Of a DNA stretch of 64,000 nt, positions 1 through 64,000 are shown piece after piece. Position 1 is the stretch's first letter. Every line of letters starts with the position of its first letter. The stretch comes from Syntrophobotulus glycolicus DSM 8271 (GTDB taxonomy: Bacteria; Bacillota; Desulfitobacteriia; Desulfitobacteriales; Syntrophobotulaceae): the NCBI RefSeq assembly GCF_000190635.1, contig NC_015172.1, positions 3,162,001-3,226,000 of the forward strand, written 5' to 3'. Position numbers and translations under genes: made by a program. Below the pieces are notes generated by a model that worked only from the letters and a program-made list of their open reading frames with translations, made no database searches and had not been told where the DNA came from.

Positions 1-8
1 GGAACGGA

Positions 9-1520
9 TTAAGCCGGTCCCTGAATCATGGCTTTCACCAGGCCTTCAACTGTATACTCCTTGGCCTCAGAAAAAACAGGCAGCCCCATTTCTTGCAAGG
101 CGGCGCTGGTCACAGGGCCAATTGAACATAGCTTTACCTTGGACAGCAAATCTTTCTTGCCGTCCAATAAGCGGAGAAAATGAGATACGGTTGAAGGGCT
201 GGTAAATGTCACCCCGTCTATCTCCTTATTTTCCAGCAGATCCCGCAGCCGGTCTTTATCCGCCTCTCCCGGAACCGTTCTATAGACAGGCACATCCCAG
301 ACATCCGCGCCTGAAGCTGCCAAGGCTTGCGGCAGCAGGCCCGACGCCTCCTGCGCTCTTGCCAGGAGAACACGCTCCCCCGGGATGAGCTTACCGGCCA
401 GGCCTTCGGCTATTTTTTCATTTCTGAATTCTTCGGGGACAAAAGAAACAGATAATCCCCTTTTGGTCAGGGCTGCTTGAGTCACCGGGCCAATAGCCGC
501 GATTTTCACTCCGGCAAGCTCCCGGATATCTTTCCCCCGGCGCCCCAGTTCAGCAAAAAAGGCTTCTACCCCGTTTACACTGGTAAAGATGAGCCAGGAC
601 AAGCTGTCCAGATTTTCCATTGCCCTGAGTAAAAGCTGAGAATCCGCAGGCTCGGTAATCTTGATTACCGGAAATTCCAGAGCTTCCCCCCCCAGCTCTT
701 CAATGGCTTGGGACAAGCCGGCGGCCTGATGGCTTGCTCTGGTCACAATGATTGTTTGTCCGAACAAGGGTCTGCGTTCAAGCCAGTTCAGTTTTTCTCT
801 TAAAGAGACAACTTCTCCAACCACAATAACTGCCGGGTTCTCCAGCCTTTTCGCCCGGGCTATGGAAGCAATGCCGCCAAGCTCGCCGGATATGACGCGC
901 TGTTTGGAATATGTTCCCCACTCAATGATTCCTACGGGTGTTTTTGCTGAGCGCCCATGCTCCAAAAGCTTCCCGCAAATCAGTTCCAGGTTTTCCATGC
1001 CCATCAGGAAAATCAGAGTATTTTGAGCCTCGGCCAGATTCTTCCAGGGAATATTTGAATTTTCCTTATCCGCTCTCTCATGGCCTGTAATTACGGTAAA
1101 GGAGGAAGTGAGGCCGCGATGGGTAACGGGAATCCCGGCATAGGCCGGTACGGCAACCGCTGAAGTGACACCGGGAACAATTTCAAAGGGAATCCCTGCT
1201 TCAGCTAAAGCTTCCGCTTCTTCTCCCCCGCGTCCGAACACAAAAGGGTCTCCTCCTTTAAGCCTGGTTACCGTCTTGCCTGCGAGCCCTTTTTCGACCA
1301 GCAAGGCATTGATTTCTTCCTGAGTCCTTACCTGAGCTTTTGGTGATTTACCTACATATATTTTCTCACACTCAGGCTTGGCTTGATTGAGCAGATGAGC
1401 GGAGATCAGGCGGTCATAAATCAGAACATCCGCTTTGGCTATACATTCCAAGCCCTTTATGGTGATCAATTTCGGATTGCCCGGTCCGGCGCCGACAAGA
1501 TAAACATATCCTTTTTTCAT
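9..1520 (-). CDS. cobA-hemD: Uroporphyrinogen-III C-methyltransferase / uroporphyrinogen-III synthase fusion (CobA-HemD)
   Basis: This 503-residue protein joins two steps of tetrapyrrole synthesis. Residues about 1-245 are a SAM-dependent uroporphyrinogen-III methyltransferase: VGAGPGNPKLITIKG near the N-terminus, the GGDPFVFGRGGEEA loop and the VPGVTSA motif are all present. Residues about 255-500 match HemD, which cyclises hydroxymethylbilane to uroporphyrinogen III; HemD is poorly conserved, but the position and TSVNG / TSPSTV segments fit. The product feeds siroheme and corrinoids. The gene starts 2 nt downstream of the hemC stop and reads in the same direction, so the two are co-transcribed. 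Such fusions are usual in clostridia. Confidence 0.95.
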   Translation of the reverse strand: MKKGYVYLVGAGPGNPKLITIKGLECIAKADVLIYDRLISAHLLNQAKPECEKIYVGKSPKAQVRTQEEINALLVEKGLAGKTVTRLKGGDPFVFGRGGEEAEALAEAGIPFEIVPGVTSAVAVPAYAGIPVTHRGLTSSFTVITGHERADKENSNIPWKNLAEAQNTLIFLMGMENLELICGKLLEHGRSAKTPVGIIEWGTYSKQRVISGELGGIASIARAKRLENPAVIVVGEVVSLREKLNWLERRPLFGQTIIVTRASHQAAGLSQAIEELGGEALEFPVIKITEPADSQLLLRAMENLDSLSWLIFTSVNGVEAFFAELGRRGKDIRELAGVKIAAIGPVTQAALTKRGLSVSFVPEEFRNEKIAEGLAGKLIPGERVLLARAQEASGLLPQALAASGADVWDVPVYRTVPGEADKDRLRDLLENKEIDGVTFTSPSTVSHFLRLLDGKKDLLSKVKLCSIGPVTSAALQEMGLPVFSEAKEYTVEGLVKAMIQGPA

Positions 1521-1522
1521 CG

Positions 1523-2440
1523 TTATCCCTGGATCTCCTTTAATAGATTATTCGCGCCTAAACATTTGATTTGGGCGGCGGCGTCTGCTCCTGTCTGTTC
1601 AGGATCAAAGCCCTCTGCCGTCACCTTTAAAATATTTTTGCCGTCCATACCGGCAACCATACCGGTGACTTGTATCCTATCCTCCTGAACTTTAGCCAAA
1701 GCGGCAATCGGAGTCTGACATCCCCCTCCCAGGCTTCTCAAAAAAGAACGTTCTGCCCGTCCGGCCAATTCCGAAGGCCTGTGGTTAAGAGGCTGGAGTA
1801 TTTGCCTGATCTCTGTTCTGTGCGATGCTGTCTCAATGGCAATGATCCCCTGGCCGACAGCAGGCAGGACAACATCTTCAGCCAGAAATTCCGTGATCCG
1901 GTCCTGCCAGCCCAAACGCAGCGCACCGGCTGCCGCCAGTACAATCCCGGCCATATCCCGGGAATTTTGCAGCTTGTCCCAGCGTGTATCCAGATTCCCC
2001 CGCAGATCGCAGAAATTGAGGTCCGCCCTCTGATATTTTAATTGACACTGCCGTCTTAAACTGCTGGTTCCGATCATCGACCCGGCGGGCAATTCAGCCA
2101 GAGGAAGCCCTTCTTTACCAAAGAATACGTCTCTGGGATCATGGCGTTCCCCGTAAGCGGCAATACTCAGGCCCTGGGGCAATTCAACAGGAAGATCTTT
2201 CAGGCTGTGCACCGCCAGGTCTATTTCTCCGGTCAATAAAGCCTGTTCCAGCTCCTCGGTAAAAAATCCCTTGTCCCCAATCTTGGGCAGCGGAATATCA
2301 GGAATTTTATCCCCTTTCGTTTTCTTCGGGACTAAGACGCAGTCTATCCCGGGATAAATCGATGTCAAGGAATCCTTGACCCACTCGGCCTGCCAGATGG
2401 CAAGCTTACTTTCTCTTGTGCCAATGCGAATGGTTTTCAT
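1523..2440 (-). CDS. hemC: Hydroxymethylbilane synthase (porphobilinogen deaminase)
   Basis: The 305-residue protein polymerises four porphobilinogens into hydroxymethylbilane in the cytoplasm. The N-terminus has the family motif [18 protein letters not shown]. The substrate-binding arginines lie in SSLRRQCQL and [13 protein letters not shown]. The cysteine that carries the dipyrromethane cofactor is in [13 protein letters not shown]. Length is normal for the family. The start ATG overlaps the end of the hemA remnant by 4 nt, and hemD follows closely, so this is an operon gene. With hemA interrupted upstream, its expression may depend on prophage-end or read-through transcription (inference). 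Confidence 0.96.
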
Positions 2441-2986
2441 TGTACCTTCTCCGCCGCTCGAATATTTGTCTGATTATCCGGTGACAATTCTTCCTCAGGA
2501 TCAAGATCAAATAACTTCTGCAGGGTCTCGGTATATAAATATCCCTGCGGAGTATTGGCTGCCTCATGAAGCTTGCTCAAAGGAAAATGCAATAACTGCT
2601 TGACGATGGAATCAGCTAACCGGTGGATTACCTTCCCCTGTTTGGGAGTCAGTCCATCCAGTTTGGCCAGCGCTTTGGCCAGGTTAATCTTCTTGATTTC
2701 TTCCCCCCGCTGCTGCAGGGCGGTAAGGGTTGGCGCCACAAACAGGGCATTGTGCCATTCTTTATACCTGGCCATTTCTTCCCCAATCATTTTTTCAGCT
2801 TCGCCGGCGGCGATTTCCTTGATTTTATGATTGCTCTCCGCAACCTGGCGCAGGTCATCGATATCATAGAGACTGACCTGATGGACTGCCCGCACTTCCG
2901 GGTCAATATCCCTGGGAACCGCGATATCAATAAGAAGCAATGGCCGGTGTTTTCTTTTTTCCATAAGCATCTGTATTTTTTGCCTG
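2437..2986 (-). pseudogene. hemA: Glutamyl-tRNA reductase, 3' fragment truncated by the prophage left end
   Basis: The remaining ~182 codons encode the C-terminal part of HemA: the end of the NADPH domain (RPLLLIDIAVPRDIDPEV), the YDIDDL segment, the long spine helix and the dimerisation region. HemA is usually about 430 residues, so the catalytic N-terminal half, including the nucleophilic cysteine, is absent. The reading frame runs unbroken into prophage sequence for about 16 codons (to an ATG at 3033), but those residues come from the element's end. Host similarity begins at about VRLHRQKIQ, next to the TGTA at 2987. The missing 5' half is not found at the other prophage end. C5-pathway heme synthesis from this locus should be inactive. 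Confidence 0.93.
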
Positions 2987-3036
2987 TGTAGCCGGACAAA
3001 ATTTTTGGCAAAAAGGGACAAGATTTTTGGCAAAAA
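2987..3036. repeat. Prophage left end: terminal inverted repeat plus two tandem transposase-site-like repeats
   Basis: The element starts with TGTA at 2987. Two 21-bp copies of GGACAAxATTTTTGGCAAAA(A) lie at 2994-3014 and 3016-3036, differing at one base and spaced 22 bp, about two helical turns. The right end read inward has a matching GACAARATnnTTGrCAAAA block. In Mu, multiple A-protein sites sit at each end in this way, so these are probable transposase-binding sites. The assignment to transposase is inferred. Confidence 0.75.
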
Positions 3037-3138
3037 TTACACCGTTTCTCAGAAGTATTTCCGAGGTATCGTTCGCTTGCATCGACCGCCCCGGAGGGGG
3101 TGATTCATGCAAAAGAGCGAGGCCATTTAAGACATCCG

Positions 3139-3167
3139 GGAGGGAGCAGCCGCGAGGCCGCCCCTCC
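3139..3167. terminator. GC-rich hairpin after the phage late operon
   Basis: A GGAGGG...CCCTCC inverted repeat with an inner GCC/GGC stem forms a strong hairpin just downstream of the last phage gene. The T-run (TTTT at 3168-3171) follows it on the plus strand, so intrinsic termination is clearest for rightward transcription entering from hemA. For the leftward late operon it would be a hairpin without a good U-tract. Confidence 0.45.
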
Positions 3168-3192
3168 TTTTGTCTTGCCCGGTTTAAGCGGT

Positions 3193-3330
3193 CTATGCGC
3201 CTTCCACTTCAGCCGCCAGATACTCAGCCACCGGGACGATGTACTCTTCAGGGAGGGACTCGATGTCCCTTTTCTCCCTCTTAATGAGTGCAGCGTATAC
3301 GGGAATCATGTAATTCTTGACTGCTGCCAT
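3193..3330 (-). CDS. Small phage protein, CD1375-like (45 aa)
   Basis: The frame starts at ATG 3330 and encodes 45 residues beginning MAAVKNYMIPVYAALI, followed by an acidic, helical tail. A GGAGG sits just upstream of the ATG, and the start overlaps the stop of the preceding gene (TAATG), which is strong support for translation. It resembles the tiny CD1375-type proteins that sit at the end of tail-fibre modules in clostridial phages. The function of that family is unknown. It is the last gene of the late operon, followed by a hairpin. Confidence 0.7.
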   Translation of the reverse strand: MAAVKNYMIPVYAALIKREKRDIESLPEEYIVPVAEYLAAEVEGA

Positions 3331-3518
3331 TACTGCCCGCCTCCTTGTGTTAGTGTATTGACACGCTCTTCAAGCGCGGCAATCCTTGCATTTGCTTCAA
3401 GCAATTCCTCAAACAGTCCGGCCACGGCCTCATAGAGGTCGATATTTAGTTCTTGGGCCTTTTCTACCTTTTCCCTCTTGATTTCAGAGAGAGGCTTTGG
3501 ATTTAACAATTCAGGCAT
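3330..3518 (-). CDS. Small coiled-coil phage protein (62 aa)
   Basis: Residues about 15-58 form a heptad-rich helix (EELLEANARIAALEERVNTL) likely to make a coiled coil. The gene abuts the DGR target stop and overlaps the next small gene by one base. The position, directly after the receptor-type protein, suggests a tail-fibre accessory or chaperone, but no specific family was recognised. Confidence 0.7.
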   Translation of the reverse strand: MPELLNPKPLSEIKREKVEKAQELNIDLYEAVAGLFEELLEANARIAALEERVNTLTQGGGQ

Positions 3519-5386
3519 TACTCAAACGCACCTCCAAATCCATTTATTGAGACTTCGCCTTCATATCCGGGGTTTTTGACAATATGGAAGCGGATGTTTA
3601 CGCCCCATCTTGTCGCCGTTTTCTCCGCATTGATGAAGTTATAGACTCGGTTGATGAAGACCTGCGCTGTGATGTCTTCCCATGTCGGATTGTCGTCAAA
3701 AGCGTTATTACAAGCGTACACGTAGGCCTCCGCGCCCTCGATGTGCCATGTTGGAGTGACAAGGACTTTGGTTGCCATCGCATCGGTCTCGAACGGAGTC
3801 GGGAACTCGAACAGGATTTCCGTCTCGTTCTTGCTGAAGTTGAAGACTCTAATCGACGTCGCAAAATTGGTGTCTACAGCCTCAATCTTGAGGGAGTGTG
3901 ACCCGTTTGTCAGCATGAGCCACTTTTCCTCCGTGAGGGTGATTGTGGCCTCTGTGCCGAGCTCTGCGGTGTATGCTCGGATGACAGTATCGTCAATTTT
4001 TTCGGTGATAATCACCGCATCGCCTTCGACGTCGTTCACAATGTAGGTCTTTGAGAAGGCTCCCGTCTGTTGACCGAGGTCTTCATCCACTCCCGAGATG
4101 CTCGGCGCGGCGTTTACGCGCTTGAAAGTGTATGTCCTGTACGCCGTGCCACCCTTGCCGTCGCTGACCTCAATCCGAGCCGTGTTGACCGAGTTGAGAG
4201 CTAAGCTGAAGAGCTTTTCGTTCGTGATTTCAAGCGTGAGCGTCTGTCCTTTCGGGGCGTTGTTTATCGTTCTGAGCGTTTCAGTATTGAGTTTCTCGAC
4301 AACTGTCAGTGTGTCTCCGTCCGTGTCATTAACCGTGTACTCAATCTGAAAGCCGAGGTTTTTATCCCCGAGGTTTTGGTCACTTCCCGAGACGGTCGGA
4401 GCTGCGTTCACTCTTTGGAACGTCCATACTCTTGTAGCCGTGCCGCCCTTGCCGTCATTGACCGTTACGGAGACGGTATGAGTGCCGAGGCTGAGGCTTG
4501 TGACCGGGACGTTGATGCTGTATGTTTGCCCCCGGACTGCATTCGTGAAGGTGTTTGTCTGCACGCCGTCGCGGTATTCCGTTACTGTGAGCACGTCGGA
4601 CGCATCGGTGTCATTGACCGTGTAGGTGATTACAAAGTCCGCGTTTTTGTCCCCGAGATTTCGGTCTATGTCAGAAATCAATGGGGCAGTATTCAGTACT
4701 TCAAGGACGGGCCGCCAGCCGACGATGTCGGTGCGATTCGACTGCCCATTGTTGTTCCAATAGCGGGCCGAAATGTAGCCGCGAAGCGCACGGGTAGCGG
4801 TGTTGCCTGTGTAGGTCTCTTGACACCATGAATACATACCCGCCCAATGCCAAAAATCGCCATGAGTGCTCGTGTAGTCAGCCGTTGCAAGGGTAGAGTC
4901 AAGGTCTGCCGAAGTGGGAGCAGGGAGCCCTGTGATGACCTCCTCGCGGGTGACGAATCTGTCCCACTCGTTTGTAGCCGGAGAACCGCCGGAGTAGGCG
5001 TCCGTTCCGCTCCTGTAGTTGCTGCCGCCCGTCAGAGCTCTCAGCTTGTACTCGGCCCCGTCAATAGTGATGGTTTTGCCAAAAATACGATTGTCGCCGT
5101 TGAGGTCGTCCCACGACACATTAGCCAGGATGACCCTGTCACAAATAAGAAGGGTCTTGTCTCCGTCCTTGATTTTGTGCCATTTGAGCTGATTCGCTTC
5201 AGTTCCCGGAGTGTTGCCGATAGTCCAGCTTGACATCGTGGTCAAGGTGTTAAAGTCGGCAATGTCTCCGACTGTACTCTGACCTGTCGGCGCGGAGCTG
5301 ATGCGCCACGGTTTAGTGGGGCGAGGTTGGATTACTCCGCTCTTGTACAGGCCGCCGAGATTGATTGTTCCGAGATATTCTGCCAA
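3518..5386 (-). CDS. DGR target protein: variable C-type-lectin-like domain followed by Ig/cadherin-like repeats
   Basis: The likely start is TTG at 5386 (MAEYLGTINLGG), because GGAGAG lies 7 nt upstream; this gives 622 residues. The frame is open upstream to an ATG at 5470, which lies inside the RT gene and lacks such a site. Residues about 1-230 look like the lectin-like fold diversified by DGRs (GGSNYRSGTDAYSGG, NEWDRF, GWRPVLEVL). The 94-bp variable repeat covers residues about 196-227. Three repeats of about 95 residues follow, each opening near N(T/A)AP and carrying a VNDTD/VNDVE and DGKGG-type motif, as in extracellular Ig/cadherin-like modules. It probably acts as a tail-tip adhesin that binds the host surface. 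The gene overlaps the RT gene by 74 nt. An internal VR is unusual, since most targets carry it at the C-terminus. Confidence 0.88.
   Translation of the reverse strand: MAEYLGTINLGGLYKSGVIQPRPTKPWRISSAPTGQSTVGDIADFNTLTTMSSWTIGNTPGTEANQLKWHKIKDGDKTLLICDRVILANVSWDDLNGDNRIFGKTITIDGAEYKLRALTGGSNYRSGTDAYSGGSPATNEWDRFVTREEVITGLPAPTSADLDSTLATADYTSTHGDFWHWAGMYSWCQETYTGNTATRALRGYISARYWNNNGQSNRTDIVGWRPVLEVLNTAPLISDIDRNLGDKNADFVITYTVNDTDASDVLTVTEYRDGVQTNTFTNAVRGQTYSINVPVTSLSLGTHTVSVTVNDGKGGTATRVWTFQRVNAAPTVSGSDQNLGDKNLGFQIEYTVNDTDGDTLTVVEKLNTETLRTINNAPKGQTLTLEITNEKLFSLALNSVNTARIEVSDGKGGTAYRTYTFKRVNAAPSISGVDEDLGQQTGAFSKTYIVNDVEGDAVIITEKIDDTVIRAYTAELGTEATITLTEEKWLMLTNGSHSLKIEAVDTNFATSIRVFNFSKNETEILFEFPTPFETDAMATKVLVTPTWHIEGAEAYVYACNNAFDDNPTWEDITAQVFINRVYNFINAEKTATRWGVNIRFHIVKNPGYEGEVSINGFGGAFE
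4708..4801 (-). repeat. DGR variable repeat (VR)
   Basis: This 94-bp segment of the target gene is 89/94 identical to the template repeat at 6581-6674. The five differences are at 4725, 4731, 4773, 4786 and 4794. Each is an adenine in the TR sense (minus) strand changed to T or C in the VR. They give five amino-acid changes relative to the TR frame: N to T, I to L, N to I, N to T and N to I. The GC-rich 3' end (GGCTGGCGGCCCG) followed by a near-match CCT..AAGT is a good candidate for the initiation-of-mutagenic-homing site. Confidence 0.96.
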
Positions 5387-6431
5387 AATAAATCTCTCCT
5401 TCCACTTTGATATAGGGGTATGGTGCGAAAATCTTCTTGCAGAGGTTGAAGCTGCATGACCAGCGTGCATATCCGAGCCATGAGCTCACGGCCTGAACGA
5501 CTTCCTTCTTGGTCATTTCCCCGGCCTTTTGCTTTTCGTCCATACGCTTAATGCGTCGCTTCATCGCCTGTTTTGATTTATCCCTCAATAGGCGGTGAGT
5601 CGTCCAGATTTTGAAGCCATAGGCATTGACGCCCTGCTCCAACGGGAAAATCTTGGTCTTTTGGTTAGTCTCAAGCCCGAGTCGCTCCTCAAGGAACGTC
5701 TTGATTTTTTTGAGGTACTCCTGGGCCTGTTCCTTCGTTGGCGTCACGATGCAAACATCGTCCATGTACCGGGTGTAATACTTCACCTTGAGGAACCTCA
5801 CGCAATACTGGTCGAGCTTGTCGAGGTAGATGTTCGCCATGTCCTGCGAGGTCACGTTCCCGAGCGGTATTCCTTTTTCTCCTTCCGGGCTTGAGTCAAT
5901 GATTTTGTTAAGGAGCCGGAGAAGTTTTTCGTCCTTGATTTTCTTTTGAAGGATTCTCTTCAGGATGTCCCTGTCGATAGAGTAAAAGAACTTTTTGACA
6001 TCTATTTTGAGAATCCATCCTCCGCCGTGCTTCCATTTGCACAACCTCATGTTATGCTGAAGGTGTTCGACCGCCCTGTGATTCCCTTTGTCCTCTTGGC
6101 AAGCAAACGAGCCTTTGATAAATACCGGCTTATAGACTTCCTTGAGAACGCTGTGAACCGCGAATTGCACGGTCTTGTCCCGAATATGAGGAGCGGAGAT
6201 ATTTCTCTCTTTCGGCTCGAAAACCTTGAATCGAATGTACTTCCCGACCTCATATTCTTCATCCTTGAGGTCTCGCCACAAGTGGACGAGATTCCTCTCC
6301 CTGCACATATCGAAGATGACGGCTTCCTTTTGGAATTTCCGCGCTCCTCGTTGTGTCTCACGGTATCCTTTCGCTATGTTGTCGTAGTCAACAACTGCGT
6401 CAAACAGCGGGCTTTTAGTAGTGTTCGTCAT
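5313..6431 (-). CDS. DGR reverse transcriptase
   Basis: The preferred start is ATG 6431 (MTNTTKSPLFD), with GAAAGGG upstream, giving 372 residues. The frame extends to 6560, but that part lies between the TR and the gene. The palm contains WILKIDVKKFFYSID, then PLGNVTSQDMANIYLD, whose LGNVTSQ is the (I/L)GxxxSQ signature of DGR enzymes rather than QGxxxSP of group II introns. The catalytic YMDD is in TRYMDDVCIV. The C-terminal thumb follows. There is no maturase or endonuclease domain. With Avd it would copy the TR RNA with adenine-directed errors and replace the VR in the target gene. About 149 bp separate the TR from the start codon, close to the functional spacer known in the BPP-1 DGR. 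Confidence 0.96.
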   Translation of the reverse strand: MTNTTKSPLFDAVVDYDNIAKGYRETQRGARKFQKEAVIFDMCRERNLVHLWRDLKDEEYEVGKYIRFKVFEPKERNISAPHIRDKTVQFAVHSVLKEVYKPVFIKGSFACQEDKGNHRAVEHLQHNMRLCKWKHGGGWILKIDVKKFFYSIDRDILKRILQKKIKDEKLLRLLNKIIDSSPEGEKGIPLGNVTSQDMANIYLDKLDQYCVRFLKVKYYTRYMDDVCIVTPTKEQAQEYLKKIKTFLEERLGLETNQKTKIFPLEQGVNAYGFKIWTTHRLLRDKSKQAMKRRIKRMDEKQKAGEMTKKEVVQAVSSWLGYARWSCSFNLCKKIFAPYPYIKVEGEIYFGRISRNNQSRRPVQERSNPTSPH

Positions 6432-6580
6432 AATGGCATCCCTTTCATGAAGCGGCTTGGCAGTTATGACATTGTTCATGTGTTTACACCGTTTCCACAG
6501 TGAAGGATTGCCCCTCCCTTGAAGTATAACAAGGACTCGCCGATGAAGCCGTGACCGCATCGGACGAAAGACTTACAGGG

Positions 6581-6674
6581 CGGGCCGCCAGCCGACGTTG
6601 TCGTTGCGATTCGACTGCCCATTGTTGTTCCAATAGCGGGCCGAATTGTAGCCGCGAATCGCACGGTTAGCGGT
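6581..6674 (-). repeat. DGR template repeat (TR)
   Basis: The template lies between avd and the RT gene. On the sense (minus) strand it holds about 22 adenines, many in AAC/AAT codons (TANRAIRGYNS, YWNNNGQSNRNDN), the arrangement that allows maximal amino-acid change. Its 3' flank (CCCGCCCTGTAAGT) differs slightly from the VR flank (CCCGTCCTTGAAGT), as expected for an IMH*/IMH pair. It has no start codon of its own and should act as RNA. Confidence 0.95.
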
Positions 6675-6699
6675 CAAACAGGGACAACCCTGTGAGTAG

Positions 6700-7047
6700 T
6701 TACTTTTTCCCGTAGTGGGCCTTTATCAGACCCCCGCATATGCGCCCGAGCTCGGAGATTTTCTCTTGCAGCTCATAGGCTTTCTTTTGGGTGATGTACT
6801 TCTGATTCCTCGCCATCCCAAAATGAATGAGCAGGAGCTTCAGGTCTGCGTCCACCTCCCGGAGGTAATGGATGCGGTCATCCGTCTTGAGTGCGCTGTA
6901 CATCATAGTGTTTCGGATGACCCTGTAACATGCCTGTTTTATCTCTTGGCAGAGGCAAAACTTCTCGGACTGCGGGAAGTTCCTCAAAAGGGGATAAATC
7001 CTGTCAAGGAAGATTTCAGCTTTCTTCTGAAGCATGGAAGGCTCCAC
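6700..7047 (-). CDS. avd: DGR accessory protein Avd (four-helix bundle)
   Basis: The protein has 115 residues from a GTG start with GAGGTG 8 nt upstream; an in-frame ATG four codons later is possible. It is all-helical and basic, with the pattern of the bAvd/four-helix family (FLDRIYPLLRNFPQSEKF, EIKQACYRVIRNTM, LKLLLIHFGMARNQKYI). In the BPP-1 DGR, Avd forms a pentameric barrel that binds the reverse transcriptase and nucleic acid and is essential for mutagenic homing. It lies 26 bp upstream of the TR on the same strand, consistent with one transcript for avd-TR-RT-target. Confidence 0.9.
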   Translation of the reverse strand: MEPSMLQKKAEIFLDRIYPLLRNFPQSEKFCLCQEIKQACYRVIRNTMMYSALKTDDRIHYLREVDADLKLLLIHFGMARNQKYITQKKAYELQEKISELGRICGGLIKAHYGKK

Positions 7048-7285
7048 GAATCAAACACCTCTTTTCCCGCAATCTCTCAAGTTCTTGGACGTCTCCGTAA
7101 TACTCGCATCCGTAGTCGGTGAGCTTGATTGTCGCTTTCTTGTCTGTCCCTGTGATGATGCCGGAGATGATGAAGTCATCATCCTTGAGGCCGGAGCAAT
7201 CACCGTCGCATAAAGGAACCAATTCACTGAACAAGTTCCCTATCATGCAGCTCAGCTCCCTCCTCGGGCACGCCACTTTATACAT
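7016..7285 (-). CDS. Hypothetical phage protein (89 aa)
   Basis: The start at ATG 7285 overlaps the stop of the preceding tail gene (7278) and the end overlaps avd, which argues for tight translational coupling. The protein begins MYKVACPRRELSCMIG and contains several cysteines and a short beta-rich segment (IISGIITGTDKKATIKLTD). No family is recognised. The ribosome-binding site is weak, so translation may depend on coupling. Confidence 0.6.
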   Translation of the reverse strand: MYKVACPRRELSCMIGNLFSELVPLCDGDCSGLKDDDFIISGIITGTDKKATIKLTDYGCEYYGDVQELERLREKRCLIRGAFHASEES

Positions 7286-7598
7286 AGATTTTCCGCGCCA
7301 CCGGGTCATAGATGCCGTTGCTGAGCTTGATGTTGCTGAGCGAGCTGAAGTTCTCAATAAACACGTTGTTGGTCATATTATTCAAGGTTGCATCCTTGAC
7401 GACCTTGAGCTCAGCCTGAAGCTGTGCAATAGAGGCATCCTGAGTTATGGTCTGCGCGGTGACTGCCTGGATGCCGTCGTCCATATGACCGAGATTGTTC
7501 TCGCTCAGCGGCGTCCCGTTCTGGATGACTTCGCCCGTTTCCTCGTCGACGACATGGTCTTTCCATCCGACTTTGCTATAAGGATTCAACACTTTCAA
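7278..7598 (-). CDS. Hypothetical tail-fibre-region protein (106 aa)
   Basis: This 106-residue protein has an N-terminal segment (NPYSKVGWKDHVVDEETGEVIQ, shown in part) typical of short phage proteins that follow tail proteins, then a helical stretch and NMTNNVFIENFSSL. It overlaps the upstream gene by 23 nt and the downstream one by 8 nt. A tail-fibre or fibre-assembly role is suggested by position only. Confidence 0.65.
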   Translation of the reverse strand: MKVLNPYSKVGWKDHVVDEETGEVIQNGTPLSENNLGHMDDGIQAVTAQTITQDASIAQLQAELKVVKDATLNNMTNNVFIENFSSLSNIKLSNGIYDPVARKIYV

Positions 7599-7905
7599 CC
7601 TCCATTTCTGTAAAGCGGTACTTAAAGGCTACATAGAGCCCCTTGCTTTGTGGTTTCGTAAAGACCCTGTCGGTCAGCGCGACCACATCGCCGTCATTGT
7701 CGACGAGCTGCACGTTTGAGACGCTGCCGACAACCGCATCGTCAAAGTAGACGTAAATCTTCACGACGTCTCCTTCAACGATAGACTTGAAAATCGGCCT
7801 TGTCTGCGGAGCTCCGTTGAGGCTGTACGCCGCATGATGGATAGAGCTCGCGAACCTTTGGGCCTGTTTGTTTAGGCCGATGCCCGTCAATGTCTTCATG
7901 GTCAT
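7576..7905 (-). CDS. Hypothetical tail-associated protein (109 aa)
   Basis: Beta-rich protein with repeated hydrophobic/acidic strands (VEGDVVKIYVYFDDAVVG, NVQLVDNDGDVVALTD). The ATG overlaps the stop of the gp48-like gene by 4 nt and is preceded by GGAGATG, supporting coupled translation. It lies between baseplate and receptor genes and may be a fibre or spike component. No family assigned. Confidence 0.65.
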   Translation of the reverse strand: MTMKTLTGIGLNKQAQRFASSIHHAAYSLNGAPQTRPIFKSIVEGDVVKIYVYFDDAVVGSVSNVQLVDNDGDVVALTDRVFTKPQSKGLYVAFKYRFTEMEVESVESL

Positions 7906-8741
7906 TCATCTCCTTTCGTCATGGTTTTCTCTGATGCGAGAGGATAAGTCACTTCACCATCGCGGGCCGAAGACTTGACCTCCGAGACGGAATCAAAGCC
8001 ATAATAAAGCGAACAATTCTCCTCGTGGTATATCCTCCGCGATGTCATTGTCCGGCCTGTCAGAGGATAATCCTTGATAGCTCCGCCGCTTTGGGACTGA
8101 GCCACGCCCGCCGAGGCGACCATATGGCCGACACACACCGCGATCGGGAAGACGCCGCACACGATAGTCCCGCAAAGGGGATAACGGGAAAATCCCGTCT
8201 GCTCCTTGGAACGGATTCCGATGACGTTTCCGCTGTCCACACCGTAGTTAGGCTTTGCACTCGCTTCCTTGACCTTCATCACCTCGGCGTCTATGATGCG
8301 GATGTCATTGACGCCACTCGGATTCTTGCCCCGGAGGAAGATGATAAACTCAGCCCATCTCTCCGGGTCTGTCTTATAAAACGGCTCTATGTAGGATTGT
8401 TCATATCCGAGAGCCTTGAGGGCAAGGAGGACGCCCGGCCTTGTCCCGGCCTGCTCCGCGATAATGGCCTTCATGGAAAGCCGTGTCCTGTAGGCTTCGG
8501 CATCCTCGCCCTTGAGCCGGGGCATTTCCCGGTCTTTACCGTGTTCCGGGAGCATGACCTCGCTTGCGCTGATGACCATTGACTCGGCCCGCACCCGGAA
8601 GATGTCCCTCTTGGTGTCGTCAAACAGCTTCCCGACGACCTTGAAAAAGATATAGAACTGATTCGCTGCCTTTTTCCCTTTCCTCAGCGGAGTAAAGAGG
8701 AGGCTGAACATGTACTCGCCGAACCTCTCAAATCTCGCCAT
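7902..8741 (-). CDS. Baseplate/tail protein, Mu gp48-like (DUF2313-type)
   Basis: The 279-residue protein sits directly after the baseplate J-like gene, the position of Mu gp48 and P2 gpI. The N-terminal region resembles this family (helical, then RLKGEDAEAYRTRLSMKAIIAEQAG and a GYEQSYIEPFY motif). It then diverges into a Gly/Ser-rich C-terminal region that may contact fibres. Its likely role is linking the baseplate wedge to tail fibres. Identification rests on gene order plus N-terminal resemblance. Confidence 0.75.
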   Translation of the reverse strand: MARFERFGEYMFSLLFTPLRKGKKAANQFYIFFKVVGKLFDDTKRDIFRVRAESMVISASEVMLPEHGKDREMPRLKGEDAEAYRTRLSMKAIIAEQAGTRPGVLLALKALGYEQSYIEPFYKTDPERWAEFIIFLRGKNPSGVNDIRIIDAEVMKVKEASAKPNYGVDSGNVIGIRSKEQTGFSRYPLCGTIVCGVFPIAVCVGHMVASAGVAQSQSGGAIKDYPLTGRTMTSRRIYHEENCSLYYGFDSVSEVKSSARDGEVTYPLASEKTMTKGDE

Positions 8742-8745
8742 CGCC

Positions 8746-9882
8746 TCACGTCCTTTCCACTGTCACCGATACCTCACCGAGGATGATGACCTTGTCGCTG
8801 TCAAGGAAGACGTCCTCACTTGGAACCGTAACCTTGACATTGCGGACGGATGCGACCTTGCTTTTGACAGCGTGGACGATGTCGGCGTGAGTGAGCTCGT
8901 TGAGCTCCCGGTTTTTCCGTATCTGAAGCAGCTCCGAGATAGCAGCCTTCACGCTGTCGGCGATGCCGTCATCCGAAACGGTGTCCGGGATGGTCACGGT
9001 TACGGAGACAGGCTGCTCTATGGTCGTAGAGCTCTTCACGAGCACGTCGTCATAGTTGCCGATAATCTTGTCGACCTCGGCCCGCACCTGTGCAAGGAGG
9101 CCCTCCGTCGCTTCTCCCGCCGTCCCTGTGACGATGATGTCGACCGTTCCTTGACCTCTCGGGTGCATATCGTTCACCTTGACAAAGAGCACGCCCGGAA
9201 CCTGTTCACAAGCGTTTTGATACTTCTCGGCGATGGGCCTTGTGGCAAGCTCAGACCACGAGCGGAGGGTGCGCTCCCGGAGGCTCTCAACGTCCTCAAT
9301 GTCGCTGCCTTCCCGGACTATCCAGTCAGAACCATTGGAGACCGTGCAGCCGCCCTCTAAATGCGTCAGGGAGCGCGTTATCTGCCCGGGTGGTACATTG
9401 TACCTTGAGCCCTCCCGTTCGGCCTCCACGAGGACGCCGACCGTCTCCGCGCCCTTCTGAAGGACGGTATCCTTCAGGACAAAGAATCGGAGCTCCTCGC
9501 CGTTGACGTCCTTGATGGTCTTGAAGACGTGCCCTTTGGCAATGCGAACGGCCTCCGCGCCTTCTCCCCTTGTCACAGTGACATAGCCTTGCGTTTTGAG
9601 GGCTTCCTTTTGTTTCTTGCCGAAGTCCGCCGCTTTGAGCTTGAGCCATATCCCCTCAGCATGAGCGACAAACATGTTATTGAGCACACGGCGGAGGAGG
9701 TTGATGAGCTCGATGCGGATGCGGAGGACTATCATCAAGAGGGTGTAAAAGATGCCGCCCGAGCTGAAGTTCGTTATTGAGAAGCCCTCGCTTTTAAGCT
9801 GCGCGACCGTCTCCTCCTTGAGCTTCTCGATGTCCGGGACGGGAAGAATCTCGTCAAGAACCTTTTCATCAATCAATTTCAA
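8746..9882 (-). CDS. Baseplate J-like protein (Mu gp47 family)
   Basis: 378 residues with the family pattern: an N-terminal helical segment ending EGIWLKLKAADFGKKQKEA, the typical TQGYVTVTRGEG strand, a central jelly-roll-like part with VPPGQITRSLTHLEGG, and the GSDIEDVESLRERTLRSW motif shared by Mu gp47 and P2 gpJ. It forms a baseplate wedge around the tail hub of contractile tails. It overlaps its upstream gene by 14 nt. Confidence 0.93.
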   Translation of the reverse strand: MKLIDEKVLDEILPVPDIEKLKEETVAQLKSEGFSITNFSSGGIFYTLLMIVLRIRIELINLLRRVLNNMFVAHAEGIWLKLKAADFGKKQKEALKTQGYVTVTRGEGAEAVRIAKGHVFKTIKDVNGEELRFFVLKDTVLQKGAETVGVLVEAEREGSRYNVPPGQITRSLTHLEGGCTVSNGSDWIVREGSDIEDVESLRERTLRSWSELATRPIAEKYQNACEQVPGVLFVKVNDMHPRGQGTVDIIVTGTAGEATEGLLAQVRAEVDKIIGNYDDVLVKSSTTIEQPVSVTVTIPDTVSDDGIADSVKAAISELLQIRKNRELNELTHADIVHAVKSKVASVRNVKVTVPSEDVFLDSDKVIILGEVSVTVERT

Positions 9883-10282
9883 TCACCTCCACATTTACCC
9901 TGTCGACCGTGACGCTCACGCTGTAGGTCTGAGAATCCCCGATAAAGCAAAAGGTAGTGAACACCTTGAGCGCGTCATCCTCAAGCTTTACCTCGGTTGA
10001 GATGGTCTCAGAGTCGACGATTTCTCTTCTTTCAAGCTTTTCTCTTATGCGCTCCCCGACCTCTATGATGGTGAGCTCGTCGTCCTCGCTCTGCACGAAG
10101 TCGAGAAGCGACCATCCCCACTCAGTATCATAGAAGAGCTCGCCCGCCTGTGTCATAGCCTCAAGCCGGATGTCCTGCATGATGCAGTCGAACCCGGACA
10201 CAAGAGGCGCGTCGCCAGTGGCCGCCTGGGTGAGCTGCCACGAGGGGTCAAGCTTAATGTCTGTGTCGTTTAACCCTGCCAT
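9869..10282 (-). CDS. Baseplate protein, gp46-like (GPW/gp25 or DUF2634 type)
   Basis: The start is ATG 10282 (MAGLNDTDIKLDPSWQL), because GGAGGTGG precedes it; the frame itself is open to 10306. The 137-residue protein carries the motif DIRLEAMTQAGELFYDTEWGWSLLDF, matching short baseplate wedge proteins that bind gpJ. The acidic DDELTIIEVGERIREKLERR helix follows. Position between the gp45-like and gp47-like genes fits Mu gp46. Confidence 0.8.
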   Translation of the reverse strand: MAGLNDTDIKLDPSWQLTQAATGDAPLVSGFDCIMQDIRLEAMTQAGELFYDTEWGWSLLDFVQSEDDELTIIEVGERIREKLERREIVDSETISTEVKLEDDALKVFTTFCFIGDSQTYSVSVTVDRVNVEVIEID

Positions 10283-10566
10283 CAAACCACCTCCCCGATA
10301 ATGCACGGATTGAGCTCACCGTACAGAAGGCCGACCGCGACGGTTTTCCCGAGCTCGACGTTTACCTTGGAAAGCACTCCGGGAATCTCCGGGAAGCGTT
10401 CGTCAATCTCGCCCGTTTTGTCAAGAATCTTGAGGCTGTATTCGTACCACTCGCCCGTGGACGCTGCTCTTGTGACCCTTGCACGCATAAGGCCGGGGAG
10501 CTGCAAGTGAGGGAAGTCGGCGGCGAGCTGCTTTGCTATTACACTTTTGACCATTTCCTCAAGCAT
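10282..10566 (-). CDS. Baseplate-region protein (94 aa)
   Basis: The start at ATG 10566 follows GGAGGGAGAGCA, which decides against the longer open frame reaching 10734. The product has a helical N-terminus (MLEEMVKSVIAKQLAADFPH) and a beta-rich C-terminal part with KTVAVGLLYGELNP. That part may be a small OB-like or spike-like domain, and Mu gp45 (the spike) occupies a similar slot. The product is shorter than usual spikes, so function is unassigned. Confidence 0.6.
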   Translation of the reverse strand: MLEEMVKSVIAKQLAADFPHLQLPGLMRARVTRAASTGEWYEYSLKILDKTGEIDERFPEIPGVLSKVNVELGKTVAVGLLYGELNPCIIGEVV

Positions 10567-10583
10567 TGCTCTCCCTCCTTCGG

Positions 10584-11351
10584 TTAAAAATAGATGTAGG
10601 TGCGGATGAACCCCGCCTCGTTGGTAGTAAAGACGACCTTCTTGACCTCGAACTCGCCGGACACCTGCGGGTGTGAAACGCTTATTTTGTGCGAGTGCTT
10701 GATGAACGGTGCGGAGACCGTTTCGAGTTCCCACACGCCCCCCGGCCTGTTGAGGGTGATGATGTTCGTCCCGTACTCAAACGAGAAAACCTTTGTTTGT
10801 TCGGGCTTCTCTCCCCAATAGAAGACTCCGCCCGAAAAGAAAAACTTCTCAGCGATTCCCCATGCGGCGTGTATCTCGTTAATGACCGAGACCACGTTCT
10901 TTTGAAAGATGGGGATTCGCGCCTTTGCCGGATGTGCCGCCGCCGAAAGCTTCATCTTCTGAACCCCGGCCTTTGCGAGGCAAAAGGAGATAATCTCCTG
11001 CGGCGTCGCATCTAAAAACGTGTTGTTAATGGCCGTTTCCTCAAGGAGAATCATGTCGTCCTTGAGGAGGATTTCGTTCATGTAACCGCCGCTGTCATAC
11101 GGCTTGGTGATATATCCTTCGAAGACATCGTCGAAAACCCCGTTGTAACCGAGCTGGATGAGGGCCTTTTCTTTGACGTCGAGAGTGAGCTTCTCTTTGA
11201 ACTGCCGGGTAAACCTCACCTTCGCCCAATCAAAGTAACTGTCTTTGCTTGAATAAACCTCGATTTCTACGCCTTCCCTGAAGGTGTATTTCCCGAGCTC
11301 TACGCTGATTTCGGGATAGAATAATTCAGCCGTTTCCACTCTTAGAATCAC
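10584..11351 (-). CDS. Tail hub / late control D-like protein (Mu gp44 position)
   Basis: 255 residues. Features of the phage hub family (gpD, XkdQ, Mu P) are the early strand EIEVYSSKDSYFDWAKVRFT, the VFEGYITKPYDSGGYMNEI segment and the C-terminal beta region. The hub forms the ring linking tail tube and spike. Family assignment is from sequence style and from its location between the tape-measure/gp43 region and the baseplate wedge genes. Confidence 0.7.
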   Translation of the reverse strand: MILRVETAELFYPEISVELGKYTFREGVEIEVYSSKDSYFDWAKVRFTRQFKEKLTLDVKEKALIQLGYNGVFDDVFEGYITKPYDSGGYMNEILLKDDMILLEETAINNTFLDATPQEIISFCLAKAGVQKMKLSAAAHPAKARIPIFQKNVVSVINEIHAAWGIAEKFFFSGGVFYWGEKPEQTKVFSFEYGTNIITLNRPGGVWELETVSAPFIKHSHKISVSHPQVSGEFEVKKVVFTTNEAGFIRTYIYF

Positions 11352-11355
11352 TTCC

Positions 11356-11949
11356 TTAGTACGGCATCATTGAGAGCCTGTTCGCATAGGCCGTCGTGCT
11401 TACGTCATCCACAGCGGGGGAGTTGTTGGTCTTGGGAGCCGTCCCCCGGCTGCCGCTCAAATAGCTTTGATATGCCGGGTCGAGCTTGCTTACCGCCGAT
11501 GAGGTGCTCGTCTGCGAGCTGCCGCTCTTGGATTTTGTCGCCGTGATGGTCATTGGATTGTACGACCAGAACTCAAGGCTCACCGTGAGCTGCTCCTTTT
11601 TGCTTTCCTCCTTCGAGCTGAGGCTCTTGAAGATGACCTTCTTGACCCGGCGCGCTGCCGTGTGCTCGTTGATGATTTCATGAACGACAGGCTTCTCCTG
11701 TCCTGCCTTTTTGAAAAGGTTTTGTATCTTGTCGAGCTTCTCTTTCCTCGTGGCGTTGGGGCCGTCTTCTAGGATGAGCTCAATCGTCACCTTTGCGTCC
11801 TCGTACCCCTCTGCCTGTTTCGCCTTCGCGGAGCTCCCTTCGACTGTCTGCTCTTCGATGAGAGCGTCATCCCTGACCTCTATACTCTTGATGAGGCCGG
11901 GGAGGATAACCCCGCTCACTTTAATCGAACTGTCGTCGACAAATATCAA
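11356..11949 (-). CDS. Baseplate/tail-region protein (197 aa)
   Basis: The N-terminal ~135 residues look like a compact beta domain used in tail hub accessory proteins (SIKVSGVILPGLIKSIEVRD, AKVTIELILEDG, EQLTVSLEFWSYNP). They are followed by a low-complexity Ser/Thr-rich tail. It lies between the tape measure and the hub genes, the place of Mu gp43 and DNA-circularisation/LysM baseplate proteins. No LysM motif was seen. Confidence 0.65.
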   Translation of the reverse strand: MIFVDDSSIKVSGVILPGLIKSIEVRDDALIEEQTVEGSSAKAKQAEGYEDAKVTIELILEDGPNATRKEKLDKIQNLFKKAGQEKPVVHEIINEHTAARRVKKVIFKSLSSKEESKKEQLTVSLEFWSYNPMTITATKSKSGSSQTSTSSAVSKLDPAYQSYLSGSRGTAPKTNNSPAVDDVSTTAYANRLSMMPY

Positions 11950-11951
11950 GA

Positions 11952-14402
11952 TTATCCCTCCCCTTCAGCGACGAGCCCGTTGCTGTTGACGTAGTCCTCA
12001 ATCTCCTTGAGGAGCTTGAGGAGCAGCGGGAGCTCTTTGATTTTGGAGAAGTCCACGTTTAGGAGCAGTTTCTCGATGATGATGCGCCTGTCTCTTTCCG
12101 TGGTCGTCTCCGATGTTTCTTTCTCCCGGGAGATTTCCTTGAGGTTGACCTTCTTGACAGGCTCCCGGCCTCCTGTCGTGTCAATTTTGCCGAGCCCCTT
12201 CTCCACGGCTTGAGCCGGGAGGTCTGCACCCTGTTCGATGCCCTGCGCCAGCGTGGACATTGTCCTGTGCCCCGAAAGCGTCAGCTCCGCGAGAGGCCCT
12301 TCCTTCGCATCCGAGAACGGAAGAAGCTTTCTAACCTTCTGGAAGATGCCTTTTACCGCCTCGACGGGCTTCATGGCCGCGCTCTTGATGCCTTCAACGA
12401 GGGTGTCGATGATTCTCGCGCCGCTTTCCCTGAAGAACGCCGGAACACCCATAAAGAATTCCTTGATTGCATTGATGCCGTTGACAAAGCCTTCCTTGAT
12501 GCGGGTCCACATATTCGAGAAGAAGGCGACTATTGAGTCCCAATGCGTGATAATGAGCATCGGAATCCCTATGAACGGCAGGAATGCGGCGATTGCTATT
12601 TGCAGCCAGGTCGGCATCCCCGAGAAGAGATTCCGAATCCAGTCAAACCCGGCCTTTATGCCGTTGACGAAGCCGTTCCAAACGCCTTGTATCCACGAGA
12701 CCACCGAGTCCCAATTCCGCCAGAGTAGAATAATCGCGGCCACTAAAGCGACGATGCCTATAATAATCCACGTGATAGGATTCGCGAGCAGGGCCGCCGT
12801 GAAGCTCCACACCGAGGCGATAAGCTCGGGCATCGCTGTCACCGCCGTCGTGATTGCTTGCTTTGCCATCCCCACAAGGCCGAGGGCCATGTTCTTTAAT
12901 GCCGTGACCCCGTTAATGGCTGCCGTCCTCGCCATGCTTGCGATATTGACGGCGACGTTTCTGATGCCAGTAACCGCCGACGAGGCAAAGGTCTTAACCG
13001 CGCTGAAGCCTCTCTTTAGACCGTCCCCGGCATACAGGGCCTTTATTTGGATAGTTGTAAGCAGGTCGGGGATTCCCCGTATCGCCCGGTAAAAACCTGT
13101 CGCAAGTCCCGCCGTCTTGGTGAACACAAGCCCCACGCCGCCGACGACCGCGATTGTCGTCCCGGCCACCATCAGGAAGCCTCCCAGTGCGAGCACAATA
13201 ATCATGATGACTTTGACGAGCTCCTGATTCTTCTCAATCCATGAGCCAACCTTTGTCAGGACTTCCTCGCCCCTGCCGAGCAGTTCGTTGACGGTGGGGA
13301 GGAGGCTGTTGCCGATGGACTCCTTGACGTTCTGGATGCGTTGCTGTAACCGCTGGTACTTCTCGGGCTCCGTGTCGTTGATAGCCGACGCCATTTCCCG
13401 GGCGGCCCCGACTCCTTCGCCCATCGACGAGTAAAGGCCGAGGATGTTGTTCTGCAAGTCTCCCGTCTTGGAGTACATGAGGTCAATGAGGGCGACCGCC
13501 TCCGTATCACCGAAAGCTTTTTGCAGTTGCATTTTTTCGGCTGCGTCCATCGTCTCTCCGAACTTGCCCCGGAGTTTACCGAGGATTTCCGGCATAGAGA
13601 GGAGCTGGTTGTTCGCGTCCGTGAACTTGAGGCCGAGCTCCTCGCCGCCTTTGACAGCCGAGCGGAGGAAAGCTTTGTATTTCGTTCCCGCCTCGGCTCC
13701 GCTCATTGTGGCCTGAAGCATACCCAATATAGAGAGCTGCTCCTCAAGGGGCACGTTGGCCGTCGTTGCCGAGGCCCCGAGGGTCTGAATCGCTTGTGCC
13801 ATCCCTGAGCCCGTGGTCTTGAAGTTCTTGACCGAAGCCGCAATCCCCGCCGAGAACACTTCCCCGAACTCCATATCCGAAAGGTCGGAATAGAAGTTCT
13901 TGTATATGCCGTAACCCGTGGCGAAGAGGTTTGTCATCTCCGCGATGCTGGACTTTGTTCCCTTCGCGGTGATACCTGCAAGCTCCGTATACCCGGCGAC
14001 GCCCGCATCCGTAAGGGAGGAGATGCCGCTCTTGATGTCATAGGCCGCCGTGATGAAGTCGGCTTTCGATGTCCCGGCCCACTGTTCGGAGAAGCTGCGC
14101 GCCGCATCCTCAAGGACGCCGAGGTCTTTGACGCCCACCGAGGCAAGCTCACCGAGAGCCCTTTTTGTCGCGAAGGTTGCCTCCACCGGGGCGAGAGCTG
14201 AGGCGGTTATCTGTGCGCCGATACCCGCCATCGCCGCCCCGGTCTTGGTCATGTCGCCGAAGGTCTGCTCCATGCTCTGAAGCTTCGAGACAGAGCCGCC
14301 GACCGAAGACTGCACACGGCCCATCGGGCCTGTCAGGTGGTCGACCATGTTCATAATGAGGGACAGCTTGAAAACGGATTCTAAGCTCACACTATTCCTC
14401 AC
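11952..14402 (-). CDS. Tail tape measure protein
   Basis: 816 residues, the longest phage gene. It has the tape-measure layout: an N-terminal helical region (NMVDHLTGPMGRVQSSVGG), the core KADFITAAYDIKSGISSL and AGTKYKAFLRSAVKG motifs of the TP901 family, then hydrophobic stretches at about 395-435 (VIMIIVLALGGFLMVAGTT) and 555-580 (ITWIIIGIVALVAAIILLW), and repeated WxxIxxxF segments. It sets tail length and is ejected with DNA. The start is GTG 14402, or GTG four codons later, which has a better-placed AGGGGTGAGG. At ~3 residues per 4.5 angstrom it predicts a tail of roughly 120 nm (inference). Confidence 0.92.
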   Translation of the reverse strand: MRNSVSLESVFKLSLIMNMVDHLTGPMGRVQSSVGGSVSKLQSMEQTFGDMTKTGAAMAGIGAQITASALAPVEATFATKRALGELASVGVKDLGVLEDAARSFSEQWAGTSKADFITAAYDIKSGISSLTDAGVAGYTELAGITAKGTKSSIAEMTNLFATGYGIYKNFYSDLSDMEFGEVFSAGIAASVKNFKTTGSGMAQAIQTLGASATTANVPLEEQLSILGMLQATMSGAEAGTKYKAFLRSAVKGGEELGLKFTDANNQLLSMPEILGKLRGKFGETMDAAEKMQLQKAFGDTEAVALIDLMYSKTGDLQNNILGLYSSMGEGVGAAREMASAINDTEPEKYQRLQQRIQNVKESIGNSLLPTVNELLGRGEEVLTKVGSWIEKNQELVKVIMIIVLALGGFLMVAGTTIAVVGGVGLVFTKTAGLATGFYRAIRGIPDLLTTIQIKALYAGDGLKRGFSAVKTFASSAVTGIRNVAVNIASMARTAAINGVTALKNMALGLVGMAKQAITTAVTAMPELIASVWSFTAALLANPITWIIIGIVALVAAIILLWRNWDSVVSWIQGVWNGFVNGIKAGFDWIRNLFSGMPTWLQIAIAAFLPFIGIPMLIITHWDSIVAFFSNMWTRIKEGFVNGINAIKEFFMGVPAFFRESGARIIDTLVEGIKSAAMKPVEAVKGIFQKVRKLLPFSDAKEGPLAELTLSGHRTMSTLAQGIEQGADLPAQAVEKGLGKIDTTGGREPVKKVNLKEISREKETSETTTERDRRIIIEKLLLNVDFSKIKELPLLLKLLKEIEDYVNSNGLVAEGEG

Positions 14403-14412
14403 CCCTTTCGTA

Positions 14413-14421
14413 TGGTATAAT
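14413..14421 (+). promoter_or_regulatory. Extended -10 promoter of the antisense small gene
   Basis: TATGGTATAAT carries a perfect TATAAT (14416-14421) with the TG of an extended -10 at 14413-14414. It lies 20 nt upstream of the plus-strand ATG and points against the late operon. No convincing -35 hexamer is present, as expected for extended -10 promoters. Confidence 0.6.
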
Positions 14422-14441
14422 TAGGCAAAGGAGGGATTACC

Positions 14442-14681
14442 ATGACCTTGATAATCGTAATGCTCAAAGTTCTCATATTCGCCCTGTGCGCCGGAGCTGC
14501 CATCTCCGTCCTTGTATATGTTCCGCTTATGGTCTATACGATTCCCTATGCCTTATGGGTAGGCCATCAAAACACGATGGGAAGGCAGAAGGACAAGGAC
14601 AAAGAGAGCATCTTCCAGGCCGGGAGGAACGCGACCAAACTATATAAAGCATGGATTACCAGACAAACACCGACCCTTTGA
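14442..14681 (+). CDS. Small membrane protein encoded antisense in the late operon (moron-type gene)
   Basis: 79 residues, the only plus-strand gene between the repressor region and the left end. It has AAAGGAGGG 7 nt before the ATG, an extended -10 promoter upstream and an intrinsic terminator overlapping the stop codon, so it is an independent transcription unit. The first ~40 residues are hydrophobic (LKVLIFALCAGAAISVLVYV, then VYTIPYALW), forming one or two membrane spans. The basic C-terminal part (GRQKDKDKES) should be cytoplasmic. Independent small genes of this type in prophages often act in the lysogen, for example in superinfection exclusion. That role is only inferred here. Confidence 0.75.
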   Translation: MTLIIVMLKVLIFALCAGAAISVLVYVPLMVYTIPYALWVGHQNTMGRQKDKDKESIFQAGRNATKLYKAWITRQTPTL

Positions 14682-14699
14682 TAAAGAGGTCGGTTTTTT
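14669..14699 (+). terminator. Intrinsic terminator of the antisense small gene
   Basis: ACCGACC and GGTCGGT form a 7-bp GC-rich stem with a 12-nt loop, followed by TTTTTT at 14694-14699. The stop codon of the gene lies in the loop region. The T-run is present only for plus-strand transcription, so leftward late transcription should pass. Confidence 0.85.
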
Positions 14700-14915
14700 A
14701 TTCCGAGAACACCTTCGAGATAGCTCTCGCAACAATGTCCTCCTCAACCTCTTCGATGTACCTTGCCCGGGCGAGGAGCGCAAGGAATTCATCAAAATGC
14801 AGCTCCCCGATATTATCCGGCAGAAGAGCAGGGGGGACGAACCTGTAAATCTCAAGCGTCGCCGCCTCAACAAAGTCCGTCCTCACCCTCCCGAGCTGCT
14901 CTTCTACAGCTTCAT
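14698..14915 (-). CDS. Frameshift extension of the tail assembly chaperone (gpGT-like C-terminal part)
   Basis: This frame begins in register after a -1 slip at 14916-14922. It adds about 72 residues (NEAVEEQLGRV..., ending ARAISKVFSE) to the upstream protein. It has no good start site of its own: a GTG at 14886 is directly abutted by GGGAGG with no usable spacing. The fusion (about 195 residues) would be the GT-type chaperone that coats the tape measure protein, whose gene follows. This arrangement is conserved across long-tailed phages. The stop at 14698 overlaps the antisense terminator region. Confidence 0.8.
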
Positions 14916-15284
14916 TAAATTTGCGGTCTTAGACAGCCCGAGCATGGAGAGCAGCTTTTCGCCCGCGCTCAAGGTAAGGGCCGGGTATTCCTCAAGGTCG
15001 GCCTCCAATCTGTCGCGGTGCTCAGGGATGATGTTGTCAAACATGAAGGCCTTGAGCGCCTTCGTCATTCCGTTGGCCGCCGTCTTAACATAACGGTCAT
15101 AGCTCGCCGTGGTCGGCTTCTTGAAGATATAGGAGACCTCAATCTCCGTGTCATCGTCCGGGGTGAGGGTTAAATCAAGCTGATAAACCTTGCCGTGTTT
15201 TGTCTTGAGCTCCTCGGTGTTAAGTGCTCCAGACCCGCCTTTTTTAACCTCGGCCTCGTTGGTTTTGATGCTCTTGTCTTCCAT
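14904..15284 (-). CDS. Tail assembly chaperone (gpG-like)
   Basis: Start ATG 15284 (MEDKSIKTNEAEV) has AAGGAGG 8 nt upstream; an in-frame ATG at 15305 lacks any site. The 126-residue protein has a low-complexity N-terminus, a beta segment (YQLDLTLTPDDDTEIEVSYI) and a helical C-terminus. It sits between the tail tube and tape measure genes. A slippery AAATTTA lies 10 nt before its stop, in the exact register for -1 frameshifting into the next frame. Confidence 0.85.
   Translation of the reverse strand: MEDKSIKTNEAEVKKGGSGALNTEELKTKHGKVYQLDLTLTPDDDTEIEVSYIFKKPTTASYDRYVKTAANGMTKALKAFMFDNIIPEHRDRLEADLEEYPALTLSAGEKLLSMLGLSKTANLMKL
14916..14922 (-). other. Programmed -1 ribosomal frameshift site (A AAT TTA)
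   Basis: On the sense strand the heptamer reads A-AAT-TTA with AAT and TTA as zero-frame codons, fitting the X XXY YYZ rule. After a -1 slip, both tRNAs re-pair on AAA TTT. The -1 frame is then open to 14698, while the zero frame stops at 14904. Confidence 0.8.
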
Positions 15285-15318
15285 TGCATAATCCTCCTTT
15301 GACATTTATTTTGAGATA

Positions 15319-15756
15319 TTACAGGGCTTTAACGCCGTCGCTCTCGATTCCGTCCACGATAAGCATGTCAAGGTCAACCTTGATGCTTTTGTCTCCCTGC
15401 GCCGCCTTGTTGCTGCGTTTGGTGAACGTGACGGTATTGAGCACATCGCTCCTTGTGCGGTCTCCCTCGTTGGCGTAGGAGACGACAATCTTCGGGATGA
15501 CCAGCTTGAAGAGCGGTGTCCCTTTGCTTTTGCAGTAGTCAAGCAGCGCGTCATAATCGTCGCGGAGGAGGCTGACCTTGCCTTCGGCCTTGTAGTTGCC
15601 TTCTCCGTAGCCTCTCGGTTTCTGACCCTTGCCGTAGGCGAGCTCCTTTTCCAGCTCGTCGTCGTAGGAAATTTCCTGAAACTCAATCGTGAGACCCGGG
15701 AGCTTAATATCGACGTCGGCCCAATCGTATGTTTTGCCGTTTACTTTCAATGACAT
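15319..15756 (-). CDS. Tail tube protein (Mu gpM-like)
   Basis: Start ATG 15756 (MSLKVNGKTYDWADVDI) follows AAGGAGG; the longer open frame to 15843 overlaps the sheath gene and is not needed. The 145-residue product has the strand-rich pattern of contractile tail tube proteins (LPGLTIEFQEISYDD, YKAEGKVSLLRDDYDALLDY, KIVVSYANEGDRTRSDVLN). It lies directly after the sheath gene, the canonical sheath-tube pair, and forms the inner tube through which DNA passes. Confidence 0.85.
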   Translation of the reverse strand: MSLKVNGKTYDWADVDIKLPGLTIEFQEISYDDELEKELAYGKGQKPRGYGEGNYKAEGKVSLLRDDYDALLDYCKSKGTPLFKLVIPKIVVSYANEGDRTRSDVLNTVTFTKRSNKAAQGDKSIKVDLDMLIVDGIESDGVKAL

Positions 15757-15775
15757 CCTAATCAAGCCTCCTTTC

Positions 15776-17206
15776 TTAGCTTGCGCTCGGCTTCGTTCTG
15801 CCGAGGTCGACTTCGATTTCCCTGATGTATCCTCTGGACACATAGCGGATGGTGACGGGCATTTTCTCGGTCGTGATGATGTCCTGTCCTTCCGGGACTG
15901 TGATTGTGGCCGAGGAGATTTCCTTCAGCTTGACCATCTCGTCGAGAGGAGTCTGCATGAACTTCGCCCTTGTTTCGAGCTCGTTTTGCATATCTTCAAG
16001 GTCGATGTCGTCCTGCAAGAGCTGAAGGCCCTCTTTGCGGACTTCCTTGATGATTTTGTTCTTGACCCGGACATCCTCGGCATAACGGTAATCCGAGCCG
16101 TCCGGGGACATCACGCGAGCATTGGTGACAAAGTAGTCCTCAAGCCCGTCGTATTCCCGGAAGGTGAGGTATTTTGCGGCATCAAGCAGCTCGATATATT
16201 CCTCAATCCCCGCGGGCCGGAGCTCTAGCATCTTGCTTTTAGAGATTCCCATGCCCGCCGTGTCCCGGGTCTTGCCGATACTCTGATGAACTTTGGTCTT
16301 GGAGTACAGGCCGCACACGATTCCGGCGTTGTTGATTTCCCTTGTGATGCCGTCCATGCCGACATAGAGGGAGCGCGCTGCCACGACCTGAATGTCGGTG
16401 TTCTTGATGTCCTTCTTGTCGGCCTCAAGCCTCAAGGCGTAGTCGGCGACATCCTCCTCGTTGTCCGGGACGTATGCCTCAAGCACAAAGAGGAGGGGCT
16501 TGTGATAGGTTGCCGCGAGCTCCCGCTGCTGCTCCGATACCGCCGACCATAATGCTTTCTGCGATTCCCCGACGATATGAACCAATTCATAGGGCTCGTT
16601 GAAGTTCTTGAGCTTGTCAATGGCCGCCAGCGCGTCGGCGTTGGTCATGGTGGGGGCCGTTGTCTTGAAACGGAAGACGTCGCCCACAAGGAAGGATGTC
16701 TCCTCATTCGGCTGCGCACCTTCCGTAAACGTCACAGTCAGGCCCGTCAGGGGGATTTCGAAGGCTCCCGTCAGCGGCACGGTGGACTCGTCGGAATAGC
16801 TGTACCCGCCATCAATCGAATACACGAACAGGGCGGTATTTCTGCGGCCTTGCCCGGTGATTCTGACAATTACGTCAAAGGCATTGTAAGGACTCCCGTC
16901 AGCGGTTAGGGAACCCGAGCCCGTGCCTGTCTTTTCGACCATTCCCCGGCTTCCTGCCGTGGATGCCGAGACCGGGATGCAGTAAATCCGGTTGGAACCG
17001 TTCTCCACCGAATCCATGACCTTGTCAGCAAGCGGGCTCAGGCCGAGGCGTTCCTTGATTTTCGCCGCCGTCATGTTGCCCGTAATGATGATAGGCGTGT
17101 CCGACGTAACGGGGGAGACACCGATTTTCACATGGACACCCTCGCCCTTTTCGGTTGCCAGTCCGAGCAATCCGTCAGTAATGTTTGTTGTGACATCTCT
17201 AAGCAT
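15776..17206 (-). CDS. Tail sheath protein (Mu gpL / DUF2586-like)
   Basis: 476 residues, of usual sheath size. It begins MLRDVTTNITDGLLGL and contains the family region VHVKIGVSPVTSDTPIIITG, with a C-terminal domain rich in aspartate and aromatic residues. The gene precedes the tube gene and follows the gp37/gp38-like genes, as in Mu. Its presence makes the phage a contractile-tailed myovirus. Confidence 0.9.
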   Translation of the reverse strand: MLRDVTTNITDGLLGLATEKGEGVHVKIGVSPVTSDTPIIITGNMTAAKIKERLGLSPLADKVMDSVENGSNRIYCIPVSASTAGSRGMVEKTGTGSGSLTADGSPYNAFDVIVRITGQGRRNTALFVYSIDGGYSYSDESTVPLTGAFEIPLTGLTVTFTEGAQPNEETSFLVGDVFRFKTTAPTMTNADALAAIDKLKNFNEPYELVHIVGESQKALWSAVSEQQRELAATYHKPLLFVLEAYVPDNEEDVADYALRLEADKKDIKNTDIQVVAARSLYVGMDGITREINNAGIVCGLYSKTKVHQSIGKTRDTAGMGISKSKMLELRPAGIEEYIELLDAAKYLTFREYDGLEDYFVTNARVMSPDGSDYRYAEDVRVKNKIIKEVRKEGLQLLQDDIDLEDMQNELETRAKFMQTPLDEMVKLKEISSATITVPEGQDIITTEKMPVTIRYVSRGYIREIEVDLGRTKPSAS

Positions 17207-17425
17207 TTACTTCACCTTCTTTCCGATGGGACTGCCGGAGAATTTTCCGACCGCTGCGTCGAAGTCTTCCTCCGTGACCATCTTGCCCGGCTTCCATCCG
17301 AGGGCGGCACACATACCGCTGAAGATGGGGGCGGGCGTTTTTTTCTTGTCTTTGAGCTCCTCAATGCTAAATAGCTTCGGAGCTGCTGTGTCAGCCGTTT
17401 CCGGCTGTTGGTTTTTACTCGCCAT
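17207..17425 (-). CDS. Small tail-region protein (72 aa, Mu gp38 position)
   Basis: Start ATG 17425 (MASKNQQPETADTAAP) has GGAGA upstream; the longer frame to 17527 overlaps the previous gene deeply. A disordered N-terminus is followed by a compact helical unit (LKDKKKTPAPIFSGMCAALG, KMVTEEDFDAAV). It ends immediately before the sheath ATG. No function assigned; the location matches Mu gp38. Confidence 0.7.
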   Translation of the reverse strand: MASKNQQPETADTAAPKLFSIEELKDKKKTPAPIFSGMCAALGWKPGKMVTEEDFDAAVGKFSGSPIGKKVK

Positions 17426-17927
17426 CTTGAGTCTCCTTTCCCTTGATAACTGATTCGACTTCGACGTCCGTGAGCTTCGCGAAGTCTGTGTCCTTATAAA
17501 CGCCGCCCATGAATTTGACTTTGACATTGACGGCGACTTTTGCCTTCAGGATGCTGTCATCCTCGTCAACCCATTCCGCCTCCACGACCTCAATCGGGGT
17601 ATAGTTCCCGTCGATATAGATGCCTTTGTCAAGGGCTCTGAGAAACGCTTCAAAGAACTCCTCCGTCTTCTTGGGGTCGGGGTCTCCGATTATCACGCTG
17701 AAGGTCGTCTCCCGGGAGAAAACCTTTCGCCTCTTGTGCTGCGCGCCTGTTTGGTCACTGTATAGTTTTTTTGCGCCGCTTCGGTCGAAGGTTTCCTCCT
17801 CGAAGAGCACGGCCCCGATATGGGCCTCCTGTGATGCCCGGAGCTTTTTCATGCTTGTGTAGGGCTTCGAGCGGATTCCTGCTCCCTTCAGCTTTTCGAT
17901 GAGGTGTTCCCTGCATTCCGTAAACAT
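17415..17927 (-). CDS. Tail terminator / Mu gp37-like protein
   Basis: 170 residues. The layout matches Mu gp37 / tail-terminator proteins: an N-terminal helix (ECREHLIEKLKGAGI), a central motif TTFSVIIGDPDPKKTEEFFE and strand-rich C-terminus (AKVAVNVKVKFMGGVYKD). It overlaps the next gene by 11 nt. Such proteins cap the tail tube and join it to the head. Confidence 0.7.
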   Translation of the reverse strand: MFTECREHLIEKLKGAGIRSKPYTSMKKLRASQEAHIGAVLFEEETFDRSGAKKLYSDQTGAQHKRRKVFSRETTFSVIIGDPDPKKTEEFFEAFLRALDKGIYIDGNYTPIEVVEAEWVDEDDSILKAKVAVNVKVKFMGGVYKDTDFAKLTDVEVESVIKGKETQDGE

Positions 17928-17929
17928 TT

Positions 17930-18430
17930 CTAATCCTCCCTGAAGTAATCCTCAAGAGTGCCCTTGATTTCCTGCATGTCGTCATCGCTGAGGCCGAGGA
18001 AGGGACGGGCCGGGATGTTGATTCTGACGGTGACTTGCTTCTTCCGTATCCAGCGGCCATCCACTTGAAAGACAAGGCCCTTCGAGGTCTTGGCCCGGAT
18101 GGTGATTCTCCTGTTCTTGGCCCCAAGCTGATGCGTCGATGCATATATTTTGTTCGTGCCGACCGCGAACCCGGAGGCGTCGGACGTAGTCTTGATGGAA
18201 TTCTTAAGCCCTGCGCTTTTGACGAGCGTGACGCCGCCTTCCTGCGCCGCCCTGATGGATTGCTTCCATTTCTTCCCGTCCGGGCCTTTTTCCGTTCGGA
18301 ACCGTTCGACGGTCGACTCGCGGATAGCCTCGGCAATGGAGGCGTTAATGCCTTTCTTGTCGATGTCCGCGAGCTGCCGGAGCCTTTTCATCAAGCTTCT
18401 TGTGTCGCCGTCAAGTCTGATGCTGTACAT
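17930..18430 (-). CDS. Phage virion morphogenesis protein (Mu gpG / tail completion family)
   Basis: 166 residues with the signature pattern of this family: MKRLRQLADIDKKGINASIAEAI-type helix, RFRTEKGPDGKKW, then ASTHQLGAKNRR and the C-terminal NIPARPFLGLSDDDMQEI. The HQxG and ARPFLG motifs are diagnostic. The protein takes part in head completion or tail attachment. The stop is directly adjacent to the upstream DUF1320 gene. Confidence 0.9.
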   Translation of the reverse strand: MYSIRLDGDTRSLMKRLRQLADIDKKGINASIAEAIRESTVERFRTEKGPDGKKWKQSIRAAQEGGVTLVKSAGLKNSIKTTSDASGFAVGTNKIYASTHQLGAKNRRITIRAKTSKGLVFQVDGRWIRKKQVTVRINIPARPFLGLSDDDMQEIKGTLEDYFRED

Positions 18431-18880
18431 TTACATCCCCTTCAGCTTGTCGCGGGAGAAGAGGCGCGGACTTGATGCGACCGAGAAGCCTGTTCGCGCT
18501 GCGGTGGTGGTGTCGACGGCTCCGATTTCGACCTTACCCTCCGCCAGCAGTTCAAAGAACCGAATCGCCGCCTTGTAGCGGTTTAAGTAGTTCTTTTCTC
18601 TGTCACTCTCGTCGATACCGATGCGGGAATACAGGTTATAGACGGCGATGTCCTTTGCGAACTTATTGATAACCTGTGGGACAGGGGAGAGAGGGAGAGG
18701 GTATCTCTTAGCGAGGTATCCGTCAATCTCCGCCCCTGCGTCCGCGATTGCCCCTTCAATGATGGGGATGATTTTCGCCTCACGCTCGGCCTCGTCTTCT
18801 ATGTAGTCGCTGCCGATGATGGTGTTGAGGGCATCATCCTTAATCATGGAGCGGACTTCTGCGGTCTCACAATATGCCAC
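18431..18880 (-). CDS. Head-tail connector, DUF1320 (Mu gp36-like)
   Basis: 149 residues. The N-terminal MIKDDALNTIIG and central EIDGYLAKRYPLPLSPVPQV motif (YL..RY.LPL..VP) are typical of DUF1320. Conserved helices then follow (FAKDIAVYNLYSR). Related proteins form adaptor rings at the portal. It lies between the major capsid and gpG-like genes as in Mu. Confidence 0.9.
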   Translation of the reverse strand: MAYCETAEVRSMIKDDALNTIIGSDYIEDEAEREAKIIPIIEGAIADAGAEIDGYLAKRYPLPLSPVPQVINKFAKDIAVYNLYSRIGIDESDREKNYLNRYKAAIRFFELLAEGKVEIGAVDTTTAARTGFSVASSPRLFSRDKLKGM

Positions 18881-18894
18881 GCCGACTCACTCCT

Positions 18895-19782
18895 TTACTG
18901 TGCTGTACCGTCGCTGCCGTAGGCCATTTGCCAGAAGGCATACCCGGAATTTCCGCGAGAGTCGGCTCCGTAGAGGAATTCTTTTCTCATGAAGACGTTC
19001 TCGTCGGTCTCGTTGGTCAGGCTCACAAACTTCGGCTTCTGTCTCTCTTGGTAAATGAGAGGCTTGATGGGCTTCTTGGTGCAAAGCAGGAACCACATCG
19101 AATCATTTCCGGCCAGGTCGGGAACAACCAGCGGCTCCGCCGTTCCCTTCAGGATGTTGGTTGTGCCGTCAATCTGGTCGGCGAGAAGAATCTTCCTCGC
19201 TTCGGTCTCTAAGGCCGGGCCAACGACGAGAAGGTCGGGGACAATCTTGAGAGGCTTGCCGTGTTCGTCCGTTACCGACATGATTGCCGCCCTCGCCGCT
19301 GCATAGGATTCCGGCGAAAGTTTGGCCGTTCCCTTGTTGCTGAAGGTCTTTTTGCCGACCTTGTGGGCGTCCGAGAAAAACGGCAGCCCATCATAGCATT
19401 TGTTTGTGAATCCGCCCGGGAGCAGTACGAAGACAAGCTCGTCGGGATGCAGGGCCGCGCTCTGACCGAGGGACTGAATCGCCGGAGTGTAGAGCCCGAC
19501 ACGGTCGTCCTCGATGTCGTTGCGGGGAACGCCGACCGTTACCTCGAAGTCCTTGTTCTTGATGGTGTAATCGGATGCCGTCAAACTTTTAATCTGACGG
19601 TCTCCAATCCATTCCCGCATCATGGGGATAGTGCCGAGCCATTTGTAATTCTCTTCCCCTGTAACGGAAGGGACGACCGTCGCCACCCTGTCATAGAGGG
19701 GCTTTGTTTCGTCAAAGGCTTTGGCAAAGATGGTCTTGAACCCGGTAAAAATGCCCCGGAGTGCTTGCTGATTAACTATCAT
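18895..19782 (-). CDS. Major capsid protein (Mu gpT family)
   Basis: 295 residues, standard for Mu major head subunits. It starts MIVNQQALRGIFTGFKTIF and contains WLGTIPMMREWIGDRQIKSL, VGVPRNDIEDDRVGLY and LPFFSDAHKVG, all family hallmarks. It builds the HK97-fold shell after processing by the upstream protease/scaffold. Confidence 0.95.
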   Translation of the reverse strand: MIVNQQALRGIFTGFKTIFAKAFDETKPLYDRVATVVPSVTGEENYKWLGTIPMMREWIGDRQIKSLTASDYTIKNKDFEVTVGVPRNDIEDDRVGLYTPAIQSLGQSAALHPDELVFVLLPGGFTNKCYDGLPFFSDAHKVGKKTFSNKGTAKLSPESYAAARAAIMSVTDEHGKPLKIVPDLLVVGPALETEARKILLADQIDGTTNILKGTAEPLVVPDLAGNDSMWFLLCTKKPIKPLIYQERQKPKFVSLTNETDENVFMRKEFLYGADSRGNSGYAFWQMAYGSDGTAQ

Positions 19783-19809
19783 AGTGCTTTAATCCTCCTT
19801 TTCTCCCTG

Positions 19810-20220
19810 TTATAGGGTTTCGACGGCGACGCCGTCGTCTGTTACTGCGATGACTTTTCCTGCCCGGGAGCTGCCTGTCGCCAATGCGGTCACGGTGCAG
19901 TCGTCGACGATATAGCAGTCCTTGAGGACGTGTTCGGCTTTTATTTTGTTGGCTGCTACCGTGGTATTGTCCCAAACGAAGACGCCTCTTCTGACCTTGA
20001 CGGTCTTGTCTCCGGCTGCGCCTCCCGTGTTGTCGACGTATTCCTCGGCGCGGCCCGCTGCCGTAAGGCCCTCGGCCTTGACAGCGGCCTTTGCGTTGCC
20101 GCTCGCATCGAGCACGACAAGCCCGCCGTCATAAATGACCGCACCTGCCGCCACCGGGAGGACGACAATTCTCCCGCCTTCTGCAAGCTCCGGCGTGTTC
20201 CTTCCTGCTGTGAGTGCCAT
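19810..20220 (-). CDS. Capsid-associated (decoration-like) protein
   Basis: 136 residues, Gly/Ala/Val-rich and beta-prone (RIVVLPVAAGAVIYDGGLVVLD, in part; VKVRRGVFVWDNTT; GKVIAVTDDGVAVETL). Small proteins of this type sit between scaffold/protease and capsid genes in many phages and decorate the capsid surface. Placement supports this; no motif proves it. Confidence 0.7.
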   Translation of the reverse strand: MALTAGRNTPELAEGGRIVVLPVAAGAVIYDGGLVVLDASGNAKAAVKAEGLTAAGRAEEYVDNTGGAAGDKTVKVRRGVFVWDNTTVAANKIKAEHVLKDCYIVDDCTVTALATGSSRAGKVIAVTDDGVAVETL

Positions 20221-20221
20221 G

Positions 20222-20809
20222 TTATCTCACATCCTTTCCGTACTTCTTGAGGTCGTCCTCGCTGACGCCAAGCTGCTTGCAAATGAGCAGCGTCGCCTCG
20301 TCGAAGGTTTCCTCTTTGTTCGCCTTGGTCTCGATGTCAAGCTCGCCCATCGGGACGCCCTGGGGGGCCTTCTCAACGAAGGACTTGAATCCCTCCGGGT
20401 CTTTGAGTGCGTACTGCGTCGCCCAATCCTTTTGAGCCGGAGTCAGTTTCCCGGCCTTCAGGGCCATGAGGACGGCGTCGTCTGCATCCCTGCGGGCGAT
20501 TTTGTCCTTGAGCTCTTTGAACTCCTTCTCAGAAACAGAGCCCTCCGGCTTCTTGTTTGTGAGCGCCACGATTGCGGCGGCCACGTCTTCGGTCTTGGCT
20601 CCGGCCTTCAGCCCGAGCATCTCGCAAATCACCTTGTTTGAGACGACCTTGCCTTCATCCTCCGAACCGCCTTCAGGATTCTTGTTCTCTGTGCCCTCCT
20701 TGAACTTCTTGGCATCCGCGACGGCTGCCTTGAGGGCTTCCGTGACCTGCTCTTCGGTTGCGTCCTCACCGAGTCCGAGCAGAGCCGCGAGCTTTTTAAT
20801 GATGTCCAT
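20222..20809 (-). CDS. Scaffold protein from an internal start (Mu gpZ-like)
   Basis: Inside the protease gene, ATG 20809 (MDIIKKLAALLGLGEDATEE) has a perfect GGAGGTAA 4 nt upstream. It would give a separate 195-residue scaffold identical to the protease C-terminus. Mu makes its Z scaffold in the same nested way. The site lies exactly at the junction between the protease domain and the helical scaffold. Confidence 0.75.
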   Translation of the reverse strand: MDIIKKLAALLGLGEDATEEQVTEALKAAVADAKKFKEGTENKNPEGGSEDEGKVVSNKVICEMLGLKAGAKTEDVAAAIVALTNKKPEGSVSEKEFKELKDKIARRDADDAVLMALKAGKLTPAQKDWATQYALKDPEGFKSFVEKAPQGVPMGELDIETKANKEETFDEATLLICKQLGVSEDDLKKYGKDVR

Positions 20810-21277
20810 GTCGTTACCTCCTTCATAATCATCAAGTTTGATGGAATTGATTATCGGAAACATCCCGTCAATGGCGGGTGTGTTCGTCAATGCTGCCGAG
20901 TGTAGGACTATTGCCTTGCCGTCCGACTTGCGGACGAGGACAACGGGCGAGAGATAGCGGTATTCCCGGTTTTCGAGATACTTCTTTCCCTGCGGAGTCC
21001 ATTCCACTTTAGCCACAATCGCTCCGTCCTCAATGGATAGGTCTTTAATCCATCCGCCCGCCGGAGCCTGTACATCTTTGAGCGTCTGATGCTCATAGTC
21101 AATCACGATGTCGTTACCCCGTTCGAGAAAAGTCTGCTTCATCAAACGGAAGCTTTCCTCATCGACGTCGAAGTCGCCCTTTTGACTCTTGACGTGTCCG
21201 AGGGGGAGGAGCTTCACCTTCTCGGGTGCTCCGTTTACTTCTGACTGACCGCCTCTACAGGCGAATAATTTTGCCAT
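20222..21277 (-). CDS. Phage protease / scaffold (Mu gpI family)
   Basis: 351 residues. The N-terminal ~150 residues are the prohead protease (KVKLLPLGHVKSQKGDFDVD, the IDYEHQTL box, PAGGWIKDL, LSPVVLVRKSDGKAIVLHSAAL). The YEHQT region and SAALTNTPAI motif are characteristic of this protease group. The C-terminal part is a charged, helical scaffold. It follows a 137-bp non-coding gap after the gpF-like gene, close to the middle of the prophage. Confidence 0.92.
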   Translation of the reverse strand: MAKLFACRGGQSEVNGAPEKVKLLPLGHVKSQKGDFDVDEESFRLMKQTFLERGNDIVIDYEHQTLKDVQAPAGGWIKDLSIEDGAIVAKVEWTPQGKKYLENREYRYLSPVVLVRKSDGKAIVLHSAALTNTPAIDGMFPIINSIKLDDYEGGNDMDIIKKLAALLGLGEDATEEQVTEALKAAVADAKKFKEGTENKNPEGGSEDEGKVVSNKVICEMLGLKAGAKTEDVAAAIVALTNKKPEGSVSEKEFKELKDKIARRDADDAVLMALKAGKLTPAQKDWATQYALKDPEGFKSFVEKAPQGVPMGELDIETKANKEETFDEATLLICKQLGVSEDDLKKYGKDVR

Positions 21278-21414
21278 TTGCTCACCTCGCTATCACCTTG
21301 CTTTTTAGAATCGCTTCTAACCCCGTTAGCACGCGTTATAACGCCCGTTAGAATTCTTTTAGGTATATTTTGCCTTACTCGATGGATAAACTACTAAATT
21401 GGGCCTTTTAACGC
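21278..21414. promoter_or_regulatory. Non-coding gap near the prophage centre with a palindrome and repeated motif
   Basis: This is one of the few non-coding gaps in the late region. GCGTTATAACGC (21333-21344) is a perfect 12-bp palindrome, and CCCGTTAG occurs on either side (21322-21329 and 21344-21351). The motif CTAAC-nnn-CCGTTAGCACGC recurs near the right end at about 36207-36224. No gene or clear promoter was seen. Mu has its central strong gyrase site in the G-I gap, so a structural role is possible. Confidence 0.45.
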
Positions 21415-22158
21415 TTATTGTTTGTCTTTGGCTTTCACGCTCCTCTCAAATGCCTTCTTCAAGGTTTCCGGGTATCCCTTGAGGTCGGGTGTAAACTGCA
21501 CCTTCGCGGGATTCGTCGAGAAGCTCGGGTCGGGCAGGATGTTCACGAAGCGTCCGTCCCGGAGCTCTGCCGCCTTCGGATTCTCTGTCTCCACCTTGAG
21601 CCCCCGCTGCTCGACCTGTCTTTTGGAGAGCGAGCGCACGGTGCAGCGGCATCGGAAGCCGTTCGGCGGATACCATGTGTCCCATACCGGGGAATCTGCC
21701 GGGAAGACCCTTCCGTCCATCGCAAGGTGTGAGGGACGGGTGCTCGTGTCGTTCACTGCGTCATATATCCAATAAGGCCGGAGCTTCAGGACATCCGGGT
21801 CGGTCATTTGCCTGTAGTGCCCGACTTGATACGCCGTTTGAATGTTCGTCCTGAAGATATTGTCCGCTTGGAAGTTCGTAATTCCTTCGTACCCTTGAGC
21901 CTCAAGGAACCCGTTCATTCTGTCCCGGAAGCTCCGCATCGTTTCTCCTTCCTCAATCGCCCGGAGGAGCTCGTCGTGAAACTTCTTGAGAACTTGAACC
22001 TTTGTATAGCCCGAGACGGTGAAGGCGAGGGACTGATACTCCGCCGCGATTTCCGAGAACTGCTTCGCTGTGACAGGGATTTTACCCCTGAAGTATTCGA
22101 CCGCCTCCTCGAAGGTTATCTCCTTGTTCCGGGAGATAACGCTCTCAACTTCATTCAT
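21415..22158 (-). CDS. Head morphogenesis protein (Mu gpF family)
   Basis: 247 residues with the complete family core: FQADNIFRTNIQTAYQVGHY, RPYWIYDAVNDTSTRPSHLA and WYPPNGFRCRCTVRSLS. The RTNIQTAY, RPSH and PPNGFRCRC boxes define Phage_Mu_F. The protein acts in head assembly and is a minor head component. It overlaps the portal gene by 8 nt. Confidence 0.95.
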   Translation of the reverse strand: MNEVESVISRNKEITFEEAVEYFRGKIPVTAKQFSEIAAEYQSLAFTVSGYTKVQVLKKFHDELLRAIEEGETMRSFRDRMNGFLEAQGYEGITNFQADNIFRTNIQTAYQVGHYRQMTDPDVLKLRPYWIYDAVNDTSTRPSHLAMDGRVFPADSPVWDTWYPPNGFRCRCTVRSLSKRQVEQRGLKVETENPKAAELRDGRFVNILPDPSFSTNPAKVQFTPDLKGYPETLKKAFERSVKAKDKQ

Positions 22159-23764
22159 CCCGTATCACCCGCCCCTCAAGGTCTGCATATAGCATCGCCT
22201 TTTGAAGGAGCTCCTCAATGTCTTTGACATCCATTTCCCCGGCAAGCCGCTCGACGAGCTCCTCGTTTTCAAAGAGTTTCTTGACAGCGTCGAGGTCTTC
22301 GGTGTTGTCAAGCATCTTGAGAACGGGAGCGAAAAGCTTCTTGAACAGGCCCGAGCTCTGTTTGATTGCCGCTGCCGTGAGGCCGTCGATGCGCTGCTGC
22401 GTTCCCGGCTCTCCGGCTGCCTGTCCCTTGAGTTCGACCTTTTCGGCTCCGGCTGCCGTTGCTTCATTGGTGACGACCTCCGCCGTTTGCTCCTTCATCG
22501 GGATGGGTAGGGCGGAGCCTTTGCTCGGAGCTGCCACTTCCTCACCGTTTTCCGGCTTCGGGATGGAGAACTTCTTATATAGGTGAGAGGTCGGGACTTT
22601 GAGCCCAATACTGCAAATCAGTTTCTCATAGATGTCGACCGTTTCCTTGAGGTCTCCGGCCTCCTCGCAATCGTAACGGATGTACGGAATGCGCCTGTCC
22701 TCGCCAAAATTGAAGAGGACGAGGGGTCGGATAAGGTCACGGCGGAGCGTCGCGGCAAGAGCCTTGCAGTCTGCGACCGTGAGGTCGTGACGGACTTCGT
22801 TGTGCGTCTTGCTTTGTGCGTAGCTGCCGCCCCCGGAGTCGCTGGTGAGCGTCTGTCCAAGGATAGCTTTTGACATCTGCTCGTCACAGTACCGGGCGAG
22901 CCGTTCGTATATGTCGAGGCTTGATGTCTTGCTGGACTCCTTGAACTCGATTTCCGTCCCGTCCGGGATGATGCCCGCCGCATCGGAGCCGATCTGAACG
23001 AGGGCTCGCATGAGAGCGGCCTTGTCTTCCTCGCTTGCGCCCTGGGCGTACTTGCCGAGGCGAAGGGGCATCCCGAAGACCTCGCAAAAGCTGACCCAAT
23101 CCTTCAGGTCGTAGTTTTTGAAGAGGTACATCCACGCGACGACCCTCAGAACGCCCGCCCTTGACGGGTGTCCGCTGCGGGCCTTGTAGCGGTGGATTAT
23201 AAACTTGTTCTCAGGGACAATGATGCCGCTCGGGTATTCCTTGGTGACGACTTTGAAGTTGTCCTCCGCATCCCAAAAGAAACGCTTCTGATGTCTGTTC
23301 TTGATTTCCTTGACAACGACTCGGCCATCGTCATAGTCCCATATGATTTCAGAGACCGCGATGCCTTTGCCGATTGCGTCAAGCAAGTCCATCGCCATGT
23401 CCTCGAAGTTTTCGAGGCTCTCGATTTCCTGCGCCACGAACTCGGCGATTTCCTTGTCCCGCTCGTCATCCGCATCAAAGGGGATAACTTCAAAGTCGAG
23501 GCCCGTGACGGCGTTCTTGCGGGTCTGAAGCTGCGAGAAGAGATGCGGGTCTTTTTCCTCCATCTCCTCGAAGAGCTCCATCTGCCGGAGGACATCCCCG
23601 GCGTCCGCTTCCTTGAAGATGGTTGCCAGCTTGACGGGCGTGAGGCCGTTGCTCGGGTAGTCCGAATATTTGTCCTGTACCTGTGCGACCGCGATTTCCG
23701 TGAGGTCGGGCCTTCTCAGGGCCGGAGCTTTCGTCTGCTGCTGCCTTTGTTTCTTTTTGCTCAA
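22151..23764 (-). CDS. Portal protein (Mu gp29 family, DUF935)
   Basis: 537 residues, usual portal length. Conserved pieces include MELFEEMEEKDPHLFSQLQT, RKNAVTGLDFEVIPFDAD, GIAVSEIIWDY, and the C-terminal helical wing. It forms the dodecameric entry ring for DNA packaging. It lies between the terminase large subunit and gpF, as in Mu. Confidence 0.94.
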   Translation of the reverse strand: MSKKKQRQQQTKAPALRRPDLTEIAVAQVQDKYSDYPSNGLTPVKLATIFKEADAGDVLRQMELFEEMEEKDPHLFSQLQTRKNAVTGLDFEVIPFDADDERDKEIAEFVAQEIESLENFEDMAMDLLDAIGKGIAVSEIIWDYDDGRVVVKEIKNRHQKRFFWDAEDNFKVVTKEYPSGIIVPENKFIIHRYKARSGHPSRAGVLRVVAWMYLFKNYDLKDWVSFCEVFGMPLRLGKYAQGASEEDKAALMRALVQIGSDAAGIIPDGTEIEFKESSKTSSLDIYERLARYCDEQMSKAILGQTLTSDSGGGSYAQSKTHNEVRHDLTVADCKALAATLRRDLIRPLVLFNFGEDRRIPYIRYDCEEAGDLKETVDIYEKLICSIGLKVPTSHLYKKFSIPKPENGEEVAAPSKGSALPIPMKEQTAEVVTNEATAAGAEKVELKGQAAGEPGTQQRIDGLTAAAIKQSSGLFKKLFAPVLKMLDNTEDLDAVKKLFENEELVERLAGEMDVKDIEELLQKAMLYADLEGRVIRDE

Positions 23765-23778
23765 TCCGTCTCACCTCC

Positions 23779-25539
23779 TTAATACGAGCCGTTTCTGAAT
23801 TTGAGAGCCCGGCTGATGACGGACTTGTAATCGACCTTTGTCCCGACCTTCAGCTCAAGGGCGGCCCTCACGGCCATCTCAAGAGCGTCCGGCCCGTCGT
23901 CGTTCTTGCCCATCGGGTATTCCTTCATCTGCTGAAGGAGGGTCTTGTGCTTCTCGTTGAATTTGATGTACCCGTTCTTGACGAACGGCTGCAAGGACTG
24001 AATTCTCAAGTCCTTGTTTTGGATGCTGTTGACCTCCTCAATCGGGAGGTACTCTCCGGCCTCCGCGCTGCGCTGCGCCATGACGTCCTTGAAAAAGTGC
24101 TGAAACTGCACCGTCTCGACCCGGAACTTGGCAAAGGGCTTTTTGTAGTCACGCCGGAGCCGCTTTGAGGTCTCGATTGCGTCTTCGATGATGACATCCG
24201 GCTTGCGCTTCTCAATAGAGGCGACGACCACATACATATAGCCCGTGCGGGTGTCCTTCGCGAGGCCGATGATTGCCGACGTGTCGCTCTTCTTGTTCTT
24301 GCCGAGGGATGGGTCATTCGCCCCCACAAAGAGGAAGCGGCCATCCGAGAAGTCGACCTCGTCGTCTTTGTAATAACTGAACCATTCCTCGTTGAATGCA
24401 CAGCTTTCGGGGTCGATAGGGTCGTTCTGGATTTCACTGTTGAAGCTGCTCTCGCCTTCAGATACCCGGATAACCATGAGGTCGTAATAAGAGAGCTTGG
24501 CTTCCCACAAAACCTCCGTCCCTTCGAGCATCTCCTCGCGATTCGCCTCAAAGAACGCCTTCGCGTCTTCCTGCCTGTCGTCATTGTTTAGGTCGGTATA
24601 AATTGCCTCCCATGCCGACCAGAGCTTTTCATTCTTTGCAAAACTGATGACGCCCCTATACTTGACCGTCTTGTACTGCGGATTCTTCGCAACATTGGCG
24701 AGCAGCGCGTCGAAGTGGAGGAGCGTCCCGATATATACAATGTCGGTGTAGGTGTCGCCCGCCTTCGACACGGCCTTATAAAACCAATTGCGGAGCTTTT
24801 TCCGTTGCTCCGGGGTGTTGACGTTCTCGTCGTTTTCGAGGTCGTCGCAAAGGATAAGGTCAGGACGCCATTGCTTGTGACGCCGTCCACGGATTTTCTT
24901 GCCGCTGCCGATAGCCTCAATCTTCACGCCGTTTGAAAGCAGGATGACTCCGGCCTTCCAAACCTTGCCCTGCATATCCCCGAAGTCTTCCCGGAGAGCT
25001 GCGTTTTCCTCATACTCCGTCTTGATGTCGGTGAGGAACCCCTCGGCCTGTTCGGAGCTGTCCGAGAGGATGATGATGTAATGCTTGTAACCGTAGGCCG
25101 AAGCGTGGACGGTGTCCTTGAAGGTGAACGTCGTCGACTTGGCGTGACCACGGGGAGCCTCAATCGCTCTCCGGCATCCTTCCGCCCGGGAGATTTCTTT
25201 CGCGTCCCGGATTGCGTTCTTGCCCTTCATCACGCCATCCTCCCAAATGTCGTCAAGCTCCCCGTGAAACTTCGGGGACTCCCTGACAAAATAGTGGGGG
25301 AGGTATGCCCGGCCAAAATATTCAAGGTCGAAGGCCCCGAGGCGTTTCCTCAGTCCCTTCTCACCTGTGAGCTCGGCTCCGTCTTGGTACTCCTTGAAGA
25401 GCTGCGCCCGTTCCTTTTGGTGTTTGCCTTCCCGTGTCGCGTATGTCTCGAAAAGCTCCCGCTGATATTGCCTATTGGCGACCTCCTCGCGGTCTTCCGG
25501 CTCTTCAAGTTTTTCGATGTATTCCTTGAGGTTAATCAT
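23779..25539 (-). CDS. Terminase large subunit (Mu gp28 family)
   Basis: 586 residues. The ATPase domain has a Walker A variant in IEAPRGHAKSTTFTF and Walker B with adjacent acid in DLILCDDLEND. The nuclease domain starts near FLFVGANDPSLGKNKKSD, whose aspartate is the first metal ligand. A conserved NSIQNKDLRIQSLQPFVKNG segment follows. It drives headful packaging of integrated phage DNA together with the small subunit encoded upstream. Confidence 0.94.
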   Translation of the reverse strand: MINLKEYIEKLEEPEDREEVANRQYQRELFETYATREGKHQKERAQLFKEYQDGAELTGEKGLRKRLGAFDLEYFGRAYLPHYFVRESPKFHGELDDIWEDGVMKGKNAIRDAKEISRAEGCRRAIEAPRGHAKSTTFTFKDTVHASAYGYKHYIIILSDSSEQAEGFLTDIKTEYEENAALREDFGDMQGKVWKAGVILLSNGVKIEAIGSGKKIRGRRHKQWRPDLILCDDLENDENVNTPEQRKKLRNWFYKAVSKAGDTYTDIVYIGTLLHFDALLANVAKNPQYKTVKYRGVISFAKNEKLWSAWEAIYTDLNNDDRQEDAKAFFEANREEMLEGTEVLWEAKLSYYDLMVIRVSEGESSFNSEIQNDPIDPESCAFNEEWFSYYKDDEVDFSDGRFLFVGANDPSLGKNKKSDTSAIIGLAKDTRTGYMYVVVASIEKRKPDVIIEDAIETSKRLRRDYKKPFAKFRVETVQFQHFFKDVMAQRSAEAGEYLPIEEVNSIQNKDLRIQSLQPFVKNGYIKFNEKHKTLLQQMKEYPMGKNDDGPDALEMAVRAALELKVGTKVDYKSVISRALKFRNGSY

Positions 25540-26092
25540 CTGTCAGTATCTTCTCACGGGCCTTTTGGAGGACTGCGTGCAGCTCTCGGGTGAGCTGCGG
25601 GTCTGACTTGATTGCCTTTGTCAGGTCGTCCTCAAGGGCCTCGAAAGCAAGCTCCATCTTAGTTTTATAATCCCGTTTGACCTTCTGCTCATAAACTCCC
25701 ACACGGGAAAGGGAGGCGATGAGCCGCCCGGCCTTGTCAAGCGGCATCTCCGCGAAGTCATCCTCCGCCGTTGACACCCTCTGCATCAAGCCGTCCATCA
25801 AGACCATCCTCGACGCCTTTGTGAAGTCGAGGTCGGGATTTTTCTCGACGGCTGCGGCGATTGCTTTTGTCCGTTCAAGGGTCTCGGCGACACGCTGCGC
25901 CGCCTGATTCGCACGGATAGCATACCGCCCGACCGCGCTTTTGCTGACGTTGTAACCCTCCGACTTGAGCCATGCTGCAATCTCTTCGTAGGTGTTGGAC
26001 GTGTCGAGGAGCTGCGCGTCGAGCTGCTCCTTGATGTCGTCCGGGAGCTGTGTGATTTTTGAGCTGACCCTTGTCCGTCTTCTCTCGGCCAT
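25532..26092 (-). CDS. Terminase small subunit-like protein (DUF3486, Mu gp27)
   Basis: 186 residues starting with a basic helix-turn-helix-like region (LPDDIKEQLDAQLLDTSNTY, EIAAWLKSEGYNVSKSAVGRYA). The spacing fits DUF3486, the small terminase of Mu-like phages, which recognises phage end DNA. It overlaps the large subunit gene by 8 nt and the upstream gene by one base. Confidence 0.88.
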   Translation of the reverse strand: MAERRRTRVSSKITQLPDDIKEQLDAQLLDTSNTYEEIAAWLKSEGYNVSKSAVGRYAIRANQAAQRVAETLERTKAIAAAVEKNPDLDFTKASRMVLMDGLMQRVSTAEDDFAEMPLDKAGRLIASLSRVGVYEQKVKRDYKTKMELAFEALEDDLTKAIKSDPQLTRELHAVLQKAREKILTDD

Positions 26093-26406
26093 TACACATC
26101 AACTCCCGGGTCGTCGATTGTCCCTTCGACGAGGTCAACTCCTTTTTTCGTGAGTTTGATGACCGCATCCTTGCGGTATGCGTTGTACGCATTAACCGAC
26201 CTGTCGACAAAAGCGATGTATTCGCCCTCCTTCAGATAATCGAGATGCTTGCTGATGTCCGGGGAGACAATCATTCCGTCCGCGACGAGTGCGTTCGTTA
26301 TCTGCCGGAGGAGCAGCGTGTTTTGATGACCCTTGACGAGGCTCCTGATGATATAGCCGCGAATCGCCTTATTGCGGCTAACCTCAAGCTCATTCATCTC
26401 ATCCAT
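26092..26406 (-). CDS. Winged-helix-like phage protein (104 aa)
   Basis: The fold suggested by helices NKAIRGYIIRSLVKGHQNTL, LRQITNALVADGMIVSPD and the wing-like EYIAFVDRSVN...IKLTKKGVDLV is a winged helix. Similar small proteins precede the small terminase in Mu-like phages. A DNA-binding or packaging role is possible. It is coupled (TAATG overlap) to the terminase small subunit gene. Confidence 0.7.
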   Translation of the reverse strand: MDEMNELEVSRNKAIRGYIIRSLVKGHQNTLLLRQITNALVADGMIVSPDISKHLDYLKEGEYIAFVDRSVNAYNAYRKDAVIKLTKKGVDLVEGTIDDPGVDV

Positions 26407-26410
26407 GTTG

Positions 26411-26707
26411 TCACCCCTCCTTTGTTACTTTGTAGTGCAGTATCTTATCAAGCTTTGCGTTCATGTCGCCCATCTGCTTGTCGACGTTGTTGAGCGTTCG
26501 GATGAAGTCCTCCCTTAAGACATAGACAAGAGGGAGGTCACTCTTCAGCTCGGAAAGCTCGGTCTTGACCTTCTCAATGTCATCCGAGTTTTTCTTGATT
26601 GCGTCCTTCATGTCACCGATTGCGGTCTTGACCGCCCAACCAATGAGCGCGATGACAAGCGTCGTGATGGTCTGAAGCGCGAACATGAAAATTTGACTTG
26701 CTTCCAT
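26411..26707 (-). CDS. Membrane-anchored coiled-coil protein (DUF2730-like)
   Basis: 98 residues: one N-terminal transmembrane helix (FALQTITTLVIALIGWAV) followed by a long coiled coil (IKKNSDDIEKVKTELSELKS). Mu-like phages encode such DUF2730 proteins between lysis and packaging genes. It may help holin/spanin function or tail attachment to membrane; the exact role is unknown. Confidence 0.75.
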   Translation of the reverse strand: MEASQIFMFALQTITTLVIALIGWAVKTAIGDMKDAIKKNSDDIEKVKTELSELKSDLPLVYVLREDFIRTLNNVDKQMGDMNAKLDKILHYKVTKEG

Positions 26708-26719
26708 GCCCTCACTCCT

Positions 26720-27154
26720 TTATTGCGTCATCGCCTTCAGTTCGAGCACCTTCTCCTCAATGAGCTTGGAGAGATAGTCCTTGAAGCTGCCGAGGTTTTC
26801 CTCGATGATTTTTTGAGCCTCCGGCTTTAATGCCGCCGAGATTTCTTCCGCCGCCTGTTTTGACAGGGCGACAAGCTCGGAACGGTCGACCTTGCCGTCT
26901 TTGACGGCTTCCCTGAGACTCTTTGCCGTGGTCTGCTCAATGGCGGCCACGGTGACGGTCGTCAGCTCTTCGACATCCTGAAGGGCGTTGTTGAGCAGGC
27001 GGCGCGCTTCCTCGTCTTTGAGCTGCGCGGTTTGCGCCTTCACCTTTTCGGTCAGCTTTCGGATGCCGTATGTAGCATACGCCGCAAGAAGACCGATGAG
27101 GGCGAGGACGAGGGTGACGACGACATCGCTTGCCATTGTCTGAATGGTTTCCAT
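26720..27154 (-). CDS. Holin-like protein
   Basis: 144 residues with one N-terminal membrane helix (VVVTLVLALIGLLAAYATYG) followed by an amphipathic, charged helical domain. It resembles the phage LLH/holin-6 type, in which a short TM anchor precedes a long cytoplasmic helix. It lies two genes downstream of the endolysin gene. The hairpin at 27189-27215 lies directly upstream and could limit its expression until late. Confidence 0.75.
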   Translation of the reverse strand: METIQTMASDVVVTLVLALIGLLAAYATYGIRKLTEKVKAQTAQLKDEEARRLLNNALQDVEELTTVTVAAIEQTTAKSLREAVKDGKVDRSELVALSKQAAEEISAALKPEAQKIIEENLGSFKDYLSKLIEEKVLELKAMTQ

Positions 27155-27188
27155 CTTGACTCCTCCTTTGCAATTTTGGGAATAAAAT

Positions 27189-27215
27189 AACCATAGGAGC
27201 GAAGCTCCTATGGTT
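27189..27215 (-). terminator. Hairpin between the Mor-like gene and the holin gene
   Basis: AACCATAGGAGC and GCTCCTATGGTT form a perfect 12-bp stem with a 3-nt loop, followed on the minus strand by ATTTTATT. It would end or attenuate middle transcription after the activator gene and separate it from the holin/packaging operon. No clear new promoter was seen after it. Confidence 0.65.
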
Positions 27216-27274
27216 AATGTTACCTTATGCCTTGTGAAGTTTATATGTGTAGCACTTCTGAGAATTGATTCTTA

Positions 27275-27604
27275 TTACACGGCCTTTTCATCCCCCGGGC
27301 CGGGCAAATCAAAGAGGGAAAGCTGACCTTCGGCGTGGCCGTCGCCGCATAACTGTCGTACCCATCGCTCGGTTACATCGTACTTCTTGGCGAGCTCCAT
27401 GTGATTGTACCCGTTGAACTCCTCTCTAATCCTCGCGTCTCTGACCGGGCGGACGACACTTTCAGTCTTCGGCAGGTATATCGTTGAACCGCCGACGAGC
27501 TGTGTGAGCTTGACGAGATTCTCGACGCCGATTGCTTCCGCTATTTCCCTGTAAAGGCCCTCGGGAATCTGTTCGAGCGTGAGCTCTTTTGCTAATGCGT
27601 CCAT
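27275..27604 (-). CDS. Mor/C-family transcription activator
   Basis: 109 residues. The N-terminal dimerisation part (EQIPEGLYREIAEAIGVENLV) is followed by VGGSTIYLPKTESVVRPVRD and a C-terminal helix-turn-helix (NHMELAKKYDVTERWVRQL). The G-G-S-T-I-Y-(L/I)-P strand followed by an HTH is the signature of the Mor family. Mu Mor activates the middle promoter and C the late promoters. Only one member is visible here, so it may serve both roles. Confidence 0.9.
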   Translation of the reverse strand: MDALAKELTLEQIPEGLYREIAEAIGVENLVKLTQLVGGSTIYLPKTESVVRPVRDARIREEFNGYNHMELAKKYDVTERWVRQLCGDGHAEGQLSLFDLPGPGDEKAV

Positions 27605-27622
27605 ACCGCGACCTCCTGAATC

Positions 27623-29113
27623 TTATTTACACATTTTGCCGAGTATCCCGAAGACCTCCCCGATTGTGATTGTGTCCCCGAGCTTGGCCGACCAGTATTC
27701 CGGGCTACTGATGACGCCCGCCGCGACCAGCTTGTCAAAGCCGTCGCGCTGCCACCGGGGAACGCTTGACTCCTCCTGCGGCGTTTCTTGGGGAGGAGGG
27801 AGGACAACGGGCTCCTTCAATATGGCATTGAGTATCTTGATGATGTCGGCTCCGTAGCCGTTGCCCGGATACGCCCATCCGGCCCCGTTGGGATTGTCTC
27901 CGGCTCCCAGCCACTCAATATATATTGCGGAGCCTCTCTTGACTAAACCGAAGCGAGGGTCGACGCACGCCTGTTTTAACGCTTCTGTGCTGGCATACGC
28001 CTTCAGGTGTTGTATTTGTGCCCTGGCTCCGAGTCTCGGGCTCTCAAAGCTTGCGGCCTGTCCTTGGCTGTTTCCGTTTAAGGCTCCGATACCTGCGTAA
28101 TTGTTTTGCTCAGGAAGGACGATGCCGCCATATTTGAAGCACCCTGTCTCCTTGAGGGACTGAGCCCAAGCAACATCCGCCCTCACACCTTCAACTTCTG
28201 CCTCCTCGACGAATATCTTCGCCAGCTCCTCAATAGTGCAGGAGGGAAGGAGAGGTTTTGGATTTACCTTCAGCGCGTAGGCTGCCATCTGCGCCGCCGT
28301 CGCCTCCGTCTTGCCCATGATGAGCGTCCCCTGTTCCTTTGGCTCTTCCTTCGGCGGCTGCGGTACAGAGGAGGAAAGAGGATAAACCTTTTGGCCCTTC
28401 TCATCAAACACGCTGTACCCCGGATTCTTGTCGCATTCCACCTTTGCATTCTCAAGGATTCTGTACGCTCCAACCTGAGACTTTGCATCCTCCCAAGTTT
28501 TCCGCACCCTGTAGAGCTGCTCTGCGGGAACTGCGCCCTTTTCAATGTACGTCACGCCGAGGAGCTCGCAAATGACCTTTACTTGAGCCTCAGCCATGCT
28601 TTCAAGGTTAGCGTCCACCTTCAGGAACGCCTCGTCCACTGCGTTGTCGTGGAACCCGTTTTCAATCAGGAATACGTGCGGCACGCCAGCAGCCACGGCG
28701 GAACGGATAACTCCGTAATAATCATATCCTTTGGTTGTCTCCGATTCTCTTGTCTTGGCTCCCCGGTCATTATTCCCCATGACCTTTGAGACCGCTGCCG
28801 AAAGTTTTCCGGCCCAAGCCTTGTCTTGGGCGATGCGGACTGAATAGAAGCACTCTACTCCACGGGCTTGACCATTGGCGGCGTTGGAGTGTTCGCTGAT
28901 GAAGACGTCGCTCCCTTTGGCACGCTTGCCGCGCTCATCAAGACTCGGGTCTTCGTTTTCCGACCTTGTCAGACTGGCATCAATCCCGCACCTGATGAGG
29001 GCGTTTCTGAGGAAGTTTGAGAGCTTCCACATCCCGGCATATTCATAATACCCGGTAGGGCCTTTATTCACATTCCCCGGAGCGTGGCCGGGGTCGATGG
29101 TTACTTTTTTCAT
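27623..29113 (-). CDS. Bifunctional endolysin: N-acetylmuramoyl-L-alanine amidase plus glucosaminidase-type domain
   Basis: 496 residues. Residues 1-190 are an Amidase_3 zinc amidase: VTIDPGHAPGNVNKGPTGYYE supplies the first histidine, FISEHSNAANG the second and LIENGFHDN the catalytic glutamate region. Residues about 285-445 resemble GH73-type glucosaminidases (LAKIFVEEAEVEGVRADVAW, AQSLKETGCFKYGG, NNYAGIGAL, RLGARAQIQHLKAYAS). A short C-terminal module (WQRDGFDKLVAAGVISSPEYW) may bind the wall. Together they cut two bonds of peptidoglycan for host lysis. No signal peptide is present, so a holin is needed. Confidence 0.92.
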   Translation of the reverse strand: MKKVTIDPGHAPGNVNKGPTGYYEYAGMWKLSNFLRNALIRCGIDASLTRSENEDPSLDERGKRAKGSDVFISEHSNAANGQARGVECFYSVRIAQDKAWAGKLSAAVSKVMGNNDRGAKTRESETTKGYDYYGVIRSAVAAGVPHVFLIENGFHDNAVDEAFLKVDANLESMAEAQVKVICELLGVTYIEKGAVPAEQLYRVRKTWEDAKSQVGAYRILENAKVECDKNPGYSVFDEKGQKVYPLSSSVPQPPKEEPKEQGTLIMGKTEATAAQMAAYALKVNPKPLLPSCTIEELAKIFVEEAEVEGVRADVAWAQSLKETGCFKYGGIVLPEQNNYAGIGALNGNSQGQAASFESPRLGARAQIQHLKAYASTEALKQACVDPRFGLVKRGSAIYIEWLGAGDNPNGAGWAYPGNGYGADIIKILNAILKEPVVLPPPQETPQEESSVPRWQRDGFDKLVAAGVISSPEYWSAKLGDTITIGEVFGILGKMCK

Positions 29114-29125
29114 ACCGATTCCTCC

Positions 29126-29512
29126 TTATAATCTCATAATTGGAGCAAATACCTTATCGACATACTCTCCGATGGTGTATTGTGCGCGACCCTCCGCTTT
29201 GAGGGCCTCCGTGAACTTCCTTGTCTCAAGCGCAATCTTGAGGGCCTTGAGGACTCCGACCTGCTCCGGCGTGACCTCTCGCATGTCCTTGCCGACCATG
29301 TTGAAGACGGCCTGGTAAAGGTAGAATGCGAGGTCTGCTTTTTCTTCGGCGGCCTCCCACTCTGTGAGGATTTCCTTTGCAAACTTCTTGCGGTTGAGCT
29401 TTGGCTTGTCGGGAGGGATGACGCCCTTTTCCTGAAGTCTCTTTTTAGCCTCAGCCCGGGCCGCCTTCTCGCGTGCGGTCATTTTCTTAGGTTTCTTTGT
29501 TTTCCCCGGCAT
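29126..29512 (-). CDS. Hypothetical early phage protein (128 aa)
   Basis: Start ATG 29512 (MPGKTKKPKKMTAREKAARA) follows GGAGG; the longer frame to 29554 lies in the previous gene. A strongly basic N-terminus is followed by two helices (FAKEILTEWEAAEEKADLAF, YLYQAVFNMVGKDMREV). No family is recognised. It lies between GemA and the endolysin and overlaps gemA by 26 nt. Confidence 0.65.
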   Translation of the reverse strand: MPGKTKKPKKMTAREKAARAEAKKRLQEKGVIPPDKPKLNRKKFAKEILTEWEAAEEKADLAFYLYQAVFNMVGKDMREVTPEQVGVLKALKIALETRKFTEALKAEGRAQYTIGEYVDKVFAPIMRL

Positions 29513-29957
29513 CGCCTTCCTCCTTCCTGTCGACCATCTTCTTGAGGGCCTCAATGAGCTTGTGGCTCTGCGGAACTGTCAGCCATTCGATGCGGTCGAC
29601 CTTGAACATCTTTTTGACAAAGCCGTTGATTCGGTCATTGTTGTTGTTCCATCCGAGCTCCCCGGTGAGGGCGTAAATCTTGCGGCGGAGCTTCTCGGTC
29701 TGAGGATTGCCGCCCTCGTCCGTCCGCTTGCCGCGCTCAGCCCGGTTGACATCGTCCTTCATGTTGGAGAGTACCCGGCACACCTTGTCGACTTCGCCCT
29801 GCGTCAGCTTCCTCATGCTGTCCTTGCCCGTCTCCCGCCCGATGATGCCGTACAGGTCTTCATCGTCAAGGGAGAGCTCCGGGGACTTCGCGAGCCCCCA
29901 AATGGTGCGGATAGAATAGCGGGGGCGATTGCGCCCCCCATATGCTTTCCCTGCCAT
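29487..29957 (-). CDS. gemA: GemA-like regulatory protein (Mu gp16, DUF1018)
   Basis: 156 residues. The C-terminal region PQTEKLRRKIYALTGELGWN, RINGFVKKMFKVDRIEWLTV, PQSHKLIEALKKMV is the hallmark of DUF1018/GemA. In Mu, GemA/MozR affects host gene expression and DNA supercoiling after induction. It sits next to Gam in the early operon. Confidence 0.92.
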   Translation of the reverse strand: MAGKAYGGRNRPRYSIRTIWGLAKSPELSLDDEDLYGIIGRETGKDSMRKLTQGEVDKVCRVLSNMKDDVNRAERGKRTDEGGNPQTEKLRRKIYALTGELGWNNNNDRINGFVKKMFKVDRIEWLTVPQSHKLIEALKKMVDRKEEGDAGENKET

Positions 29958-29968
29958 AACACCGCCTC

Positions 29969-30481
29969 CTAACGCTGTAAAGCTTGCAGCTTCTCCCGGT
30001 CGGTCTCATACCAAAAGGTGTCTTCTTTTTTCAGCGACGCTCCGACCCGGAGGATTTCGTCCTCGGTGTACTTCTTGAGTATGTCCTTGTTGATGGTCTC
30101 GGTAACAACGATGCAGTCGTTCATCTTGCGGGACTTGAGGCTCTTGATGATTGCCGCGAGCTTTTCCTTCGCCTTCGGGAGTATAACCTTCGTGCTCATG
30201 CGGAAGCCCGTCTTTCCGAAGTTCAGCGTCTTTGTCTTGCCGTCGAGCTCTCCCCGGTGCTCCTCAACAAACGCCTTGATGTCCTTGCCGATAGCGGCGA
30301 TGCGGTCTTGAATAGGTTTCGCCTCCTGCGCCGCCGTGAGCTTAATGCCTTGAATCTGCTTGTTCATTTCGCCCTCTATGTCCACGAGGTCAAGCTCAGC
30401 CTCGGCGATTTCCTTGAGGGCGGCGTCGACCTCTTCCCATGTCTTATAGACCGGGGCCTCCTTGATTCTTGTCCTTGCCAT
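29969..30481 (-). CDS. gam: Host-nuclease inhibitor Gam
   Basis: 170 residues. The coiled-coil layout with AELDLVDIEGEMNKQIQGIK, IQDRIAAIGKDIKAFVEEHR, KTLNFGKTGFRMSTKVILP matches the Mu Gam family. Mu Gam is a Ku-like dimer that binds DNA ends and blocks host exonucleases during lytic transposition. The ATG overlaps the stop of the upstream gene by one base, in the early operon. Confidence 0.93.
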   Translation of the reverse strand: MARTRIKEAPVYKTWEEVDAALKEIAEAELDLVDIEGEMNKQIQGIKLTAAQEAKPIQDRIAAIGKDIKAFVEEHRGELDGKTKTLNFGKTGFRMSTKVILPKAKEKLAAIIKSLKSRKMNDCIVVTETINKDILKKYTEDEILRVGASLKKEDTFWYETDREKLQALQR

Positions 30482-30789
30482 TACTTTTCACCTCTTTCGA
30501 TGTCTGATAGTGTGACGGTTGCGAGTTTGCCTTCCGGGGTAGTGAAGCTCACCCCGACGACCTTCCCGGCCCGAACCTCGAACCCGAGGCCGAGCTGCCT
30601 GTGAAACAGTTCAAAGACTTCGACCGGGAGCTCCTCAACGGACTGAGCCTCCCTGATGGGGAGGCAGTTCATCGAGACCGCTGTGAGAATGTTCTGCTTG
30701 ACCGTCGCCTTGCTGTCGAGCCCTTGTTCGAGGCAGGTGAGGCCGACCGTTACGGCCTCGTCGATTTTTAATGCCGCTGTGCTTCTCAT
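30481..30789 (-). CDS. Hypothetical early phage protein (102 aa)
   Basis: Mixed alpha/beta protein (LKIDEAVTVGLTCLEQGLDS; RAGKVVGVSFTTPEGKLATV). It is translated between muB and gam with a one-base overlap to gam. No recognisable family or catalytic motif. Confidence 0.65.
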   Translation of the reverse strand: MRSTAALKIDEAVTVGLTCLEQGLDSKATVKQNILTAVSMNCLPIREAQSVEELPVEVFELFHRQLGLGFEVRAGKVVGVSFTTPEGKLATVTLSDIERGEK

Positions 30790-30809
30790 TGTTTATCCTC
30801 CTTCCGTCC

Positions 30810-31784
30810 TTAAAGCATCATCATGTTAGATGCTTGATTGATGATGGTCAGCGTGATTCTGGACTCCCCGCGCTCCTTCATGATGCGGAAAACGTTGTTG
30901 AGCGTGCGGTCGAGGAGTCGGAAGCAGCCTGTTTGATGGTTGCACGCCCGGGACTTCAGCTCCGCAAGGGCGTCCTCCTCGACTTCGTAACCTTCGAGGA
31001 AGTTATCGACCTCCTTGCCGGAGAGCCCCTTGAGGCTTGCGTAAAAGTCGACGCGATTCGCGAAGCGGGTGAGGTAGGACTTTATCTGCGCTTCGAGCTT
31101 CGGCTCGCCCGCGATGACCATGCCGACATCGGACTGGTCGAATATGGCCCGGAGAATTTCCATCTTCTTTTGTGTGTACTTGGAGATGAGCTTGTCCGCC
31201 TCGTCGATAATAAGCAGATAACCGCGATTGACGTTGAAGAACTCCCTGATTCCGTTAACGCGCTTCCATATCGTCCCGTAGGTGGTAGGGATGCCGAGAG
31301 CCCTTTCGATGGACTCCACGAGGTCTCTTGAGCTCATGGTGTCGTCGCATTCGATATAGGCGACCCGGGGCATCTTGGAGTAATACTTGAGGGCGTGGGT
31401 CTTGCCGAAGCCAGACTTTCCGACCACGATGCCGAGCCCGATGTACTCCTGACAGGAATTGCATACGCCGATGATGTTCTGCGCGTCCCGGCTCTCAAAG
31501 AAGCTCTTCCGCTTTGTGAAATTGACGACCTTCGCTCTTTCGGCAGTTGCGGCAACGAGCTCCTCACCCGTTACCTCCGCGAGGAAGGCGGTGAGCTTCG
31601 CTTCAAGCTCCGTCGCGTCGCTGTCGTATTTCCCGGAAAGATACCGGGAGACCGTCGTCCGTGAATAGTTGATGGTGCTCGCGAGGTCTGTGATGGTCTT
31701 GCCTTCGCGTTTAATGTACTCGTTGACCTTGTCTGCAAGAGTTTTAATTTCGCCTGTGTAGGCTTTTGCTGCCGTTGCTTCCAT
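30810..31784 (-). CDS. Transposition target-activator ATPase (MuB-like)
   Basis: Preferred start ATG 31784 has AGGGGAT upstream; an ATG six codons earlier overlaps the transposase stop but lacks a site. 324 residues: an N-terminal XRE-type helix-turn-helix (ITDLASTINYSRTTVSRYLS) and an AAA+ domain with Walker A VVGKSGFGKTHALKYY and Walker B GYLLIIDEADKL, then a sensor region (VGMVIAGEPKLEAQI). MuB binds target DNA, stimulates the transposase and gives target immunity. It directly follows the transposase gene. Confidence 0.94.
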   Translation of the reverse strand: MEATAAKAYTGEIKTLADKVNEYIKREGKTITDLASTINYSRTTVSRYLSGKYDSDATELEAKLTAFLAEVTGEELVAATAERAKVVNFTKRKSFFESRDAQNIIGVCNSCQEYIGLGIVVGKSGFGKTHALKYYSKMPRVAYIECDDTMSSRDLVESIERALGIPTTYGTIWKRVNGIREFFNVNRGYLLIIDEADKLISKYTQKKMEILRAIFDQSDVGMVIAGEPKLEAQIKSYLTRFANRVDFYASLKGLSGKEVDNFLEGYEVEEDALAELKSRACNHQTGCFRLLDRTLNNVFRIMKERGESRITLTIINQASNMMML

Positions 31785-31801
31785 TTTGTTATCCCCTTTC
31801 A

Positions 31802-33886
31802 TTATCCGAGTGCTCTCAGTCTCTCAAGGACTGATTGAGCCTTTTGATTGAAGAACTCGTCATCGGAGTCCTTGTGCTGCTTTTGCTTCTTAGAAACACT
31901 TCCGGCCTTGAGCTCCTCACGGAACTCCTTATCGTCCGGGAGCTGGATAAGGTTGTCGTTCCTCTTAGCCCTGACCGCGAGGTCTAAACCGCCGACCACG
32001 GCGGGAGTGCCTTGTCCGTCCTGCACCCGGAGCTCGTATGGTGTTTGATACCACTCAAGGTCTTCTTTCGTCTCGCGAATCTGCCGCTTTTGCTTCTTGA
32101 GGTGCTCTTCGAGCGTGGCCTGTGACATGCGGGGCGCGAACTGTAGTAGTTCAGCCGAGACAGCCTCGCAAATCTTCTTGCCGTTCTTGTCAAAGACATA
32201 GAGCTTGGTGACGTCATCGATGTCCCATTTGATGTTGACGGTCTGCCCGATGTAGTGGCAGAGCTCATAATCCGTGTAGAGCGTGCCGAACTTGATAATC
32301 CCTTGATTGCGGACGAGGGCGGTGTCGGCCTTCATTAGGAGCATCGCTGCATATTCCCTCAGAGGAGCTGCTTTGACGTACCGCTCGGCGTTCTCAAAGA
32401 GCTCAATCGGAGTGACCCATTTCTCGCGAGCATCTTTAAGGCCCCGGTGTTCCCGGACGTGGTACTTCTCGTTCTTCCACTTTGTCCAGAGTGCGTAAAA
32501 CTCTTCCATTGTGAGGAGCTCACCGCGCTCAAGCATTCCGGGGATGTCCTTCTTCCGCTTACCCGAAGTTTTCGACCCGGTGAGTGTGCCGACATAGGAG
32601 GCCATCCATTTTGTGAACATACTGCACACCGTCCCGAAGAAACGCTCCATTTGCGCCTTGCCCCACGGCTCATAAGGGAGAGACCTTGACCAGTCTTCAA
32701 TCCCTATGGAGCGGTAGAAGCCTTTTGTTTCGCTGTCGAAGTCAAGTTCCTGCATCTTGCGCTCCTTGCGGTTTTGCCCTGTGTTGGTCTCCGCTGTGTA
32801 GTCCTTGCCGTTGTCAATGTGCAGGTGTTTCGGCACGCCGCCCGGATTGGAGTAGAGCATCTTGACGAGGCTTTCCTTGAGTATCTGCGAGTTGGCGTCG
32901 ACACACATCACATCGCCCATGATGCAGCGGCTCCGTGTGTCAACCCATGCAACAAGCTTCGGTCGGATTGCCTTGATTTTCCCGTTCGGGCTTGTGTACT
33001 GCACCCAGCAGTCGAAGGTGTGGCCGTCGCCCTGTACGAACTCCATGACCGCGAGGGCCGAAGCGTCACGCTTACCCTTGAGCATCCGGGCATTTTTGAA
33101 CTCTCTCATTCCGTTGGCGGCGAGATAGTGGGCGTTGCGTCCCCGGAGCTCGTCCATGATGTACTTGATATACCGGGCCACTGTCTTGATGGAGGGATAG
33201 CCTTCCCATCCGCTCTCCTTGGCGACCTCCTCGAATTTCGTGTAAAGCATCTCAATCGTGCCCTGATTCTGTGCGAAGTCCTTATTAAACCAAATGTTCT
33301 CAATAATAGCCTTCTGCTTGTCCGTCAAGCTTGGAAAGGTGTACGACTGCTTCGGTTTCCGGCATAGGGTGAGCACCTTGAAGAAGTCGAAATTCCGGCC
33401 CTCTTCCTTTTCAAGCTTCAGAGCCCACGCGCTCGCTTCGAGGTATCCCTCGGCGTAGCGGTAGAGCGTCCGCTGACTGACTCCAAGCCTTGCGGCGAAC
33501 TCCTCGGCGAAAGCCGTGCGCTCACCTTCTCCATAAGCGACGAACTCCTGAATCTGCTTTGAGAGCTCGACCGCCTCATAATATTCCCGCTTGTGACTCT
33601 CTATGTACCAATTGAGGTCGATATCGAGATACCACGGGGCCTCTTGTGCCTTCTGTTCGATAACAACATCCCTCCCGTCTACTTTTTTTGCTGCCTTGTG
33701 GGCCTTCCTTGCTTTGGTGGAGAGGGAGGACAGGGCGACCGTTACCCGGTCTTTGCCGCCGTTCTCTCCCGGCTCCGTTAATGTCTTGAACGCTTTTGGA
33801 TTGCGCTTGATTCTTTGGACTAATGTGTTGTACTTGATTCCTTCAAGCTCTGCCGCTGTTTCCAGTGTGACGAATGTTTCCGGCAA
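31802..33886 (-). CDS. Transposase (MuA-like, DDE family)
   Basis: 694 residues, close to MuA. An N-terminal DNA-binding domain (LETAAELEGIKYNTLVQRIK) is followed by HTH segments. The catalytic core has the first Asp in VQGDGHTFDCWVQYTS, the second Asp in LHIDNGKDYTAE and the Glu in KAQMERFFGTVCSMF. The C-terminal beta barrel and basic tail (LKKQKRQIRETKEDLEW) should contact MuB. It catalyses replicative and integrative transposition of the prophage through the ends at 2987 and 36597. Confidence 0.96.
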   Translation of the reverse strand: MPETFVTLETAAELEGIKYNTLVQRIKRNPKAFKTLTEPGENGGKDRVTVALSSLSTKARKAHKAAKKVDGRDVVIEQKAQEAPWYLDIDLNWYIESHKREYYEAVELSKQIQEFVAYGEGERTAFAEEFAARLGVSQRTLYRYAEGYLEASAWALKLEKEEGRNFDFFKVLTLCRKPKQSYTFPSLTDKQKAIIENIWFNKDFAQNQGTIEMLYTKFEEVAKESGWEGYPSIKTVARYIKYIMDELRGRNAHYLAANGMREFKNARMLKGKRDASALAVMEFVQGDGHTFDCWVQYTSPNGKIKAIRPKLVAWVDTRSRCIMGDVMCVDANSQILKESLVKMLYSNPGGVPKHLHIDNGKDYTAETNTGQNRKERKMQELDFDSETKGFYRSIGIEDWSRSLPYEPWGKAQMERFFGTVCSMFTKWMASYVGTLTGSKTSGKRKKDIPGMLERGELLTMEEFYALWTKWKNEKYHVREHRGLKDAREKWVTPIELFENAERYVKAAPLREYAAMLLMKADTALVRNQGIIKFGTLYTDYELCHYIGQTVNIKWDIDDVTKLYVFDKNGKKICEAVSAELLQFAPRMSQATLEEHLKKQKRQIRETKEDLEWYQTPYELRVQDGQGTPAVVGGLDLAVRAKRNDNLIQLPDDKEFREELKAGSVSKKQKQHKDSDDEFFNQKAQSVLERLRALG

Positions 33887-33907
33887 ACCCCTCTCCCTCC
33901 TTTCACA

Positions 33908-34013
33908 TTGAACCGTGTCCGCTGCCGTGGTATAATGGCAGGAGAAGATTTTTCGTGAGTCTTCTGGTAAGAGAGCCTGTTCGAGTGGTGTCGGTATGGC
34001 TCTCTTTCCTTTT
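33908..34013 (+). ncRNA. Candidate small RNA with its own promoter, opposite to the early operon
   Basis: A TTGAAC (33908-33913), 17-bp spacer, TATAAT (33931-33936) promoter on the plus strand precedes a ~70-nt region with two hairpins. The first is AGAAGA...TCTTCT, at about 33953-33966. The second is AGAGAGCC (33970-33977) with GGCTCTCT (33998-34005), followed by TTTCCTTTTG. The structure is a classic promoter-structured RNA-terminator unit. It lies in the gap between the early gene 34045-34356 and the transposase gene and is antisense to the leader of the transposase mRNA. A 41-codon minus-strand frame overlaps it but looks like a by-product. Confidence 0.55.
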
Positions 34014-34044
34014 GACCTGATTCCTCATGATGCCATCCCCCCGG

Positions 34045-34356
34045 TCACGCACTTTTTGTCACCTTTGCCGACTTGATTTTGCCGATGTGCTCCTCAACCT
34101 TCCTGAGCTCCTCATGAAGATAGGTGTTTATGTCGCTCAAGGTTTCGATGTTTGCCTGTTTTAAGCTGATGCAATCGAACAAGTCCTCAATATCCTTCTG
34201 GATTTCCTTTTGAACCTGCTCGGCTTGCCGCTTGAGCTCGTTCTGCTTCCTTTCCAGAATGATGAGCTTGGTCTCATCGGTGAGCGTCTTACCGCTCATC
34301 CCCATCCCGGCCTTGAGACTTTCCAGCTCAAAAAGAAATTCATTGACATTCTTCAA
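34045..34356 (-). CDS. Coiled-coil early protein (103 aa)
   Basis: Almost entirely helical with long heptad stretches (LERKQNELKRQAEQVQKEIQ, INTYLHEELRKVEEHIGKIK). It is the second gene of the leftward early operon after the Ner-like regulator. No family recognised; a DNA-binding partner or structural early protein is possible. Confidence 0.65.
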   Translation of the reverse strand: MKNVNEFLFELESLKAGMGMSGKTLTDETKLIILERKQNELKRQAEQVQKEIQKDIEDLFDCISLKQANIETLSDINTYLHEELRKVEEHIGKIKSAKVTKSA

Positions 34357-34369
34357 AGTTATTCCTCCT

Positions 34370-34588
34370 TCATGCTATTTTTTTAAACGATTCCGGGTCT
34401 AAATCAAGCACCCTCGCGATACCTTGGAGGTACTTATCCCCCGACCTGTCTCCGTATAGGATGAGATTGAGGTACTTGTTGCTTGTTCCGACCTCTTGTG
34501 CGAGCTGCACCTGTGTCATGCCTTTTTCTATGAGCGTTTTCTTAACCAACACGCCGAAGGCGGTCAGTTGTCTCTTGTTGCGCTGCAT
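34370..34588 (-). CDS. Ner/Cro-like transcription regulator (72 aa)
   Basis: Start ATG 34588 follows AAGGAGG at 7 nt; a TTG one codon earlier is less likely. A single helix-turn-helix covers most of the protein (GMTQVQLAQEVGTSNKYLNL). It is the first gene of the leftward early operon. By analogy with Mu Ner it may damp early and repressor transcription. Direct repeats of TTACTTCC at about 34619-34626 and 34656-34663 just upstream may be its operators. Confidence 0.75.
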   Translation of the reverse strand: MQRNKRQLTAFGVLVKKTLIEKGMTQVQLAQEVGTSNKYLNLILYGDRSGDKYLQGIARVLDLDPESFKKIA

Positions 34589-34718
34589 CAAGCATCCTCC
34601 TTCCTGCGCTCTTAGAATTACTTCCGTTTCAAAGTTTGTGAAGTGTTTCGAGTAGTTACTTCCACCTTTTGGCTCTATAATGAGATTGCGGCCATATCAT
34701 AGAGAGGGGGTGGTAATA

Positions 34719-34901
34719 ATGGATGCTAAAGCTTTTGCTCGTGAATTGGTTGCCGACTTCAAAAAGATGTACCCTGAATACTTCAAGGAAGAAAATGAGT
34801 TAATTCCTCAAATGGTCGGCGCAATTTCGCTTATCGCATCTCTGGCGATTGAGAAACATGAGCGGGAGAGTCACCCAAAACATAATTCTCAATCTCTTTG
34901 A
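34719..34901 (+). CDS. Small plus-strand phage protein (60 aa)
   Basis: Start ATG 34719 has GAGGGGGTGG upstream, and a TATAAT lies at 34676-34681. The helical product (AKAFARELVADFKKMYPEYF, QMVGAISLIASLAIEKHERE) looks like a real protein. It runs toward and overlaps the 3' end of the minus-strand gene 34831-35151 by 71 nt. Function unknown. Confidence 0.55.
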   Translation: MDAKAFARELVADFKKMYPEYFKEENELIPQMVGAISLIASLAIEKHERESHPKHNSQSL

Positions 34902-35151
34902 GAAACTTCAACAACTTCGCGCCGTCTTTTTCGAAAGGGCAATCGCAAGGAGACGTCTGTTCCGAAGGCGTCTCTTTTACTTGCACCAATGCGATGAGCT
35001 CCTCGACAATCTCGCAGTCTCTGACCGCCTCGGCGAACTCCTTCTCATAGCCTTCCTTCGGGGTATCCATGCCATAGGTCTTGGAATAACAAAGGCGGTT
35101 ATGCCATGCCATATCTTTCTGTTCTTTGAGGTACTGAAGGATTGTTTTCAT
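34831..35151 (-). CDS. Hypothetical early phage protein (106 aa)
   Basis: Start ATG 35151 has GGAGGAAACGG upstream. It is a helical, acidic protein (KEGYEKEFAEAVRDCEIVEE, LIALVQVKETPSEQ). The gene is translated downstream of the DUF6906-like gene with a 53-nt overlap, and its 3' end overlaps a convergent plus-strand gene. No family recognised. Confidence 0.6.
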   Translation of the reverse strand: MKTILQYLKEQKDMAWHNRLCYSKTYGMDTPKEGYEKEFAEAVRDCEIVEELIALVQVKETPSEQTSPCDCPFEKDGAKLLKFLKEIENYVLGDSPAHVSQSPEMR

Positions 35152-35341
35152 TCCGTTTCCTCCTTTCGCCGCCGCTCTGTTTTCCGAGCGTTGCGGGGAT
35201 TGTTCTTGTCTTACCCGAGTATTTGTGCACCACTTCGAGCCCTTCGGTCGTCGCCTTCACGACGAGCCAGTTCTCATAATTCAGTCCGGCCTCTTTAAGG
35301 CGTATCTTCTGAGCCCGTGTCGGACGCTTTCCGTGTTTCAA
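35099..35341 (-). CDS. DUF6906-like small phage protein (80 aa)
   Basis: The start is TTG 35341, chosen because GGAGG lies 7 nt upstream and the family begins MKHGKRPTRAQK. The longer open frame to 35551 crosses the operator region. The conserved core is LKEAGLNYENWLVV and LEVVHKYSGKTRTI. The function of this family is unknown. It is the first gene transcribed leftward from the operator region, so it is expressed when the repressor is removed. Confidence 0.75.
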   Translation of the reverse strand: MKHGKRPTRAQKIRLKEAGLNYENWLVVKATTEGLEVVHKYSGKTRTIPATLGKQSGGERRKRNENNPSVPQRTERYGMA

Positions 35342-35379
35342 AATTTTACCTCCTTCCTGTTCAATTTTCTTTAATCTTC

Positions 35380-35476
35380 CTCTCAGGTGTGGTATGATTT
35401 CCTTGATATATTTCTCTATCAGTCTTATTTTATACAACAACTGAGAGGAAGTCAAGCATAAATCTCTCACTTGTTG
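35380..35476. promoter_or_regulatory. Lysis-lysogeny control region: divergent promoters and three operator-like repeats
   Basis: Three copies of a 13-bp motif CTCTCAxxTGTxG occur: 35380-35392 (+), 35435-35447 (-) and 35464-35476 (+). The last two form an inverted pair. A leftward promoter TTGACT (35450-35455) / 17 bp / TAAAAT (35427-35432) encloses the middle copy. A rightward promoter TTGATA (35403-35408) / 17 bp / TATTTT (35426-35431) faces it and would serve the repressor. The layout fits repressor control of the early promoter with overlapping face-to-face promoters. Confidence 0.7.
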
Positions 35477-35495
35477 TAAGAAGGGAGGATAAACG

Positions 35496-35930
35496 ATGAT
35501 AGAAATTGAAAAGGTAGGGGAAAGGATAGCGGCCCGTCTCGCAGAGCTCAATCAAATACAGGCCGACCTTTGCCGAGCAACTGGAATGTCTAACAACGCT
35601 ATCAGTCAGTACGTCACAGGAAAGCGCACGCCTGACACGCTCTCGCTTTATAAAATTGCTTCTTCTTTGGGTGTTTCGATGGAATGGATTCTAACAGGTG
35701 AGAACAAACAAGGGAGGGTTAATACAACAAATGAGAGGGCGGGCTTAATGGAACTAACCAAAAAGGAGGCCGACCTTATTGCTATGTTTCGCGCGCTGGA
35801 CGACCGCGACAAGGAGTATGTTAATAGCACTATTGAGATGCTTTACAGTAAAGCAGTTAAAAAGGGAACGTTATCCGGCTCGATGAGTGGAGGAACAGGG
35901 GAAGAGGCAGCCGCAAGTGAAGCTGTTTAA
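35496..35930 (+). CDS. XRE-family prophage repressor
   Basis: 144 residues. N-terminal helix-turn-helix (IQADLCRATGMSNNAISQYV, then GKRTPDTLSLYKIASSLGVS) and a C-terminal helical region (KKEADLIAMFRALDDRDKEY) for oligomerisation. No RecA-type cleavage site or peptidase domain is present, so induction is not by classical self-cleavage. AAGGGAGG precedes the ATG. It is divergent from the early operon, across the operator repeats. Confidence 0.88.
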   Translation: MIEIEKVGERIAARLAELNQIQADLCRATGMSNNAISQYVTGKRTPDTLSLYKIASSLGVSMEWILTGENKQGRVNTTNERAGLMELTKKEADLIAMFRALDDRDKEYVNSTIEMLYSKAVKKGTLSGSMSGGTGEEAAASEAV

Positions 35931-35945
35931 TTTTTGTGCTTCTTT

Positions 35946-35971
35946 GATAGATTTATCTATCTGTTTTTGTC
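35946..35971 (+). terminator. Probable terminator after the repressor gene
   Basis: GATAGA-TTTA-TCTATC forms a short AT-rich hairpin 15 nt after the repressor stop, followed by TGTTTTTGT. It is a weak but correctly placed intrinsic terminator. Confidence 0.45.
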
Positions 35972-36248
35972 ACATTGAAAATCGCCTTTGACGCGCCGAT
36001 GTAAGTGCCGAAAACCCTTGATATTACGGCAATGTGACAGCTTTTTTGCGATTACATAGCTTTGTCACTTTGAATGAGCCGCCTTTTTGCCTCTTTTTGA
36101 GGGTTATCCGCACGGGCGCGCACGGGGAAAGTAACGCGCTGACACCTGAGAAATGCCGTATTTTCGCACTTCTTCGCACGCCCCGCCGCTGCATTTAACA
36201 CTCACTAACGCTCCGTTAGCACGCCGACCGTCTCGACTTCATTGTCCT
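35972..36248. other. Prophage right-end non-coding region with three TGTCAC(A/T)TTG sites
   Basis: No convincing gene is present. The motif TTTGTCACATTGAA occurs at about 35967-35980 (+), in inverted form at 36031-36040 and again at 36061-36074 (TTTGTCACTTTGAAT). The motif CTAACG-CT-CCGTTAG with a following CACGC lies at about 36205-36224 and repeats that of the central gap. These are candidate binding sites for a phage regulator, the transposase or a host protein. Confidence 0.45.
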
Positions 36249-36252
36249 TTGA

Positions 36253-36335
36253 TGTTATAATGCAAATATGAGCCGCGATGATGTCCTTTATCCCCCTTGC
36301 TGCTGGGGCTTCCGGGACTATCTGAGTGGCTCACA
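36253..36335 (+). ncRNA. Candidate structured RNA near the right end
   Basis: An extended -10 (TGTTATAAT, 36253-36261) is followed by nested stems: TGAGCC (36269-36274) with GGCTCA (36328-36333), GTCC (36283-36286) with GGAC (36315-36318), and CCCC (36292-36295) with GGGG (36305-36308). No strong T-run follows, so the 3' end is uncertain. A short frame beginning at ATG 36268 would be leaderless. Weakly supported. Confidence 0.35.
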
Positions 36336-36560
36336 CTTTGTAAAAATGCTTATTTTATGCGGTTTTCCGGCCTCGTTGATTAGTTGATAATTGACGCGAT
36401 GCCCGACAACTCCACGACCACCACGCCCCCTCAAGGCATAAAAAAGACGACATCAATTCACTCGATGCCGTTCTCAATATTTCTGTCACGGATTTCCTTC
36501 CATATCCCTCACAAACCCGCATAAATACTGTCTTTTCTCGGTGTCTCCCGACACATCCCG
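36336..36560. other. Prophage right-end sequence without a supported gene
   Basis: Open frames on the minus strand (for example 36355-36579) lack ribosome-binding sites and convincing composition. One unstarted minus-strand frame ending near 36320 (HRVNYQLINEAGKPHKISIF) looks protein-like but has no start codon with a site. It may be a relic. Confidence 0.4.
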
Positions 36561-36597
36561 TCTTATCCCGTTTTGTCAATTATCTTGTCTGAGTACA
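36561..36597. repeat. Prophage right terminal inverted repeat
   Basis: Read inward from 36597, the end is TGTACTCAGACAAGATAATT followed by GACAAAACGGGATAAGA. It matches the left end at 28 of 37 positions, including TGTA, GACAA, the TTG and CAAAA blocks and GGGA. The first 18 nt also provide codons (CTQTR-stop) that end the truncated HD-GYP gene. Confidence 0.8.
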
Positions 36598-38013
36598 TTG
36601 GGTGCCCGCCCCCTGCAGCAATTGGGCTCTGGCCTCCTCAAACTTGAGCTTGGAACGATAGTGCCGGTCAGACATCATGGCGTCGAAGGCATCGGCAACA
36701 GAAATGATTCTCGCTAAAAACGGAATTTCTTCTTTTTTCAGCCCTTCCGGATATCCCTTGCCGTCCACACGTTCATGATGGCATTTTACAATCGGCACAA
36801 CCTCTTTAAACATTGATATTGCCGACAGGATATGCGCCCCTTTCAAGGGGTGCTTTTTGATTTCTTCATATTCTTTTTCATCCAGCTTTTCCGATTTAAA
36901 CAAAATATCGTCGGATGTCCCAATCTTCCCAACATCATGAAATATGCCGCTAATACGCAAGAGTTCAAGTTCTTCCTGGGACAGGCCAAAGGATTGCCCG
37001 ATCTTCACGGCAAAGTAGGCTACTCTTTCAGAATGGCCCCGGGTATAGATGTCTTTGGCATCCACGACGAGCCTCAGGGCTTCTATGGTGTCCATGTATC
37101 TTTCTTTCAGCTGATCATAGGTCATATTCAGCTCATCATTTTTGATATTGACCAGAGAATGCAGAAATGCATTGCTGATAGAAGAGGCGGCCTGGCTGGC
37201 ATAGATCTCCAAAAGTTTGCTGCCTTCCTGGATGCCCTCCCCTTCCACGTAAATCACGCCAATATCCTGCTGCAGCTCATTAATTAATGGGATGATCACT
37301 TCCCGTTCTAATATAACAACCTTTTTGTCTACACGGGCACTGCCGATATGCTCCATCAGACTTGGATCAAGCATGACCATAAAATCCTCGATCTCAGTTT
37401 TATATTTGCCTATCCCTTTGTAGATACTGTTATTCCCTGAACTGATTCTTGTTACATCATCAACAAGAATAAAGGCGTTTTTACTATTAATCAGCGGTAA
37501 TATCTCCGATAAAATATCCTCCAGGATATTATCGATCGGCTGCAGCTGATAGATTTTCGGAACAGCCTGCAAAATTTTATTGAGCCCTTCCTGGAAGATT
37601 CTTATTGTTCTCATCTGGGAAATGGACTTGATTCCCGATTCGACCAACAGCAGCAGCTGGTCAAGCCTGTCTCCCTTTTCACAGTAGCCCTGAATATCCA
37701 AGGCCTTGATTGTTTCCAGAGGAGGGGCCAGGTCTTTATGTCCGGTTAACATCAGGATATAGATATCTGTATTAAATTGCCTGATCTTTTCCACCACTTT
37801 GTCTCCGTGAATGGGGAACATTAAGAAGTCTAAAATTAATAAATCGAAATTCTCCTGCCGGACCTTTTCTATCGCTTCCAAAGGATCAGTCAGACCGGTA
37901 ATCTGATAACCGCTCCTTTTTAATACCACGGATAAAGAATCAACAATACCCTGTTCATCGTCTACAACAAGGATCTTATAGTCTAAAATCGGATTGGCCT
38001 TTGACCTTCTCAT
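36580..38013 (-). CDS. Response regulator with HD-GYP domain, C-terminus replaced by the prophage end
   Basis: 477 residues, 472 of them from the host. A REC domain (KILVVDDEQGIVDSLSVVLK, phospho-acceptor in LLILDFLMFP) is followed by a linker/GAF-like part, then an HD-GYP domain with HSERVAYFAVKIG, ISGIFHDVGKIG, CHHERVDGKGYPEGL. It should be a c-di-GMP phosphodiesterase. Normal members continue past LLQGAGTQ with FDP..., whereas here the frame enters the phage end at 36597 and stops after CTQTR. Only the terminal helix is lost, so activity may persist. It overlaps the kinase gene by 4 nt and is the last gene of the NRPS-kinase operon. Confidence 0.92.
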   Translation of the reverse strand: MRRSKANPILDYKILVVDDEQGIVDSLSVVLKRSGYQITGLTDPLEAIEKVRQENFDLLILDFLMFPIHGDKVVEKIRQFNTDIYILMLTGHKDLAPPLETIKALDIQGYCEKGDRLDQLLLLVESGIKSISQMRTIRIFQEGLNKILQAVPKIYQLQPIDNILEDILSEILPLINSKNAFILVDDVTRISSGNNSIYKGIGKYKTEIEDFMVMLDPSLMEHIGSARVDKKVVILEREVIIPLINELQQDIGVIYVEGEGIQEGSKLLEIYASQAASSISNAFLHSLVNIKNDELNMTYDQLKERYMDTIEALRLVVDAKDIYTRGHSERVAYFAVKIGQSFGLSQEELELLRISGIFHDVGKIGTSDDILFKSEKLDEKEYEEIKKHPLKGAHILSAISMFKEVVPIVKCHHERVDGKGYPEGLKKEEIPFLARIISVADAFDAMMSDRHYRSKLKFEEARAQLLQGAGTQCTQTR

Positions 38014-39851
38014 CCTAAACCCTCCTGTCGCCGTTGTGTTTTCAAGCTGGGTATTGTGATATAAAATGTTGTGCCAATCCCTTCCTTTGATTCAAACCTC
38101 ATATTTCCAAAAAATCTCCCTTTTATTGTAGAATACGACATATACAGACCGAGACCTGTTCCGTGTTTGCCCTTCGTGGTCAGCATTTCTTTAAAAAGCC
38201 GGTTTTGTACTTCTTCCGGGATTCCTTTCCCCCTGTCTCTGAGAACAAATTGAATCTCACTTTCCTTTTCGCTTATCTCCAAGTCAATTTCTCCCGCTTT
38301 TCCGTCATAGGCCTGGATGGCATTCATAATGAGGTTATCAATCACCTGTACCAGACTGTTCAGCTCCCCCTTGATTTCCGTATTCAACTCGATTTCGACC
38401 TTTGTTTTTAAAAAGCAATGATATCTTTTCAACTCGTGCTTCATTAAGACATCGATTCTTTTCACAAGCTCCTCAACTGTGAATTTATCATATTTTGAGT
38501 AATTCATCTGGACTGCCTGACCCTTTACTGCGCTGATCAGGTCAGTCATATACGAACAGTAAGGTTTCATTTTCTCGAGCCATTCGAGCATTTCACCGGC
38601 AATCTCATTATGATCCTCGGCCGTGACACTGTCATCACCTATAGAATCACGGTATTCCCCTGCCAGGTCTTTAAGGGCTTCTATCCCTCCCGCCAGAGAC
38701 ATGATCGGCGTATTGAGATTATGGGCAATGCCTCCGATCATTTGTCCCAGAGAAGCCATCCTCTCCTGCTCCATTAATATCTCTTGATTGCGTTGAATTG
38801 TTTCAATGTTTTTCTTGTGCTCCGAGATATCTTTGAATAAGAGAATTGTCCCTAAGAATTTTTCCTGGGAGAACACCGGGGTGATTTCAATATTAAAGTA
38901 CCTGTCAAAATCTTTTCCGGTGATATGCTCTTCAAAAGATATACTGATTTTCTCCTTCCTGGCCTTATCCCCCAATCTCATGATTTTTTCTTTATTCATC
39001 CGGATTTCCGGGTTCGCTATGACATCAAGGATATTCCCTTTCCTCTTGATGCTCGTCAGACAATGAAATGTGTCCACAAAGGCTTTATTAAAATCAATAA
39101 TCTCCCTGTTCTCATTAAAAACGATATAACTGTCGGAAATAAGATCGACTATCCTTTGGAGGGCGATCGGAACAATATTTAAAAACTGAAATTTAAATAT
39201 AGCAAAGGCAAAAAAAAGCATGCTGATTGAAAAGGATATATTTTCTAAAAATACAGGCATGGCCACTATTTTTTGGGTGCTTAATATGATTACGACTAAG
39301 GGAAAAGAAATGCCCAGAAATAACAGGATAGATTGTTTGGAAAAAAATCCGGAATTCTTGATTGAAAAATACGAAAGAAAATGAAGCCCCAGAATGATGC
39401 ATCCATAGGAATAGATTTCATGAAAAATGTAAAAGGGACCGTAAATGAATTCCGTACTGATAAAACTGTACTTCACAATAAACAAATGATGCTGATCATT
39501 CGTTAAGGCAAGGATGATGGAAATGACCGGAACGATAAACAGCAACAGGTATTTCCGGGAAAAGCCGATCCGGGTTTTGGCAAAAATAATTCCCGTAAAA
39601 AGCAAGGCTATAGGCAGGAGGCAAACTCCAATGTAATGAATGTTTTCCAAAATTAACAGGGTATTTTCCTGTTCCACAAGCAGTTGGATAAATCTGATGA
39701 CACTCCAATACAACACTAAACCTGTCGTACCGAGGAAGGCATAATGGATTTGCTGCTTTGTCTTTATCTTAGCAACATAGATTGTCACGAGAAGGCTTAA
39801 CAGTGTTGTGATTAAAGATAATCCTGTCAGCCAGTCAAATCTCAAAAGCAT
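38010..39851 (-). CDS. Membrane sensor histidine kinase with PAS domain
   Basis: 613 residues. About eight N-terminal hydrophobic segments (residues 1-220, for example LITTLLSLLVTIYVAKI and YLLLFIVPVISIILAL) form a 7TM-type sensor. A PAS domain follows (SDSYIVFNENREIIDFNKAF), then a phospho-acceptor region with MGQMIGG-like helix (SLGQMIGGIAHNLNTPIMSL) and the ATPase domain (VIDNLIMNAIQAYDG, DRGKGIP, KGKHGTGLGLYMSY). It shares an operon with an NRPS and an HD-GYP response regulator. The sensor may read a membrane-soluble or extracellular ligand (inference). Confidence 0.9.
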   Translation of the reverse strand: MLLRFDWLTGLSLITTLLSLLVTIYVAKIKTKQQIHYAFLGTTGLVLYWSVIRFIQLLVEQENTLLILENIHYIGVCLLPIALLFTGIIFAKTRIGFSRKYLLLFIVPVISIILALTNDQHHLFIVKYSFISTEFIYGPFYIFHEIYSYGCIILGLHFLSYFSIKNSGFFSKQSILLFLGISFPLVVIILSTQKIVAMPVFLENISFSISMLFFAFAIFKFQFLNIVPIALQRIVDLISDSYIVFNENREIIDFNKAFVDTFHCLTSIKRKGNILDVIANPEIRMNKEKIMRLGDKARKEKISISFEEHITGKDFDRYFNIEITPVFSQEKFLGTILLFKDISEHKKNIETIQRNQEILMEQERMASLGQMIGGIAHNLNTPIMSLAGGIEALKDLAGEYRDSIGDDSVTAEDHNEIAGEMLEWLEKMKPYCSYMTDLISAVKGQAVQMNYSKYDKFTVEELVKRIDVLMKHELKRYHCFLKTKVEIELNTEIKGELNSLVQVIDNLIMNAIQAYDGKAGEIDLEISEKESEIQFVLRDRGKGIPEEVQNRLFKEMLTTKGKHGTGLGLYMSYSTIKGRFFGNMRFESKEGIGTTFYITIPSLKTQRRQEGLG

Positions 39852-39879
39852 TGATCAAACCTCTTCATCATCCCGCTTC

Positions 39880-42800
39880 TTAACTGAGATAATTCATCCT
39901 TTGGATATAGTTTACTATTTTGAATAAATACTCCTGATCAACATGCGGCCATTGAAAATCCAGTTTTTCCAGATAGCCGGCGGAAATGTCTGAGACAACA
40001 TGAATTGATACGGTGCAGGCAATCTCCCCTGTGCCATTCAAATAAAGCATTAAGCCGGACAATATGTCGTTTCTGCTCTCTTCCTCAAGGTCTTCAAGCA
40101 GCTTTTCCATCTGCTGCTTATTCATGTTCTGCATAGGAATACCCTTCTTTAACAACACTTGTACCAGATCCTGCATCACGATTTTGTGGTGATTAAAAAT
40201 ATGAAAAACTCTGTGGTCGGACTCTTCTGTCTGAGCGATTTTTATCACAGCCCTGGCCGATAAATCAACCGGAGAAAACTCGATCTCTTCTTTGAGCAAT
40301 TCATGAGAAACCGCTCCCAGCCTGACCATAGACCTGATTGCCCTGTAAAAAGCGTTTTCCCCAATGTTCTGTTGGAAATGCCCGTCACAATATCGTCCTG
40401 TCAGGTTGCCCATCCTGAATACTGTTGCCTTCAGCCCTCTTTTCATTGCCTTGAATACTAAATTTTCCGCTTCGAATTTACTTCGGACATAAATATTTCC
40501 GAGATAATTTTGTCCTACATAAAAATCATTTTCTGTATAAGTACAGCTTACCGGGTTTTCAACTAAATAATTTCCGGTTACAGCGTCTGTTGAAATATGA
40601 TTCAGCTTTATGCCGAATTGACAAGCGAAATGACAAATTTCTTTAGTGCCATCAACATTGATTTCCTCGATCTCACGATAATGACCAAAATATTTTACTA
40701 CCGCTGCCGAATGGACGATGGTGTCAAGTCTTTTTCCTAACCTCTGATACTCTTCCCGATCAAATCCCAGTCTCTTGAGGGATATATCCCCTTTCACCGG
40801 AATGATTCTTTTTCCGATCAGCCCCTGATACTTATCCCTGTAATAAAAGTTCAAATTTTCTCTCAATCTCTTTTCGGCCCCCTGGTCATCCTCTGCCCGG
40901 ACAAGACAATAGACCGTGCTTTCCGTTCCTTCTATCAGCTCGCTTAAAAGGTGGGCACCCAAAAATCCCGTTGCCCCGGTCAACAAAACATGTTCAATCT
41001 CCAGCTCCCGGATATTTTCCGGTTCCGGTCTTGGCTCCAGGACCTCGATATCATCCGGGCCAGCTGTGCCGCCGGCCTTTTCCCTCCTGCCGATCCTGTC
41101 CGACAGCTCCCGGATGGTTGGATAGGTGTAAAAATCAGCGGCCGAGATCCCCCAATTACGATCATAGACTTGGGCAAAGACCGTCATCACGGCCAGGGAA
41201 TCCCCGCCCAGATCAAAAAAGCTGTCATCAATGCCGATCCGGTCAATTCTTAACGCACCGCAAAACAGTCCAACCAATTCCTGATCAAGGCTGTTTCTCG
41301 GCCCGGCATATTCCCCCGCATCTTGATTTCCCGCAACAACCGGCTGCGGTAAATTTTTCCGGTCAATTTTCCCGTTTGCTGATAAGGGCAGGGCCTCCAT
41401 TCTCACATAGAAGGCAGGCACCATATATTCGGGCAATGATAAAGCGAGAAAGCGCTTGAGTTCCCTGGAAGGAATATCTTCGTCCGCGACATAGTAGGAG
41501 CATAGATATTTTTTATCTTGCTGTTCGAGCCCGATCACAACATTTTCTTTTATTTGGGGATGGGCCTGCAGTTTGTTTTCTATTTCCCCGAGTTCAATCC
41601 TAAAGCCCCTGATTTTGATCTGATGATCTATTCTGCCCAGATACTCGATATCTCCCTGAGCATACCACCTGACAAGATCGCCGGTTCTGTACAGCTTTTC
41701 ACCCTGAACAAAAGGATTGGGGATAAATCTCTCCTCTGTCAGTTCCGGTTTATTGACATATCCTCTGGATACCCCGACTCCCCCAATAAAAAGCTCCCCA
41801 GGAATCCCAATCGGCAAAAGGTTCAAGTGCCTGTCCAGAATATACAGTCTGATATTATCGATCGGTTTCCCAATCGGGACTGAGCTGAGCTCTGTCTTCG
41901 GCGAGCATTCAAAGCTTGTCACATCAATCGCGGCCTCAGTCGGGCCATAGAGATTGGAAAGCCGGGTCCCATTTGTGGAATAAAGCAGTCTGTTGAAGCG
42001 TTCCGCTTGCTGCAAGGTCAGTGCTTCCCCGCTGGCGAAAACCTGTTTCAGGCTTTCTAAGGCTTCGTTATTTTGATACCCTTCTAAAAATTGGAGAAAG
42101 CTGCTCAGCATGGAGGGAACAAAATGCATGGTCGTAATCCGGTATTTCTCAACAGACTTGATGATTTGGAGGGGGTCTTTTTCCCCCCCGGGCTCCAGCA
42201 GGCATACTTTGGCCCCGACAAAAGACCACCAGATCAGTTCCCATACGGAGACATCAAACGTGTAAGTGGTTTTCTGCAGGATCGTACTGCCCTGATCCAA
42301 GGGGTATTTCTTCTGCATCCAATTGATCCTGTTAATCAAACCGCGGTGCTCAATCATAACCCCTTTCGGCCGGCCGGTCGACCCGGATGTGTAGATCACA
42401 TAAGCCAGATCTGCCGGCGCGTTGATTTTTCCCGGGTTTGAGGCATCCCCGGCAAACAGTGTCCGGTCTCTGAGATCAATGACTTCAACACCCAGCTCTC
42501 TGCCACTGACCCCGTCCAAACAGGTAAGCAGGATTTTCAGGCCGCCGTCCTCAAGCAGGTACTTTATTCTGTCCTGGGGATATTGGGGATCAATCGGCAG
42601 ATAGGCGCCGCCCGCTTTCAGAACGGCAAAAATGGCGATGATCATTTCCAGGGACCGTTCAAACAGGATGCCGACAATACTGTCCGCTTTGACTCCTTTT
42701 TCCCTCAGAACTCTGGCCAATTGATTTGACTTTTCATTCAATTCCCGGTAGGTTAACCTTTCCTCCCTGAACACAACCGCCAGGTTGTCCGGACTGCGCA

Positions 42801-44229
42801 GGACCTGTTCCTCAAACAGCTCCTGGACCGTTTTGTCCGCGGGAAAGTCCGCTTCGGTTTCATTGAATTTAGACAGTATTTTTTGTTTTTCTTTTTCGGA
42901 GAGCATTTCAAGCCTGGATATTTTCTTGACCGGATTGTCCAAAGCATGCCAGAGGAGACTGATCACATGGCTGTGCATGAACTCTATTTCCGTCGCATAG
43001 AACATGTCCACCAAATAATCATAATCAATGATTAAGCGTCCGTCATTTTCTCTGTCATTAAGATTAATGATCAGGGATTCAATCTGATGTCCGGTAAAAT
43101 GCCATCTGGTAATGTATTTTTCCAAGCTCTGCTCTTTCATAAACTTGGAGTTTTGGTAAGTCAGGACAATATCAAACAGGTCGTCCGAGGTTCCCCGTCT
43201 TTCCCGAACTTCTTTCAATATCAGGTCATAGGGATATTTTTGGTGCCTGAAGACCTCTGTCAGCTCTTTTGTGATTTGTTCCACAAATTCGTCAAAATTC
43301 ATCTCCTCTTTGATCTGAAATCTTAACGGAACGGCCAGGTTGGCAAACATCCCCGCCGTCTCTTTTTCCCGGGCATTTGATCGGTTGAGGAGGGTGGTCC
43401 CGAAAACAAGATCCTCTTTATCGGTGACCCTGTTCATATACATGGCTATGGCAGCCAGAAACAGGCTGAATTCGGAGACTCCTCTCTGAGCGCAGTATTC
43501 ATGAATCTTGGCCGTCAATTTCTGAGGGATCAGCAATGTTTTCCTGCGGGCCCGGGTGCTGACCATTCTACCTGTTTTTCTGCTCTTTAAAGCTGTCATC
43601 TCCTGCCAGTCCGCAAATTTTTCCGTCCAATAAGCTTTGTCTTTTTGAAATCTGGAGGACTTCTGGTACTTTTTTTCTCTTTCTAAGTGGTCCAAAAACG
43701 AAGGCCTGCTTTCTCCGGATATCTGCTCACTGTTTTTCAACGCGGTATAGTACCCCATGACGTCATTTCCCATGAGAGCCATCGTCCAGGCATCGGAGAT
43801 CAGATGGTGAGTCTTGACAAAAAAACCGCCGTCGTGATCATTAATTTTCACTAAAACATAAGAGAACAAATCGGATTCAATCATATCCATGGGCATGCTT
43901 GTCTGCTTCTCATCCCATTTGAATAATTCTTCCAGGTTCCCTTTGAAATCGAGAAGCTCAAATTGGTGATATTGATATTCAGAAATGTATTGCCGGGGTT
44001 CTCCGGCAATCTCGGCTATCCTGAGCCGGAAAGCGTCGTTTTTCTTCACGTAGAGGTTGATTGCCTGTTCCAGCAGGCCAAAGTCAACATTACTGAATAT
44101 CCTCAGCGTTGCCGCAATATTTCCCATGCTTGTCTGCGGGAACAGCTTTTCACTATACCAGATACTCATTTGAGGATGTGTCAGGGGATGGTATTTTTCT
44201 GTGGCAGTAATCTCTTTTGGGCTGTTCAT
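39880..44229 (-). CDS. Single-module non-ribosomal peptide synthetase with terminal reductase (C-A-T-R)
   Basis: 1449 residues. Condensation domain, residues 1-440, with the active-site motif VKTHHLISDAWTMALMG. Adenylation domain, about 465-960, with YVIYTSGSTGRPKGVM, LYGPTEAAIDVTS, YRTGDLVRW and a C-terminal Lys in LSANGKIDRKNL. By eye the specificity residues read D-V-W-H-F-S-L-I-D-K, the code usual for serine. Carrier domain with FFDLGGDSLAVM. Reductase domain from about 1085 with LLTGATGFLGAHLL and YVRSK. Release should give an amino aldehyde or alcohol, possibly N-acylated. It is the first gene of an operon with a kinase (28-bp gap) and an HD-GYP regulator. No MbtH or phosphopantetheinyl transferase is nearby. 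Confidence 0.93.
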   Translation of the reverse strand: MNSPKEITATEKYHPLTHPQMSIWYSEKLFPQTSMGNIAATLRIFSNVDFGLLEQAINLYVKKNDAFRLRIAEIAGEPRQYISEYQYHQFELLDFKGNLEELFKWDEKQTSMPMDMIESDLFSYVLVKINDHDGGFFVKTHHLISDAWTMALMGNDVMGYYTALKNSEQISGESRPSFLDHLEREKKYQKSSRFQKDKAYWTEKFADWQEMTALKSRKTGRMVSTRARRKTLLIPQKLTAKIHEYCAQRGVSEFSLFLAAIAMYMNRVTDKEDLVFGTTLLNRSNAREKETAGMFANLAVPLRFQIKEEMNFDEFVEQITKELTEVFRHQKYPYDLILKEVRERRGTSDDLFDIVLTYQNSKFMKEQSLEKYITRWHFTGHQIESLIINLNDRENDGRLIIDYDYLVDMFYATEIEFMHSHVISLLWHALDNPVKKISRLEMLSEKEKQKILSKFNETEADFPADKTVQELFEEQVLRSPDNLAVVFREERLTYRELNEKSNQLARVLREKGVKADSIVGILFERSLEMIIAIFAVLKAGGAYLPIDPQYPQDRIKYLLEDGGLKILLTCLDGVSGRELGVEVIDLRDRTLFAGDASNPGKINAPADLAYVIYTSGSTGRPKGVMIEHRGLINRINWMQKKYPLDQGSTILQKTTYTFDVSVWELIWWSFVGAKVCLLEPGGEKDPLQIIKSVEKYRITTMHFVPSMLSSFLQFLEGYQNNEALESLKQVFASGEALTLQQAERFNRLLYSTNGTRLSNLYGPTEAAIDVTSFECSPKTELSSVPIGKPIDNIRLYILDRHLNLLPIGIPGELFIGGVGVSRGYVNKPELTEERFIPNPFVQGEKLYRTGDLVRWYAQGDIEYLGRIDHQIKIRGFRIELGEIENKLQAHPQIKENVVIGLEQQDKKYLCSYYVADEDIPSRELKRFLALSLPEYMVPAFYVRMEALPLSANGKIDRKNLPQPVVAGNQDAGEYAGPRNSLDQELVGLFCGALRIDRIGIDDSFFDLGGDSLAVMTVFAQVYDRNWGISAADFYTYPTIRELSDRIGRREKAGGTAGPDDIEVLEPRPEPENIRELEIEHVLLTGATGFLGAHLLSELIEGTESTVYCLVRAEDDQGAEKRLRENLNFYYRDKYQGLIGKRIIPVKGDISLKRLGFDREEYQRLGKRLDTIVHSAAVVKYFGHYREIEEINVDGTKEICHFACQFGIKLNHISTDAVTGNYLVENPVSCTYTENDFYVGQNYLGNIYVRSKFEAENLVFKAMKRGLKATVFRMGNLTGRYCDGHFQQNIGENAFYRAIRSMVRLGAVSHELLKEEIEFSPVDLSARAVIKIAQTEESDHRVFHIFNHHKIVMQDLVQVLLKKGIPMQNMNKQQMEKLLEDLEEESRNDILSGLMLYLNGTGEIACTVSIHVVSDISAGYLEKLDFQWPHVDQEYLFKIVNYIQRMNYLS

Positions 44230-44402
44230 AAAACAGTTATCTCCTCCAATTTATCCGAAGGATTTCGTTTAATCGACTTATTTCTTAAATCATCTTCTAT
44301 CTTTCCGTTTTTCTGAGCATATTAATTTTATTCTAACACTTGTATTTTCCTGAGGCAATTTTCAGGAACAAATAAAAATCCCCCGATGCCCCTTAGGAGA
44401 CA

Positions 44403-44445
44403 AACGGATAGGCAAATTCCTTCTGAAGAAATTTGCCTATCCGTT
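44403..44445 (-). terminator. Strong hairpin after yccF
   Basis: AACGGATAGGCAAATT and its complement AATTTGCCTATCCGTT form a perfect 16-bp stem with an 11-nt loop, 12 nt after the yccF stop. A short TTTG follows on the minus strand. It separates the yccF cluster from the NRPS operon; 44230-44402 otherwise shows no gene or clear promoter. Confidence 0.7.
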
Positions 44446-44456
44446 CACTATCCTGT

Positions 44457-44828
44457 CTAATATCTTTGCTTTAATGTCAGAACAAAAGGAACATGATTCA
44501 GCATCATAATTCCCAGCGGCATCCCGATGACGGTAATACACAATATTAATGCGATACTTACCCAAAATCCGGTAAGATGCCAGCCCAGAAAAATAAAATA
44601 TAAAGCCCGGATCGGGAACGGGAATTCCTGTTTAGTCGTCAGAAGATCTCTACTTACTGCATTGATGGCAGATACCGGCTTTAGGGTCAGGATCTGGGGG
44701 AGCCGGTTAAACATGATCAGCCCCAGAGGAAGCCCGATGATTGACAGGCATAAAAGATAAGCCGCTCCGCTCCATAAGACGGCGGCCCACCAGCCAAACA
44801 GGATAAAGTAGACGACTCTGATGATCAT
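44457..44828 (-). CDS. yccF: YccF-family inner membrane protein
   Basis: Start ATG 44828 follows GGAGACAGG; the longer frame to 44864 lies in the reductase gene. 123 residues with two copies of the YccF repeat, each a pair of hydrophobic helices (YFILFGWWAAVLWSGAAYLL and YFIFLGWHLTGFWVSIALIL) followed by IGLPLGLIMFNRLP or IGMPLGIMMLNHVP. Function of the family is unknown. It overlaps the FMN reductase gene by 4 nt. Confidence 0.88.
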   Translation of the reverse strand: MIIRVVYFILFGWWAAVLWSGAAYLLCLSIIGLPLGLIMFNRLPQILTLKPVSAINAVSRDLLTTKQEFPFPIRALYFIFLGWHLTGFWVSIALILCITVIGMPLGIMMLNHVPFVLTLKQRY

Positions 44829-45397
44829 CCTGTCTCCTCTTTCTTTTTCAGCATTCTCGCCCATTTCACCAATTCCCGCATAAGGTTGTCGATGGCTGTC
44901 CGGCTGCGGTCATCAGTCAGGTTCCCCTTTTCATCAAATTTGGTATGGGCGTTGATGATAAAAACCTCGGGCTTATTTAAAGGAAGAAGGTCCAGGACCA
45001 CACACACCTGGCGAAGATGGTACTGAGCACGCGCACCACCAAAAATGCTTGGCGAAGCGCTCATTATCCCAACCGGCTTCCCTCTCAAAACAGGGTTGTT
45101 TTCCCGGGAAGCCCAATCCAAAGCGTTTTTCAGAACAGGAGGTATAGAATAATTATACTCCGGTGTCGCAATCAGCAAGGCGTCGGCTTCAGCGATCCGC
45201 TTTTTAAAATCAGCGACAACCTGAGGGACACCCTCTGCTTCTAAATCTTCATTAAAAAAAGGAATCGGGGTTAAATCAATTATCTCCAGCTCCGCCCCGT
45301 CATTCAATAATTGCCTGGCTGCCCGCAGGGCGGCCAGGTTATAAGAATTTTTCCGGAGGCTGCCGGTAAAGCCGAGAATCCTGATTTGCTCTTCCAT
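44825..45397 (-). CDS. NADPH-dependent FMN reductase / flavoprotein
   Basis: 190 residues with the flavodoxin-like fold of this family: RILGFTGSLRKNSYNLAAL binds FMN phosphate, ATPEYNYSIPPVLKNALDW is the FMN ring motif and GGARAQYHLRQVC follows. It reduces FMN, quinones or azo/metal substrates with NAD(P)H. Co-transcribed with yccF. Confidence 0.9.
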   Translation of the reverse strand: MEEQIRILGFTGSLRKNSYNLAALRAARQLLNDGAELEIIDLTPIPFFNEDLEAEGVPQVVADFKKRIAEADALLIATPEYNYSIPPVLKNALDWASRENNPVLRGKPVGIMSASPSIFGGARAQYHLRQVCVVLDLLPLNKPEVFIINAHTKFDEKGNLTDDRSRTAIDNLMRELVKWARMLKKKEETG

Positions 45398-45421
45398 AAA
45401 AGAACTCCTCCGTGCTCATTC

Positions 45422-45847
45422 TTATTTCACAATCATAACCGGGCATTTAGCCTTATGCAGCACCCGCTGGCTCACACTTCCCATTAACGAACCGCTTATC
45501 GCACCGTAGCCGTGATGCCCCATAACCAAAAGGTCAATATTTTCCTCTTCGACTTCCTTCAGAATTTCCGTAACCGGATGTCCTGCAATCACTTTCTTTT
45601 TGAACAAACCATTAATCTTAAAGCCCTCTATTGATGCTTCAAGAACAGCCTCACCGCTTTTGTTCAGTTCGTTTTGGTCAACCGCTACTCCGTATGATGC
45701 TTCCGAGAGCAAAAAATCAGTGGCGAGTGGGACCACATGAAGAAGTTCCACTTCGGCCTTAAATCGATCAGCCACCTCTAGCGCCGTGCTTAAAGCCCTT
45801 TTAGAAAAATCCGAGATATCAGTTGGTACCAGGATTTTTTTAAACAT
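45422..45847 (-). CDS. Universal stress protein (UspA family)
   Basis: 141 residues, a single Usp domain. ILVPTDISDFSKRALSTAL at the N-terminus and the ATP-binding signature MGHHGYGAISGSLMGSVSQR (G-2x-G-9x-G-S/T) are present. It binds ATP in the cytoplasm and supports stress survival. It is separated from its neighbours by short gaps and may be transcribed alone. Confidence 0.93.
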   Translation of the reverse strand: MFKKILVPTDISDFSKRALSTALEVADRFKAEVELLHVVPLATDFLLSEASYGVAVDQNELNKSGEAVLEASIEGFKINGLFKKKVIAGHPVTEILKEVEEENIDLLVMGHHGYGAISGSLMGSVSQRVLHKAKCPVMIVK

Positions 45848-45966
45848 TTAATCCCCTCCGTTTTCAAATACATCATTTTAGATCGGAAAAGCCTGCTGTT
45901 TCCCTTTTTTTAATCTTAATACTTTATTCTTCTTTTATCCATATCTAAAGTGAAAAAATATCCGGT

Positions 45967-46836
45967 TTATCCGTATAACCCTTGTCGATCAAAGGCCGGC
46001 ACCAGCCTCTCCCTGACCGCTCTCTCCAGCAGGACGGCGACGGCTTCCCGCCCTTGTTCTCCCAAGTCTGCCGAAAACTCATTGACATACAGGTCAATAT
46101 GAGCCCGGACAACTTCGGGAGACAGCTCCTGGGCATGGCTGAGAATATAGTCCCCTGACGCCGCCGGATATTCCCGGGCATACTGGAGCGACGATCTGAT
46201 CCAGCCCGCAACAGCCTTTAAATCCAGGGACCGGCGGGCAATAATCGCCCCAAGCGGAACCGGCAGGTTTGTATCCGTCTCCCACCAATTGCCTAGATCG
46301 ATCAACAGCTTCAGCCCGTACGAAGGGTAAGTAAAACGGGCTTCATGAATGACCAGCCCCGCATCAACGGTCCCGCTTCTTACAGCGGGCATAATTTCCT
46401 GAAAAGGCATTACAACGGTTTCCTTAACCCCGCCCGGGACATGGCGCGCTTCCCACAGTCTGAACAATAAATACGCGGTGGAGCGCTCACTCGGTATTGC
46501 CACCCTTCGCCCGGCCAATATTTGTCCGGCTGAGTTTTCCCCCGCTAAAGACCGCTTCTTTTCCTCAATGATCCTCTCCGATGTCAGAATAAGCGGACCG
46601 CATCCCCGGCCCAGTGCTCCTCCGCAAGGCAGCAAGGCATATTCCGACAGCACCCAGGGCAAGGCGGCATAGGAAATCTTTACGACATCCGGCCCCCCGA
46701 TGCTTGCCGCCAAACGATTGGTTGTATCGATATCCGCATAAGTCACATCAAGCCCGGGGGCTCCGTCAATCAGATCATTCACCCAGGCGTGAAAGATAAA
46801 TGTGTCATTGGGACAAGGTGAAAACGCTATTTTCAT
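45967..46836 (-). CDS. mqnD: 1,4-dihydroxy-6-naphthoate synthase
   Basis: Start ATG 46836 overlaps the futalosine hydrolase stop (TGATG) and is preceded by GGCGGAGG; the frame continues upstream inside mqnB. 289 residues: MKIAFSPCPNDTFIFHAW is the diagnostic N-terminus, followed by TYADIDTTNRLA and the periplasmic-binding-like core with DAGLVIHEARFTYPSYGL. It converts cyclic de-hypoxanthine futalosine to 1,4-dihydroxy-6-naphthoate in menaquinone synthesis. The pair with mqnB indicates the futalosine route. Confidence 0.95.
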   Translation of the reverse strand: MKIAFSPCPNDTFIFHAWVNDLIDGAPGLDVTYADIDTTNRLAASIGGPDVVKISYAALPWVLSEYALLPCGGALGRGCGPLILTSERIIEEKKRSLAGENSAGQILAGRRVAIPSERSTAYLLFRLWEARHVPGGVKETVVMPFQEIMPAVRSGTVDAGLVIHEARFTYPSYGLKLLIDLGNWWETDTNLPVPLGAIIARRSLDLKAVAGWIRSSLQYAREYPAASGDYILSHAQELSPEVVRAHIDLYVNEFSADLGEQGREAVAVLLERAVRERLVPAFDRQGLYG

Positions 46837-47492
46837 CACAATTCCTCCGCCAGTACCAGATAAGCTTTTTCTAAAACAGTTAAGGCCTCTTTGATCCGCC
46901 ATCTGCCGGAATCCCGCGGACCCACTTGATTGGATATTGCACGAATCTCCAAGGAAGGCAAGCCAAAGAGGCTTGCTGCCCAAGCGGCGCCATAGCCTTC
47001 CATTGCCTCAGCCGCAGCGCCGGGTACCCGGCGGGAGAGCTCCGCCTCCCCCTCCGCGGTTCCGGTTGCTGTGGTCACTGTAAGGACCGGTCCTGAACAA
47101 ACCTCTAACCCGGCCTGCCGTAATTTATCCGTTACCTTTTTCGCCAGGCCGGCAGGGGTTTGGACTCGCACAGGTCCATAGCCAAGCTCAGCCAGACTGC
47201 AAAACCCTTCCTGAGTATTAACGCCCAGGTCCGCCGCAATGATGGCTTCTGAAACAACGATGCTTCCCATTTCCGCTCTGCCGGCGAAGCCTCCGGCTAT
47301 GCCAGTGCTGATGACCAGCTGATACTGACCGGATGCCAGCTGCTTTGCCGTTTGGGCAGCAGCCGCCACAGGCCCTACCCCGGCCGCGAGAACATCATAA
47401 GGACCGCTGTTCTGCCGCAGTCCGCGCAGTACGGCTTCCTTCTCCACTGCCACGGCAGCGACAATCAGCACACGCTTGTTTCCTGAATCCAT
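46836..47492 (-). CDS. mqnB: Futalosine hydrolase
   Basis: 218 residues of the nucleoside phosphorylase fold. VLIVAAVAVEKEAVLRGL, the AGVGPVAAA loop, VISTGIAGGFAGRAEMGSIV and AEAMEGYGAAWAASLFGLP match MqnB. It releases hypoxanthine from futalosine to give de-hypoxanthine futalosine. It is translationally coupled to mqnD. Confidence 0.92.
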   Translation of the reverse strand: MDSGNKRVLIVAAVAVEKEAVLRGLRQNSGPYDVLAAGVGPVAAAAQTAKQLASGQYQLVISTGIAGGFAGRAEMGSIVVSEAIIAADLGVNTQEGFCSLAELGYGPVRVQTPAGLAKKVTDKLRQAGLEVCSGPVLTVTTATGTAEGEAELSRRVPGAAAEAMEGYGAAWAASLFGLPSLEIRAISNQVGPRDSGRWRIKEALTVLEKAYLVLAEEL

Positions 47493-47504
47493 TTTTTAAG
47501 CTCC

Positions 47505-48008
47505 TTATATTTGTTCCAACACTTTTTTCAAGGTCTCGATATGGTGATATTCATCATCCAGATTATGTTTGATGACGTCCAGTGTCTCCTTATCCCAGCG
47601 GACCGAGCTGATGATGGCCTGATAATCTTCAACCGCCTTTGTCTCCGTCCAAATGCCCATGGCTAAGATCGCTTTTTTGCCCCGCAGCCGGGAGGAAAGC
47701 CCTAAAAACATTCCCAGCAGGGCGTTGAAAAACCTTGTCGGACTTGGCCTGCTTCCAAATTCATATATTTTGGCCTGAAAATCCTGAACATGAGTCATCT
47801 CATTGGTCATTGCCTGAATAATGAGGCGGTTGAAATCAGTGTTCTCAGCGGTAATTTGCATCCGGTAAATATTAACGGCCATCATCTCAAAAGCATGCAA
47901 TTTTCTCAGTGCTTTTCTTACTTTCGGTAATTGGTCGGATTGGACATGATCCAAGCGGCTGTAAATTTCCTGCGGTTCCATTTCTGTTCGAATCAAATAT
48001 TTTTCCAT
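47505..48008 (-). CDS. Ferritin-like / COQ7-like di-iron protein
   Basis: Start ATG 48008 follows GAAGGGGA; the longer frame to 48071 lacks a site. 167 residues, helical, with ligand-type motifs LHAFEMMAVNIYRM, EMTHVQDF, WTETKAVEDY and DDEYHHIETL, i.e. E..H / ExxH pairs typical of di-iron four-helix bundles. COQ7-type proteins hydroxylate quinones, but in an anaerobe a ferritin or rubrerythrin-like role is equally possible. Its neighbourhood with menaquinone genes is suggestive only. Confidence 0.75.
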   Translation of the reverse strand: MEKYLIRTEMEPQEIYSRLDHVQSDQLPKVRKALRKLHAFEMMAVNIYRMQITAENTDFNRLIIQAMTNEMTHVQDFQAKIYEFGSRPSPTRFFNALLGMFLGLSSRLRGKKAILAMGIWTETKAVEDYQAIISSVRWDKETLDVIKHNLDDEYHHIETLKKVLEQI

Positions 48009-48130
48009 GATAATCCCCTTCTTTCCCCTGAAATCGAAAAATCTGATCATGCTGATTTCATCTCTTATCATTTCTATCTCTTTTTCATTTTACCTTCTTT
48101 ATTATGCTTCCTAACTTAAATTTATTTTAA

Positions 48131-49567
48131 TTAAGCATGTTGTATCCGGTCTAAAATAAGGATAAATTCCGATCCCTCACCCACTTTACTTCTCACCCTG
48201 ATCTTCCCTTTATGGCCAAGGATGATAGTTTTGGCGATCGCCAGCCCCAAACCGTGACCGCCTTTGTCTTTTGTTCTGGATTGGTCGGACCGGTAAAATC
48301 TATCGAATATTTTTTCCAGCTCTGCCTTGGTCATTCCTATGCCGCTGTCTCTGATGCTGATCTCCGTACTTTTCTCTTTGATATCTAAACTGATGGAAAC
48401 CGCCCCGCCCGGAGGAGTATATTTGATCGCATTGTCAATAAAGATCCGCACCGCCTGTTTGAGCATATTGCGGTCGGCGTATACGGATATTTCTTTCTCA
48501 ATTTCAAGATTAATTTTATGGATGGTGTCAATAATCTGCGTCTCTTTGCCGATCTCCTGCAGCATTTCTGTGAGGCTGAATTCCTCTTTTTGAAACACAA
48601 AGGTGTTATTGTCGTGCCTGGCCAGAAACAACAGCTTATCAATAAGTCCATTCATGTTTTCCGATTCATTTTTAATCGCTTCTATGGATTCCCGCAAGAC
48701 TTCCCGGTTATCTTTCCCCCAGCGGTCCAGCATGACCGCGTAGCCCTGAATGACTGCTATAGGAGTCCTCAATTCATGGGAAGCATCGGAAACAAACTGT
48801 TTTTGCTTATTGTACTGGTCTTCAATCCTGTTCATCATCTCATTGAACGTAAGAGCAAGTTCCCTGAGCTCATTTTTTGATCCGCTCACATTCAGACGCA
48901 AATTGAGGTTCCTCTCCGAGATATCCCTTACCGTTTGGGTCATTTCCCCTATGGACTGGAAAATTCCCCTGCCGGAAAGAATCACCGCCCAAACAGAAAA
49001 AAGCAGCGCCACAGAAAACACATAAAAGATTATTCTGCCAAGCTGATAGGCTTCCAGCAGTTCCCCTTTGATATCCGAATACAGGACAACCGTAATCAGC
49101 GTACCTGAGCTCAGCACAGTTTTTTTTACCGGCAGGAAAAACTGGTCTTTGGTCCAAACGGGGACGATCTGACTCGGACCTGTTTGTTCGAGCAAATCGG
49201 TCTCCGAAGCAAAGATCAGCCCGTTATTGAAATCATAGACCTGGATGGGAATCAGGTGCTCCCGGGAATAGGCTTTGATCTCTGCGTTCTCTATCCGGCC
49301 TTTATTGAGCAAGGGAGCCAGACCTAAGTAGTCCTGAGCTACTCCGGCCTGGATCTTTATTCCGGTGAAAACAAGAATAACCCCTATCCCGGAAACCAAA
49401 CTGGTTGTCAGCAAAATCTTCAGGTACCTTAACGATAGTTTAAGGCGGATGGAATATTCCGTTTTTTCTTTAAGTGTCTGATTACATAATTTTACCAATA
49501 CGATGGGGAAAAGGATTATTTTAAAGATCATTTTTATGGGAATGACTGTTCTTCTTTCATTCTTCAT
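48131..49567 (-). CDS. Sensor histidine kinase (HAMP, HisKA)
   Basis: The start at ATG 49567 overlaps the regulator stop by 11 nt; an ATG at 49588 is also open. About 478 residues: two membrane helices (about 30-50 and 180-205) enclosing an extracellular sensor domain, a HAMP linker, the phospho-acceptor motif FVSDASHELRTPIAVIQGYA and an ATPase domain with FIDNAIKYTPPGG, DSGIGM and GGHGLGLAIA. It forms a two-component system with the preceding OmpR-type regulator. The signal is unknown. Confidence 0.93.
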   Translation of the reverse strand: MKNERRTVIPIKMIFKIILFPIVLVKLCNQTLKEKTEYSIRLKLSLRYLKILLTTSLVSGIGVILVFTGIKIQAGVAQDYLGLAPLLNKGRIENAEIKAYSREHLIPIQVYDFNNGLIFASETDLLEQTGPSQIVPVWTKDQFFLPVKKTVLSSGTLITVVLYSDIKGELLEAYQLGRIIFYVFSVALLFSVWAVILSGRGIFQSIGEMTQTVRDISERNLNLRLNVSGSKNELRELALTFNEMMNRIEDQYNKQKQFVSDASHELRTPIAVIQGYAVMLDRWGKDNREVLRESIEAIKNESENMNGLIDKLLFLARHDNNTFVFQKEEFSLTEMLQEIGKETQIIDTIHKINLEIEKEISVYADRNMLKQAVRIFIDNAIKYTPPGGAVSISLDIKEKSTEISIRDSGIGMTKAELEKIFDRFYRSDQSRTKDKGGHGLGLAIAKTIILGHKGKIRVRSKVGEGSEFILILDRIQHA

Positions 49568-50243
49568 CCTGTTTAAAAATATACCCAACTCCTCTCACCG
49601 TATGAATAAAGCGCACATCGAACTTCTGATCTATTTTATTGCGCAAATACTTGATGTACACATCTGTGACATTGGTATCCCCATAATAGTCATACCCCCA
49701 GACATGATCAAGAATCTTTTCTCTGGATAGCACTATTCCTTTATTTTCCATTAAATATTTTAACAGTTCAAATTCTTTCTTGGATAAGGATATCTCTTTG
49801 CCCTCAAAGGTGACTCGGTGTTCATCCCTCAATAAAACAAGCCTGCCTGCCGCTATAACAGCGGAGCTTCCCTCTTTTTTGCTTTTTCTTTTTAAAATCA
49901 CCCTTATTCTTGCCAGCAATTCCTCGATCGCAAAGGATTTGGTCATATAATCATCGGCCCCGCTGTCCAGACCCATAACCTTATCCGAAACATCATCTTT
50001 GGCGGTCAGCATGATGATCGGCACATCAGATTCCTTTCTCACCCGCCTGCATACTTCAATCCCACTCAATTCCGGGAGCATCAGATCCAGGATAATTAAA
50101 TCAACATTGCCCGCAGCAGCCTTTTCATAACCGCTGCGGCCATCGTGGGCAACTTCCACGGCATAACCCTCATAAGTCAGCTCCAGCTCCAGGAAACGGG
50201 CTATTTTCACTTCATCTTCAATGACCAGGATTCTGGTTTTCAT
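49557..50243 (-). CDS. OmpR/PhoB-family response regulator
   Basis: 228 residues. REC domain with acidic pocket in ILVIEDEVKIARFLELEL, phospho-acceptor LIILDLMLPELSG and LTAKDD. The usual KPF after strand 5 reads KSF (YMTKSFAIEELLARI), so the conserved cis-proline is replaced by serine. The C-terminal winged helix ends SREKILDHVWGYDYYGDTNV, VDVYIKYLRNKID-like. GGAGGTT precedes the ATG pair. It is autoregulated, if the inverted repeat at its promoter is its site. Confidence 0.93.
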   Translation of the reverse strand: MKTRILVIEDEVKIARFLELELTYEGYAVEVAHDGRSGYEKAAAGNVDLIILDLMLPELSGIEVCRRVRKESDVPIIMLTAKDDVSDKVMGLDSGADDYMTKSFAIEELLARIRVILKRKSKKEGSSAVIAAGRLVLLRDEHRVTFEGKEISLSKKEFELLKYLMENKGIVLSREKILDHVWGYDYYGDTNVTDVYIKYLRNKIDQKFDVRFIHTVRGVGYIFKQDEE

Positions 50244-50293
50244 CATAACCTCCGGTAGGGATTCCGATCTGAGCAGCAGAAATTTTCAACTTC

Positions 50294-50336
50294 ATTATAA
50301 ACTGAAATGAACCTGTCAACAACACAGGTTCATTTC
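50294..50336 (-). promoter_or_regulatory. Promoter of the two-component operon inside an inverted repeat
   Basis: TTGTTG (50317-50322), 17-bp spacer, TATAAT (50294-50299) point toward the regulator gene. A 13-bp inverted repeat, GAAATGAACCTGT (50304-50316) and ACAGGTTCATTTC (50324-50336), flanks the -35 element. It may be an operator, or in RNA a terminator-like hairpin for the upstream DUF4342 gene, though no T-run follows. Confidence 0.55.
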
Positions 50337-50385
50337 TTCAAGCATCCTCTCGGAACGTGTTTAACCAATTCTCCTCCCAGTCAGG

Positions 50386-50967
50386 TTATTCAACTGTAAT
50401 CTCATTATAATCCTCATCTTCTTTTTTCTTTTCAGGCCTGTTTTCCTCTTTATGCCCGGTTTTTTCATTTCCTTGCACGTCTTGATTCTGGTCAGGGGCT
50501 TTTTTTTCCGGTTTTTCATAGATTTTTTCAGTTGCTGTCCGAACCTTGCTGCCCAGCTCATCCACCATGGCGCTCAAATTCACGTCCTGTCCCTCTTCTT
50601 TTCTGATCCTGATCTTATACCCCATCAGGTAAACAGCGACAAGAACAACCGGCCAGGCCCAAAAGGCGGGAATGGTAACGAAGACAGCAAGGATCAGGAT
50701 ATTGACAGGAATATTCAATATTGTCGTATTCTCTTTTTCAATCATGAATCTTGTCAGAAACCCTTTGCGGATAAGTTCTTTTACTCTCGCTTTCCCCTGT
50801 TTCCTTTCCTGATGCTTATGCTTGTCCCTGTGCCCGTATTTCTTTTCGAACTCTACAATGGCTTCAAGCAGATCACCGTTATTTTTCCCCAGAAGCTCTT
50901 TGGCTTCCTGATAACTGCAATTGGTTCTTTTCCTCATCTCATCAATTTGTTCCATACTGATATTCAT
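50386..50967 (-). CDS. DUF4342-type membrane protein with UBA-like N-terminus
   Basis: Start ATG 50967 follows GGAG at 8 nt; a GTG three codons earlier is possible. 193 residues: an N-terminal UBA-like helical unit (EQIDEMRKRTNCSYQEAKEL, LGKNNGDLLEAIVEFEK), a basic linker, one or two membrane helices (LNIPVNILILAVFVTIPAFW), and a highly charged, Glu/Lys-rich C-terminal tail. DUF4342 proteins are of unknown function. Confidence 0.85.
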   Translation of the reverse strand: MNISMEQIDEMRKRTNCSYQEAKELLGKNNGDLLEAIVEFEKKYGHRDKHKHQERKQGKARVKELIRKGFLTRFMIEKENTTILNIPVNILILAVFVTIPAFWAWPVVLVAVYLMGYKIRIRKEEGQDVNLSAMVDELGSKVRTATEKIYEKPEKKAPDQNQDVQGNEKTGHKEENRPEKKKEDEDYNEITVE

Positions 50968-51053
50968 CCTATCCACTCCAATTCATTAATATGGGTTTAT
51001 TCTAAATAATCCCGATTAATCAGTACTTATAAGAAGATTAAAATTTGATGAGA

Positions 51054-51099
51054 AAATCATTAAGCAGACGAAAGAAAGTTTCCGTCTGCTTAATGATTT
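51054..51099. terminator. Long perfect hairpin between DUF4342 and DUF1540 genes
   Basis: AAATCATTAAGCAGACG and its exact complement form a 17-bp stem with a 12-nt loop. It lies 21 nt after the DUF1540 stop and is a likely terminator for that gene (a short ATTTT follows on the minus strand). Confidence 0.6.
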
Positions 51100-51119
51100 A
51101 GCGCCATTGAAGATGTTTC

Positions 51120-51290
51120 TTACATTCCTCTAGGTATAAATGTGTTGCAGTTGGTGTCTCTGGATGTTGAAGCATCTTTGTTCTGAACTTCAATGATTTC
51201 AGCGGTACAGTGATCTCCTGAAGAATAATATCTGCAGGTAGACACTTCACATTTGATTCCTGTATTGGGAGAATCCATTTTTTTCACCAA
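51120..51290 (-). CDS. DUF1540 domain protein (about 56 aa)
   Basis: This short gene starts at TTG 51290 (or GTG one codon later) with AGGAGGTG 9 nt upstream. The product contains the DUF1540 cysteine pattern: GIKCEVSTCRYYSSGDHCTA, then a C in DTNCNTF. Four regularly spaced cysteines suggest metal binding. Members are common in spore-forming Firmicutes; function unknown. It lies alone between hairpins. Confidence 0.85.
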   Translation of the reverse strand: MVKKMDSPNTGIKCEVSTCRYYSSGDHCTAEIIEVQNKDASTSRDTNCNTFIPRGM

Positions 51291-51428
51291 TCTTGTACAC
51301 CTCCTCTCATTTTTTTAGTATTTAACAGATAAGTGGAAAATATACTTTTTGACATTAATCAACAATAAATGATCACAAAAAAACCCTCATCCATTCCGGA
51401 ATGAGAGCTTATTTCCTTAACGCCCGGC

Positions 51429-52283
51429 TTACTTCCCGGTATCCGCCAAAAGAGCCTTGACATAATTGGGCAGGGCAAAACATCCTTTATGAAGCTCAGT
51501 ATTATAATAATTTGTTTGCAAGCCCAGATTGTTCCAGGCTTCCTCATCAAGCTTGCCCACAGGGTCATATTTTTTGGAGGCAAAACCAAAGAGCCAATGT
51601 CCGGAAGGATAGGTGGGAATATGAACCTGATAGACCCGGCAAACAGGAAAGAACTCCCGAATGCACTGATGTGCTCTTTGCATGGACCGGGCATACTTGT
51701 CGTAATAGGGGCTTTCATGCTGATTGACCAGGATGCCCTCTTCCGTTAACGCCTTATCGCAATTCCCGTAAAACTCTTTTGTAAACAGACCCTCTCCCGG
51801 TCCAAAAGGATCTGTGGAGTCGACAATGATCAAATCATACAGGTTTTCCCTGGAACGGACAAATTTCAACCCATCTTCATAATAGATGCGTACCCGCGGG
51901 TCATCAAGCTTACAGGCTGTCTGGGGCAGATACTGCCGGCAAACATCGACAACCATTTTGTCGATTTCCACCATATCAATGGATTCAATACCTGGGTAAC
52001 GGGTCAGCTCCCGTACTGTTCCGCCGTCACCGGCGCCGATAACCAAAGCTTTTTTGATCCTGGGATTTGTTGCCATAGGCACATGAACGATCATTTCATG
52101 ATAAATAAACTCATCCTTTTCCGTCACCATAATCAGCCCGTCCAGAGTTAAAAATGTCCCGAACTCTTTAGATTTGAAAACATCAATCCTCTGAAACTCG
52201 CTCTTTGCCGTATATAAATGCTGATTGACCTTAACCGAAAACCGGACGCTTTTTGTATGCTGTTCCGAATACCACAGTTCCAT
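51429..52283 (-). CDS. speE: Spermidine synthase (polyamine aminopropyltransferase)
   Basis: 284 residues, standard size. MELWYSEQHTKSVRFSVKV starts the small N-terminal domain; EFIYHEMIVHVP is the substrate gate, VIGAGDGGTVRELTRYPG binds decarboxylated SAM and DLIIVDSTDPFGPGEGLFT contains the catalytic aspartate. It transfers an aminopropyl group to putrescine or agmatine. No speD is in the window. It is the last gene of the polyamine cluster. Confidence 0.96.
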   Translation of the reverse strand: MELWYSEQHTKSVRFSVKVNQHLYTAKSEFQRIDVFKSKEFGTFLTLDGLIMVTEKDEFIYHEMIVHVPMATNPRIKKALVIGAGDGGTVRELTRYPGIESIDMVEIDKMVVDVCRQYLPQTACKLDDPRVRIYYEDGLKFVRSRENLYDLIIVDSTDPFGPGEGLFTKEFYGNCDKALTEEGILVNQHESPYYDKYARSMQRAHQCIREFFPVCRVYQVHIPTYPSGHWLFGFASKKYDPVGKLDEEAWNNLGLQTNYYNTELHKGCFALPNYVKALLADTGK

Positions 52284-52286
52284 TGT

Positions 52287-53738
52287 TTATTCCTCCACTA
52301 CTCTGATCTTCTCAATGGCCATATCGGCAGTGCCTGTCAGGGAACTGCCTTTGGTTTTGGCATAGGAAATATATTCAATGATCTCCCTGGTGATCCGTTC
52401 CCCCGGTGCCAGAATCGGAATACCCGGCGGATAAGCCATCACAAACTCGGCGCTGATAAAACCGGCGCTGTCTTCTATCTTTAGCGGGTATTGTTCAGCA
52501 TAAAAAGCCTGTTGAGGGGTAATGACGATTTCCGGATTAATATATTCATGATCAAGCATGCCCGCCTGATCACGCAGATAAAGTCTCTTAATTTCCGCCA
52601 GGGCGGCAACCAGCCGTTCTAATGCCAATGCCCGATCGCCCACGGAAATAATCGCCAGAATATTGCCGATATCGCCAAATTCGATCTGAATTCCATAATC
52701 GTCCCGGAGAATGTCATAAACCTCAATACCTGCCAATCCGATATTCCTGGTATGAACAGAAAGTTTGGTGTGATCGAAGGCAAACACCGAATCGCCATTG
52801 ACCATTTCACCGGCAAAGGCATAATATCCTCCTATTTTATTGATTTCTTCCCGGGCATAGTTCGCTAGAGCGGAAACTTGAGCAAAGATATTTTTTCCGT
52901 CCAGAGCAAGATTACGCCTGGAAATATCCAGTGAAGACAAGAGAAGATATGACCCGCTGGTCGTTTGGGTAAGATTAATAATTTGCCGGACATGTCCGGG
53001 ATTGGGCCGGGAACCAATAAGCAGAAAGGAGCTCTGGGTCAGAGATCCCCCTGTTTTATGCATGCTGACTGCCGCCATATCCGCTCCCGCCGCCATGGCG
53101 CTGACGGGCATTCCTTCCCCAAAATAGAAATGGGTCCCGTGAGCTTCATCAACCAGAACATCCATATTATGACGGTGGGCCAACTCGGTAATTGTCCGCA
53201 GATCGGTGCAGATCCCATAATAAGTAGGGTTATTGAGAAATACTGCTTTGGCTTCCGGATGATCAGCGATCGCCTGCCTGACCTCCGCCACAGACATCCC
53301 CAGAGGTATCCCCAGCTCCTTATTAATACCCGGGTTGACATAGACCGGGACGGCTCCGCTGACAATCAGGGCATTGATGGCACTGCGATGAACATTACGG
53401 GGAATGATGATTTTATCCCCCCGCTTGCAAACACTCATGATCATGGCCTGGACCGCCGAGGTTGTCCCATTGACCATAAAAAAAGCATGTTGGGCCGCAA
53501 AAGCATCTGCGGCCAATTCTTCGGCTTCTTTAATGACAGATACGGGATGAATCAAATTATCTAAAGGCTTCATTGAATTCACGTCTACCGAAAGGCAGCT
53601 CTCACCCAAAAATTCCTTGAGTTCAGGGTTTCCTCTGCCTTGCTTATGGCCGGGCACGTCAAATGGAACTACCCGCATGGATTTGTAGTGTAACAGTGCT
53701 TCATAGATTGGAGCCTTGCTTTGCCTGAGCGCCGGCAT
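52287..53738 (-). CDS. Arg/Lys/Orn decarboxylase, PLP fold III (SpeA-like)
   Basis: Start ATG 53738 (MPALRQSKAPIYEALLHY) matches the family; an ATG 11 codons earlier is possible. 483 residues with FDVPGHKQGRG at the N-terminus, HAFFMVNGTTSAVQAMIM, VDEAHGTHFYFGEG and the PLP lysine in VSMHKTGGSLTQSS. The family decarboxylates arginine, lysine or ornithine; context with spermidine synthase suggests arginine or ornithine. It lies 3 nt before speE. Confidence 0.92.
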   Translation of the reverse strand: MPALRQSKAPIYEALLHYKSMRVVPFDVPGHKQGRGNPELKEFLGESCLSVDVNSMKPLDNLIHPVSVIKEAEELAADAFAAQHAFFMVNGTTSAVQAMIMSVCKRGDKIIIPRNVHRSAINALIVSGAVPVYVNPGINKELGIPLGMSVAEVRQAIADHPEAKAVFLNNPTYYGICTDLRTITELAHRHNMDVLVDEAHGTHFYFGEGMPVSAMAAGADMAAVSMHKTGGSLTQSSFLLIGSRPNPGHVRQIINLTQTTSGSYLLLSSLDISRRNLALDGKNIFAQVSALANYAREEINKIGGYYAFAGEMVNGDSVFAFDHTKLSVHTRNIGLAGIEVYDILRDDYGIQIEFGDIGNILAIISVGDRALALERLVAALAEIKRLYLRDQAGMLDHEYINPEIVITPQQAFYAEQYPLKIEDSAGFISAEFVMAYPPGIPILAPGERITREIIEYISYAKTKGSSLTGTADMAIEKIRVVEE

Positions 53739-53831
53739 GAGAAACCATCGCCTTTCCTTGCCTCTGTTCAATCCTGCTATAAGTTTATGCCATTTTTTCC
53801 GTTAAATCTATTCCCGGATTGTGTTCTCTAC

Positions 53832-54965
53832 CTAGGACAAGCGGTCCTTAAAGTCCGTGTACCCAAAGCTGCGGATGATTTCATCGGTTCCGCCCGCCGT
53901 CCGTAAAATAATGTCGGGCAGCCTCATTCCATTGAAGGTATTGTTTTTCACCATAGAATAAATAGCCATATCACAGAAGACCAGACGGTCCCCGGGGAAT
54001 AACGGGCGGTCAAAAGAATAATCCCCGATGATATCTCCGGCCAGACAGGTAGGCCCGCCCAGACGGTAAGTATATTTCTTTTCCCCCGGCTGCCCCGCCC
54101 CAATGATTTCCGGACGGTAAGGCATTTCCAGCACATCAGGCATATGACAGGCTGCGGAAGTATCCAGGATAGCGATATTCATCCCATTATCCAGGATATC
54201 CAATACTGAGGACACCAAAAAGCCGCTGTCCAGAGCTACTGCCTCACCGGGCTCCAGGTAGACGGTCAGGTCATAGGTCTGACGCAGCCGGCTGATGGTC
54301 CGGACCAGAAGGTCAAGATCATAGTCCTCGCGGGTAATATGATGGCCGCCGCCCAGGTTCAGCCACTCCAAATCATATAAGTATTCCCCGAACCCAGCTT
54401 CAAAGGCTTTCAGGGTTTCTGCCAGCGCATCCGCGTTTTGCTGGCACAACGTATGCAGATGCAGTCCGGAAATACCGGCAAGCTTATCCGGTTGAAAATT
54501 GGCCTTTGTTACCCCAAGCCGCGAATGGGGCGCACAGGGATTATAGAGATCAGGACCATTTTGTGTAGAACATTCGGGATTTATCCGCAAACCGCATTTT
54601 TTTCCCGCGGCAAGCGTCCTCCTGCCGAATTTTTCCCACTGGGCAAAGCTGTTGAATACGATATGATCGGCAACAGCCAGAATTTCCTCGAATTCATCGT
54701 CCCGGTAAGCCGGGCTAAAAATATGCACTTCTTTGCCGAATTCTTCGCGGCCCAGCCGGGCCTCGTATAATCCGCTGGCTGTTGTTCCACAGAGATACCG
54801 GGCCAGCAGGGGATAAACACGGAACATGGAGAATGCTTTCTGCGCCAGCAAGATTCTTGCTCCGCTTCGTTCCTGTACGCTTTTTAAGATCTCCAGATTT
54901 TTGACAAGCAGCTTTTCTTCGATGACATAGCTGGGAGTCGGCACCAGCGCAAACTCTTGGTTCAT
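53832..54965 (-). CDS. nspC: Carboxynorspermidine decarboxylase
   Basis: Start ATG 54965 overlaps the stop of the synthase gene (TAATG); upstream frame to 55013 is inside that gene. 377 residues of the alanine-racemase-like PLP fold: PTPSYVIEEKLLVKNLEIL, the PLP lysine in ARILLAQKAFSMFRVY, LHLHTLCQQNADAL, NLGGGHHITRED and YLEPGEAVALDSG. It decarboxylates carboxynorspermidine or carboxyspermidine. Paired with the dehydrogenase upstream, this is the alternative spermidine pathway. Confidence 0.94.
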   Translation of the reverse strand: MNQEFALVPTPSYVIEEKLLVKNLEILKSVQERSGARILLAQKAFSMFRVYPLLARYLCGTTASGLYEARLGREEFGKEVHIFSPAYRDDEFEEILAVADHIVFNSFAQWEKFGRRTLAAGKKCGLRINPECSTQNGPDLYNPCAPHSRLGVTKANFQPDKLAGISGLHLHTLCQQNADALAETLKAFEAGFGEYLYDLEWLNLGGGHHITREDYDLDLLVRTISRLRQTYDLTVYLEPGEAVALDSGFLVSSVLDILDNGMNIAILDTSAACHMPDVLEMPYRPEIIGAGQPGEKKYTYRLGGPTCLAGDIIGDYSFDRPLFPGDRLVFCDMAIYSMVKNNTFNGMRLPDIILRTAGGTDEIIRSFGYTDFKDRLS

Positions 54966-56164
54966 TACGGTACCATCGCCGGCTGGAAATCTTCTTCCCA
55001 AGGCAGCCCCCATTTGTTGAGGGCCTCCATAAATGGATCAGGGTCAAACTCTTCCACATTGTAAACACCGGGTTTCGACCAGGTGCCGTTCATCACCAGC
55101 ATTGCGCCGATCATGGCCGGAACCCCGGTAGTATAGCTGATTGCCTGGCTCCCCACCTCACGGTAGCACTCCTCATGGTCACAGATATTAAAGAGATAGT
55201 AGGTTTTTTCCCTGCCGTCTTTGATTCCCTTAAAAATACAGCCTATGTTGGTTTTACCCTTGGTACGAGGTCCAAGAGAGGCAGGATCAGGCAGAACGGC
55301 CTTCAAAAACTGCAGGGGGATAATCTCCATCCCCTGATAATTGATCGGCTCAATGCTGGTCATGCCTACATTTTCTAAACAATTCAGATGGGTCAAATAG
55401 TTTTGGCTGAAGGTCATAAAAAAACGGATGCGCTTGATGCCCTTGATATTGAGGGCCAGACTTTCCAGTTCCTCATGGTGCAGGAGATACATTTCCTTCA
55501 GGCCTACTCCCTTGAAATCATATTCACGTTTGATTTCCATCGGTTCAGTGGTTATCCAGCGTCCGGTTTCCCAATACATGCCTTTTGCCGTGACTTCCCG
55601 AATGTTGATTTCCGGATTGAAATTTGTGGCAAAAGGATAGCCATGATCTCCCCCGTTACAGTCAAGAATATCGATTTCATGAATCTCATCGAAATAGTGC
55701 TTCATGGCATATGCGCTGAAGACACCCGTTACTCCCGGGTCAAAGCCGGAACCCAGCAGGGCGGTAATCCCCGCTTCTTTGAACTTCTCCCGGTAATCCC
55801 ATTGCCATTTATACTCAAAATGAGCGGTATCCTCCGGCTCATAGTTGGCGGTATCGACATAGCTGGTCTTGGTGGCCAGACAAGCGTCCATGATGTGCAG
55901 ATCCTGATAAGGCAGGGCCAGATTCAGTACGACATCGGGCTTTTCTTTGCTGATTAGGGCAATAAGCTCATCGACCTTATCCGCATCCACCTGAGCGGTA
56001 GTGATTTTGGTTTTGCCGCCGCCCAGCTTTTCCGCCAGGGCATCGCATTTTGCCTTTGTGCGGCTGGCTATACAAAGCTCACTGAAAGCCTCCGAATTTT
56101 GACAAATTTTGTGAATGGCCACACCGGCTACACCGCCACAGCCAATAACAAGTATTTTTCCCAT
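54965..56164 (-). CDS. Carboxynorspermidine synthase (saccharopine-dehydrogenase-like)
   Basis: 399 residues with an N-terminal Rossmann motif ILVIGCGGVAGVAIHKICQN. The central part contains LLGSGFDPGVTGVFSAYAMK and DILDCNGGDHGYPFATNFNP. This subfamily reductively condenses aspartate semialdehyde with diaminopropane or putrescine using NADPH. It is the first gene of the polyamine cluster, after a long leader. Confidence 0.93.
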   Translation of the reverse strand: MGKILVIGCGGVAGVAIHKICQNSEAFSELCIASRTKAKCDALAEKLGGGKTKITTAQVDADKVDELIALISKEKPDVVLNLALPYQDLHIMDACLATKTSYVDTANYEPEDTAHFEYKWQWDYREKFKEAGITALLGSGFDPGVTGVFSAYAMKHYFDEIHEIDILDCNGGDHGYPFATNFNPEINIREVTAKGMYWETGRWITTEPMEIKREYDFKGVGLKEMYLLHHEELESLALNIKGIKRIRFFMTFSQNYLTHLNCLENVGMTSIEPINYQGMEIIPLQFLKAVLPDPASLGPRTKGKTNIGCIFKGIKDGREKTYYLFNICDHEECYREVGSQAISYTTGVPAMIGAMLVMNGTWSKPGVYNVEEFDPDPFMEALNKWGLPWEEDFQPAMVP

Positions 56165-56575
56165 TTTCGTTCCTCCCCATCTCTGTGTTGACTCCGAAAC
56201 AGTTTACAAATAAAAAACGCCCAGATGCTGCGACTGCAAAAAACAAAGCAGTACACCACACCTAAGCGGAACGATCATAAAAAACCTATTATTTGGCTCT
56301 ACCAAACACCAGAGAAAAATCAGGCGGTTTCATGTAGAGTTATTTATTCAGCTTTCGAGGTTTCAGAGTCTATATAGCAAGGAATTACTTTTACTACTCT
56401 TATTGATCGCTTCACAAGTGTGATGTGAGCCCCGGCTCAATCAATAAAGCAACAAAGTTGCCATTTTCGGCTTTTGACCCGGCTGTCCGTATGGCCTTCA
56501 CCCTCTGAATCACTTCAGAGATCGGTCAAAAAATTCTTTGCTGAAAAGGTTCCCGAACCTCTTTTCGCAAGAGAT
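56165..56575 (-). other. Long structured leader of the polyamine operon (possible riboswitch)
   Basis: The promoter at 56576-56604 leaves a leader of about 410 nt before the synthase ATG. On the minus strand several stems are visible. Near the 5' end, TTTTGACC pairs with GGTCAAAA and encloses a CTCTGAA-GTGA-TTCAGAG hairpin with a GNRA-type loop. Further on, TTATTGATTG pairs with CGATCAATAA, enclosing smaller hairpins. A CTCTAC...GTAGAG hairpin precedes the gene. No known riboswitch class was recognised; a short match (CAGCCGGGT) to the c-di-GMP-I 3' end is not enough. Confidence 0.45.
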
Positions 56576-56604
56576 ATTATATCGAAAACTTCGAGATTTT
56601 TCAA
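56576..56604 (-). promoter_or_regulatory. Sigma-A-type promoter upstream of the polyamine operon
   Basis: TTGAAA (56599-56604), 17-bp spacer, TATAAT (56576-56581): near-consensus, pointing to the polyamine cluster. Confidence 0.8.
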
Positions 56605-56615
56605 TAGTTTTTGCA

Positions 56616-56640
56616 AACAATGTTTACGAACAATGTTTGC
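56616..56640. repeat. Tandem operator-like repeat upstream of the polyamine promoter
   Basis: AACAATGTTTAC (56616-56627) and AACAATGTTTGC (56629-56640) are adjacent direct repeats with 13-bp period. Each contains the odd palindrome AACA-A-TGTT. They lie 11-36 bp upstream of the -35 element and could bind an activator or repressor. Confidence 0.5.
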
Positions 56641-56702
56641 CAATCCTCATTTTTGCAAGGGAGCCAACCAGGAGGCTCGCTGAAGTATTCAAGAGACAGG
56701 AC

Positions 56703-57317
56703 TCAGATACCACTTGCAGCCATTGCGATCATCTGGTGCCCGAGAACATTGGGATGAAAGTGGTCCGGTCCGATAACTGACTGCTCTCTGCCTTGAAATG
56801 TCCTGTCAATTGGGACGACTTGAAAACCATAACGTTTAGCACAATGAACGATCACTCTGTTCACCTGATTAATCAAGGGCTGGACTAATGTTGAGAATCG
56901 GCAATACGGTCCGGCTGGCAAAGGATTATAAATTGTCGCGATTTTTACAAGAGCCCCTGGATGAAGAGAACGAATTTGAGAGCCGATTAGATCAAGATTT
57001 TTTTTAAAATCAGCCAGGAAAAGCGGGATATTCAAGCTCCCTCCCCTTAAAACAGCCGCTGCTGAATGTAAAAGATCATTGGAGCCGATCGTAAGCGTGA
57101 TCACCTCCGCTTTAGAGATTAAGCTTTGCAGCTGAACATTTGAAAACAATAAATTGGCCAACCCTTCTGTTGTCAGCCCGTTTATTCCGCAAGCGATGAA
57201 TTGAAGATCAGGATTGATGGAATGAAGATAAGAATAGTAAATCAGGGCGAATTTTCGGCTGCCGACACCATACCCCGCTGTTAAAGAATCCCCCAGGGCA
57301 ATATAATAGCTTAACAC
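56703..57317 (-). CDS. SGNH/GDSL-family hydrolase
   Basis: 204 residues. Block I IALGDSLTAGYGVG carries the nucleophilic Ser, block II has ACGINGLTTEGL, block III ITLTIGSNDLLHS has the oxyanion Asn, and block V DHFHPNVLGHQMIA gives the Asp and His. No signal peptide is visible, so it is probably cytoplasmic. Likely an esterase or lipase of unknown substrate. It is transcribed alone. Confidence 0.93.
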   Translation of the reverse strand: MLSYYIALGDSLTAGYGVGSRKFALIYYSYLHSINPDLQFIACGINGLTTEGLANLLFSNVQLQSLISKAEVITLTIGSNDLLHSAAAVLRGGSLNIPLFLADFKKNLDLIGSQIRSLHPGALVKIATIYNPLPAGPYCRFSTLVQPLINQVNRVIVHCAKRYGFQVVPIDRTFQGREQSVIGPDHFHPNVLGHQMIAMAASGI

Positions 57318-57548
57318 GTTTTTTACTCACCCCCCGGCCCCTGATTATATGTCAATATATGGTATTCAGACCGAGTCGAGCTTGTGAAAAAGAATAAAAG
57401 ATCATCCATTAGATTCTCGGCCGTCTCGTTTTACTAAAAAAGGGTGTTTTAGCATTTTTTTCTTTTTTATGAGAATTGAAGGCTCACATCAGGCACCTGT
57501 TGCATAGTCTATTACTGGATATATATTCCAGAGAAGGAGGGCTATTCA

Positions 57549-57656
57549 ATGTCAATCGGTGCTGTAGACGGCTTTCAGGGAAACAGATGTTTCTGCGGTA
57601 TAGCAATCGTTGTTGTGATCATTCTTTTGTTAATTGCATTAGGCATTGTTTTCTAG
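57549..57656 (+). CDS. Tiny membrane protein (35 aa)
   Basis: ATG 57549 is preceded by GAAGGAGGG. The product begins MSIGAVDGFQGNRCFCGIAI and ends in a single hydrophobic helix (IAIVVVIILLLIALGIVF). Composition and size match the small Gly/Cys membrane proteins (YjcZ-like) of spore formers. It is followed by a second gene of the same kind. Confidence 0.75.
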   Translation: MSIGAVDGFQGNRCFCGIAIVVVIILLLIALGIVF

Positions 57657-57690
57657 TTTTTAAAGAAATGCGCGAAAGGAGGAAATATTT

Positions 57691-57831
57691 ATGTTCGGTG
57701 GAGGTTGTTGTTGCAGACAGGCATCATACCCGGCAGTATCATACCCTGTAGGTGGATATGGCGGCGGTGCGGGAGCTGCTATTATTGCTATCGCCATTTT
57801 GATTCTCATTGCTTTAGCTGTAATTTTTTAA
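57691..57831 (+). CDS. YjcZ-like small Gly/Cys-rich membrane protein (46 aa)
   Basis: ATG 57691 follows AAAGGAGG. The product starts MFGGGCCCRQASYPAVSYPV and ends with a transmembrane helix (AAIIAIAILILIALAVIF), the pattern of YjcZ-family proteins. Function is unknown; sporulation association is known for the family. It ends just before a strong terminator. Confidence 0.8.
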   Translation: MFGGGCCCRQASYPAVSYPVGGYGGGAGAAIIAIAILILIALAVIF

Positions 57832-57858
57832 GTATGGTTTTTTGAATATAACGATTGA

Positions 57859-57890
57859 CTGGAAGAGCTTTGTCTGCTCTTCCAGTTTTT
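57859..57890 (+). terminator. Intrinsic terminator of the small-protein pair
   Basis: CTGGAAGAGC (57859-57868) pairs with GCTCTTCCAG (57876-57885), followed by TTTTT. A perfect 10-bp stem with a 7-nt loop. Confidence 0.92.
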
Positions 57891-57979
57891 CATTCCTTGA
57901 TCACCCCAGTTATAAGAACAAAAAGACCTGTTACACCAGGTCTGAACACTGCATTCTGCGGCTTAAGCAATTTAGAGAG

Positions 57980-58735
57980 TTATCCCAGCATCTTTCCCAA
58001 TACGGAAACAATTTCCTGAGAGTACTTACGTCCATCACTTTTCAGCGCTTTTACTGCTGTTTCCATTTTTTGCAGCGGTTTATAGGGACGATAGGAGATC
58101 ATTGCATCAATACTATCGGCAATCATTACGATTCTGACGTCAGGATGGATTTGTTTTCCTTTCAGTCCTTTGGGATACCCGCTCCCATCCAGGCGTTCAT
58201 GATGCTGCAAAACGATATCCAGGCATCCCTTAGGGATACCGCATGGTTCAAGAGAGCTCATCCCAAATTCACAATGCTGCTGGATGTGCTCCATTTCCAC
58301 GTCATTTAAGGAACCGGGTTTCTCAATGATGGATTTTGGGATTAACAGCTTTCCTGCGTCATGCAGAAAGGCTCCCGTTCCGATATTCCATAACTCGTCA
58401 TCAGAATACCGCATTTCCATAGCGATCATCAGGGATATCATAGAGACATCTATACAATGAACATACAGCCAGTCGACATAGCTCCCCAGAGCATGGACAA
58501 AAAACCACCAGGGCTTCGTTTGGGAATCAGCGATGATCGCGCTCAATATCTCTATTGTATATTCCAAATTCCGTTCATTACAAATATTGATCTTTTCTGC
58601 GAGATCCCAGGCAATCCTGGAAATTGATGAGCCCTGTATCCTAGCTAAAACATCATCTGTTATTTTTTTGCCCTTAGCCAATAGCAATAACCCGTTTTCG
58701 TCATAAATATTTTTCTTCGCAAAAGGTTCAGACAT
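57980..58735 (-). CDS. HD-GYP domain protein (putative c-di-GMP phosphodiesterase)
   Basis: 251 residues without a REC domain. An N-terminal ~65-residue unit (YDENGLLLLAKGKKITDDVL) often precedes HD-GYP domains. The catalytic part has FLHDAGKLLIPKSIIEKPGS (HD pair) and LQHHERLDGSGYPKGLKGKQ (HHExxDGxGYP). The ATG follows GAGGGAG. A possible own promoter, TTGACT (58802-58807 complement) / 17 bp / TTTAAA, lies upstream. The inverted repeat at 58866 begins about 130 bp upstream of its start, so promoter inversion could add control. Confidence 0.9.
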   Translation of the reverse strand: MSEPFAKKNIYDENGLLLLAKGKKITDDVLARIQGSSISRIAWDLAEKINICNERNLEYTIEILSAIIADSQTKPWWFFVHALGSYVDWLYVHCIDVSMISLMIAMEMRYSDDELWNIGTGAFLHDAGKLLIPKSIIEKPGSLNDVEMEHIQQHCEFGMSSLEPCGIPKGCLDIVLQHHERLDGSGYPKGLKGKQIHPDVRIVMIADSIDAMISYRPYKPLQKMETAVKALKSDGRKYSQEIVSVLGKMLG

Positions 58736-58865
58736 TTTAAAGACTCCCTCTATGACTTGCTCGATTAATGGCAGGTTTAAATGCTATGATGGTTTAGCAG
58801 TCAACATTGATTTTCTCATTTGGGAACTGATTTATTTCATTCATTAGGACTATCGGCCTATTAGA

Positions 58866-58897
58866 TACAACATTTTAGTAATTTTGTTGCATTTACA
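58866..58897. repeat. Left inverted repeat (recombination site) of the putative invertible segment
   Basis: 32 bp, 30/32 identical to the reverse complement of 59689-59720. It has site-specific recombinase architecture: arms ACAACA and TGTTGCA around a 12-13-bp AT-rich spacer (TTTTAGTAATTT), followed by TTTACA. Confidence 0.85.
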
Positions 58898-58902
58898 ATA
58901 TC

Positions 58903-58924
58903 AAAAAAACCCTTTATATAAAGG
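58903..58924 (-). terminator. Short hairpin with T-run inside the invertible segment
   Basis: CCTTTATATAAAGG is a 14-bp palindrome; on the minus strand it is followed by GTTTTTTT. It would stop leftward transcription leaving the segment in its present orientation, insulating the HD-GYP gene. Confidence 0.6.
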
Positions 58925-58991
58925 ATTTTCGTTGCTGATTTCAGAAATTTTATTATTTTTTTATGTATTATAATTATCTTTTTTTATATAC

Positions 58992-58997
58992 TATAAT
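58992..58997 (+). promoter_or_regulatory. -10 element of the recombinase gene
   Basis: TATAAT in a very AT-rich stretch, 33 nt upstream of the ATG, in front of TTTGGAGGACG (ribosome-binding site). No clear -35. Confidence 0.5.
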
Positions 58998-59029
58998 AGT
59001 AAAAGATACATTTGGAGGACGAAATTATT

Positions 59030-59590
59030 ATGACCGTTGAACCAATTAGAGAAAAAGACAAAATTAAGCAGCTTTATCAGTATTTAAACGGCAGTGATCC
59101 CAAATATGCTCTGGTTTTTAAATTTGGTATTAATACCGGCCTGAGAATCAGTGATATCATCCCTCTTAAAGTGAATGATATCTTTAATCATAAATGGCAA
59201 TTTAAAGAGCACCTCATCCTGACTGAAAAGAAAACCGCAAAAGAAAAGAAAATTAAGCTAAATGACACCTTGCGCAAATCTCTTGATTTTTATATTAAAA
59301 ATCAGCGTCTCGACCTGAATGACTATCTTTTTCGAAGTCAGAAGGGCGGTTATATCGGGAGAATTCAAATCTACAGGGTATTAAAGGAAGCCGCTGCTGT
59401 AATTGGGATTGAAAATTTCGGTACTCACAGTTTACGGAAAACCTGGGGTTATTGGACTTATAAAATATCCAAATATAATGTCGGACTGATTATGGACACC
59501 TTTAACCACAGTTCACCCAGTATCACTCTCCGTTATATCGGTATCAATCAGGACCAAAAAGATGAGCTTTATTCCATTGTTCAACTATAA
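59030..59590 (+). CDS. FimB-sized tyrosine recombinase
   Basis: Start ATG 59030 (MTVEPIREKDKIKQLYQYL) follows GGAGG. 186 residues: essentially the catalytic domain alone, like FimB/FimE invertases and unlike ~300-residue phage integrases. All catalytic residues are visible: Arg in NTGLRISDI, Lys in EKKTAKEKKIKL, His-x-x-Arg in FGTHSLRKTWGY, His in DTFNHSSPSITL and Tyr in LRYIGINQ. It is enclosed by a matching pair of inverted repeats, which are its likely substrate. Codon use and AT-richness differ from flanking genes, suggesting separate origin. Confidence 0.92.
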   Translation: MTVEPIREKDKIKQLYQYLNGSDPKYALVFKFGINTGLRISDIIPLKVNDIFNHKWQFKEHLILTEKKTAKEKKIKLNDTLRKSLDFYIKNQRLDLNDYLFRSQKGGYIGRIQIYRVLKEAAAVIGIENFGTHSLRKTWGYWTYKISKYNVGLIMDTFNHSSPSITLRYIGINQDQKDELYSIVQL

Positions 59591-59650
59591 ATGTTCTTTT
59601 TCGCAAAAATCTTCATTGTTCAACCATATCAATACATAATCACCCATAGA

Positions 59651-59679
59651 TTGACAATTTTGTACCAGCAAGGTAAACT
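59651..59679 (+). promoter_or_regulatory. Outward-facing promoter at the right edge of the invertible segment
   Basis: TTGACA (59651-59656), 17-bp spacer, TAAACT (59674-59679). A TATACT also overlaps at 59679-59684. It starts 10 bp inside the right repeat and reads out of the segment. No gene lies in sense downstream before the terminator at 59781. Confidence 0.6.
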
Positions 59680-59688
59680 ATACTTAAG

Positions 59689-59720
59689 TGTAAATGCAAC
59701 AAAATTACTAGAATGTTGCA
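59689..59720. repeat. Right inverted repeat (recombination site)
   Basis: Partner of 58866-58897. TGCAACA and TGTTGCA form perfect 7-bp inverted arms around AAATTACTAGAA; the left copy's spacer reads AAATTACTAAAA on the same strand sense. Confidence 0.85.
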
Positions 59721-59780
59721 TTTATTGGGTATCCTTTCCAATAAATCTTTGGTCCGCTTTACTTTAAGATCATCGCTCAG

Positions 59781-59833
59781 AAAGGGAATATCGCCAAGAA
59801 CCGTTTATCGCGGTTGGCAATATTCCCTTTTTT
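59781..59833. terminator. Strong hairpin between the invertible segment and mutY
   Basis: AAAGGGAATAT...ATATTCCCTTT with an inner GCCAA/TTGGC stem, followed by TTTTTT on the plus strand. It should end rightward transcription from the segment; on the minus strand a TTTC follows, so it may also serve mutY. Confidence 0.85.
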
Positions 59834-59875
59834 ATTTGATGGGGACATTTTTTATCAATTGTCGGGGAAATATCC

Positions 59876-60964
59876 TCAATTCTGATCATCCAAAAATACC
59901 TTAAATGCAGTCGGAAGAGCATATGTCCCAGCGACAACAGCCTGATTCATCCAAGTAAAACATGCCGGCTGTGCTGTACAGGCAATATAATAACAGGTCA
60001 TATGCCATTTTATATGAGTAAAAATATGGACACGCTGTAGGGATTTTATCATTGAGACAGGCTGGGTTTTCCATTGTGCGGCCAGTTCTATCGCCTGCTG
60101 CTCATCTAATTTCCCCTGGACATTAGGGAACTCCCACAATCCGGCTAACAGCCCGTCCTTTTTTCTGCGATGAATTGCGATGTTCCCCTGGCAGGAAAAT
60201 AAAAACACTGTAATGTCTTCGATCTTCTTTATTTTTTTATTTTGCTTCCCGGACCAGTGCAAGCCTGTATTGTTCTGGAAGGCTTTGCAGAAAGTTGATA
60301 CCGGACAAATCCGGCATTTGGGCGTCCCTTTCGGAAGACAAACCGTTGCTCCAAGTTCCATCAGACTTTGAGTAAAATCGCCGCTCCGGTCTTTGGGATA
60401 AATTTCGACAAGTGAAGCTGTGATCAATTTTTTTCCCTCTGATGCCTTCACCCGGTCGTCAAGCCCCATAATCCTTGAAATGACCCGCAATACATTACCG
60501 TCTACAGCCGGAACCGGCTGTCCGAAGCAAATGGAGGCAATCGCTCCTGCCGTATAGGGACCAACACCAGGCAATTTTAAAAGCTGCTCATATGTCTCGG
60601 GAAAATGACCGACATACTCGTCTACAATGCGCCTGGCCGTTTTTTGCAGGTTACGGGCACGACTGTAATAGCCAAGTCCCTCCCAAAGCTTCAGCAGTTT
60701 TTGTTCATCTGTTTGGGCAAGCTCTTCCACGGTGGGGATTTCCTCAAGGAAACGAGTATAATAAGTTTTCACAACCTCTACCCTGGTTTGTTGAAGCATA
60801 ATTTCGGAAAGCCATATATGATAGGGGATACAATCTTTCCGCCAAGGAAGGAGCCGGGCGTTTTGATCATACCATTCCAAAAGTATACGGGGTAAGGCAT
60901 GCTGAAGCCTCAGCCCGTCTTTGTCCGCTTGTACCGCGTGTGCAGATCCTTCTTCAGTCATCAT
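59876..60964 (-). CDS. mutY: A/G-specific adenine glycosylase
   Basis: 362 residues. Residues ~35-230 form the helix-hairpin-helix glycosylase (PWRKDCIPYHIWLSEIMLQQ, LPGVGPYTAGAIASICFGQP, the catalytic Asp in VPAVDGNVLRVISR). The iron-sulfur cluster motif C-x6-C-x2-C-x5-C is in VCLPKGTPKCRICPVSTFC. A NUDIX-like C-terminal domain recognises 8-oxoG. It removes adenine mispaired with 8-oxoguanine. Length is typical. Confidence 0.96.
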   Translation of the reverse strand: MMTEEGSAHAVQADKDGLRLQHALPRILLEWYDQNARLLPWRKDCIPYHIWLSEIMLQQTRVEVVKTYYTRFLEEIPTVEELAQTDEQKLLKLWEGLGYYSRARNLQKTARRIVDEYVGHFPETYEQLLKLPGVGPYTAGAIASICFGQPVPAVDGNVLRVISRIMGLDDRVKASEGKKLITASLVEIYPKDRSGDFTQSLMELGATVCLPKGTPKCRICPVSTFCKAFQNNTGLHWSGKQNKKIKKIEDITVFLFSCQGNIAIHRRKKDGLLAGLWEFPNVQGKLDEQQAIELAAQWKTQPVSMIKSLQRVHIFTHIKWHMTCYYIACTAQPACFTWMNQAVVAGTYALPTAFKVFLDDQN

Positions 60965-61128
60965 TTTCCTCTCATGGGTTCTTCGTTTATGCTATCCTGC
61001 GACTCAGTGTTTTTCATTATAGCATAAAGAATGATCCTTTGAATATTTACGACAGCTTGGAAAAAACCGCTTGGTTATATTTTCCTTATTTTAACAAGGG
61101 CAGTTGGATGCCGGAAGTCCGAGCACAA

Positions 61129-61157
61129 AAAAATAAGCCCCGCGACAATGGGCAGGG
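61129..61157 (-). terminator. Intrinsic terminator of the Mop gene
   Basis: On the minus strand GCCCTGC pairs with GCGGGGC (one G-U), followed by TTATTTTTTT. Located 28 nt after the stop. Confidence 0.85.
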
Positions 61158-61184
61158 CAAATCGTACGGTAACACCTTCTCTAT

Positions 61185-61397
61185 TTATTCATCGACCCCA
61201 ACCATAACGGAAGTAGCTTTAACGACGGCATAGGCTTCTCCCCCCACCTTCAGTCCAAGCTCTTTAACGGCCTCGAGGGAAATTGTTGCGGCTACTTTGT
61301 TTCCTGCGCCAATATCTAATACAACAATAGCATTGACAGCTCCTTCATTAATAGAAACAACTTTGCCTTTCCACTGATTCCTGGCACTGATTTTCAT
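61185..61397 (-). CDS. Mop-type molybdate-binding (TOBE) protein
   Basis: 70 residues, a single TOBE/Mop domain: MKISARNQWKGKVVSINEGA, then VNAIVVLDIGAGNKVAATIS and AVVKATSVMVGVDE. These small proteins bind molybdate or tungstate as hexamers in the cytoplasm. GGGAGGG precedes the ATG. Confidence 0.94.
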   Translation of the reverse strand: MKISARNQWKGKVVSINEGAVNAIVVLDIGAGNKVAATISLEAVKELGLKVGGEAYAVVKATSVMVGVDE

Positions 61398-61579
61398 GAC
61401 TTATCCCTCCCAATGTAATTTAATACCTCTATCTTAGCAATAATTACTATGGTTGACAAATATTTCGGGTATGATTTCATAATATTGGGTTTCTGAGCTC
61501 TTGCCCACCGCCTTTTACACCCGCCCTTCTTTCCTTGAATATACTATGGCTATCAATGCAATGATTGGAGTGGGTCACT

Positions 61580-62389
61580 TTGGACTACTGGATTGAAGTA
61601 GAGCAGGGAGTTCGGATTTATGTCAATGACATCAATCCATCCGGACATAGCCCCATCTTGTTTATGCACGGCTGGCCGGCAAATCATCACTTGTTTGAGT
61701 ACCAGTATGATCAGCTTTTACAGCGGGGGTACCGCTGTCTGGGAATGGATGTCAGGGGTTTCGGACAATCCGATAAACCCTTGTACGGCTACGACTACAA
61801 CCGGTCTGCCGACGATATCCGCTGCGTGGTAGAAGCAATGACGCTGAATAACTTTACCCTGCTTGGGCACTCTACCGCCGGGGCAGTTGCCGTCCGCTAT
61901 ATGAAACGCCACGAGGGATATGGAGTTTCCAAGCTTGTCCTCTGTGCCGCCGCTGCTCCCAGTCTCATTCAACGCCCGAACTTTCCCTATGGACTAAACG
62001 AAATGGCGGTAACCAACATAATCCAGGGTACATATCGCGACCGTCCGGATATGCTGAGAGACTTTGGAGAGATATTCTTCCACAACAAAGTGTCCGAACC
62101 TTTTGCCAGCTGGTTTCTTCAAATGGGTCTGCAAGCCGCAAGCTGGTCTACGGTCCAAGTGGCTAAGGCGTGGCTTTCAGAGGTACTCTTTGACGATCTT
62201 GCCTTTGTGAATATTCCGACCCTTATTCTCCACGGCATTCATGACAGAGTCTGTTTATTCCGTTTGGGTGTTGCTCAACATCAGGGAATAAAAGGCTCCA
62301 TCTTTGTTCCGTTCAAGAATAGTGGTCATGGCCTGTTTTATGACGAAAAAGAAAAATTCAACGATCAGCTGATGCGGTTTGTCGGATAG
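61580..62389 (+). CDS. Alpha/beta-hydrolase fold protein
   Basis: The start is TTG 61580 (MDYWIEVEQGVRIYVND), 8 nt after GGAG; an in-frame TTG at 61565 overlaps that site. 269 residues with LFMHGWPANHHLFEYQYDQL (oxyanion HGW), the nucleophile elbow LLGHSTAGAVAVRY, acid in LHGIHDRVCLF and His in NSGHGLFYDEKEKF. Similar to epoxide hydrolase/haloperoxidase-type enzymes; substrate unknown. Transcribed alone. Confidence 0.9.
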   Translation: MDYWIEVEQGVRIYVNDINPSGHSPILFMHGWPANHHLFEYQYDQLLQRGYRCLGMDVRGFGQSDKPLYGYDYNRSADDIRCVVEAMTLNNFTLLGHSTAGAVAVRYMKRHEGYGVSKLVLCAAAAPSLIQRPNFPYGLNEMAVTNIIQGTYRDRPDMLRDFGEIFFHNKVSEPFASWFLQMGLQAASWSTVQVAKAWLSEVLFDDLAFVNIPTLILHGIHDRVCLFRLGVAQHQGIKGSIFVPFKNSGHGLFYDEKEKFNDQLMRFVG

Positions 62390-62423
62390 GGATTTTTTCT
62401 CGTTTTTATCCCCATTGAATATT

Positions 62424-63509
62424 TCAAGGTCCGGTATTCCCTTGGTCTGCCACGGAGGTGTCATTGACAATGCCCACAATGTTTAATTGATTTTCTTTTG
62501 ACAGGTCGACTAATTCAGAATTCACATAGATGATCGGCCTTGTGATGTTGTATTTGGGGATATGAATGACCTTCCCTGTCTCACCTGAGTTTAGCAATAC
62601 CTGCGAACCTACATAATGAAAGATCAGGTTATTGACAAAAGTGTTCATGATGCTGATATCGTAAGTAGTTAATCCTTCCGTCATCAGGATATCAAGTGCC
62701 GTGAAGGGCGTGTATTTGCCCCTGTATTCCCTGTCGGAAGTCAACGCGTCATAGGTATCGGCAATTGAAACAATTTTTGTGTTCATATTCAGCTGCCTTC
62801 CGGTATATCTGTTCGGATAACCGGACCCATCTTCTCTTTCATGATGCAAGAGAACCCCTACCTTTATATCAGAATCCATGGAAATGATTTCTTTGATCAT
62901 GTTATAGCCGTACATTGCATGTTTTTGGATCACCTTAAGTTCTTCAGAACACAATTTTTCTTTTTTGTTCAGTAAATCGAGCGGAATTTTAGTTTTGCCG
63001 ATGTCATGGAGCAACCCTGTCTTAATAATGTTTTTTGTCTTTTTTTCGGTTAAATTCATCCATCTGCAAATCAGTGCCGAATAAAATGCTACATTTAAGC
63101 TGTGCTCGAATGTATAATTATCATGATTTTTTATATCACAAAGAAATTTCACAAGGTATTGGTTACACGCCATCTCACTAAAAATGAAATCGCTGATCAT
63201 GTCAAGATTATTGATGTCGGCTTGATCATCATTCGACAAATTTTGGATTATCTTTTTAAGCGTTTTTATGTTATTCTCATAGTTTTCATAAAACTCATCA
63301 AGCTCCGGATCAATACCGGCGGATTGTCTTTTCTGCGCTGCCCTGAATATCCAAAAATCTTTGATCCCCATATTAATGAGGTTTTTCAGGATATATTCAT
63401 TGATTATGGTATTTTTTGCTACAATGAGCAAACCATATTGATTGAATATATCAACAGCTACCTGATCTCCGATTTTGCAAGTAAAAGGTGATGCTTTAAT
63501 CTTAATCAT
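62424..63509 (-). CDS. HD-GYP domain protein under c-di-GMP riboswitch control
   Basis: 361 residues. N-terminal unit with NQYGLLIVAKNTIINEYILK, similar to that of the HD-GYP at 57980; HD-GYP domain with HSLNVAFYSALICRWM, TGLLHDIGKTKIPLDLLNKK and LHHEREDGSGYPNRYTG. It should degrade c-di-GMP. The ATG lies about 130 nt downstream of a terminator and a GEMM aptamer on the same strand, so c-di-GMP would control its own breakdown enzyme. Confidence 0.93.
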   Translation of the reverse strand: MIKIKASPFTCKIGDQVAVDIFNQYGLLIVAKNTIINEYILKNLINMGIKDFWIFRAAQKRQSAGIDPELDEFYENYENNIKTLKKIIQNLSNDDQADINNLDMISDFIFSEMACNQYLVKFLCDIKNHDNYTFEHSLNVAFYSALICRWMNLTEKKTKNIIKTGLLHDIGKTKIPLDLLNKKEKLCSEELKVIQKHAMYGYNMIKEIISMDSDIKVGVLLHHEREDGSGYPNRYTGRQLNMNTKIVSIADTYDALTSDREYRGKYTPFTALDILMTEGLTTYDISIMNTFVNNLIFHYVGSQVLLNSGETGKVIHIPKYNITRPIIYVNSELVDLSKENQLNIVGIVNDTSVADQGNTGP

Positions 63510-63639
63510 ATAACCACCTTAAAGTATAATGTTCTTCCGTAAAACTCATCTAAGATATCTTAAACATCTAAGGCAGAATATTAATAAAAAGACAAATAAA
63601 ATAAATCGTATTTATTTTATTTATTCGATTTTATTAATA

Positions 63640-63680
63640 ATAAATAAAAGTCATAGCCCCCATAAGAGCGCCATGACTTT
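63640..63680 (-). terminator. Intrinsic terminator downstream of the c-di-GMP aptamer
   Basis: On the minus strand AAAGTCATGGC pairs with GCTATGACTTT (one G-U), followed by TTATTTATT. It sits 27 nt after the aptamer and before the HD-GYP gene, the usual expression platform position. Confidence 0.8.
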
Positions 63681-63706
63681 AAAATCACATTGTTATACGA
63701 TTTTAT

Positions 63707-63782
63707 GGCAACCCGGCTATCATGGTTAGATTACTTTAGACCCGTGGCTTTGTGTCCCTGTCTTTCGACAGGTTTACTCTTA
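63707..63782 (-). ncRNA. c-di-GMP-I riboswitch (GEMM)
   Basis: On the minus strand the conserved order is present: AAACC, a CTGTC-GAAA-GACAG hairpin with GNRA loop, GGGACACAAAGCCACGGGTC, the P2 arm, then ATGATAGCCGGGTTGCC at the 3' end. The CAAAGCC.CGGG core and AGCCGGGTTGCC are diagnostic of GEMM-I. The region 63783-64000 upstream should hold its promoter; no clear one was picked. Confidence 0.94.
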
Positions 63783-64000
63783 TCATATTTTTTCACATCT
63801 CTGTGCTTATGGTCACAATAATATATAGGACCAAAGAACTACACATTTATATCAGGTTACAATAAACGGGGAGAAAAGTCAACAAAATTCTTACTTTTTT
63901 TCACATTATATCCGTTTGTTGCTAATGAAGGCGAATCTGCGTTTTATTTACAAATATTTCGTTGTTGGTTTTAAGTATGGCTTCTCAATTTACAAACTGG

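Follow-up and report, generated by a model that had tools for sequence, protein, structure and literature searches.

We propose that Syntrophobotulus glycolicus DSM 8271 carries an autonomous invertible promoter cassette, in effect a phase switch, beside a gene for an HD-GYP protein, a reading whose probability we put at about 0.88. The cassette lies in a 64,000-nucleotide stretch of contig NC_015172.1 (positions 3,162,001 to 3,226,000), hereafter the window, whose first letter is position 1 of the window coordinates used here. An earlier note had suggested an invertible promoter switch carrying its own recombinase. This is now supported by paired sites, co-varying cores, and a conserved outward promoter, and also by a conserved pairing with c-di-GMP and chemotaxis genes, by the assembly of a relative (G003), and by a published inversion in Desulfitobacterium dehalogenans (PMC5903667). 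The cassette and its surroundings comprise the following features.

57918..57946, minus strand: terminator-like hairpin (AGACCTG..CAGGTCT) with a T run, 3′ of the HD-GYP gene
57980..58735, minus strand: HD-GYP c-di-GMP phosphodiesterase gene (HD_5, 251 aa)
58736..58865, minus strand: leader between the left site and the HD-GYP start (130 bp), with an AGGGAG ribosome site before the ATG
58866..58897, plus strand: left repeat, on the recombinase-5′ side, containing the 26-bp left site (58866-58891) with its 12-bp spacer (58873-58884) and 6-bp core (58876-58881, TAGTAA)
58903..58924, minus strand: weak hairpin with a T run, inside the left end
59030..59590, plus strand: recombinase gene (186 aa, catalytic-domain-only tyrosine recombinase)
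59651..59679, plus strand: sigmaA-type promoter at the recombinase-3′ end, directed away from the HD-GYP gene as assembled
59689..59720, minus strand: right repeat, inverted, on the promoter side, containing the 26-bp right site (59695-59720) with its 6-bp core (59705-59710, TTACTA, the reverse complement of the left core)
59781..59833, plus strand: intrinsic terminator beyond the right site, followed by a convergent mutY-like gene

The two 32-bp repeats are inverted and identical at 30 of 32 positions, as the earlier note had stated, and their inverted match continues to 41 bp at 88%. Each site consists of 7-bp arms (TGCAACA and TGTTGCA) around a 12-bp spacer. The best ungapped inverted repeat around the recombinase gene scores 27, whereas 200 dinucleotide-shuffled versions of the two flanks never gave more than 13. 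In the 3,406,739-bp genome, there are just four matches to the pattern TRYAACA-N12-TGTTRYA: two at the window cassette and two at a second cassette described below. As in invertons, inverted recombination sites enclose the segment, and a promoter predicted by sequence match lies inside it and points out of one end. In any transcript from the outward promoter, the right site (window positions 59690 to 59725) would fall in the leader and fold into a 12-bp RNA hairpin (-11.5 kcal/mol).

The gene between the sites had been read as a tyrosine recombinase, and its 186-residue product indeed matches the Phage_integrase profile (PF00589) at an E value of 8.7e-22, with 78 bits against a cut-off of 27.1. 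Residues R39, K68/K71, H133, R136, H160, and Y169 are invariant among 16 diverse relatives and fit the expected catalytic residues (R..K..HxxR..H/W..Y), with roles putatively assigned by position. A structure search with this recombinase returned no sequence-close solved structure at an E value of 1e-5. Upstream of the coding region, the near-repeat TTTTTTTATGTATTATAAT / TTTTTTTATATACTATAAT and the pair TATCTTTT..AAAAGATA flank the recombinase promoter (58956-59010), where they could possibly serve autoregulation. Small tyrosine recombinases of approximately 45% identity are common on plasmids of Enterococcus, Lactiplantibacillus, and Bacillus and in Streptococcus phages; around those found in the order, no convincing paired inverted repeats were detected.

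The outward promoter (TTGACA-17-TAAACT) lies 9 bp before the right repeat and has an imperfect -10 element (TAAACT). The terminator beyond the right site is strong (-28 kcal/mol, z -6.2), in line with the earlier prediction. On the other side of the cassette, beyond the left site, the HD-GYP gene is transcribed away from it; its identity is confirmed by the HD_5 profile (E 1.1e-24), and its translation shows the HD and HHE..DGSGYP motifs of such phosphodiesterases. No sigma70-type promoter match was found on the minus strand of the 130-bp leader, which may contain a weak native promoter. No riboswitch was found in this leader either; four HD-GYP relatives have one. The hairpin at 58903-58924, which had been proposed to insulate the HD-GYP gene, is doubtful as a terminator: it is weak (-9.9 kcal/mol, z -2.7), and no hairpin comparable by our criterion occurs in other cassettes. 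Judging by hairpin strength and conservation across cassettes, we dropped the insulator role. Elsewhere in the window, a second HD-GYP-type gene (62424-63509, minus strand) has no associated inverted sites.

From this arrangement, a switching mechanism can be proposed. The encoded tyrosine recombinase would bind the TGCAACA and TGTTGCA arms of both inverted sites and exchange strands across the 6-bp core (TAGTAA), which would have to match at both ends, thereby inverting the whole 0.85-kb segment, recombinase gene included. The assembled state would be OFF, with the promoter firing into the terminator at 59781-59833 and the HD-GYP gene left with no evident promoter. In the inverted, ON state, the promoter would face the HD-GYP gene from approximately 170 bp ahead of its start codon and transcribe it. 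By analogy with locked pdcB strains of Clostridioides difficile, in which ON lowers c-di-GMP and favors motility (PMC9286219), the ON state should reduce c-di-GMP levels in a fraction of the cells and favor motility.

Comparison with related genomes, which the earlier note had proposed as a way to find the flipped form, bears directly on this mechanism. Recombinases of at least 73% identity are found in five genomes of the order (that of S. glycolicus, G015, G037, G003, and G004); a search with the HD-GYP protein ranks these five highest within the order, and each has the two genes side by side. The G003 cassette is distributed over the ends of two contigs, C18 and C25. The recombinase-5′ end is joined to a Rieske-gene flank on C25 and to the HD-GYP flank on C18, the two contigs share an identical 847 bp of cassette, and both end at the same base within a site. 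In G004 (locus L011), these two flanks stand on either side of one cassette. The G003 assembly hence holds the cassette in opposite orientations relative to its flanks, and the simplest reading would be that the sequenced culture contained both. Weaker evidence than that of G003 comes from the assembly of Caloranaerobacter azorensis, in which both contigs stop exactly at the site. The finished S. glycolicus genome shows one orientation only, and the recombinase has been lost from the second copy in the same genome; both points would suit a once-active switch that is now frozen, its promoter staying off and the HD-GYP gene using a promoter of its own. We consider this very unlikely for the window cassette, whose recombinase reading frame is intact with all invariant residues, whose two sites and matching cores are intact, and which faces a strong terminator outside the right site, while the HD-GYP leader lacks a sigma70-type promoter match.

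The window cassette belongs to a larger group. A recombinase scan of 84,980 species genomes yielded 69 loci, nearly all from Clostridia in the broad sense, and with three further cassettes from the order, 60 of those examined had paired inverted sites, usually located approximately 165 bp away on the 5′ side and 100 bp away on the 3′ side of the recombinase gene. As cassettes were found via recombinase motifs, recombinase-less derivatives are under-counted. Spacer positions 4 to 9 are the same at both ends of a cassette in 60/60 cases; the outer spacer positions vary, and positions 5 to 8 agree in just 25 to 46% of comparisons between cassettes. After removal of near-duplicates, the 6-bp core was identical at both ends in all 53 cassettes, versus a permuted mean of 2.2 and maximum of 8 (2000 permutations). 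There are 35 different cores, none of them palindromic, and they match between ends in the inverted orientation only, with no co-variation in the direct orientation. Recombination between the two ends of a cassette would lead one to expect such matching, which a tyrosine recombinase working on both sites with a 6-bp crossover region would need or produce. In an even draw of Clostridia, the recombinase was present in 15 of 391 genomes, and the core of the four fresh cassettes obtained matched fully in three and at 5/6 positions in one. Only in L157 do the cores at the two ends differ (TTGGTG / TTGGTA).

These data also bear on whether the enzyme could be a housekeeping or plasmid/phage-type resolution recombinase, the flanking repeats being only its autoregulatory binding sites. 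The frequency of approximately 45%-identical relatives on plasmids and in phages, and the absence of paired inverted sites around such relatives in the order, would fit this role. The close clade, however, comprises 60 loci with two sites at fixed distances and cores that match only when inverted, and its cassettes show a polarity to motility genes, making a resolution role extremely improbable.

Cassettes that reside at distinct loci of one genome differ in their cores in 10 of 10 comparable pairs, with approximately 0.4 matches expected by chance, a count that is suggestive of private cores within one genome and not significant alone. A separate case is found in Clostridium sp. Marseille-P2415 (G098; L142:4957-14920), where three units of a chemoreceptor gene plus a cassette stand in tandem. 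Their recombinases and sites are identical and share the core TAGGTA, pointing to either a recent amplification or an assembly effect.

As the target of a cassette, we took the closest gene encoding 90 aa or more that is directed away from it on the recombinase-5′ side; for two cassettes (L078 and L095), the target was set manually to an HD-GYP gene that is directed away on the opposite side. By Pfam class, 51 of 52 non-redundant targets are HD-GYP, EAL/GGDEF, chemotaxis, or FapA genes, distributed as follows.

HD-GYP: 17
MCP: 10, plus the che operon in L087
CheA: 6
CheY-like regulators: 5
CheW: 4
FapA: 4
EAL/GGDEF: 4

The sole off-theme target is an EamA transporter (L079), and one of the ten MCP targets (L082) is a truncated Cache-domain sensor only. 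Neighbors on the other side are an unrelated mix, no family occurring more than three times among 50. On the recombinase tree, target class changes 31 times versus a minimum of 7, the labels still being clustered beyond chance; cassettes have therefore changed partners many times. In the reference assemblies, the target lies on the recombinase-5′ side, corresponding to the proposed OFF arrangement, in 50 of 52 cassettes, and flipping may therefore be rare or strongly biased. Assemblies that depart from the OFF arrangement are L078, L095, and L160, plus the mixed G003.

The outward promoter is a conserved feature as well, being present at the recombinase-3′ end in 42/60 cassettes versus 4/60 at the opposite end. 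At the recombinase-3′ end, 31/60 cassettes have sigmaA promoter matches of at least 10/12, and 12/60 have a putative sigmaH-like element (AGGAWW..GTCGAA), an assignment that rests on the known consensus. In these twelve cassettes (L043-L110), the extended motif AGGAWWW..GTCGAAT stands before the right-hand sites, replacing the sigmaA promoter. Terminators outside the recombinase-3′ end are found in 17/53 cassettes, versus 1 expected from shuffles. Nine cassettes (L043, which is the L008 locus, L009, L047, L048, L066, L084, L086, L087, and L093) have a c-di-GMP-I class riboswitch between the cassette and its target. In L043/L008 and L066, the riboswitch begins just 25 to 29 bp from the site (L008:2253-2332 and L066:4723-4809), so that the promoter must be inside the cassette.

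A DNA search of the S. glycolicus genome revealed a second cassette (L004/L005) at 2,337,857-2,338,322, 0.88 Mb from the first. Both sites are present, with the core TAATCA at each end, a TTGACA-17-TACAAT promoter lies just inside the right site, and a terminator lies outside it; the recombinase has been deleted and has decayed. Next to this cassette is a gene of chemoreceptor type, with Cache and HAMP domains, oriented relative to it as the HD-GYP gene is to the window cassette, and the device is therefore placed at two motility-related genes in one genome. Although it lacks a recombinase, the second cassette may be flipped in trans.

An internally deleted copy 0.88 Mb away beside an unrelated gene is also what a small transposable element might leave behind, its inverted repeats being transposon ends that serve movement, with inversion not its function. 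The 31 target-class changes and the presence of several cassettes in some genomes point in the same direction. Transposon ends would not account for a complete two-arm site at each end or for cores that agree within a cassette and differ between cassettes; nor would they explain the conserved outward promoter, targets of one functional theme in fixed polarity, or the two orientations in G003. We regard such an element as quite unlikely. Movement and switching are not exclusive, and a family of invertible promoter cassettes may also spread.

A broader reading, for and against which we find the case evenly balanced, is that these loci form a plug-in phase-switch cassette family widespread in Clostridia. 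Each member would encode a recombinase of its own and contain an outward promoter of the sigmaA or sigmaH type; its 6-bp core would be private, so that several switches could flip independently within one cell. Repeated moves would have placed such cassettes beside chemotaxis, c-di-GMP, and flagellar genes. The two cores of a cassette would have changed together in the process, and derivatives without a recombinase may be flipped in trans.

The recombinase gene and an outward promoter also flip together in the Salmonella Hin segment, which differs from the window cassette in having a serine recombinase, an unrelated enzyme, and a flagellin target. In E. coli, fimS is, like the window cassette, a promoter inversion system with tyrosine recombinases of similar size; FimB and FimE, however, are encoded outside the segment, and the window recombinase resembles the FimB/FimE-type DNA invertase models of NCBIfam only weakly, with 23.5 bits (NF007371) and 20 bits against cut-offs of 222 and 221. 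The enclosed recombinase had been viewed as a distinguishing trait of the window switch. This holds in comparison with the RecV switches of C. difficile, which have no recombinase within the segment, and does not hold against Hin and Providencia stuartii (PMC5903667). The main text of that paper places the Hin gene inside its invertible segment and describes an 844-bp P. stuartii segment of similar size to ours that also encloses a recombinase, albeit at a gammaproteobacterial fimbrial locus and with 14-bp repeats (PMC5903667).

Among the C. difficile switches (pdcB/pdcC, flg, cmr, and cwpV), pdcB has an invertible promoter upstream of a c-di-GMP phosphodiesterase, as in the window, and RecV is likewise a tyrosine recombinase (PMC9286219). 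The pdcB switch differs in being a 174-bp segment without a recombinase gene and in controlling an EAL-type rather than an HD-GYP phosphodiesterase; RecV acts in trans on several switches, and pdcB's own recombinase was not identified (PMC9286219).

In Clostridia, the main text of Sekulovic et al. (2018; PMC5903667) reports inversions detected from read pairs, mostly near signaling and chemotaxis genes. One lies beside an HD-type phosphodiesterase in D. dehalogenans ATCC 51507, and other inversion sites are in Desulfosporosinus youngiae and C. thermocellum. The D. dehalogenans inversion is probably the locus orthologous to the window cassette, and all three sites are probably members of the cassette family. 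That main text does not describe a Clostridia family with self-encoded recombinases, nor a core code, classes of promoters, or riboswitches, and our search of main texts outside subscription journals found no other paper on such a family. The single switch is thus of an already-known type; what is new is the cassette family, with its private 6-bp cores, promoter types, and riboswitch leaders.

These findings name the probable enzyme and sites behind previously unexplained inversion signals in read data. The identity of the 6-bp cores at both ends provides a direct and testable rule for which sites recombine, and the 35 natural core variants offer a set for testing or engineering orthogonal DNA inverters. 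In several cassettes, the phase switch and a c-di-GMP riboswitch would stand in series on one transcript, and the sigmaH-like promoter would tie the ON state to the stationary-phase transition or sporulation. Our results suggest that many Clostridia bet-hedge between motility and attachment by means of one recurring DNA device.
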